Of a stretch of DNA of 34,653 nt, positions 1-34,653 are shown piece after piece. The notes under the pieces were generated by a model that searched no databases, was not told the DNA's origin, and saw only the letters and a list, made by a program, of their open reading frames with translations. The stretch covers positions 1 to 34,653 of the forward strand of contig JAEIOG010000052.1 of assembly GCA_016342495.1 (NCBI GenBank), given 5' to 3'. Source of the DNA: Phycisphaerae bacterium (GTDB lineage: Bacteria; Planctomycetota; Phycisphaerae; Sedimentisphaerales; SM23-30). The translations under genes were made by a program, and so were the position numbers. Numbering within the stretch: position 1 is the stretch's first letter; each line of letters begins with the position of its first letter.

Positions 1-950
1 AGATCCTACGCAAATGCGCAAGTTGCCTATTTTAACAAATTGCACTTTTTGAAAGAAATTCCCGTGAACGGTTACCATTTTATTTTTATGGTTGGCGATT
101 GGTAGCCTTGATTCTTGTTTCATATATAGCAGGTGGGGCGGTCGAAGTGGCTTTTGCGGTGATGCGTAAGGAAACGATTAATGAAGGTTTTTTAGTTACC
201 GGGATGTTATTTCCGTTGGTTATGCCACCGACTGTGCCATTATGGATGGCGGCTATCGGGGTAGCCTTTGGTGTTTTTGTTGGCAAGGAATTGTTTGGCG
301 GAACCGGAAGGAATATATTTAACCCGGCGATACTGGGCAGGTGTTTTCTGTTTCTGGCTTATCCTGATGCGATGGCCAGCAGGTGGATAGCTCCCGGCAG
401 TGGTCCAACCGGGCGGATGCTGGAATTTGTTAGTGCTAATGATGTTCAGGCGATGACCGAAGCGACACCGCTGGCCTTGGCAAAGCAGGGCGAGCTGACC
501 AGTATCTGGGATATGTTTATCGGTGCTATTCCGGGGAGTATTGGTGAGACATCGGCTTTGGCGATTATTTTAGGCGGGATGTTTCTGCTTATAACCCGCG
601 TAGCAAGCTGGAGAACGGTAGTAAGTACAATTGGTTCAGCGGCGATTGTTGCCGGTATTTTGCATATTAATAATCCGGATAAATGTGCTCCGGTTCTGTG
701 GAGTTTGTTTGCCGGTGGTTTGATGTTCGGTGCTTTTTTTATGACAACCGACCCAGTGTCAAGCCCATCGACCAATGTAGGTAAATATATTTATGGCGGG
801 ATTATCGGCACTATGACTATCCTGGTGAGGAATTTCGGAGGATATGCCGAGGGGATGATGTTTGCGATTCTTTTCGGTAATATTGTCGCGCCGATAATTG
901 ATGAGATGGTAGTCACTGTGCAAATAAGGAGGCTGGCAAATGAAGGGTAG
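1..950 (+). CDS. nqrB: Na+-translocating NADH:quinone reductase subunit B (5'-truncated, apparent frameshift)
   Basis: This is the C-terminal part of the NqrB membrane subunit, which carries covalent FMN and lies in the Na+ and electron path of the Nqr complex. The core reads NEGFLVTG, then FGGTGRNIFNPA, then the flavin-site region TEATPLA, followed by several membrane helices ending at 950. The gene begins before the window. Frame 1 is open from base 1 and reads NqrB-like sequence up to NGYHFIF, but hits a TAG at 103-105. The conserved remainder is in frame 3, which is closed upstream by a TAA at 33-35. Restoring one T in the T5 run at 83-87 joins the two frames as HFIFYGWR. A TTG at 99 could give a 283-residue product but has no ribosome-binding site and would lack the N-terminal helices. 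The end overlaps nqrC by 11 nt. Confidence 0.9.
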
Positions 951-1551
951 TTTGTATACTTTGATATATGCTGCGGTGGTAGGTATCGTCTGTGCGGCGA
1001 CGCTGACATTTGCGGCGAATTTCTGCCGGCCATATCGCGAGAAAAATGAGGCCGCTGAAAAGCAGATTAATATTTTGCTTGCATTAAATGTGCCTTTTGA
1101 TGTTGATGCCACCGCTGATGAATTACTTCAGATTTTTGACGCTAATATAAAGCAGGTCGAGCAAAATGGCATGGCGATTTATAACTATGAAGTCAATGGC
1201 AAGCTTGATTCTCTGGCGGTTGAATTTATTGGGCCGGGCCGTAATGCTACAGTTAAAGGATTTTTGGCTTTGGAGCCTGACCGCAAAACCATAAAAGGGA
1301 TAACTTTTTATCAGCAGGAAGAAACACCCGGGCTGGGCGGGGAAATCATAACAGCTGAATTTCGTGATCGATTTAAGGGTAAGTCAATTTATGATGAAAA
1401 AGGCGAGCCGGGTTTTGTCGTCAAGAAAAACGCTGATAAATTAAAAAATGGAGTTAATGCCATTTCGAGTGCGACCCAGACATGCGATAAGCTTGGGATA
1501 ATGTTAACTGAAACGTTAAAGTCATTAAGTCAGGAGCAGGTAGATGAGTAA
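940..1551 (+). CDS. nqrC: Na+-translocating NADH:quinone reductase subunit C
   Basis: NqrC carries the second covalently bound FMN of the Na+-pumping NADH:quinone oxidoreductase. One N-terminal membrane helix (about residues 5-28) anchors a periplasmic FMN-binding domain. That domain contains ETPGLGGEI (128-136) and the flavin-attachment motif SSATQT (176-181), with Thr179 as the predicted phosphoester-linked residue. At 203 residues it is shorter than typical NqrC (about 250-270). The start is well supported by AAGGAGG at 926-932, 7 nt before the ATG. It overlaps the end of nqrB by 11 nt and nqrD by 8 nt, indicating translational coupling. The residue three before the first Ser of the motif is Asn173, where Asp is usual. 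Confidence 0.93.
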   Translation: MKGSLYTLIYAAVVGIVCAATLTFAANFCRPYREKNEAAEKQINILLALNVPFDVDATADELLQIFDANIKQVEQNGMAIYNYEVNGKLDSLAVEFIGPGRNATVKGFLALEPDRKTIKGITFYQQEETPGLGGEIITAEFRDRFKGKSIYDEKGEPGFVVKKNADKLKNGVNAISSATQTCDKLGIMLTETLKSLSQEQVDE

Positions 1552-2203
1552 AGACGCAAAAAGCTGTGGAAGCTGTGGCACTTGTGGCTGTGGCGGCAAA
1601 GGGCTGACGACATTAAAAGAAGGTGCCTGGTCCCAAAACCCCCTGGCGATACAAGTGTTGGGAATATGCTCGGCTCTGGCAGTTACCAGTAAATTAGAAA
1701 ATTCACTGGTTATGGGAGCAGCATTAATATTTGTTTGCGTGGGGTCTAATTTCTTTGTTTCGATATTAAGAAATAATATTCCACATCGAATAAGAATGAT
1801 TGTCGAGGTAGCTATTATCGCGACATTTGTTATTTTGTTTGATCAGATATTGAAAGCATTTTACTGGGACATGTCCAAGCAATTAGGCCCTTATGTGGCT
1901 TTGATTATTACCAATTGTATTGTGATGGGCCGGGCCGAGGCTTTTGCCTTGCAGAATCCACCGATGTTGTCGATTATCGATGGCTTTGCTAATGGTTTAG
2001 GCTATGCGGGGATTTTGGCTGCTATAGCGATATTTAGAGAATTGACAGGTTTTGGTACAATAATGGGCTATGAGATTTTGGCAAAGGATTGGTATACTCC
2101 CAATCAGATTATGTCATCGGCTCCGGGTGCGTTTTTCACATTGGGGATTGTTATAGCGATCTTTAACGCGATAAAAGGCCCTGATGCAATGGAGGGTAAA
2201 TAA
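1544..2203 (+). CDS. nqrD: Na+-translocating NADH:quinone reductase subunit D, with Cys-rich N-terminal extension
   Basis: NqrD is an integral membrane subunit that, with NqrE, forms a pseudo-symmetric pair holding an intramembrane Fe-S centre. Cys42 (LGICSAL) and Cys125 (ITNCIVMG) match the known cluster ligands Cys29 and Cys112 of Vibrio cholerae NqrD, both shifted by exactly 13. That shift reflects an N-terminal extension holding Cys8, Cys11, Cys14 and Cys16 in a Gly/Ser/Thr context. About six membrane helices follow; the length is 219 residues. The start lies inside the nqrC end, 8 nt before that stop, and is preceded by a purine-rich AGGAGCAGG stretch. nqrE begins on the base after its stop. 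Confidence 0.94.
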   Translation: MSKDAKSCGSCGTCGCGGKGLTTLKEGAWSQNPLAIQVLGICSALAVTSKLENSLVMGAALIFVCVGSNFFVSILRNNIPHRIRMIVEVAIIATFVILFDQILKAFYWDMSKQLGPYVALIITNCIVMGRAEAFALQNPPMLSIIDGFANGLGYAGILAAIAIFRELTGFGTIMGYEILAKDWYTPNQIMSSAPGAFFTLGIVIAIFNAIKGPDAMEGK

Positions 2204-2776
2204 ATGCCTGATACATCCGCAATTGTGATTTTGTTTGCCGCTATTTTGACCAATAATATTCTATTGGCTAATTTCCTGGGTATGTGTTCGTTTATCGCCT
2301 GTTCGAATCAGATTAATACCGCTGTTGGTTTAGGGACGGCGGTTACATTTGTGCTGACGATGACAGCTATGATAAATTATGGTGTTTATTATCTGGTGCT
2401 GGAACCTTTGCACTTAGAACATTTGCAATTTATTGTTTTTATCGCGGTGATTGCCGCTTTTGTGCAGTTTGTAGAAATGTTTGTGGAGCGGTTCAGTCCT
2501 AAGCTTTATTTTGCCCTGGGGATTTTTCTGCCTTTGATTACCGTTAATTGTGCTATTTTGGGTGCCTCGCTTTTTATGATTATTCGTAAATATAATTTCG
2601 CTCAATCAGTTGGCTATGGATTTGGTGCTGGTCTTGGCTGGATGCTGGCGATTATATTGATGGCAGGCTTACAACAGAAAATGCGATATAGCAATGTCCC
2701 GCAACCCTTTAAGGGAGTTGCTATCGCGATGATTGTAACTTGCGTGCTGGCGATGGCATTTATGGGTTTTGCTTAG
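2204..2776 (+). CDS. nqrE: Na+-translocating NADH:quinone reductase subunit E
   Basis: NqrE is the membrane partner of NqrD in the Na+-pumping NADH:quinone oxidoreductase. Its 190 residues and about six hydrophobic helices match the family. Cys28 (FLGMCSF) and Cys116 (ITVNCAILG) align with the cysteines that, with those of NqrD, coordinate the intramembrane Fe-S centre. The ATG follows the nqrD stop directly, with GGAGGG at 2191-2196 as ribosome-binding site. A 61-nt spacer separates it from nqrF. Confidence 0.95.
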   Translation: MPDTSAIVILFAAILTNNILLANFLGMCSFIACSNQINTAVGLGTAVTFVLTMTAMINYGVYYLVLEPLHLEHLQFIVFIAVIAAFVQFVEMFVERFSPKLYFALGIFLPLITVNCAILGASLFMIIRKYNFAQSVGYGFGAGLGWMLAIILMAGLQQKMRYSNVPQPFKGVAIAMIVTCVLAMAFMGFA

Positions 2777-2837
2777 GCAGGTTTAACTATGGTCATTATA
2801 ACTGGTTTTTATTTGTGAGTTAGCGTAGGAGAAATAA

Positions 2838-3941
2838 ATGGATTACGATTATGTGTGGGCAATTTTAGCTTTTACCGGCTTGGTGGTTCTTTTGGCTGCC
2901 TGGCTGTTAATATCCGAAAAGCTACTGGTTAATTATGGTCAATGCAAAGTTGACATTAATGGCGGTGAGGAGCCCTTGGTGGTTCAGGGTGGTCAATCGT
3001 TGTTGTCCTGCTTATATTCCAATAAGATTTTTATTCCTTCGGCTTGCGGAGGCAAAGGCACTTGTGGTTTTTGCAAGGTAACCGTTGAAGCTGGCGGCGG
3101 GCCGGTGCTACCTACAGAAATGTCATATTTATCGAGAAAAGAAGTCCGCAGTAATGTTCGCTTAGCCTGTCAGGTGAAAATTCGCGAGGATGTCAGCATT
3201 CGCATTCCGGCAGATTTGCTCGATGTTAAGATGTTTGAAGCTACTGTCATAAGCAATGTTGCTTTGACCAGCGATATTAATGAAATTACGATGAAGCTGA
3301 ACGAACCAACGGAAATTTCTCAGCGTGAAGGTCAATATGTTCAGGTGCAGGCTTCTTCGCCGGATGGCGAAGTTTTCCGGGCTTATTCCATTAGTTCTGC
3401 GGTTTATGAAAAAAATATTGTTGAGCTGATTGTCAGGCAGATCCCCAATGGTATTGCATCGACTTATTTATGTGAAATCGAAGCCGGGGCCAAGGTGAAT
3501 TTTACCGGGCCTTATGGCGAGTTCATGTTAAATCAGGATCCTGAAGTTGAAATTGTTTGTGTCGCTGGTGGTAGCGGTATGGCTCCATGTAAAAACATTA
3601 TTTATTCAGTTTATGATAAATGGCCAGACCGAACGATATGGTTTTTCTTTGGCTGTCGGACAACTAAAGATGTATTTTATATGGATGAATTTAATAAGTT
3701 GGCTGAAAAATTCCCGAATCTGCATATTGTCTATGCTCTTTCTGATGAACTTACCGCCGAAGAAAAATCGAGCTGGACTGGCGAGACAGGATATGTGCAT
3801 TTAGCTGTCGATAAATTTATAAAAGGGGATGTCCAGAGACAGGCGTTTTTATGTGGTCCGCCTTTGATGATTGATGCAGTTACAAAAGTGCTGATTGAGA
3901 AAGGCGTCAAACCCGAAGATGTTTTCTATGATGAGTTTTAA
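2838..3941 (+). CDS. nqrF: Na+-translocating NADH:quinone reductase subunit F (NADH dehydrogenase, 2Fe-2S and FAD)
   Basis: NqrF is the electron entry subunit: it oxidises NADH through FAD and passes electrons to a plant-type 2Fe-2S cluster. A single N-terminal helix (about residues 6-26) anchors it. The ferredoxin domain has cluster ligands Cys70, Cys76, Cys79 (CGGKGTCGFC) and Cys111. The reductase domain shows the FAD motif RAYSISS and an NAD-binding segment VAGGSGMAPCKN, and ends in the typical VFYDEF. At 367 residues it is slightly shorter than the usual 405-410. AGGAGA at 2827-2832 supports the ATG. It is the last gene of the operon; repeat element A and a strong terminator follow. Confidence 0.95.
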   Translation: MDYDYVWAILAFTGLVVLLAAWLLISEKLLVNYGQCKVDINGGEEPLVVQGGQSLLSCLYSNKIFIPSACGGKGTCGFCKVTVEAGGGPVLPTEMSYLSRKEVRSNVRLACQVKIREDVSIRIPADLLDVKMFEATVISNVALTSDINEITMKLNEPTEISQREGQYVQVQASSPDGEVFRAYSISSAVYEKNIVELIVRQIPNGIASTYLCEIEAGAKVNFTGPYGEFMLNQDPEVEIVCVAGGSGMAPCKNIIYSVYDKWPDRTIWFFFGCRTTKDVFYMDEFNKLAEKFPNLHIVYALSDELTAEEKSSWTGETGYVHLAVDKFIKGDVQRQAFLCGPPLMIDAVTKVLIEKGVKPEDVFYDEF

Positions 3942-3942
3942 T

Positions 3943-4038
3943 TGATATACCCAAAGGGTCGGATTTTATCTGGTAGAGCCAATGCCGAAGCCTTGCTGGA
4001 TATAAACTTATAGGCAGGCAAAACGGTCAAACTCAATT
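3943..4038. repeat. intergenic structured repeat, copy A
   Basis: This is a sequence element between nqrF and the terminator that recurs at 6245-6340 with roughly 70% identity by eye. It starts with a small hairpin, ACCC-AAA-GGGT (3949-3959). Next come an outer-stem left arm TTTATCTG (3965-3972), an inner stem GCCT (3990-3993) with AGGC (4012-4015), and a conserved tail AAACTCAA (from 4029). The outer-stem right arm, CGGTCAAA (4024-4031), pairs less well here than in copy B. The functional strand cannot be told from the sequence. Confidence 0.6.
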
Positions 4039-4053
4039 GTTATAAGTATAAAT

Positions 4054-4087
4054 AAAAAACCCTGCGAACATCATCGCAGGGTTTTTT
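4054..4087. terminator. bidirectional Rho-independent terminator (nqrF / hisG)
   Basis: A perfect 14-bp stem, AAAAAACCCTGCGA (4054-4067) with TCGCAGGGTTTTTT (4074-4087), closes a 6-nt loop. T-runs are available on both strands. It lies between the convergent 3' ends of nqrF (+) and hisG (-) and can serve both. Confidence 0.92.
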
Positions 4088-4100
4088 TATTGGTTGGATT

Positions 4101-4973
4101 TTAAGCGATGACCTGATTTAGGGCATAGGTAAAAATGCCTGAAGCTCCAATTTTCTTGAGCTGTGGTATAAGGGTGCGTGAATCACTTTCTTCGATGATG
4201 ACTTCCAGAGCAACGAAGTTATTGTCGGCCAGATGACTGACAGTTGGTGATTTGGCAGCAGGCAGTATGCCAACGGCATCGTTTAATTTATCAGCTGGCA
4301 AATTGAATTTGAGACCCAGTTTTTCACGGCCTTCAATAGCACTTTGAAGCATCAAAGCAAGGGCTTCTATTTTGTCGCGCTTAGCTGGGTCCGCCCATGC
4401 TGCCTTGTTGGCAATCAGGCGGGTTGTACTGATCATTAATTCATCGATGATTTTTAGATTGTTGGCGCGTAGAGAAGAGCCGGTTTCGGTGATTTCTACG
4501 ATACCATCGAGGAGACGGGCTTTAACTTCGGTAGCACCCCAGGAAAATTCTACTTTGACCTTAATGCCTTTTTCTTTGAAATACTGTTCGGTAACATTTA
4601 CCAGTTCAGTTGCAATGATGCCGCCTTCGAGTTGTTCGGGTTTGTCAATACCGGATTCGGCAGGGACAGCAAGAACCCATTTGGCAGGTTTAGCGGTAGC
4701 TTTAGAATATGTAAGTTGGCAAACTTCGACAACATCGCTTTTATTTTCGCAAATCCAGTCATGGCCTGTGAGGCCAAGATCAATGATGCCATCTTCAACA
4801 TAACGGCTCATTTCCTGGGCGCGGAAGAGAACCGCTTCGAATGAAGGGTCGTCAATGGTAGGGAAATAGCTGCGAGAGGAGACCTGCACGGTATATCCAG
4901 CTCGTTTGAACAGGTCGACGGTTGCATTTTGCAGGCTGCCTTTAGGCAAGCCGATTTTGAGTTTTGTATCCAA
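4101..4973 (-). CDS. hisG: ATP phosphoribosyltransferase, long form
   Basis: HisG catalyses the first step of histidine synthesis, condensing ATP and PRPP to phosphoribosyl-ATP. The length of 290 residues and the C-terminal ACT-like regulatory region (about 215-290, ending in ASGIFTYALNQ) identify the long, HisZ-independent form that is feedback-inhibited by histidine. Visible motifs are GLPKGSL near the N-terminus, DLGLTGHDW, and the PRPP-binding segment EITETGSSLRANNL. The start is TTG (4971-4973), with AGGAGT 6 nt upstream; no in-frame ATG lies nearby. No other his genes flank it, so it stands alone, convergent with the nqr operon. Confidence 0.95.
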   Translation of the reverse strand: MDTKLKIGLPKGSLQNATVDLFKRAGYTVQVSSRSYFPTIDDPSFEAVLFRAQEMSRYVEDGIIDLGLTGHDWICENKSDVVEVCQLTYSKATAKPAKWVLAVPAESGIDKPEQLEGGIIATELVNVTEQYFKEKGIKVKVEFSWGATEVKARLLDGIVEITETGSSLRANNLKIIDELMISTTRLIANKAAWADPAKRDKIEALALMLQSAIEGREKLGLKFNLPADKLNDAVGILPAAKSPTVSHLADNNFVALEVIIEESDSRTLIPQLKKIGASGIFTYALNQVIA

Positions 4974-5030
4974 GATAATACTCCTATTTTAGGTTTTGTC
5001 AGGTATTGTTAGTTAAACTGACCATTTCTT

Positions 5031-5088
5031 ACAAAAAAAAACACAGCCTAAACGCTTCTCAGCGTGGCAAAAATTGCCATGCTTTTTA
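5031..5088 (-). terminator. probable terminator at the end of the nusA-infB-rbfA operon
   Basis: Past the last gene on - there is a stem AGCGTGGCAA/TTGCCATGCT (5061-5083, one G-U pair). An overlapping hairpin ACGCT-TCTC-AGCGT (5051-5064) is followed on the - strand by a nine-T run (the A-run at 5033-5041). The first stem is followed by T5 on +, so it could also work in that direction. The exact fold is uncertain. Confidence 0.55.
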
Positions 5089-5126
5089 GCGTTCGAGACT
5101 GCGTTACAGTTTCGGGCAATAATTAC

Positions 5127-5810
5127 TTATTTCTTTTTAGCCACCTTTTTCGTAGTTTTTTTCGTAGCTTTTTTGGTGGTCTTCTTAGCTGTTGGGGTTT
5201 CTGCTTTGTAATGATCGGTAAAGTGTCGCAGCATAGCGTACATATAATGAACTTCGCTGGCAGAAATTTGTCTTTCGAGGAAACCCTGAACATCAGCCAT
5301 ATCTGATTTTGGATTTACAACGTTTTGGTCCCGAAGCATCTGAAACATCGCCGGATGCATCGGGAATGCATGAGCGCCGATAGAATGAAGCATGACGCTT
5401 GAGACAATATAAGGATTAGAATGTTCAAGGCTTTCGAGAAAAGCTTTTGCTTCCCGTTTGCCACATTCTTTTAAGGTTTCCAGTCCCAGGCTGTCTTCTT
5501 TATCGAAAATGGATTGAAGGATACCGGTTAGCTGTTCGATTACTTCACGAACTTGCGGAAAGGTTTTGCCCATAACCATGATTAATTCGTCATGGCGAGC
5601 TACGCGCAACTCATTAAAATCAACGAATTCTGATCTGATTTTTTTCATTGCGGATTTAGCTTTACTTTCAGTGGTTAGATAAGAAAGGCAAGCATCAATA
5701 AGGGCCTCAAGCGGTTCGATTAGCGGGAACTCGTCTGGAGCGTCAAAATCTTTTTTAATTTTGGTGCACAGCTTTTTGAAGCGTGCGGCATATTCTGCGC
5801 TATCTTTCAT
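5127..5810 (-). CDS. HhH-GPD-like (endonuclease III-fold) protein with Lys-rich C-terminal tail, probably non-catalytic
   Basis: The 227-residue protein resembles the helix-hairpin-helix DNA glycosylase fold. An N-terminal region reads PLEALIDACLSYL, and a central region around TLKECGKREAKAFLESL and NPYIVSSVMLHSIGAHAFPM corresponds to the HhH and post-HhH part of endonuclease III. The catalytic Asp segment (VDTH in EndoIII) reads MHPA, and the usual Lys and the Fe-S cysteines are absent. The last 25 residues are repeated Lys-Lys-Thr-Thr/Ala, like histone H1 tails, suggesting nucleic acid binding. The frame opens further upstream to 6020, but that part only overlaps rbfA. I chose the ATG at 5810 because AAGGA lies 8 nt before it. 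It overlaps the end of rbfA by 11 nt. The fold assignment is by eye. Confidence 0.75.
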   Translation of the reverse strand: MKDSAEYAARFKKLCTKIKKDFDAPDEFPLIEPLEALIDACLSYLTTESKAKSAMKKIRSEFVDFNELRVARHDELIMVMGKTFPQVREVIEQLTGILQSIFDKEDSLGLETLKECGKREAKAFLESLEHSNPYIVSSVMLHSIGAHAFPMHPAMFQMLRDQNVVNPKSDMADVQGFLERQISASEVHYMYAMLRHFTDHYKAETPTAKKTTKKATKKTTKKVAKKK

Positions 5811-6213
5811 TGCCATCATCCTTTGGCAGGGGATTGTCTGATTCCTGCGGGGTGTTTTTATCTGTAAATTCTTCGGAAACCTGTTTAAGCAAATCGGAAA
5901 CTTCCATACTCTTTTTAAGTGAGTCATCAACCAGGAAAATGAGTTCCGGACAGGTTCTTGTGTGAAGGGAGCCGGCAAGTCGGGTACGGATATAACCTTT
6001 GGCGCTTTTGACGGCTTCAAAACTAAGCTTTTCCTGAGCTTGGTTTGTACCCATAAAGCTCAGGTATATCTTAGCGACACTTACATCTTCGGTGAGCTTG
6101 ATGTGAGTGATACTTACTAAGCCGGTAAGTCTGGGGTCAGAAATTTCCTGCTGGATGACTTCGTTGATAATATCACGAATATTCCTGGTTAGTTTTTCAA
6201 TTCTACGTGTCAT
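5800..6213 (-). CDS. rbfA: 30S ribosome-binding factor A
   Basis: RbfA binds the 30S subunit and helps mature the 5' end of 16S rRNA. The 137-residue protein shows the family pattern: RIEKLTRNIRDIINEVIQQE at the N-terminus, then DPRLTGLVSITHIKLTEDVSVAKIY split over the first two strands, and KGYIRTRLAGSLHTRTCPEL with the C-terminal KH-like half. An acidic, disordered tail follows residue 110. It sits downstream of infB and DUF503, a common gene order, and overlaps the next gene by 11 nt. The 141-nt gap before it holds repeat element B. The ribosome-binding site is weak (GGGA about 9 nt upstream of ATG). Confidence 0.93.
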   Translation of the reverse strand: MTRRIEKLTRNIRDIINEVIQQEISDPRLTGLVSITHIKLTEDVSVAKIYLSFMGTNQAQEKLSFEAVKSAKGYIRTRLAGSLHTRTCPELIFLVDDSLKKSMEVSDLLKQVSEEFTDKNTPQESDNPLPKDDGNER

Positions 6214-6244
6214 AAATATTTCCCAGCAAGGCTAACCTGCTGCG

Positions 6245-6340
6245 TTGTATACCCAAAGGGTATGAATTTATCTGGCAGAGCCAATATTAAAGCCTTACAG
6301 TATGTGAACTAACAGGCAGCCAAAACAGATAAACTCAAAT
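6245..6340. repeat. intergenic structured repeat, copy B
   Basis: The best-formed copy of the element family lies between DUF503 and rbfA inside the operon. It has hairpin ATACCC-AAA-GGGTAT (6249-6263) and a perfect outer stem TTTATCTG (6267-6274) with CAGATAAA (6326-6333). Inside that is GCCT (6292-6295) with AGGC (6314-6317). The element ends with the conserved AAACTCAA. Compare copies at 3943 and 15998. Because it lies within a transcribed spacer, it would be present in the operon mRNA. Confidence 0.62.
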
Positions 6341-6354
6341 TTTAGAATTAACTG

Positions 6355-6636
6355 TTAAACAGTTTCTATATAATAATCTATTAAAGTCAAATTCGTTTGT
6401 TTTCTGACGAACTGGACAATGGTATCCAGTGCCTGATGAACAAAACGACTGTCGTTGGCTACCATGGCGATACCGATCAGCGATGAACGAATTTTGTCAT
6501 TATCGCCAACTTCGGCAATCGATACATTGTACTTATTGCCAATACGGTCTTTGAGACTTTTGATGACAGACCGTTTGTCTTTTAATGTCATTGCGTCAAA
6601 AACCGAAATCTGTACGGTCAATAAACCTGTAATCAT
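6355..6636 (-). CDS. DUF503 family protein
   Basis: This small protein (93 residues) belongs to DUF503, of unknown biochemical role, often found between infB and rbfA. It shows the diagnostic LKDKRSVIKSLKDRIGNKYN and SIAEVGDND, followed by a region of alternating helices and strands. A TTG at 6666 would add ten residues, but family members begin at MIxGLLTV, so I chose the ATG at 6634-6636; neither start has a strong ribosome-binding site. It follows infB by about 45 nt. The genomic association suggests a job linked to ribosome maturation, which is inference. Confidence 0.88.
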   Translation of the reverse strand: MITGLLTVQISVFDAMTLKDKRSVIKSLKDRIGNKYNVSIAEVGDNDKIRSSLIGIAMVANDSRFVHQALDTIVQFVRKQTNLTLIDYYIETV

Positions 6637-6681
6637 GTTTTTAACCCGTCGTTTACGGGCAATCAAAATTATATGCCGGGC

Positions 6682-9519
6682 TTAATCCAGAGTTCTTGCC
6701 ACTTCAATATATTCGAAGGCTTCAAGGATATCGCCAGGCTTGAGGTCATCAAAGCCTATGAGTTTAATGCCACATTCATAGCCGGATTTAACTTCAGAGG
6801 CATCATCTTTAATGCGTTTTAATGAGTCCATAGGTGTTTCATCGCGAATGATAATGCCATCGCGAACAACGCGGATTTTAGCATTTCGCGTGATAGAGCC
6901 ATCTTTGACAATACAGCCAGCGATAGTTCCAAGTCTTGAAATCTTAAATATCTGGCGAACTTCTGCACGGCCCAGAGGTTTTTCCTGAATAGTTGGTTCA
7001 AGCATACCTTCCAGAGCTTTACGGATATCATCAGATATTTGGTAAATGATCCGGTAAAGACGAATTTCGACGTTTTCACGCTCAGCCAAGGATCGTGAAT
7101 GTTCGTCAGCTACGACCTGGAAACCAATAATAATCGCATTAGAAGCCTGGGCCAGAACAACATCACTTTCAGAGATTGGTCCAACTGCGGCATGCAAGAC
7201 GCGAACGGCAACTTCAGCCGTATTAAGTTCAGTTAAGGCATTGCAGAGAACATCAACGGAACCCTGAACATCGGCTTTAACAATGACATTAAGTTCTTTA
7301 ACTTCGCCGGCTTTAATTTCAGCAAAGAGATTTTCAAGAGTAATCTGGCTACGACGGGCAAGGTTTTTCTGGCGTTTTTTCTCTTGTTGTTCAGCCGCAA
7401 TTTGAGCTGATTTAGATGCATCATTAATAACATAAAAACGATCGCCAGCAATTGGGACTTCACTTAGGCCTGTAATAACAACAGGAGATGACGGGCCAGC
7501 TGATTGCAGTTTTTCACCAGTGGCATCAGTCATTGTACGGATCCGACCATGGCTTGAGCCTGTTACAACTATGTCGCCAACATTAAGAGTGCCTTCTTTA
7601 ACCAGCATACGGGCAACCGGTCCAAAATGACTTGTCATATTAGATTCGATGACCCAGCCAGTGGAGTCACCTTCGGTGCGAGCTTTTAAGGCATGAACTT
7701 CCGCTACATAGTCAAGTATTTCTACCAGGTCTGTCATGCCGGTACCGTTGATAGCGGAAGTCTGAATGACTTCGACATCGCCACCCCATTCGGTCGGGAC
7801 TAATTCATGTTCGGCTAATTGCCCCATCACACGGGTCGGGTCAGCCGAAGGCATGTCAATTTTATTCATAGCGACTACTATCGGAACCCCGGCAGCTTTA
7901 GCATGATTAATAGCTTCTTCGGTCTGAGGCATTATGCCATCATCGGCGGCAACAACCAGCACGACAATATCAGTCATATTTGCACCGCGGGCACGCATTT
8001 CGGTAAATGCTTTGTGACCAGGGGTGTCCAGGAAGGTTACGCGACGTTTGCCATCATCATAAAGGTATGAGCCGATATGCTGAGTGATACCGCCAGCTTC
8101 GCCTTTGGTAACTGATTCTTTGCGAATATAATCAAGCAATGAAGTTTTGCCATGGTCGACGTGACCCAGAAAAGCTACGACCGGTGGACGAGGCTGGATA
8201 TCCTGGTCAGCAATTGTTTCAAAGTCTTCGGCTAATGAGTCCCACATTGATTTTTGTTCTTCGACGGTTAGCTCAACGCCAAATTCCAAAGCGACCATCA
8301 TAGCCGAATCAGTATCAATACTGGCATTGACATTGGCCATTATACCCATGCCCATCAGTTTGCCAATAATTTGGTTAGCACGAATGCCAATAGCGGCACA
8401 AAGATCTTTAATAATAACAGGTTCTTTGATAGTTGCCTGTTCAATTTTCTTTTGTTGTGCCTGAGTGCCTCCGCCATGATTCGTCATGCGGCGTTCACGT
8501 TTGTGGAGTTTGCCACTGGAGGCCGCGGCCAATCTAGCCTGGCGTTCGGCTAAATCACGGTCGCGGAAAGACATGATGTCTTTATTTCCGCCACGGCGTC
8601 CGCTACGAGTCACTTTTTTACGGGCAGCAGTATTTTTTTCTTCTTCTGATACATGTTTAGCGTGACGTTTTTTGGTGGTTTTCTTAGCAGAGGAACCTGT
8701 TGCCGCTGGTATTGGCTGATTGTCTACATCATTAGTTGGGCCACTATCGAATCTTGGTCGACGCGGTCCTCGGCCTGGAGGAGCCGGGAGATATTCTGCT
8801 TTTTCGGTACGAATAACCTTTGGACCCGAAAGCACGGCTGGCTTGGGAATAAAGTTAATCGGTTTGGGAGCAGGGGCAAGTGGTTTGTTGGTTTCGATAT
8901 GGCCAACAAATCGGGGGCCTTGATGTTCGGTTTTTTTAGCTTTAGCTTTTGATTTAGATTTTTTGATATTATTAGCCTGGTCGGTTGGTTCAGGAATAAT
9001 CTGAGGTTGAGTTTTTACCTCTTCTGGAACTTCACTGACGGGAGAATCATCAATCGATGGCTCGACAGATTCAGGCCCTTGAGGTTCTGGAGCTATTTCG
9101 GTGGCAACTTGTTCCTGTGGGCTAACACGCTTAGGAAGTTCTTTGCCTTGGCGTAGGGGCATATCAGCAACGGCAGGTTCAGTGGTTTTGACAGGTGTTT
9201 GTTGCGGGGCTGGTTCTTGAATCTCAGCCTCAGTAGCCTTGTCATCCTTGTCATCAGAATCATCCTGCACGGTTTTGGCAGGTTCGGCCATTTTACTTTT
9301 CTTTTTTGTCTTAACCTTTTCCAGGTCGACAGGAGCAGATTCTTCAACCGTAGTAGAAAGCTCCTGGCCACTGAACCATTCACGAATGGTGGCTTCCAGT
9401 CCAGCTGAAAGGGTAGCCATATGATTCTTTACATCCAGACCTTCAGCGTTGCACTTCGTAACAATCGCAGTGCTTTTTACTCCAAGCTCTTTAGCAAGTT
9501 GGTGTACTCGTTTTGCCAA
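6682..9519 (-). CDS. infB: translation initiation factor IF-2
   Basis: IF-2 is the GTPase that recruits fMet-tRNA to the 30S subunit and promotes subunit joining. The 945-residue protein starts with an IF2_N domain (about 1-52). A long Glu/Pro/Lys-rich linker follows, then a second IF2_N-type domain (about 365-425) and the G domain with GHVDHGKT (about 452-459), DTPGH and NKID. The beta-barrel and C-terminal tRNA-binding domains close it. The start is TTG at 9517-9519, supported by GGAGG 6 nt upstream. It lies 126 nt downstream of nusA in a spacer with several short hairpins. Confidence 0.96.
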   Translation of the reverse strand: MAKRVHQLAKELGVKSTAIVTKCNAEGLDVKNHMATLSAGLEATIREWFSGQELSTTVEESAPVDLEKVKTKKKSKMAEPAKTVQDDSDDKDDKATEAEIQEPAPQQTPVKTTEPAVADMPLRQGKELPKRVSPQEQVATEIAPEPQGPESVEPSIDDSPVSEVPEEVKTQPQIIPEPTDQANNIKKSKSKAKAKKTEHQGPRFVGHIETNKPLAPAPKPINFIPKPAVLSGPKVIRTEKAEYLPAPPGRGPRRPRFDSGPTNDVDNQPIPAATGSSAKKTTKKRHAKHVSEEEKNTAARKKVTRSGRRGGNKDIMSFRDRDLAERQARLAAASSGKLHKRERRMTNHGGGTQAQQKKIEQATIKEPVIIKDLCAAIGIRANQIIGKLMGMGIMANVNASIDTDSAMMVALEFGVELTVEEQKSMWDSLAEDFETIADQDIQPRPPVVAFLGHVDHGKTSLLDYIRKESVTKGEAGGITQHIGSYLYDDGKRRVTFLDTPGHKAFTEMRARGANMTDIVVLVVAADDGIMPQTEEAINHAKAAGVPIVVAMNKIDMPSADPTRVMGQLAEHELVPTEWGGDVEVIQTSAINGTGMTDLVEILDYVAEVHALKARTEGDSTGWVIESNMTSHFGPVARMLVKEGTLNVGDIVVTGSSHGRIRTMTDATGEKLQSAGPSSPVVITGLSEVPIAGDRFYVINDASKSAQIAAEQQEKKRQKNLARRSQITLENLFAEIKAGEVKELNVIVKADVQGSVDVLCNALTELNTAEVAVRVLHAAVGPISESDVVLAQASNAIIIGFQVVADEHSRSLAERENVEIRLYRIIYQISDDIRKALEGMLEPTIQEKPLGRAEVRQIFKISRLGTIAGCIVKDGSITRNAKIRVVRDGIIIRDETPMDSLKRIKDDASEVKSGYECGIKLIGFDDLKPGDILEAFEYIEVARTLD

Positions 9520-9645
9520 TCAAAACCTCCGGGCCAGGGCCCTTAGTTGCATTAATGCACCTTACATCAAGGCCGGGTTTTGCAGACAAAACTACAGTTG
9601 GGCCTTTAAGCGGTGCTTATGTTATCTAGCATACTCACTTGAGTA

Positions 9646-10917
9646 TTACTCTTGGTCATCTTCGTTTTCAGGATTATTAGCAACCAGGTCGCTAATACCA
9701 CTTTTTGTTGGGCTGGTGCCCAGTTCACTTTGCAGAACAGACTGGGCAGCGGTAGGCTTACTGCTACGTAAAGCTGAAAGCCTTTGGGCTTCTTTAGACG
9801 CTGCCAGGACGATATCAGTTGCCAGTTTCATATCTAGTTCCAGCGATTCTTTAAGGGGCTCAGGACCAATTTCTTCGATGTCCAGCACCGATATGATACC
9901 TAAAGCCATGAATTTATCTATCATTGTGTCGTCAATGCCTTCGACAGAGCGAAGGGTAGTCAGCAAAGAATCGACATTTTCATTATATTCAGTTGGTGTC
10001 AGGATGTCGATATCCCAGCCTGTTAAACGAGCTGCGAGTCTGACATTTTGCCCTCTTTTACCAATAGCCAAAGAAAGCTGATCTTCGCTTACAACAACAG
10101 TAGCTCTTGTAAGTTCAAAACATAGAGCGGTTTCCTGAACTTCAGCAGGTCTTAAAGCATTGCCAATGAATATCTGGGAAGATTCGTTCCAACGAACAAT
10201 ATCAATTTTTTCGCCATTGAGTTCATCAACGATATTTTTAATTCGGCTACCGCGGACACCAACACAAGCTCCGACAGCATCAACTTTATTGTCAAGACTG
10301 ATAACGGCGGCTTTGGTTCGATATCCAGCTTCACGCGAAAGAGCTTTCAATTCGATGGTCTGCTCGGTAACTTCTGGCACTTCCTGCTCAAAAAGTCTTC
10401 TGATAAAATCAGGATGCGTACGCGAAAGAATAATTTTAACCTGATTGCTTTGTTCTTTAACTTCGTAAATCAAAGCCCGGACTCTTTCGCCTACGGCAGG
10501 TCTTTCGCCCGGAATTTGTTCAGATTTAGGCAAAATCGCTTCGGTGCGACCCAGATTGATGATGCAGGTGCCACCTTCGATCCGAGCGACATTACCAGAG
10601 ATAATCTGGCCAATGCGATCTTGATATTCATTATAGATGCTGTCACGTTCATCTTCGCGCAGTTTCTGGATCATAACCTGCTTAACAGTTTGGGCCGGAA
10701 TTCTGCCGAGGTCTTTGATATTTATCTGAAGGCCATCTTTAAACGCGGCAATATCACCGGTTTCTCTATCAATCAGAACTTCGATTTCTTCGTCGGTACC
10801 AAAATGTTTGCGGGCACCAGAGACCATAGCAACTTCGATATCAGCTAAAATGCTGTCGCGACTGATGTTTTTGTCTCTTGCGATACCATCTACAATTCTT
10901 AAAAGTTCCTGATTCAT
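9646..10917 (-). CDS. nusA: transcription termination/antitermination protein NusA
   Basis: NusA binds RNA polymerase and nascent RNA and modulates pausing, termination and antitermination. In order there are an N-terminal polymerase-binding domain (about 1-100), an S1 domain (about 105-175, QIISGNVARIEGG), and two KH domains, the second marked by AIGKRGQNVRLAARL. A C-terminal acidic HhH-like region holds RSVEGIDDTMIDKF and IEEIGPEPL. The start ATG (10915-10917) has a weak AAAGG about 12 nt upstream. It is the first gene of the nusA-infB-DUF503-rbfA operon; rimP, its frequent upstream partner, is absent. A candidate promoter (11023-11051) and a leader with alternative hairpins precede it. Confidence 0.96.
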   Translation of the reverse strand: MNQELLRIVDGIARDKNISRDSILADIEVAMVSGARKHFGTDEEIEVLIDRETGDIAAFKDGLQINIKDLGRIPAQTVKQVMIQKLREDERDSIYNEYQDRIGQIISGNVARIEGGTCIINLGRTEAILPKSEQIPGERPAVGERVRALIYEVKEQSNQVKIILSRTHPDFIRRLFEQEVPEVTEQTIELKALSREAGYRTKAAVISLDNKVDAVGACVGVRGSRIKNIVDELNGEKIDIVRWNESSQIFIGNALRPAEVQETALCFELTRATVVVSEDQLSLAIGKRGQNVRLAARLTGWDIDILTPTEYNENVDSLLTTLRSVEGIDDTMIDKFMALGIISVLDIEEIGPEPLKESLELDMKLATDIVLAASKEAQRLSALRSSKPTAAQSVLQSELGTSPTKSGISDLVANNPENEDDQE

Positions 10918-10945
10918 CGCTGTAATACCTTTATTTCAAGAGTTC

Positions 10946-11006
10946 AGCGTCAAAAGTTGCTGTCCCGACGCTAAGTTAGGGGTGGCATACAAATTTACTT
11001 TTGACG
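10946..11006 (-). promoter_or_regulatory. nusA leader with two mutually exclusive hairpins
   Basis: In the nusA 5' leader, 10948-10957 (CGTCAAAAGT on +) is perfectly complementary to 10997-11006 (ACTTTTGACG), a 10-bp stem. The overlapping 10946-10951 (AGCGTC) is perfectly complementary to 10967-10972 (GACGCT), a 6-bp stem. Both use the same central arm, so only one can form at a time. The predicted transcription start is about 11016, so the structure opens the transcript and ends about 28 nt before the nusA ATG. Confidence 0.45.
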
Positions 11007-11022
11007 TATTGCTCATTCTATC

Positions 11023-11051
11023 TATATAACAAAAAAAAGCGGGAAAGTTAA
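11023..11051 (-). promoter_or_regulatory. candidate nusA operon promoter
   Basis: On the - strand, TTAACT (11046-11051) and TATATA (11023-11028) are separated by 17 nt; each matches the sigma-70 consensus at four of six positions. The -35 box overlaps the 12-bp palindrome GTTAACGTTAAC (11047-11058), a possible operator. The predicted start gives a leader of about 98 nt. Confidence 0.4.
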
Positions 11052-11463
11052 CGTTAACCCACTTTAGCATTCAACAGAAAATAGACCTTGCGGTCAGTTC
11101 TATTGATAGTTTCCAAGTTGAAAACAGAGCTAATTTACATAATCCATGTCTCCTGCCTCTCATTTAGAGAGGTTAATCAGCAGGAAAACTGCTGTCAAGC
11201 ACATCTGATAATTAAGCTACAAAGTTAACGTTCTTTACCTAGCACAGTTACAAGAGTATATTTTTAACACATTTTTAGCAAAAGGCCAAGTATTTTTTTA
11301 TTTTTTATGCAAAAGTAGTTATATTCAGGGCTAAAAAGTTGAAAAAAGAGGACGCAGAGGTGGTGGGCCCTTATCTGGGGTGCCAGGAAAAGCGGGAAAT
11401 TGATCCAATAATTGGAAATTTGGCAGTTTTTTTGATAAATAATAAGTTTTTCTGATTCTTGAC

Positions 11464-11492
11464 TTGACATAATGGACTCAACTCTGTAAATT
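11464..11492 (+). promoter_or_regulatory. tRNA-Lys promoter
   Basis: A perfect TTGACA (11464-11469) is followed after 17 nt by TAAATT (11487-11492). The predicted start is near 11499, about 60 nt upstream of the mature tRNA. Confidence 0.75.
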
Positions 11493-11560
11493 TTCATGAC
11501 ACTTGCCAACAGGAACGCAAAAGTGGCAAAGTGTACTAAGTCTTTATAGCATAATGACTT

Positions 11561-11633
11561 GGGAGTGTAGCTCAGTTGGTAGAGCAACGGCCTTTTAAGC
11601 CGTGGGTCCTGGGTTCGAGTCCCAGCGCTCTCA
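11561..11633 (+). tRNA. tRNA-Lys (anticodon UUU)
   Basis: A full cloverleaf can be drawn. The acceptor stem is GGGAGTG with CGCTCTC (two G-U pairs) plus discriminator A. The D arm is GCTC/GAGC around AGTTGGTA. The anticodon stem ACGGC/GCCGT has loop CTTTTAA, giving anticodon TTT (Lys). The T arm is CTGGG/CCCAG with loop TTCGAGT. The 3' CCA is not encoded and must be added enzymatically. The gene is monocistronic, with its own promoter and terminator. Confidence 0.97.
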
Positions 11634-11637
11634 TTCG

Positions 11638-11681
11638 TAAGGCCTTGTAAATTAATGGTTTATAAGGCCTTATTTTTTTTG
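11638..11681 (+). terminator. Rho-independent terminator of tRNA-Lys
   Basis: A 14-bp stem (one G-U pair), TAAGGCCTTGTAAA (11638-11651) with TTTATAAGGCCTTA (11659-11672), closes a 7-nt loop and is followed by T8. Confidence 0.92.
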
Positions 11682-12027
11682 TTAGTTTCGATGGCCATAT
11701 CAAAAGTCAAAATCCCTAAAGTATCAAAAGTACCCGCAAAGCTCACCTATATCAGGTTTTGCTTTATTATGAATATTGCAATTCGTAGGGGCACCCCTTG
11801 TGGGTTCCCAAAACCATTATTTTTGGCTGGATATTAAAATTCAGCTAAAAGTCAAAAGCCTTGCCGGTTAACGGGCAGGGACAAGGCTTTCCCTTCGGGT
11901 GTGTTGAAATGAAATATCGACATTTTTTCTAAGTAATGGCTAATAACTGTTTAGTTAAGCTGGACTTTTTTTATTTCTGCGGTTAGAATTCTATCTTCCC
12001 TGCTGGGTAGTCAATTGTTTAATACTA
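11682..12027. other. intergenic region with a chain of hairpins
   Basis: No gene is visible. Three hairpins follow one another. The first is GGGGCACCC with GGGTTCCC (11788-11809, one bulge). The second is TTTTGGCTG with CAGCTAAAA (11821-11850, one G-U). The third is AAAGCCTTG with CAAGGCTTT (11855-11890), followed by CCC-TT-CGGG. None ends in a good T-run, so they are not ordinary terminators. The first resembles short GC-rich dispersed palindromes (REP-like), which I cannot confirm from one copy. Confidence 0.45.
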
Positions 12028-12058
12028 TTGACAATTAAAATGTTAATGAAAATATTAT
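12028..12058 (+). promoter_or_regulatory. candidate tdh promoter
   Basis: A perfect TTGACA (12028-12033) lies upstream of tdh, with AT-rich -10 candidates AATATT (12051-12056, 17-nt spacer) or TATTAT (12053-12058). An inverted repeat AATTGT/ACAATT spans the -35 box, a possible operator. The leader would be very short, since the tdh ribosome-binding site AGGAG lies at about 12064. Confidence 0.5.
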
Positions 12059-12073
12059 TATACAGGAGCCGTA

Positions 12074-13099
12074 ATGAAGGCGATAACCAAAAAGAAACCT
12101 GAAGTCGGATTGTGGCTTGAAGACGTCGAAGTACCAAAATATGGTATTAATGATGTCCTAATCAAAATTACCAAGACTTCTATTTGTGGGACTGATGTTC
12201 ATATTTATAACTGGGATCAATGGGCCCAAAAGACTATAAAGCCTCCTATGACAATAGGGCACGAGTTTGTTGGCGTAATCTGTGAAGTTGGCGATAATGT
12301 CCATGATTTCCATGTGGGCAATTTGGTCTCCGGTGAAGGGCACCTGGTTTGTGGTCGTTGCCGTAACTGTCTGGCTGGGCGCAGGCATCTTTGCAAGGAT
12401 ACCCATGGCATTGGTGTAAATCGTGATGGGGCATATGCTGAGTATCTTTCGATGCCAGTGACAAATGTCTGGCCTGCCAATCCCAAAATTTCCAAAGATA
12501 TTATCAGTTGTTTTGACCCTTTTGGTAATGCTACCCATACCGCATTGAGTTTTCCTGTATTAGGCGAAGATGTTTTGATTACCGGAGCAGGGCCAATTGG
12601 CTGTATGGCCGCAGCGATAGCAAAGTTTTGCGGTGCCCGCCATATTGTTGTTACTGATATTAACCCATACAGATTGAATTTAGCTAAGAAGCTCGGGGCT
12701 ACCAGAGTTGTTAATGTTGCAGAAGAAAAATTATGTGATGTTGTCAAGGAACTTGGTATGAGAGAAGGCTTTGATGTTGGTATGGAAATGTCTGGTGCAC
12801 CTGCGGCATTTAAAGATATGATTGCCAATATGTGTCATGGCGGGAAAATTGCATTGCTTGGTATCCTTCCTCCGACGGCTGTCGACTGGGATGTTATCGC
12901 ATTTAATATGCTGACAATCAAAGGTATTTATGGTCGTGAAATGTATGAAACCTGGTATAAGATGGAAATGATGCTGGAAAGCGGTTTGGATATCACTCCG
13001 ATCATTACCCATAACTTCCACTATACCGAATTTGAAAAAGGGTTTGAAGCCATGCGATCTGGTAATTCTGGTAAGGTTGTTTTGAACTGGGAAGATTAG
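12074..13099 (+). CDS. tdh: L-threonine 3-dehydrogenase
   Basis: TDH oxidises L-threonine with NAD+ to 2-amino-3-oxobutyrate, normally cleaved next by Kbl to glycine and acetyl-CoA. The 341 residues match the E. coli enzyme in length and nearly in register. Catalytic zinc ligands are Cys38, His63 and Glu64 (GHE), and structural zinc ligands are Cys93, Cys96, Cys99 and Cys107. The Rossmann motif is GAGPIG, and [14 protein letters not shown] is typical of TDH rather than other zinc dehydrogenases. The ribosome-binding site AGGAG precedes the ATG. The usual neighbour kbl is not in the window, so this gene appears monocistronic. Confidence 0.94.
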
Positions 13100-13189
13100 A
13101 AAGAAGTTAAAAAATAAAAGTGAACAGTGAAAAGTCAATGTGTTGCAGGCATTGCAACTTAAAACTGTTAGTTTTAGAACTTAGTTATT

Positions 13190-15757
13190 ATGGGAAAAGT
13201 CCCTGCTATTTTAATAAAAGACAGTCGCAGGATCATTGGTTTACTGATGATCCTGTTTGCTGTTATATTAAACCAATGGACGGTAAATGCGGTTTTGCGT
13301 TATTTTATCGGTAGTGGCCTGGGGGTATGTGCTAATATTGTTTTGTGGTCGGTGAATATTGCTTTGTTGATGATAGCGATAGATTTCTGGTTGCGCGGCC
13401 GGAGGGTTAAAAGAGAGCTAAGGCTTCTGGGGTTGTTTTTTGTCCCGATGACCGCGGCTTTGATATATACCGCATTTATCAGTAAATCAATTGATATGTT
13501 TGTCGAGATGATCGTTGGCCAAATGCTGGCGATGCTGCCTTTGTTGATTGTTGCGATAATTTTCAAACGCAGGGGGTATTACTTTGCATTTATTATTTTT
13601 GGCCTGTATGTGATTATGCCTTTTGGCTATCGATATATTTATGGCGATCCTATAAGTGATTCTGTTTTTTTTATTATGTTTGAGACCAATGCATCTGAGA
13701 CTGCCGGGTTTTTTAAAAGTTATTTTAGATGGATGTTCATCTTTTATATCGCGGTTCATACTTTTTTTTTCTTTTTGATGCACAAAAAAACCAGACGGAT
13801 CAACTGGTCAATCATGCGGGTTTATTTGCTGGGCATTTTTATGGCCTTATCCGCCCAGATTATTACCAGACAGCAAAGGACGACTTTAGCTGAGCATAAC
13901 TGGATGGCGGTGATGTTTAGCAGTTTGAGGCAATTTAATGATACGCATCAGGAATATAAAGCTTTGGCCGCTAAGCCACTAAGCGAGATTGAACCGGTAA
14001 ATTGTGAATTGCCCAGGCCTTCAGAAGAATTACATGTGCTGGTCATTGGTGAATCGGCGAATCGTCATCACATGGGCATTTATGGCTATCAATATCCAAC
14101 AACACCCAGGCTCGAAGAAATCGCCAGTGAGTTGTTTGTCTTTGATGATGTTGTTAGCCCTCATGCCCATACCATAGCGGTTATGAAAAAGATTTTAACT
14201 TTCGCCTCAGTGGATATATCATTGGAAGATACTTATGATAAAGGAACAATGATCCATTATTTGCGCAAAGCGGGCTATAAAACCTATTGGCTTTCCAATC
14301 AGAACCCTATCGGGATTTACGAAACGACAACCACGGTATTAGCCGAAACCTGTGATGAACATAAATATATTAATCATGGCGATAGCGAAAAAGAAATTTG
14401 TGACCTGGAACTCCTGGATCATTTTAAAGATATTCTTGATGAAGATATTAAACGTAAGTTTGTATTTGTGCATTTAATTGGCAATCATTCTCCCTTTGAG
14501 CTGCGATATCCCCAAGAGTTTAATGTGTTCCATAATAAGCAAAATGGGCTGGACGACCAGGCAAATGAAAATATGAATCATTATGACAACGCGGTTTTGC
14601 ATAATGATACAGTGATACGGTCATTGATTGAGATGGTGCGGGATACCAATCGATTTGCGACGCTTACTTACTTGTCAGACCATGGCGAAGATGTTTACGA
14701 TACCCAGCCAGACTTTTTTGGCCATTCTGAAGATATTGCAACTACTTATATGTTTGAAATTCCTTATATACTATGGGTTTCTGATAGTTTCCGAGCCCAT
14801 GGCAAGGAACTTATTGACCGATTGAGCAACTCTGTGCATCGACGTTTTATGAGTGATGATTTGCCTTATACGATTTTTGATTTACTGGGTTTGTATTTTG
14901 AAACTAATCAGCCACAGCTAAGTTTGTATAGTAAAGACTATAAAGAAAAAAGCAGAATCGTTGGTAAAGCTGATAAACTACGTGATTATGATACTCAGCT
15001 GCGTAAAGATGAGTTAAGGCATGTGGTAAGGCGGGAAATGTTCCATGCTCAAAATCAGCTGTTTAAGGATAGTGTGTGGCTGGACCGGGTAAATACCATT
15101 GATAAGCTGCGCGAAGTGAAGGATATTACTGTTAATATTGAAGTTGATGTTGAATATCTTGAAGACCGCGATGTTTTTGATATCAGGCACCCCGAAGAGG
15201 ATTCAATTGGCTTAACACTGGAATTCTATTTAGCGAATATCATTTCGATTCCAGATTGTAAGTTGTGGCTGGATTTTGGTAATTTAACTCCTGAAGATGC
15301 CAATGCCGCATTGGCGAGACTGACGGAACTGACAGATAAATATATGCTCAATCGCAGGAATATAATTATAGGTTGTGATGACGCTGATGTCTTAAGCCAG
15401 TTCAGGCAGGGGGGCTTTTATATTTGTTATTATTTGCCGGAGTTATTATTGAAGCGGATTAACAGTAAGCCCATTGAAGATCGTGATGAGATGGAAGAGC
15501 AGCTTAAGATGGAGATTCGAGCCAAATATTTCCAGGTTCGTCCTGATGCTGTTGGTCTTGATTGCGAGCTATTGGATTTAGCCTTGGAGATTATCCCCGA
15601 AGCTGATGGCTTTATGGTATGGCAAGAAGATCTTGAATACTATGACCATACTGGTTTGGGGCAAATCAATGACATTTTAGGTAAAGATGGCAAGGTCAGT
15701 GGGGTATTGACCCGGTATGACTCAAGATTTGACCGTAAACTCAAAGATGAACAATAG
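13190..15757 (+). CDS. phosphoethanolamine transferase-like membrane enzyme with C-terminal GDPD-like domain
   Basis: The first 580 residues look like an EptA/CptA-type phosphoethanolamine transferase of the alkaline phosphatase superfamily, which decorates lipid A or surface glycans using phosphatidylethanolamine. There are five to seven N-terminal membrane helices (within 13-220). The FETNASE segment (164-170) carries the metal-binding Glu, followed by the nucleophile loop VIGESANR (285-292), with Ser289 where EptA has Thr. HLIGNHSP (428-435), SDHGED (496-501) and GH at 511-512 complete the site. Residues about 625-850 form a second domain resembling a glycerophosphodiester phosphodiesterase barrel: WLDRVNT (630-636), IEVDVEY (650-656), RHPEE (666-670), LWLDFGNL (692-699). 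Its first catalytic His seems replaced by Asp632. No ribosome-binding site is visible before the ATG. The substrate is unknown. Confidence 0.82.
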   Translation: MGKVPAILIKDSRRIIGLLMILFAVILNQWTVNAVLRYFIGSGLGVCANIVLWSVNIALLMIAIDFWLRGRRVKRELRLLGLFFVPMTAALIYTAFISKSIDMFVEMIVGQMLAMLPLLIVAIIFKRRGYYFAFIIFGLYVIMPFGYRYIYGDPISDSVFFIMFETNASETAGFFKSYFRWMFIFYIAVHTFFFFLMHKKTRRINWSIMRVYLLGIFMALSAQIITRQQRTTLAEHNWMAVMFSSLRQFNDTHQEYKALAAKPLSEIEPVNCELPRPSEELHVLVIGESANRHHMGIYGYQYPTTPRLEEIASELFVFDDVVSPHAHTIAVMKKILTFASVDISLEDTYDKGTMIHYLRKAGYKTYWLSNQNPIGIYETTTTVLAETCDEHKYINHGDSEKEICDLELLDHFKDILDEDIKRKFVFVHLIGNHSPFELRYPQEFNVFHNKQNGLDDQANENMNHYDNAVLHNDTVIRSLIEMVRDTNRFATLTYLSDHGEDVYDTQPDFFGHSEDIATTYMFEIPYILWVSDSFRAHGKELIDRLSNSVHRRFMSDDLPYTIFDLLGLYFETNQPQLSLYSKDYKEKSRIVGKADKLRDYDTQLRKDELRHVVRREMFHAQNQLFKDSVWLDRVNTIDKLREVKDITVNIEVDVEYLEDRDVFDIRHPEEDSIGLTLEFYLANIISIPDCKLWLDFGNLTPEDANAALARLTELTDKYMLNRRNIIIGCDDADVLSQFRQGGFYICYYLPELLLKRINSKPIEDRDEMEEQLKMEIRAKYFQVRPDAVGLDCELLDLALEIIPEADGFMVWQEDLEYYDHTGLGQINDILGKDGKVSGVLTRYDSRFDRKLKDEQ

Positions 15758-15808
15758 ACATGCAAGTAACTTATTTTGGCGATTATCGCTGAATTTATAT
15801 AATTATAT

Positions 15809-15855
15809 GAAGAATATCACATATTTAATTCGTAAAATTCTTCACTATTTTTTTT
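15809..15855 (+). terminator. probable terminator after the phosphoethanolamine transferase gene
   Basis: A 7-bp perfect stem GAAGAAT (15809-15815) with ATTCTTC (15837-15843) has an AT-rich 21-nt loop and is followed within 5 nt by T8. The stem is weak but correctly placed, 52 nt after the stop codon. Confidence 0.5.
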
Positions 15856-15997
15856 ACAAACAGCCTTTTTTTTATTAAAAACAATGTTTAAGGTTAAATC
15901 TCGCAGGTTCTGTGAAATTCCCACTTTTTATTGGAGACTAAGGTCGTTGTTTAAGGTAGAATCTAAAGTTAAACAGATAATTTGGTATTATCTGTCA

Positions 15998-16083
15998 TTG
16001 TATACTCAGAGAGTATGGTTTTCCTGGAATAGTCAAGGCATTTAGTTGTCTTGGCCTACCTGAATATAAGGGAAACTTAAAAT
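15998..16083. repeat. intergenic structured repeat, diverged copy C
   Basis: This shares the layout of copies A and B. The first hairpin is ATACTC-AGA-GAGTAT (16002-16016, ATACCC/GGGTAT in B). Then come an outer stem GTTTTCC (16018-16024) with GGGAAAC (16070-16076) and an inner stem CAAGGC (16034-16039) with GTCTTG (16048-16053). The tail AAACTTAAAAT resembles AAACTCAAAT of B. Base changes preserve pairing relative to B. Confidence 0.45.
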
Positions 16084-16263
16084 CCAAGCAAAATTAGCAT
16101 GCCATATTTAGATAACTTTTTATGATCCTTGCAAGTCAACCTTGACTTTGGACCAGATTGGGAGTAGTCTTAAATAAGTACACTAACAGCAAGTGGATAA
16201 TTACAAGACATTTGATATTTAACAATTAATGGTTCAGGCCATCGCCTTTTGGTACGTCGACGC

Positions 16264-18051
16264 ATGACAATATTGATTCCGCAGAGTTCGCATACATTTC
16301 ATATACCCGTAATGGGCACAGGCTTCACGATAGATACGCCTTTACGTGTAGCAAAATATGGCATTTCTTCAGTTATTTCTATGGTTGATGATACGCTTAT
16401 TGAACAAATGCGCAAATTTCACTGTGAAAAAGCAGGTCTTCCCTATCAGGAAATCCCAGATAGTGATGATAATGCCCGGGCTTTGCGTATAACCGGTTAT
16501 TTGAATCTTCTGGACAGTCTGGTAGCTCAACAGGTTACAGCATTACAAGGGTCACCTTTTGATCCTGGTAGTGAAATTACCCGCTATTTTGAATTGCTAC
16601 CCGATTCGCCGTTGAAACAGGATTATCTTGAAATGCTTTCAAATGATGATCCTCAGGGAAAACAGCAGCAGCAAGAAGCACTGCGCAGTCAGGCGATCCC
16701 CGGTAGTATCGATATTAATATTATGACTAAATCTAATCGGGAGAAATATCGCGGCACTGTGAAGTTGGCCCCGGAGTTTTCCGATGCGATGGCGGCTATG
16801 CGTGGGTATGCCGACAGTACTCTAAATTCCTCTTTGATTCTCTCAGCAGGAATGAATCCTAAGATATACAGTTATCTTGGCACATTTGACGATTTTTTCC
16901 CGGATGAAGATGGCCATATCAAAAAGAAAATTATTCTGAAGGTAAGTGATTATCGCTCAGCGATAATTCAGGGAAAATTTCTGGCCAAACGTGGTATTTG
17001 GGTTGCCGAATATCGAATCGAATCAGGGCTTAATTGTGGCGGGCATGCCTTTGCTATCAAAGGTGAGCTGATGGGTCCAATTCTGGAAGAATTCAAAATT
17101 AAAAAAGATGAAATCACTAAAGAGCTTCATCCAGTATATAATAAGGCACTTGCCGCAGGAAATCGCCCTACTGTCTGGAAACCTCTGGACCTGAAAATAA
17201 CGGTTCAGGGTGGTGTTGGAACTGCCGCCGAACATAATTTCCTTTTGGATTATTATAATGTTGAAAGTGTGGGCTGGTGTACACCATTTTTGCTGGTGCC
17301 TGAAGTCGCCAATGTGGACGAAGTGCATTTGAAAAAGCTTGCAGAAGCTACCGCCAAGGATGTATTGCTGACTAGAAGTTCTCCTTTGGGAGTGCTATAC
17401 TGGAATTTGCAGACTTCCGCCAGTGAACAGGCATGTAGAGACCGCATTGCAGCCGGCAAACCCGGAACAACATGCCCTAAGCGGCATGTGGCTTTTAATA
17501 CCGAGTTTACCGAAATTCCAATTTGTACATCGTCCAGGGCTTACCAGAAGCTTAAGCTGGAAGACATTGAAAAACAAAACTATTCCCCAGAACAACTGGA
17601 AGTAATAAAAGCTGATGTGTTGGCTAAAATATGCATTTGCCATGAACTGGGTGGGTCAGTTAAAATATTGCATGGCATTGACCCGGATGCTACGCCTACG
17701 GTTTGTTGTGGACCTGGCATTGTCGATTTTTCTAAAGTTGCCAGCCTGGAAGAAATGATTGGCCATATCTATGGCAAGAATTCATTATTAACAAACCCTG
17801 ATCGTCCTCATATGTTTGTCCGAGAATTACAAATCTATCTTGATGACTTATGCAATGAACTACATAGATATAAATTAGATTTATCTTTCCGAACGGCAAA
17901 ATATTTTGCTGAATTCAAAGAAAACCTCTTAGGTGGTATTGACTATTATCGTCAGCTGGCTAATGAGCTGGGCAATGATATTCAACATAAATTCCTTGAC
18001 GACATTAATGGCCTCTGTGCCAAGCTGATGGCGATTGCTTCCCCTGAATAG
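16264..18051 (+). CDS. large conserved-looking cytosolic protein of unknown function
   Basis: I do not recognise a named family with certainty. The 595-residue product has no signal peptide or membrane helix. It starts with a well-ordered segment (MGTGFTIDTPL, KYGISSVISMVDD) that looks like a barrel-type enzyme start. A central stretch KITVQGGVGTAAEHNFLL and SVGWCTPFLLVPE looks like phosphate-binding loops of an FMN or similar TIM-barrel oxidoreductase, which is only a suggestion. The second half is Cys-rich (TCPKR, PICTSS, KICICHELGG, TVCCGPG), possibly metal or Fe-S ligands. The frame also allows a TTG at 16249; I chose the ATG at 16264, but neither has a clear ribosome-binding site. It ends 16 nt from the convergent PAP2 gene, with no visible terminator. 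Confidence 0.8.
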   Translation: MTILIPQSSHTFHIPVMGTGFTIDTPLRVAKYGISSVISMVDDTLIEQMRKFHCEKAGLPYQEIPDSDDNARALRITGYLNLLDSLVAQQVTALQGSPFDPGSEITRYFELLPDSPLKQDYLEMLSNDDPQGKQQQQEALRSQAIPGSIDINIMTKSNREKYRGTVKLAPEFSDAMAAMRGYADSTLNSSLILSAGMNPKIYSYLGTFDDFFPDEDGHIKKKIILKVSDYRSAIIQGKFLAKRGIWVAEYRIESGLNCGGHAFAIKGELMGPILEEFKIKKDEITKELHPVYNKALAAGNRPTVWKPLDLKITVQGGVGTAAEHNFLLDYYNVESVGWCTPFLLVPEVANVDEVHLKKLAEATAKDVLLTRSSPLGVLYWNLQTSASEQACRDRIAAGKPGTTCPKRHVAFNTEFTEIPICTSSRAYQKLKLEDIEKQNYSPEQLEVIKADVLAKICICHELGGSVKILHGIDPDATPTVCCGPGIVDFSKVASLEEMIGHIYGKNSLLTNPDRPHMFVRELQIYLDDLCNELHRYKLDLSFRTAKYFAEFKENLLGGIDYYRQLANELGNDIQHKFLDDINGLCAKLMAIASPE

Positions 18052-18067
18052 GCATTTGCTACTGTTT

Positions 18068-18814
18068 CTAAAAATCCTTTGTCAAAACTAAACCTACCGC
18101 TCCGCTATATGGCGAGATGGTGGGTACTAAGTCCATGCCAAAAATTTGGGGGTTGTCTGCTCCGGCAATGGCTTTGCCTACGGTGTAGCCGATGGCTGCT
18201 CCGAAAGCCAGGTCGCTGGCCCAGTGTTCCCGGGTGTCCATACGTTCGTACATTACTGCACCGCTTAAGAGATAAAGCGGTAAGCCAACTTTTGGTCCGT
18301 AATATTCATTCATAACTGTAGCGACCGTTACTGAACTAGCGGTATGCCATGATGGCCAGGCACGGGGTTCTCCATTTGGGCCATAATCATTAACACATTT
18401 GAAAACGTTAGTTATGATCGAAGTTAAGCCTAATGCTTTAATCGTTGAAAATGATACTTCACGAGTTCTGTCATGTTCTAATTCCAATCCAGCCAGATAG
18501 GAAGCGGTGAAAATCCCAAAATGCCAGAATGGATTGCCCGCGGTGCCAATGGCGATATCCAGATCGCGGCCTAGTTGGCCACCGCCGTCAAAATGGTTGG
18601 CTATGCGGTCATCATGCTGATCGCGAATATACCACGAAGCCGCACCGCCGGTGAGCAGTATCAATTGGCTAGGTCGGTCGGTGGCGATATGTTTAGTTGC
18701 TTTGGTTAAATCTTTGGGTATTGTCGCAAAGTCATTATGGACGGTTTGCCATTTTTTGCCTTGGTTGCATCCTGCACAGATTAATATTAGGGTGATTAAG
18801 ATACATTTATTCAT
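18068..18814 (-). CDS. PAP2-family phosphatase, predicted lipoprotein
   Basis: This is a member of the PAP2 acid phosphatase superfamily, which dephosphorylates lipid phosphates or related periplasmic substrates. It begins with a short signal peptide and a lipobox LICAGC, placing the lipid-modified Cys at residue 16. Motif 1 is a variant (Lys139, Arg151), motif 2 is PSWHTA (154-159, His157, with Trp where Gly is usual), and motif 3 has Arg191, His197 and Asp201. Hydrophobic segments are few, so it may be a periplasm-facing lipoprotein rather than a multi-pass enzyme. The 248-residue gene overlaps the end of the upstream phosphoesterase gene by 8 nt, suggesting an operon. Confidence 0.87.
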   Translation of the reverse strand: MNKCILITLILICAGCNQGKKWQTVHNDFATIPKDLTKATKHIATDRPSQLILLTGGAASWYIRDQHDDRIANHFDGGGQLGRDLDIAIGTAGNPFWHFGIFTASYLAGLELEHDRTREVSFSTIKALGLTSIITNVFKCVNDYGPNGEPRAWPSWHTASSVTVATVMNEYYGPKVGLPLYLLSGAVMYERMDTREHWASDLAFGAAIGYTVGKAIAGADNPQIFGMDLVPTISPYSGAVGLVLTKDF

Positions 18815-19184
18815 CGTTGGTCTCGCTAAATTCTAATAGCCATTGGGTATTATTGATAATTTTCATTTTGAGATAAAACTCAAGTTCATTGGTTTGTAGT
18901 AGAATATGCCTGTTATCGGGGTTTTGGTCAAGAATTTGATAAGTGCCTCGCATTTCAATCCGGCAGTAGCCTCGATTATTGGATATTTCGCCTTCATAAG
19001 TGAGATATTTGAGTCGATGGTCGGAGATTTTTTTGGCTGTCACTGGTTTTTCCAGCCAATTTTTCGGTCTGCAGGGCAGTTGCCAGGTTTCTAGGACATC
19101 GCTAACTCGTAACATAAGGTCCCAATGGGTCTCGTTGTCGATTTGGTGGCAATGCACGACAAATTCAGTGTTATTCTTGCTCAA
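18807..19184 (-). CDS. stand-alone LigD-type 3'-phosphoesterase domain protein
   Basis: The 125-residue protein matches the LigD N-terminal phosphoesterase domain (PF13298), which trims 3' phosphate or ribonucleotide ends in bacterial end joining. Visible features are FVVHCHQ (8-14), THWDLML (19-25), LETWQLP (31-37), DHRLKY (55-60) and YEGEIS (63-68). These preserve the equivalents of the active-site His, Asp, His and Tyr, but the Arg that follows HYDL in LigD is Met24 here. The frame opens to 19268, but GGAGA lies 7 nt before TTG at 19182-19184, giving a length typical of the domain. No Ku or ligase gene is nearby. Confidence 0.8.
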   Translation of the reverse strand: MSKNNTEFVVHCHQIDNETHWDLMLRVSDVLETWQLPCRPKNWLEKPVTAKKISDHRLKYLTYEGEISNNRGYCRIEMRGTYQILDQNPDNRHILLQTNELEFYLKMKIINNTQWLLEFSETNDE

Positions 19185-19232
19185 AAGTTCTCCAAATTCT
19201 AAAAAAATACAGTGCCCCTTGGGGTAAAGACG

Positions 19233-19268
19233 ATTATAATAACATAAGAACGAATACGCCAGTGTCAA
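19233..19268 (-). promoter_or_regulatory. candidate promoter of the phosphoesterase-PAP2 pair
   Basis: On -, a perfect TTGACA (19263-19268) is followed after 16 nt by TATGTT (19241-19246). A perfect TATAAT (19233-19238) lies slightly further on. The leader would be about 50-60 nt. The divergent acetyltransferase gene starts 31 nt away. Confidence 0.55.
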
Positions 19269-19298
19269 TATTTACTATGAAGTTATTTGGAATGTTAA

Positions 19299-19751
19299 AT
19301 GATAAGAAATGCAAAATTAAAAGATGTGCCAATAATTCGGGAATTGATTAATTCTCATGCTGAGCGAAGCCGCATGCTGTTTCGTACCGAAGCTTCGTTG
19401 TATGAATCGATACGAGGCTTTTTTGTTTACGAACTTGAGGGCAAGGTCGTTGGCTGTTGTGCTTTGCAGATAATCTGGGGTAATTTAGCTGAGGTACGTT
19501 CCCTGGCGGTAGCTGACCATTGCCAGGGTAAGGGTATTGGCTCAAAGTTAGTTCACGCGATGATAGCTGAAGGTAAAAGGCTGGAATTACCAAAGATATT
19601 TACTTTGACACTTGAACCAGATTTCTTTCAACGTCAAGGCTTTAAAATAGTACCAATGGCTGATCTTCCCATGAAAGTCTGGAGTGATTGTATTCACTGC
19701 CCGCATCAGGATAATTGTGATGAAATTGCACTAATACATGAGCTTAAATGA
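19299..19751 (+). CDS. GNAT N-acetyltransferase, ArgA-like (short form)
   Basis: This 150-residue GNAT protein resembles the short N-acetylglutamate synthase/ArgA-like acetyltransferases, which would acetylate glutamate as the first step of arginine synthesis. It shows LAEVRSLAV followed by an acetyl-CoA loop with Gln-Gly-Lys-Gly-Ile-Gly (about 76-81), then EPDFFQRQGF. The characteristic C-terminal Cys motif WSDCIHCPHQDNCDEIAL closes the domain. The ATG has only a weak upstream GGAA. It is transcribed divergently from the phosphoesterase gene. No arg genes are in the window, so the substrate is inferred from family resemblance. Confidence 0.85.
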   Translation: MIRNAKLKDVPIIRELINSHAERSRMLFRTEASLYESIRGFFVYELEGKVVGCCALQIIWGNLAEVRSLAVADHCQGKGIGSKLVHAMIAEGKRLELPKIFTLTLEPDFFQRQGFKIVPMADLPMKVWSDCIHCPHQDNCDEIALIHELK

Positions 19752-19824
19752 TTATTGGGTAAGAAAGATTTGTATATAGTTTTTTTTATGCTGAGAAATT
19801 TGAATTTTGTGGCTATAATTTTAG

Positions 19825-19873
19825 TTCAATTTTATATTAATGATGACTTATAATTGAATATATTGTTTTTTTG
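19825..19873 (+). terminator. possible terminator after the acetyltransferase gene
   Basis: A 7-bp stem TTCAATT (19825-19831) with AATTGAA (19852-19858) is followed after about 8 nt by a seven-T run. It is AT-rich and only moderately convincing. Confidence 0.35.
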
Positions 19874-20207
19874 GTTATTGGTAGCAGGTTGTCGACTGCT
19901 TTGGTGAATATAAAGTTTATACGAAAAATTTTTAATAAATGTAAATGTTCTTGACAATCTAAAACTAAAACGATAATCTCAACAGCGATACCGCACTGAT
20001 GTTGAAGAATAACTCAGTTATGTAACTTGCAGGTTCAATGTAAAATCTTGGACCAATAAGTAAGCGATATACCCACAAATCCAAAAATAACACAAATATT
20101 GTTTTGTTTTTGGTATCAATAAACATAATTTGGGGGCCAGGTCTCCCGTATAGCAGGCTCACAGCATTCAAAATTCTGTATATTAGCCTGCATGGAAACA
20201 TAAAGCT
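19874..20207 (+). promoter_or_regulatory. ATP synthase operon promoter and structured leader
   Basis: TTGACA (19951-19956) with a 17-nt spacer and a poor -10 (TAATCT, 19974-19979) is the best promoter candidate. The downstream leader of about 220 nt holds a 15-bp imperfect stem (20081-20095 with 20099-20113). A second stem-loop, GCAGGCT/AGCCTGC (20153-20159 with 20185-20191), has inner ACAG/CTGT. It ends just before the GGAA ribosome-binding sequence of the first gene. No gene is credible in this region on either strand. Confidence 0.45.
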
Positions 20208-20450
20208 TTGCCAGACAATAACTTAGATAATAACAGCGGAAAATCTCCAGATAAGTCGAATGACTCACCTCGGGCGATGCGCTGGTATGGGATAGGTATA
20301 GAATTTGGCGGAGTGATGGGTTTATTTGCATATCTTGGGTATAAAGCTGATGAAAAATTTGATACTGACCCATGGCTTATGGTCACTGGAGTGATGTTCG
20401 CTTTCATTGGATTGATGTATTTGACGATTAAAGAAAGTAAGGATATATAG
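20208..20450 (+). CDS. AtpZ/AtpI family membrane protein
   Basis: This small protein (80 residues) has a Asn/Asp/Ser-rich hydrophilic N-terminus and two membrane helices (about 30-45 and 56-72). The joining segment GYKADEKFDTDPW matches the AtpZ/AtpI family (PF09527), often first in ATP synthase operons and implicated in Mg2+ or Ca2+ transport or Fo assembly. The start is TTG, with GGAA about 10 nt upstream, just after a leader hairpin. The internal Met at residue 24 is a less likely alternative start. Confidence 0.8.
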   Translation: MPDNNLDNNSGKSPDKSNDSPRAMRWYGIGIEFGGVMGLFAYLGYKADEKFDTDPWLMVTGVMFAFIGLMYLTIKESKDI

Positions 20451-20508
20451 CCAGAGGCCTGGTGGGCTTACCATTATATCTAATTATAGATATTTTAAGG
20501 ATAGATAT

Positions 20509-20973
20509 TTGAAGGAAGTATTGAATAGTAGGCGAATTATGAAACTTTTTGTTCAGGCAGCATTATTAATGTTTTTCACCTGGCTGATAAGTTTCCTTTT
20601 GGTTCGACTATTTGCCGCTAAGTCACAAGCACAGATGTTGCCTATGACGCTGGCAGCATTTATCGCTTTGCTTGGTGCGGTAGCAGGGCTATGCCCGTTA
20701 TTGATAGCAGCTTTGAAAAGTTCGGAATTGCTGGGTAAAGCATTTTTACTTGGTGTACCGTTACGATTGCTGACGACGATGACATTGGGGTTACTTTGTT
20801 GCATCCTAGTAGAGAGGCAGCAGCGATCAGCATTATTGTTGTGGTTGTCTAGTTATTATATAGTAATGCTGGGCTGGGAAACTGCCCTGGCAATTAAGTT
20901 TGTTAATAGATATATGCATATTGACTCCATAAATGCTGAAAGACGAAATATTCAGGATGATAGTGATAAATGA
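20509..20973 (+). CDS. AtpI-like ATP synthase-associated membrane protein
   Basis: The 154-residue protein has four predicted membrane helices (about 12-35, 43-65, 75-100, 105-128) and a charged C-terminal tail. The position between the AtpZ-like gene and atpB, and the four-helix plan, suggest the AtpI/ATP-synthase-I family that assists c-ring assembly. Sequence similarity is too weak to be certain by eye. The TTG start is supported by AAGGA (20497-20501), 7 nt upstream. It overlaps atpB by ATGA, showing translational coupling. Confidence 0.75.
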   Translation: MKEVLNSRRIMKLFVQAALLMFFTWLISFLLVRLFAAKSQAQMLPMTLAAFIALLGAVAGLCPLLIAALKSSELLGKAFLLGVPLRLLTTMTLGLLCCILVERQQRSALLLWLSSYYIVMLGWETALAIKFVNRYMHIDSINAERRNIQDDSDK

Positions 20974-21776
20974 GCTATAATTTTAATATACTGGCAAGTG
21001 AAGACCCGCTAAGTCATGTCGTACAGCACGACCTGATGGTCTTTAACATTGCTGGTCATGAAATTCATTTTACCAATCATATGCTCATGGTTCTGGTCGC
21101 TTTTATTTTATTGCTGGGGATAATTCCGGTAATGCGTAAACGTGGCGGTATGATACCTTCTGGTCTGGCTAATTTTATTGAAGCTATTTGTGTTTTTCTG
21201 CGGGATGAGGTGGCAAAACCTGCCCTGCATGAAGATACGGACCGGTTTATAAAATATATTTGGACGGTATTTTTCTTTGTTTTGACATTGAATTTAATGG
21301 GGATGGTGCCTACTGCCAGTATCATTTACTTCCTTTCAGGAAAGCATTTAAAAGATATGGGCGGAACCGCAACTGCCAACATTTGGGTAACTGGTACGCT
21401 GGCTTTATGTAGTTTTTTAATGATTCATATTGCCGGGATCATGCACCAGGGGCCAGTTAGTTATTTTAAGAATTTTGTACCTGCGGTCCCAAAGGCATTA
21501 ATACCTTTTATGTATGTGCTGGAGTTGGCAGGTTCGATTATTAAACCATTTGCCTTAGCGGTTCGTTTGTTCGCTAATATGTTGGCTGGCCATACGGTTA
21601 TTGGGGCTTTGATAGTAATCGGGATGGCCTCTCAGAGTTACATAATAAGCAGTTTGACATTAGCTGGTTGTGTGGCTTTGAGCTTGATAGACTTGTTTGT
21701 ATCTTTTTTACAGGCATATATATTTACGTTTTTAACGGTATTGTTTATATCTTCAGCTGTCCATCCTGAGCACTAA
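20970..21776 (+). CDS. atpB: F-type ATP synthase subunit a
   Basis: Subunit a forms the ion half-channels next to the c-ring in Fo. The 268-residue protein has about six membrane helices and the essential Arg199 in the conserved PFALAVRLFANMLAGH (193-208). The second conserved helix near the C-terminus contains LIDLFVSFLQAYIFTFLT. The ATG overlaps the preceding stop (ATGA). A 144-nt spacer separates it from atpE, unusually long for this operon. Confidence 0.95.
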   Translation: MSYNFNILASEDPLSHVVQHDLMVFNIAGHEIHFTNHMLMVLVAFILLLGIIPVMRKRGGMIPSGLANFIEAICVFLRDEVAKPALHEDTDRFIKYIWTVFFFVLTLNLMGMVPTASIIYFLSGKHLKDMGGTATANIWVTGTLALCSFLMIHIAGIMHQGPVSYFKNFVPAVPKALIPFMYVLELAGSIIKPFALAVRLFANMLAGHTVIGALIVIGMASQSYIISSLTLAGCVALSLIDLFVSFLQAYIFTFLTVLFISSAVHPEH

Positions 21777-21858
21777 GCGTGTGGCTTAATTGTTGTTGCG
21801 GGCTGGTGGTTTTTTCGCTTCGTGTAGGCGATTGTGCATTTAATATAAAAGAAATATT

Positions 21859-21872
21859 CTGATTATAATCAG
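21859..21872. promoter_or_regulatory. palindrome in the atpB-atpE spacer
   Basis: CTGATTATAATCAG is a perfect 14-bp palindrome 49 nt upstream of the atpE start. It could form a short mRNA hairpin or be a protein-binding site. The atpE ribosome-binding site GGAGAA lies downstream. Confidence 0.3.
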
Positions 21873-21896
21873 GAATTAATTAAATAAATAGTTTAA

Positions 21897-22277
<381 letters not shown>

Positions 22278-22309
22278 TTGTTACAGGCTGTTTATAGACA
22301 GGAAAACAC

Positions 22310-22900
22310 ATGTTGCTGAATAAAAGCTACATAAAAACTCTTATAATTGTGATGCTGTTAGCGATGCCTGCGATGGCCAGCGATGGCGGCGAAAAATCGG
22401 CAGGTATTTTTGCCGGCGATATTTTTACTGCTATATTTACGCTGGTCTTGTTTCTTGTGTTGGTTATGGTATTGGGTAAATTTGCCTGGAAACCGATTCT
22501 TAATTCACTAAAAGAGCGTGAAAATCACATTCGTTCAACTATTGAAAATGCTGAGCAGGCTCAGGTAAAAGCTGAAAAGAAGCTGGCCGCTTATGAAAAG
22601 CGTCTGGCCCAGGCCCAGCAGGAAGCCGACGAGATGATGGAAAAGAGTCGCGCAGAAGCTGCCGGGGTGGTCAATCAAATGAAACAGCAATGCCAACTGG
22701 AAAACCAAAAAGTTCGCCAGGAAGCTCGCATGGATATAGAACGGGCGCGTCGTGAAGCTGTCAAGGAAATGCATGTTCTGGTAACTCAAATCGCGACAGA
22801 TTTAGCGGGCAGAATTATCGCTAAAAATATTAATGCTGCTGACCATCAGGAACTGATTGAAGAGTCGCTTTGTGCATTGGGAGTAAGTGGGCAAGATTAA
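22310..22900 (+). CDS. atpF: F-type ATP synthase subunit b
   Basis: Subunit b is the peripheral stalk connecting Fo to F1. The 196-residue protein begins with a likely cleavable signal sequence (about 1-23, ending AMPAMAS). Its membrane helix follows (about 38-60), then a long charged coiled coil rich in Glu, Lys, Gln and Ala up to about 170. The extra signal peptide is a feature seen in some Planctomycetota and relatives. Its TAA overlaps the atpH ATG by one base. Confidence 0.93.
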   Translation: MLLNKSYIKTLIIVMLLAMPAMASDGGEKSAGIFAGDIFTAIFTLVLFLVLVMVLGKFAWKPILNSLKERENHIRSTIENAEQAQVKAEKKLAAYEKRLAQAQQEADEMMEKSRAEAAGVVNQMKQQCQLENQKVRQEARMDIERARREAVKEMHVLVTQIATDLAGRIIAKNINAADHQELIEESLCALGVSGQD

Positions 22901-23487
22901 TGGTTGATACCGAAAAACAAGCTATCGCGGAAGTTTACGCTCAGGCGATTTTCGACCTTGCCAGCCAGGCTAACCAGACTGGCATTTTGCGCAGCGAACT
23001 TGATAATATTGCTGGTTTGCTTGTCAGTGAGCCGGGTTTTAAGGTTTTACTTGAAAGCCCTTCGGTTGCTCGCAAAGACCGGACCAGGTCGATCAATAAT
23101 ATTTTTCAGGGGCGCGTTAGTGAACTTACCTTTAGCTTGTTGAATATTTTAGCTCGCAAAGGCAGGCTTAATATCTTAACTGAGGTTCAGCAGGTATATG
23201 CTGAACTATTGGATATGTCAATCGGCAAATTGAAAGGTTCTCTTACCACTGCGATTGAACTGGATGATAATCAAAAGAAAAATATCAATCTGCGAGTTAA
23301 CAAAATTATCAATAAAGAGGTACAACTGGCATTTCATGTCGTCCCAACGATTATTGGCGGGATGATTTTGGAAGTCCAGGGTACTGTGATGGACAGCTCG
23401 ATAAGTCGTATTCTTAAAAAAGCGACTTATAATGTAACTCGCACATCTGATAAACAAGATACACAAAGAGCAATTATAGCTCAATAG
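22900..23487 (+). CDS. atpH: F-type ATP synthase subunit delta
   Basis: Delta (OSCP) attaches the b stalk to the top of the alpha3beta3 head. The 195-residue protein shows the family start [14 protein letters not shown], a helical N-terminal domain, and the C-terminal signature KKATYNVTR-like end following [19 protein letters not shown]. The frame extends upstream to 22870, but the ATG at 22900 overlaps the atpF stop (TAATG) and gives the normal length. Confidence 0.92.
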
Positions 23488-23500
23488 GAAATACCCCAAA

Positions 23501-25012
23501 ATGAAGTTCAGAGTTGAAGAAATAACTTCAGTGATAAAAGAAGAGCTGGCTAACTATGGCAAGGCGCTTGACGTATCAGAAGTTGGCCGCGTGTTGGAAG
23601 TTGGCGATGGCATAGCCCGAGTCTATGGCTTAAAGAACGCCATGTCCGGCGAAATGCTTGAATTTGCCGATGGAGTTTTGGGCCAGGTTCTAAATCTTGA
23701 AGAAGAATCAATCGGTGCCGCTATCTATGGCGATTATCTCCAAATCAAAGAAGGCGATGAAGTTCGCTGCACTGGCAAGCTTTTTGAAGTGCCCGTTGGT
23801 CCGGCTTTGCTTGGCCGGGTAGTTGATCCTTTGGGCAAACCTATTGATGGTTTGGGCGATATCAAAGCCACAGAATATTATCCGGTTGAACGCAATGCCC
23901 CGGGAATTGCAGGCCGGCAGCCTGTGGACCGGCCTTTACAGACCGGTATCAAGGCTATTGATTCGATGGTGCCGATTGGGCGGGGCCAACGTGAGCTTAT
24001 TATTGGCGACCGTAAAACCGGCAAAACCGCTATCGCAATCGATACCATTATCAATCAAAAAGGTAAAGGCGTCATTTGTGTTTATGTAGCATCAGGTCAA
24101 AAAGAATCAACTGTTGCCAGCGTCGTTGAAACACTCAGAAAACATGATGCGCTGGAATATACCATTGTCGTTTCCGCTAATGCATCTGATCCGGCTCCAT
24201 TGCAGTATATCGCACCATATAGTGGTACCGCAATGGCTGAATATTTCATGTATGCAGAAGGTAAAGATACATTATGTGTCTATGACGATTTAACCAAACA
24301 GGCTCAGGCTTATCGTCAGCTTTCTTTATTGCTGCGTCGTCCGCCAGGCCGTGAAGCTTATCCCGGCGATGTGTTTTATCTGCATAGCCGTTTACTGGAA
24401 AGGGCGGTAAGGCTAAGTGAAGCTAATGGCGGTGGGTCATTGACCGCACTGCCGATTATCGAAACACTCGAAGGTGAAGTTTCCGCTTATATTCCAACAA
24501 ATGTAATTTCTATTACCGATGGCCAGATTTACCTTAGACCTGATTTGTTCTTTGCCGGTGTAAGGCCTGCTATTGATGTTGGTATCAGTGTTTCCCGTGT
24601 AGGTGGTAAAGCTCAAATTAAAGCTATGAAAGGTGTAGCTGGTATGTTACGTCTGGATTTGGCAGCTTTTCGTGAACTGGAAGCTTTCGCAAAACTTGGC
24701 ACCGATCTTGACAAGGCGACTCAGGCTCAGCTGAACCAGGGTTATTGCATGGTCGAATTGCTCAAGCAGGCTCAATATCGGCCTATGGATATAGTTGACC
24801 AGGTTATCAGCATTTTTGCCGGTACTAATGGTTTATTCAGCAATGTCAAAATTGAACACCTCAGAGAATTTGAAAAACAGCTTATCGAATATATCAAAGA
24901 AAATCATGATGATATACGCCAGGAAATAGCCCAAACCGGCGACCTCGAAAATCCTATGAAAGCTCGCATTGCCGAAGTGATCCGAACCTTTAGCGGTCAG
25001 TTTGTAGCGTAA
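23501..25012 (+). CDS. atpA: F-type ATP synthase subunit alpha
   Basis: Alpha is the non-catalytic nucleotide-binding subunit of F1. At 503 residues it has the normal length and domain order. The Walker A is GDRKTGKT (169-176; Lys replaces the usual Gln), and the conserved [20 protein letters not shown] precedes it. The family signature region includes [20 protein letters not shown] and RLLERA. AGGAA lies upstream of the ATG, 13 nt after atpH. Confidence 0.97.
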
Positions 25013-25055
25013 AATATGATGAGCAAGTGAGAAAGATAGTAAGTAAAAAACTTAA

Positions 25056-26006
25056 ATGCCAAATACACGAGAAATAATTAAACGACGCGATTCGGTGTCC
25101 AATATCTGCAAGATCACCAAAACCATGGAGATGATTGCGACCTCGAAATTTAAAAAAGCGTATCAGCAGGCTTATGGCTCGCGGCCCTATACCGAGGCGA
25201 TTTCTCATCTGGTTGGTTCGCTGGCGGCACATCATGGCCAGATCAGTCATCCGCTTTTGCGTGATAATCGCCATACTGATACTGCGGTTGTTATTGTTAT
25301 TACCAGTAATCGTGGGCTTTGTGGCAGTTTTAATGACAGTATTGTCCGATTGGCCAGCGAACAGCTAAGTAAGATCGAAAAAGGCGAACATATCCTAAAG
25401 GATAAAATTGACGAAGAAGTTTTTCATGACCGCGCCGCGGCTGATTTTGAAAAATATCCGATAGATTTACGGGTTGTAGGCAAAAAAGGAATTCAGGCTT
25501 TTAAGAATATCCCATTTAATATTAATGTTAAATATACGGATTTTGATGATATAGTTGACTATGGCAAAGTCGAAGATATAGCCGATGAGCTGATAGATCT
25601 TTATTCCAAACGGGAAATATCATCTGTCAAGCTCATCTATACCAGATTTGTCTCGACTTCACTTTTTTTCCCTGAAGTTTTGGATTTATTGCCTCTAAGT
25701 TCGATGGGACAAAAGCTGGAAGAAGGCGAAATTGGGCATATAGATGTAAATGATTATATATTTTCGCCTGGCCCCGAAGAGATATTAAACGAGCTCATTC
25801 CGAATGTTATCCGAACCGAGCTTTACCAGTGTTTCGCTGAATCTGTTGTCTCAGAACAGGTTTCACGTATGCGTTCGATGCAAGCTGCTTCCGATGCTGG
25901 CGACGAAATGATTAAAAACCTTTCAATGCAGTTCAATCGTGCCCGACAAAGTCAGATCACTGGTGATTTGCTCGATGTCGTAGGTGGTGCTGAAATTTTG
26001 CGTTGA
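25056..26006 (+). CDS. atpG: F-type ATP synthase subunit gamma
   Basis: Gamma is the central rotating shaft of F1. The 316-residue protein has the conserved N-terminal helix RRDSVSNICKITKTMEMIATSKFKKA. The C-terminal helix ends MRSMQAASDAGDEMIKNLSM with FNRARQSQITGDLLDVVGGAE. It is longer than the usual 285-295 residues because of a charged insertion around 110-135 (EKGEHILKDKIDEEVFHDR). The SD before the ATG is weak. Confidence 0.95.
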   Translation: MPNTREIIKRRDSVSNICKITKTMEMIATSKFKKAYQQAYGSRPYTEAISHLVGSLAAHHGQISHPLLRDNRHTDTAVVIVITSNRGLCGSFNDSIVRLASEQLSKIEKGEHILKDKIDEEVFHDRAAADFEKYPIDLRVVGKKGIQAFKNIPFNINVKYTDFDDIVDYGKVEDIADELIDLYSKREISSVKLIYTRFVSTSLFFPEVLDLLPLSSMGQKLEEGEIGHIDVNDYIFSPGPEEILNELIPNVIRTELYQCFAESVVSEQVSRMRSMQAASDAGDEMIKNLSMQFNRARQSQITGDLLDVVGGAEILR

Positions 26007-26046
26007 TGATAGAAAAAATAAATGGTTCACTGACAATAAATGTTGA

Positions 26047-27495
<1,449 letters not shown>

Positions 27496-27519
27496 ATAGA
27501 AAGATATTTTGAGATAAAA

Positions 27520-27942
27520 ATGGCTAAGACTAGCATTATAACTAAATACACCAACCTGCATTGTACGGTTATCACCCCAACTGGCCAGGTAGCTGATGCC
27601 GAAGCTACCGTTGTAACTTTGCCGGCTCATGATGGCAATCTTCAAATTTTGCCTCAGCATGCCCCGCTTATTAGTAACCTAGGCTGTGGCATTATGCGTT
27701 ACACCGATAAAATGGGTCAGGTCTGCAATATCCTTGTCGATGGTGGCGTGATTCATGTCCGGGACAATAATGTAATGGTCATAACCTCTGATGCAATCCT
27801 GCCCAAAGATGTATCGTTGCGAAAAGTTGAAAAGATGTTAGCTGAAGCTCATTCAATGCCCAAAGTTACCACCGAAGAAATTACCCAACGTCAAAAAGCC
27901 ATCTGCCGCGCCCAAAATCTGGTACACCTGACCCGCATGTAA
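27520..27942 (+). CDS. atpC: F-type ATP synthase subunit epsilon
   Basis: Epsilon is the regulatory subunit attached to gamma. The 140-residue protein shows the beta-sandwich pattern (CTVITPTGQVADAEATVVTLPAHDG split over the first strands, then ILPQHAPLI). A short C-terminal helical region follows. It is the last gene of the ATP synthase operon. Only 21 nt separate its stop from the end of the convergent gene, and I see no terminator. Confidence 0.93.
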   Translation: MAKTSIITKYTNLHCTVITPTGQVADAEATVVTLPAHDGNLQILPQHAPLISNLGCGIMRYTDKMGQVCNILVDGGVIHVRDNNVMVITSDAILPKDVSLRKVEKMLAEAHSMPKVTTEEITQRQKAICRAQNLVHLTRM

Positions 27943-27963
27943 TGACAAGCATTGCACACATAA

Positions 27964-28581
27964 CTATATTTGTTCAAATTCATCGAACAATTTATATAAA
28001 CCCGCTTTATAGGGTTCGGGAATTTCTTTTAGATGTTCAAATAATTCCTGCCAATCTGAATCTTCTATTGAATCCAGGCATCTTTGTATTTCACTTGCAT
28101 CTGAAGTTGCATATGCTACTGGAATCGGATTAAAACCGCCCCATCGATATTCAGTTGCATGTTTACGGCTATACAAAGCAACGGTAGGTATTTTTGTTCC
28201 AATTCCCAAAGGCTGACCATCAATTGTAAAAGGCTTTACTTTTATGATTTTTATTACGGGATAATAACCGTCACGATTAGTTAGATCTGTTGAAACTGCC
28301 GCTAATAAAGGATTCAGCGTGACAATAACAGCGGGATTAATGCAACCGTAAATAAAATGCCCCTTTACCCATCGCCAATATGATCGCTCCAGATAAAACA
28401 TTACTATCAGGTAAATATAACAAATAGGAAATAAATTCGCAAAAAATGCAGAGGCTAGAATTGAGCCGAAACGACCAATAGTCTGTACCGGATAAAACTT
28501 TACCCAGTGCAATATATCAACCTTGATAAATCCCGGATTGCTTGCAACCCCTGTCATTTTTTCTTTATTATTTAATCTCAT
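27964..28581 (-). CDS. membrane protein resembling DUF3239
   Basis: The 205-residue protein has one strongly hydrophobic stretch (about 38-65). A soluble domain with INPAVIVTLNPLLAAVSTDL, YYPVIKI and GTKIPTVALYS follows, then a WGGFNPIPVAYAT segment and a C-terminal acidic helix. This layout resembles DUF3239, of unknown function; the assignment is by eye. The upstream ATG choice is uncertain (ATG at 28581 or the in-frame Met at residue 9), and no strong ribosome-binding site is seen. It lies 37 nt downstream of mrp and is probably cotranscribed with it. Confidence 0.7.
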   Translation of the reverse strand: MRLNNKEKMTGVASNPGFIKVDILHWVKFYPVQTIGRFGSILASAFFANLFPICYIYLIVMFYLERSYWRWVKGHFIYGCINPAVIVTLNPLLAAVSTDLTNRDGYYPVIKIIKVKPFTIDGQPLGIGTKIPTVALYSRKHATEYRWGGFNPIPVAYATSDASEIQRCLDSIEDSDWQELFEHLKEIPEPYKAGLYKLFDEFEQI

Positions 28582-28618
28582 TTTTCATTACAAATTGCTT
28601 AATTACATGATTTTATGC

Positions 28619-29473
28619 TCATATCTTCTCAATAATATCCTTAAATACTTTAGCTGAAACACTATCAGGGAAATGCTCAACGAAAGCTTTGCCGTCATCA
28701 CCACAGTTTGCGATTTCCGGGTCAATTGGAACTTTGCCGAGGAACTTAATATTCATATCGGCAGCCATCTTTTCGCCGCCACCGCTTTTGAAGATTTCAG
28801 TTATGGTATTACAGCATGGACAGGCAAAGCCGCTCATATTTTCTATTACACCTAAAATATTCAACTTCACCTTATGGCAAAAATTAACGCTCTTGCGAAC
28901 GTCAGCTAATGACACTTCCTGCGGAGTGGTGACAATAATAGCGCCGGTGGCATCTTTGATATAATCAACAATAGCCATTGATTCATCACCTGTCCCCGGT
29001 GGCAAATCGATAATCAGATAGTCTAGATCACCCCAGCGTACATCACGGAGAAACTGGTTAATAACTCCATTTTTCATCGGCCCCCGCCACACAACCGCAT
29101 CATCAAAATTTGGCAGTAGCAAACCAACTGAAATCATTTTAAGATTTTCGGTTAACTCAGCAGGCAATAATTCGCCATTGTCGACGAGAATTTCTTTGCC
29201 ACGCGCACCCAGAACAGTTGGCATGCTTGGCCCATGAATGTCAGCATCAAGCAGACCAACTTTTTTACCTTGCATCGCCAATGACATCGCCAAGTTGGCT
29301 GCGACTGTGGTTTTGCCTACACCACCCTTGCCGCTCATTACGACAATAGTATTTTTTATTTTGGCCAGTCGGCCATTGATCTGCATCTGATTTTCATCAG
29401 CAGGTTTTTCAGTTTTGCGGTCGGAACAATCACTACTGCAACTGCTACACGAACTATCACATTTATCAGTCAT
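28619..29473 (-). CDS. Mrp/NBP35 family Fe-S cluster carrier ATPase
   Basis: Mrp-type P-loop ATPases bind and transfer Fe-S clusters to apo-proteins. The 284-residue protein has a deviant Walker A SGKGGVGKTT (47-56), DADIHGPSMP, WRGPMK, and DYLIIDLPPGTGD. The cluster-ligand motif is ACPCC (217-221). The N-terminus is Cys-rich (Cys5, 9, 12, 16), as in NBP35-like members. AGGAG lies 7 nt before the ATG, beside a 13-bp near-palindrome (29486-29498). It is the first member of a probable two-gene unit with the DUF3239-like gene. Confidence 0.93.
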   Translation of the reverse strand: MTDKCDSSCSSCSSDCSDRKTEKPADENQMQINGRLAKIKNTIVVMSGKGGVGKTTVAANLAMSLAMQGKKVGLLDADIHGPSMPTVLGARGKEILVDNGELLPAELTENLKMISVGLLLPNFDDAVVWRGPMKNGVINQFLRDVRWGDLDYLIIDLPPGTGDESMAIVDYIKDATGAIIVTTPQEVSLADVRKSVNFCHKVKLNILGVIENMSGFACPCCNTITEIFKSGGGEKMAADMNIKFLGKVPIDPEIANCGDDGKAFVEHFPDSVSAKVFKDIIEKI

Positions 29474-29485
29474 TCAAAAACTCCT

Positions 29486-29498
29486 GGGGATAATCCCC
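29486..29498. promoter_or_regulatory. GGGG-ATAAT-CCCC palindrome abutting the mrp ribosome-binding site
   Basis: A 4-bp GC-only stem with a 5-nt loop sits immediately 5' of the AGGAG ribosome-binding site of the mrp gene on -. It could affect translation or bind a regulator; the evidence is slight. Confidence 0.3.
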
Positions 29499-29542
29499 TA
29501 TTAAATTATAGGATTTATATCAAGCGAGGTTACTTGAGATAC

Positions 29543-30391
29543 TTATTTACGAAATACTATCGAACCCTGTTTAACCCCGATGTGTTTGGCCAATACGCTA
29601 CATTTTGCTTTGAGCAAAAAGAAAATATTATAACCAGAATTTTCAAGGCTTTCAAAGTTGCCCTGCCCTTTGGCTATGACCATATCAGTTTCTGCCAGGG
29701 CCTGTTTAAATTGATCACTGCAGCGGTCGAGTACACAACCGGGGCTATTATCACCATTGTCGATTACGGTAACAATATCGGTAAGCCCAATATCGATGGC
29801 GTCTTGCATTGTCACATCATTAATAATATAGCCACCCCGGACGACTACGGTAATTTTTTTTGTAGGTAAAAGCTCAATCAGAAGTTTATCAAAAACAATT
29901 TCACCGGCATTATCAGCAATATAGAGAATTTTTTCTGCTGATGCCGTCTGTTCTTTAAATTGGGTCAATACAGTATCATCCAGAGGTTCGGCGATAGTTT
30001 TGCGGATGTTTTCGTCTATTTTATCGTGATCCATCGAATGGCCAGTGCCAAAATCGATGATATTTCCAGAAATAGCCAACAAAATCGCCGCTCGGACAGG
30101 GTCGGCCGACTGGGTTACCGCCTGGTGAAATTCGTCATAAAGTTCTGTCGCAAAATGGTTAAAGTCTTTTTTCTGTTTTTTGTAAGGATCTTTTACACCA
30201 CTGATTAAACGAGCTTGCTCATAAATATACTGGCCCATTTCTGGTGGGCTAAGCTGGAAATCATAGTCACGGAGCCTGTCGACGACTTTTCTAATCAGTT
30301 TGTGATGAACTATTTCATCATCGCTAACCAAGCGGCCAACTTCGATGGCTTGCTTGATAAAACAGCTAATACAGTCAATATATGTCTTCAT
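29543..30391 (-). CDS. DUF89 family damage-control phosphatase (ARMT1-like)
   Basis: DUF89 proteins are metal-dependent phosphatases acting on damaged or toxic phosphometabolites. The 282-residue protein begins with the subfamily motif YIDCISCFIKQ (Cys7, Cys10) and has GNIIDFGTG, IADNAGEIVFD and VIAKGQGNFE. These carry the Asn and Asp metal ligands. The C-terminus contains AKCSVLAKHIGV. The substrate is unknown. AAGG lies 5 nt before the ATG, and a candidate promoter precedes it. It is upstream of mrp on the same strand with a 69-nt gap. Confidence 0.88.
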   Translation of the reverse strand: MKTYIDCISCFIKQAIEVGRLVSDDEIVHHKLIRKVVDRLRDYDFQLSPPEMGQYIYEQARLISGVKDPYKKQKKDFNHFATELYDEFHQAVTQSADPVRAAILLAISGNIIDFGTGHSMDHDKIDENIRKTIAEPLDDTVLTQFKEQTASAEKILYIADNAGEIVFDKLLIELLPTKKITVVVRGGYIINDVTMQDAIDIGLTDIVTVIDNGDNSPGCVLDRCSDQFKQALAETDMVIAKGQGNFESLENSGYNIFFLLKAKCSVLAKHIGVKQGSIVFRK

Positions 30392-30442
30392 TTTTGCCTT
30401 TTTTGGTACTTTTTAGGTTAAACCGAGGTATTTCGGTCCCGC

Positions 30443-30471
30443 AATATTACTCATTTACAGCTTCGGGTCAA
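30443..30471 (-). promoter_or_regulatory. candidate promoter of the DUF89 gene
   Basis: On -, TTGACC (30466-30471) and AATATT (30443-30448) are separated by 17 nt. A 5-bp hairpin ACCGA/TCGGT (about 30422-30437) follows in the leader. Confidence 0.45.
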
Positions 30472-30502
30472 GGGATAAAACTGCTAAGCCAAAAATGTAG
30501 GC

Positions 30503-30531
30503 TTGACTTAAAAACAAAAAAACGCTAACTT
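30503..30531 (+). promoter_or_regulatory. candidate promoter of the small membrane protein pair
   Basis: On +, TTGACT (30503-30508) with a 17-nt spacer and TAACTT (30526-30531). It is divergent from the DUF89 promoter. The -10 is weak. Confidence 0.35.
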
Positions 30532-30560
30532 CTTACTCCATAATAATTAAAACCAAATTA

Positions 30561-30992
30561 ATGGAAGGTATCGGTTTAGACCGAAAATATAATATGGCTA
30601 AAAATACAAATAATAAACCAAATATCCTGATTGTCGCAGGAATAATGGCCTGGATCATTCCTGGTGCCGGACATTGGGTTGGTGGCAGAAAAAAACAGGG
30701 TATTACTATCTTTGTTGGTGTCTTTGGGGCATTTTTGTTGGGGATTCTCTTAGGTAGTATCGAAGTTATTGACCCGCAATACCATAGTATGTGGTTTATT
30801 GCTCAAATTCTTAATGGTTTGCCAGCAGTGTTGACTGCGGTACTGCAGGATTCTGGTACTGCCATGTTCGCCGGGCCTAAAGGTTCTGAACTGGGCCAGG
30901 TTTATACCAGTATCGCAGGATTGCTCAACCTTTTCTGTATCATAGACGCTATCGCACCCGATGTAAAAACTTCTAATGAGGGGATACTGTAA
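30561..30992 (+). CDS. small membrane protein resembling DUF6677
   Basis: The 143-residue protein has two hydrophobic helices near the N-terminus (about 20-38 and 44-66), with GAGHWVGGRKKQGITIF between them. A further hydrophobic C-terminal half contains GQVYTSIAGLLNLFCIIDA. This resembles DUF6677, described mainly in planctomycetes, of unknown function. The ATG at 30561 follows a candidate promoter but has no clear ribosome-binding site; the in-frame ATG at 30594 is possible. Its TAA overlaps the next ATG by one base. Confidence 0.72.
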   Translation: MEGIGLDRKYNMAKNTNNKPNILIVAGIMAWIIPGAGHWVGGRKKQGITIFVGVFGAFLLGILLGSIEVIDPQYHSMWFIAQILNGLPAVLTAVLQDSGTAMFAGPKGSELGQVYTSIAGLLNLFCIIDAIAPDVKTSNEGIL

Positions 30993-31234
30993 TGAATTTA
31001 TTAGCAATGATTTTTACGACCCCCATGGATATTCCCATTACCGCTGGTTCATTATTTTGGGCTTTGCCAATTTGTTTAGTTATCGCAATGGTTTATAAAG
31101 CGGTCAAGCTGGACGATTTTGATGATACTAAGCGAGTTATTCGGGAAATTAGCTTACTTTTTGTGACACTGATTGCTTTCTTGTCTATCGCCGCTGTTGC
31201 TTTGAATCTTATCATTAAATATGTGGCCAACTAG
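30992..31234 (+). CDS. small two-helix membrane protein of unknown function
   Basis: The 80-residue protein has two membrane helices (about 18-35 and 52-76) separated by an acidic/basic loop LDDFDDTKR. I recognise no family. It is coupled to the previous gene by TAATG and followed after 27 nt by the MATE gene, so the two small proteins probably act together. Confidence 0.75.
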   Translation: MNLLAMIFTTPMDIPITAGSLFWALPICLVIAMVYKAVKLDDFDDTKRVIREISLLFVTLIAFLSIAAVALNLIIKYVAN

Positions 31235-31261
31235 ATATCGCAAAAAACATCTAAAGTCACC

Positions 31262-32686
31262 ATGTCATTTGAGCTCCCTGTTTGGAGTTTTGCAATAGCT
31301 GTCCTAAAGAAAAAACTTGACCTTAGCCCGGAAAATCTGAATCGCACGATCTGGATACTGGCCATACCTGCAGTGCTGGAAAATCTGCTGCAGGTGATGG
31401 TTTTTATATCTGATACGATGATAGTCGGTTGGCTCAAAGAAGCAAATCCTTTGGCCGCTGCTTCGTTGATTGGGCCGGTATTGTTTCTAAGCAATGCCCC
31501 ATTCTATGCGATGGCTATCGGGGCCGGGTCGCTGGTTTCAAGATTCTGGGGCCAGGGTGATCATAAAAAAGCTCAGGAATACGGCGGAACCTGCATGGGT
31601 ATCGCTGTATTACTATCAATTGCAATATTCGCGATAGTTTTGCCTTTTACTCAAGCTGTGGTAAACTTTTTTGACTGCACCGAAGCCGTTAGCATCGCAG
31701 CCAATAAATATTTACGCATTGTATTGCTGTCTAACATATTAGGTTTGCCGATGCTGGTAGCTAACGGTATTATTAGAGCTGTTGGCAAAAGCACAACAGC
31801 GATGATCGTAACGCTGATAATGAATATTTGCAATGTCGTAGTCAGTATAACGCTGGCATTTGGGCTGGGAATAGTTGAACCGATGGGATTTCTAGGTGTG
31901 GCATGGGGAACGGTTATTGCACGTTCACTGGGTGGAGTGTTAGCGATTCTGGTTATTATTGTACCGAAAATGGGTATAGCCATTACGCTTCAAAGCTGGT
32001 TTGATTTTCACTGGGAAACCATCAAAAGAGCCTGGAATACAATTTTTCCGGCTTTTATGGAAAGATTCTTATATTCGATTGGCAATATGTTTTTTATCAA
32101 GATTGTCGCAGCACTAGGGACCAGTGTCATCGCCGGCCATCAGATTGCCCTGCATATCGAGTCAATTGCTTTTATGCCCGCTTGGGGGGTAGCGATGGCA
32201 GTGTCGGCTATTACTGGCCAGGCAATCGGGGCAGGTAAATCACCAATGGCTATCGCTACCGTAAAAAAGACTATCACCTGGACCGGATTAGCGATGGTCA
32301 TTATAGGCTTTAGCTTTATTTTGTTTTCCTATCCCATAGTATCATTATTTGGGGCAACTGAAGAAGTACGCAACCAGGCAGCGATGGCTTTGCAAGTGGG
32401 AGCATTGGAATTGCCATTTTTAGCATTTTCTTTGATACTGGTGTCGGCTTTGCGTGGCGCTGGCGATACCCGCAGTCCATTAGTTGTTTGTTTTGTATGT
32501 ATTATTTTGTTTAGACTGGGTGCAGTTTATTTATTTGCTATTGTGCTGAATCTTGGAATAGCAGGTGTTTGGCTGGCAACATCAATGGATTGGCTGGGCA
32601 GGAGCCTGGGACTTTTATGGTTCTTTAAGAGAGGCGCATGGCAACACATACACGCTCGCGAAGAAGAAGCAATAAAAAAAAGGTGA
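31262..32686 (+). CDS. MATE family efflux transporter
   Basis: This is a MATE-type Na+- or H+-coupled multidrug/metabolite antiporter with twelve predicted membrane helices over 474 residues. Typical elements are the N-terminal AIPAVLENLLQVMV, followed by the first-half DTMIVGWLKE and VSRFWGQGD. In the second half are MAVSAITGQAIGAGKS and VSALRGAGDTRSPLVV. The ATG has no convincing ribosome-binding site and lies 27 nt after the previous gene. The stop codon lies inside the stem of the following terminator. The substrate cannot be told. Confidence 0.92.
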   Translation: MSFELPVWSFAIAVLKKKLDLSPENLNRTIWILAIPAVLENLLQVMVFISDTMIVGWLKEANPLAAASLIGPVLFLSNAPFYAMAIGAGSLVSRFWGQGDHKKAQEYGGTCMGIAVLLSIAIFAIVLPFTQAVVNFFDCTEAVSIAANKYLRIVLLSNILGLPMLVANGIIRAVGKSTTAMIVTLIMNICNVVVSITLAFGLGIVEPMGFLGVAWGTVIARSLGGVLAILVIIVPKMGIAITLQSWFDFHWETIKRAWNTIFPAFMERFLYSIGNMFFIKIVAALGTSVIAGHQIALHIESIAFMPAWGVAMAVSAITGQAIGAGKSPMAIATVKKTITWTGLAMVIIGFSFILFSYPIVSLFGATEEVRNQAAMALQVGALELPFLAFSLILVSALRGAGDTRSPLVVCFVCIILFRLGAVYLFAIVLNLGIAGVWLATSMDWLGRSLGLLWFFKRGAWQHIHAREEEAIKKR

Positions 32687-32711
32687 AACCCATTAAGAGC
32701 TTCACCTTTTT
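32674..32711. terminator. bidirectional terminator (MATE gene / pgi)
   Basis: Stem AAAAAGGTGAA (32677-32687) with TTCACCTTTTT (32701-32711) and a 13-nt loop has T-runs on both strands. It lies between convergent genes and includes the MATE stop codon. Confidence 0.88.
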
Positions 32712-32727
32712 GATTAACATTCAAGTT

Positions 32728-34389
32728 TTACCGCATTTGTTTGTAGGCGTTAATTAGGCCATTGGTTGAACTGTCGTGAGAATTTATTTGGTCATCCTCT
32801 TGCAGTTCTGGCAGAATCTGGTTGGCAAGCTGCTTGCCAAGTTCTACACCCCATTGATCAAAGCTGAAGATATTCCAGATAACCCCTTGGGTAAAGATTT
32901 TATGCTCATAGGCGGCAACCAGCGAACCCAGTGATCTTGGGGTTAGCTGTTCCAATAGGAATGAATTAGTTGGAACATTACCGTCGAAAATCTTAAATGG
33001 CAGTAAAAATTCAATTTCTTCTTCGCTCTTACCTGCGGCTTTTAGCTCGGCCGTTACCGTTGCAGCATCTTTGCCTTTCATTAAAGCTTCGGTTTGGGCG
33101 AAATAATTGGAAAGTAATTTCAGATGATGATCACCGATAGGATTATGACTTTTGGCCGATGCAATAAAATCACAGGGAATTAGTTTTGTGCCCTGATGGA
33201 TCAATTGATAAAAAGCATGCTGGCCATTAGTGCCGGGCTCACCCCAGACAATCGGGCCGGTTTCATAATCAACAATTTCACCATTGCGGTCGACGCTTTT
33301 GCCATTGCTTTCCATATTGCCCTGTTGGAAATATGCGGCGAATCTATGCATATACTGGTCATAAGGAAGAATTGCCTCGCTCTGGGATCCGAAGAAATTA
33401 TTATACCATATGCCAATAAGGGCCAGGATAACCGGGATGTTCTTTTCAAATGGAGTATCTTTGAAATGATTATCCATGGCATGGGCACCTTCCAGTAATG
33501 CTTTGAAATTATCAAAACCGATGGTGCAGGCGATAGGCAGGCCAATAGCCGACCAGAGAGAATAACGACCACCAACCCAGTCCCAGAATCCAAACATATT
33601 AGCCGGGTCGATACCAAATTCGGTAACTTTTTTGGCATTAGTAGAAACTGCCACAAAGTGTTTGCCAACATCGCCAGCCTGATTGGTTTTTTTTATAAAC
33701 CAGTCACGGGCACTGTAGGCATTGGTCATAGTTTCCTGAGTAGTGAATGTCTTAGAGGCAATGATAAACAGCGTGGTTTCAGGATCCAGATATTTCAGGG
33801 TTTCGCAAATATGAGTGCCATCTACATTGCTGACAAAATGCGGTTTGATATTTTTCCAGTAAGGCTTCAAGGCTTCGGTAACCATAACCGGGCCAAGGTC
33901 AGAACCGCCAATGCCAATGTTTACAATATCGGTGATGGCTTTGCCGGTGTAACCTTTCCATGTGCCATCGATAAGCTGATCGGCAAACTGCCGCATTTGA
34001 TCTAATACGGCATTAATTTCGGGTATGACATTTTTGCCATCAACTGAGATTGGGGTATTGGAACAATTTCGCAGGGCGACATGCAAAACACTGCGGGATT
34101 CGGTTTGGTTGATCGGTTGGCCATCGAACATAGATTCGATCGCTTCGGCAAGACGGGTTTCCCGGGCCAATTGTATAAGTAGTTTTATCGTCTCCTCTGT
34201 AATGCGATTTTTGGAATAATCCAGCAGGATTTGTTCAAATTTAAGAGAAAATTTTTCAAAACGGGCCGTATCATTGGCAAATAGATCGACCATTCGGGTT
34301 TCATTAATATCGGCAAAATGGTCAGTGAGGCTATCCCAACTGGGGCATTCGATAGGATTGATGTTTTTTAGCATTTTATTGTTTTCCAT
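32728..34389 (-). CDS. pgi: glucose-6-phosphate isomerase
   Basis: PGI interconverts glucose-6-phosphate and fructose-6-phosphate in glycolysis and gluconeogenesis. The 553-residue protein has the usual large-form length and the signatures [21 protein letters not shown] and the C-terminal [24 protein letters not shown] marks the phosphate-binding loop. The ATG at 34387-34389 lacks a strong ribosome-binding site; the second Met at residue 6 is an alternative. Confidence 0.96.
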
Positions 34390-34653
34390 AAGTTTGTATG
34401 TTAAAAATTAAAATCGCTGGTTATTATAGCAAATATCGAGCATCATGGAAGATTTTATTTTCGGTATATTGATGGGGCATAATAGGGCGTGGGTGAAGGG
34501 CACGAAGAAAAATTCAAGCAGTGAGTAAGTGAGTGAATTTTAGGGGGAGATTGCAGTGTGATTTTTGCCTCTATAACAGGGCAATCGCATGAAATTTTTT
34601 TATTGGAAATCATCATTTCTTCTGTTGGCCCAATCCCAGCACTGTGAGCATAT
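34390..34653. other. pgi upstream region
   Basis: This holds an extended -10 for pgi on - (TGC-TATAAT, 34423-34431) without a good -35, giving a leader of about 30 nt. Beyond it I see no gene, RNA or repeat up to the window end. Confidence 0.5.

Follow-up and report, generated by a model that had tools for sequence, protein, structure and literature searches.

A start-stop upstream ORF and a probable transcription attenuator in the nusA-infB leader of Phycisphaerae

The leader of the nusA-infB-ylxP-rbfA operon in a Phycisphaerae bacterium is probably a cis-acting transcription attenuator equipped with a minimal upstream ORF (uORF) as its sensor, an arrangement which suggests that production of NusA and IF2 is gated by the ribosome's ability to start translation. 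The sensor would consist of an AUG and a stop codon with nothing, or no more than three codons, in between. In nearly all bacteria, the nusA-infB operon couples a transcription elongation factor with IF2, and how the output of this operon is matched to translation is known in part only; the most widespread attenuator before this operon has, in its general form, no described sensor. The conserved start-stop uORF is a concrete and testable candidate for such a sensor, and it suggests that selection for regulation can maintain even the smallest possible ORF. Leader elements of this kind are missed by gene finders and are absent from Rfam.

The nusA operon and the terminator in its leader

The DNA analysed, hereafter the window, is a stretch of 34,653 nt of contig JAEIOG010000052.1 (assembly GCA_016342495.1). 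By their database names, the related contigs belong to Planctomycetota, mostly Phycisphaerae including Sedimentisphaerales; the comparison genomes are mostly drafts, and the labels f1 to f7 are tool-assigned families, the window belonging to f1. Downstream of nusA, the operon contains infB, then a DUF503 (ylxP-like) gene and then rbfA (Table 1). The search for rimP was negative in the window genome and in 20 relatives, the same search being positive in 10 of 14 control genomes. nusA is therefore the first gene of its operon, in agreement with the first-pass annotation, which had remarked on the lack of rimP upstream. A search for viral copies of nusA returned none. Elsewhere in the window, on the plus strand, we observed a row of genes whose translations, inspected by eye, resemble a sodium-pumping NADH oxidoreductase of the Nqr/Rnf type (99-3941), a protein of 855 aa in which long stretches with no match lie on either side of a sulfatase domain (PF00884; 13190-15757), and a 600-aa ORF with no Pfam match (16249-18051).

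Table 1. Genes and leader elements of the nusA operon in the window
Feature	Position	Strand	Basis and remarks
rbfA	5800..6213	minus	Pfam
DUF503 (ylxP-like) gene	6355..6666	minus	Pfam
infB (translation initiation factor IF2)	6682..9519	minus	Pfam
nusA	9646..10917	minus	Pfam KH_5, NusA_N, S1
Alternative hairpins of the first-pass annotation, arms 10997-11006, 10967-10972 and 10946-10957	10946..11006	minus	Sequence; window-specific
Terminator U-tract	11031..11038	minus	Sequence
Terminator 3' arm CCCGCUUU	11036..11043	minus	Sequence
Antiterminator 3' strand GGGUUAACGUU, overlapping the terminator 5' arm	11060-11050	minus	Sequence and fold
Terminator 5' arm AAAGUGGG	11058..11065	minus	Sequence and fold; conserved in relatives
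Overlapping alternative mini-ORF ATG GAT TAT GTA AAT TAG (M D Y V N stop)	11130..11147	minus
Start-stop mini-ORF ATG TAA	11135..11140	minus	Aligns with CAGGAGACAGGATA-ATG-TAA of same-family relative L008
Shine-Dalgarno (SD) AGGAG of the mini-ORF	11150..11154	minus	SD and mini-ORF conserved in relatives
Leader hairpin CCUCUC-UAAAU-GAGAGG, just before the SD	11156..11172	minus	Predicted fold
Leader hairpin CAGCAG-UUUUC-CUGCUG	11178..11194	minus	Predicted fold
Strand S, antiterminator 5' strand AACGUUAACUU	11222..11232	minus	Fold; 11 bp (two G-U) with 11060-11050
Weak candidate -10 box TATACT	11255..11260	minus	Sequence only; unscored by the consensus scan

Among 181 nusA upstream regions, 176 yielded a call for an intrinsic terminator; sequences within families are related, so that this and the other leader and genome counts given here are not counts of independent events. 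The terminator of the window is modest (-9.1 kcal/mol) and is separated from nusA by a 113-nt spacer. Its GGG...CCC stem recurs in many relatives, with variation at the inner c/g and with GUGGAAAC in f2, and the shared hairpin before nusA reads, for example, AAAGTGGG...CCCGCTTTTTTTT or GAAGTGGAAAC...GTTTCCACTTTTTTTT in relatives. Across the order, the nusA ATG mostly follows the end of the stem by 20-80 nt; for the majority of f3 and f7 members the gap is 24-37 nt. A spacer of 24-37 nt has no room for both a promoter and an SD; nusA must therefore be reached by read-through, and the terminator would thus act as an attenuator.

These distances bear on the possibility that the conserved region is an independent small RNA gene, with the mini-ORF as part of that RNA and with nusA expressed from its own promoter further on. 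The conserved region does end in a terminator and the window's long spacer could hold a promoter, as such a gene would have it, but the short stem-to-ATG distance in many relatives does not fit. Moreover, a variable-gap search for the f2 core pattern found it in 43 of 159 genomes of the order, in exactly one copy each, lying 68-193 nt before nusA in 42 of the 43 and at a contig end in the 43rd. A single copy directly before nusA is what one expects of a leader acting in cis, and does not suit a free RNA gene. There was also no Rfam match, and 6S RNA (RF00013) was ruled out as the identity of the upstream RNA, as the 6S RNA of this genome lies on another contig (G000:C120:50413-50601, 60 bits; a search of 40 relatives found 6S RNA in 39). 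We regard a separate small RNA gene as very improbable. One second copy of a leader core was observed at a contig end (L314, G031:C429:11-49) in a genome whose nusA leader is elsewhere; that contig is possibly a contaminant.

A consensus scan for promoters found no convincing candidate for the leader. The weak TATACT box may mark a putative promoter from which transcription would begin near 11249, and the leader would extend over approximately 11249-11031 on the minus strand. A TTGACA at 11198 could start transcription after strand S.

The first-pass annotation had sought a nusA switch closer to the gene, in two mutually exclusive hairpins lying between the terminator and nusA, with transcription starting about 10 nt upstream of their arms. 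The pairings themselves are real: the reverse complement of 10946-10957 (AGCGTCAAAAGT) matches exactly both 10997-11006 (ACTTTTGACG, 10 bp) and 10967-10972 (GACGCT, 6 bp). Shuffling gave a perfect inverted repeat of at least 10 bp in 0.5% of cases for a 113-nt stretch and in 14% for the 400 nt upstream of nusA, and the fold of the 71-nt hairpin region gave a z of just -1.76, with 11 of 200 shuffles equally good. As to conservation in relatives, the lack of which that annotation had named as refuting its proposal, the stems failed: the arm AGCGTCAAAAGT was absent from the terminator-to-ATG spacers of all nine same-family relatives with nusA, and it occurred in just 2 of 181 nusA upstream regions, the window counted. 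A dispersed repeat was ruled out, no second full copy being present in the genome. Nor did the proposed start hold, since no sigma-70-like site was found there on the minus strand and the equivalent spacer is too short for a promoter in most relatives; what had been taken for the surroundings of a promoter is the conserved intrinsic terminator. The hairpins are probably incidental, and we give hardly any credence to their being the nusA switch. That annotation's notion of a regulatory pair of helices excluding one another in the nusA leader was nonetheless supported, with other strands as its elements.

A conserved start-stop mini-ORF

Inspection by eye revealed an SD followed by a very short ORF in the leaders, with GGAGG-CAG-ATG-ATG-TAG in one family and SD-ATG-CGN-stop in others. 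A fixed definition was used for counting: an SD word 4-11 nt before an ATG, at most three codons, a stop, and no more than 130 nt to the terminator. The SD and mini-ORF were found in 131 of 176 leaders, compared with a mean of 3.7 (maximum 8) in dinucleotide shuffles, and in none on the reverse strand of the leaders. The 45 leaders that failed this strict test include 5 of 10 from the window's own family. Immediate start-stops occurred in 79 leaders versus 1.1 in shuffles; in f2 alone they were present in 66 of 71, ending in TAG (53), TAA (10) or TGA (3). The mini-ORF was likewise recovered in 16 of 32 held-out class-level leaders, which had not been used in forming the idea (0.73 in shuffles), and its density was 2.7 per kb in leaders versus 0.086 per kb in the non-ORF DNA of the same loci.

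All three stop codons are used, and the inner codons (0-3) vary freely and are often lacking altogether; the peptide is therefore not the conserved thing, and brevity alone is conserved. This free exchange of stops and inner codons is comparative evidence that ribosomes may initiate at the AUG. In the window, two overlapping mini-ORFs share the region after the SD, and the ATG of the longer one is missing in L008, which keeps the start-stop only.

Outside the class, start-stops were found in 2 of 40 leaders against 0.3 expected, both in one family, an excess that was not significant. These two leaders (L280 in G282 and L295 in G302, Planctomycetota family f47) have ATG-TAG with an SD-like word before nusA, and are possibly an independent or older instance.

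Alternative helices and the direction of the proposed switch

The minimum-energy fold of the window's leader (11240-11031) reached -60.8 kcal/mol, with a z of -3.79 and 0 of 200 shuffles as stable, and in this fold strand S pairs with 11060-11050. Taken alone, the S duplex of the window is unexceptional (z -1.4). In the conserved alternative pairing, the 11065-11050 region would join either 11232-11222, forming the antiterminator, or 11043-11036, forming the terminator. An exact 12-nt repeat, AACGTTAACTTT, is seen at 11232-11221 and 11055-11044 (minus strand), and by its sequence the candidate antiterminator strand is a copy of the inner 3' part of the terminator.

A strand equivalent to S is conserved in f2 and f7. 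Across 36 aligned f2 leaders, the S strand GUUUCUGCUUC pairs with the terminator 5' arm in 95% of cells, versus 44-60% when the strands are slid against each other. Because these strands hardly vary, neither the S-terminator pairing nor the predicted S-SD pairing shows compensatory change within f2. Between families the strands change together, as with GAACGCUUUCGCUU and AAGUGGAAACGUUC in f7, and own partners paired better than swapped ones, both within families (f7, p 0.014; f1, p 0.037) and across them (f2, p 2e-4; f3, p 1e-6). When the pre-terminator transcript was folded, capture of the terminator arm by upstream sequence was predicted in 95% of f2 leaders (28% with shuffled upstreams) and in 90% of f7 leaders (37%). 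In f3, antiterminator capture was not above the shuffled baseline; in f1 it was 44% versus 24%, a sample too small to tell. The predicted pairing thus supports capture of the terminator 5' arm by S. Further 5' than S, at about 100-135 nt before the mini-ORF AUG, the f2 leaders also contain another conserved sequence, GGCTGCGCTTTTGCGCA..ATGGTGGCTTGG.

A further helix, P1, surrounds the mini-ORF and shows covariation (28 two-sided cells versus 14.5; 0 of 500 shuffles). Comparison between relatives establishes P1, as it does the terminator, the mini-ORF and its tie to nusA.

In the model that we favour, for which we infer the transcription start, the translation of the mini-ORF, the signal and the direction, the terminator would halt transcription unless S, near the 5' end of the transcript, captures the terminator 5' arm. 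The mini-ORF lies between S and the terminator. A ribosome initiating there would have next to nothing to translate and would therefore remain at the start codon, short of the downstream structure, and its presence on the SD and start codon would alter which helix S joins. S can indeed be paired with the SD as well (predicted UGCUUC with GGAGGCA). Our preferred direction is that, with no ribosome bound, S would pair with the SD and the terminator would form; with a ribosome on the SD, S would be free to capture the 5' arm and RNA polymerase would read through. Synthesis of NusA and IF2 would then track the cell's capacity for translation initiation (or termination). Stimulation of intrinsic terminators by NusA would add negative feedback.

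The switch may also run in the opposite direction, such that the antiterminator closes less readily when a ribosome sits on the mini-ORF and active initiation leads to termination, with negative feedback on IF2. The mini-ORF does lie within the loop that pairing of S with the terminator arm closes, and negative feedback would suit an operon of factors. The leading edge of an initiating ribosome reaches about +15, however, and the P1 3' strand, whose first position is +22 to +25 relative to the AUG in 51 of 57 f2 leaders, is just past this footprint; the possible S-SD pairing also matches ribosome-promoted antitermination better. We judge the opposite direction rather unlikely in itself, and nearly as likely as the preferred one. 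With no codon or one codon after the AUG, the leading edge would end before the P1 3' strand, and this would explain why so short an ORF is needed.

A broader form of the favoured model is that this RNA is Phycisphaerae-wide, that its codon-free start-stop senses initiation capacity, and that a three-way switch between the SD, the terminator 5' arm and S sets NusA and IF2, the leader reading ribosome initiation and not an amino acid or a ligand. We put this forward tentatively, at somewhat short of an even chance.

Relation to known leaders

Among known systems the rimP-leader comes closest (Naville and Gautheret 2010, PMC2965389); it has been termed the most ubiquitous of attenuators. Its authors described a conserved GGGc...gCCC terminator, with NusA proposed as the effector, and in the general form they saw neither a larger conserved element nor any visible antiterminator (PMC2965389). 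The gammaproteobacterial form is RF01770 in Rfam. Here too an intrinsic terminator with a GGG...CCC stem, whose inner c/g varies among relatives, stands a short way ahead of the gene that opens the (rimP-)nusA-infB operon, but rimP is lacking and there are in addition the conserved SD and mini-ORF, P1 and the predicted antiterminator strand. At the gathering score, RF01770 gave no match in the window or in 10 relatives, while the E. coli leader matched with 102 bits; in that E. coli leader no mini-ORF was noticed by eye. Known riboswitches and other Rfam leader families likewise gave no match at the gathering score in the leaders examined.

In Bacillus subtilis, NusA has been reported to be autoregulated by termination in its leader (PMC12288461). 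There a leader terminator sets the amount of transcription entering the nusA operon, as the present one would; the effector there is NusA, whereas a translational sensor is proposed here. It is conceivable that our leader is a plain attenuator of the rimP-leader type, in which the terminator is the sole control, stimulated by NusA, and the mini-ORF merely loads ribosomes behind RNA polymerase or acts as a minor modulator. Both the B. subtilis precedent and the similar terminator before the same operon in many relatives speak for this, and autoregulation by NusA through this leader is possible. As a full account we find it unlikely, as it leaves unexplained the conserved mini-ORF, the covariation of P1 and the S strand of f2 and f7.

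As in the leader-peptide attenuators of trp and his, a uORF, here predicted, lies between alternative terminator and antiterminator helices: the SD and ORF occur above chance, and mutually exclusive helices are predicted in f2, in f7 and in the fold of the window. Unlike trp and his, there is no run of regulatory codons; the 0-3 codons are variable and often lacking, and amino-acid supply therefore cannot be the signal. Start-stop sites have been found by ribosome profiling in E. coli and Campylobacter (PMC11955535). A literature search, covering few subscription papers, found no start-stop uORF described for a nusA leader. The mini-ORFs resemble the profiled sites in that an AUG is followed (almost) immediately by a stop, but the Campylobacter sites are internal to genes and out of frame, whereas the element described here lies in a leader, is conserved class-wide and is linked to a terminator. 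The leader is probably an attenuator whose uORF is degenerate and often has no codon between start and stop.
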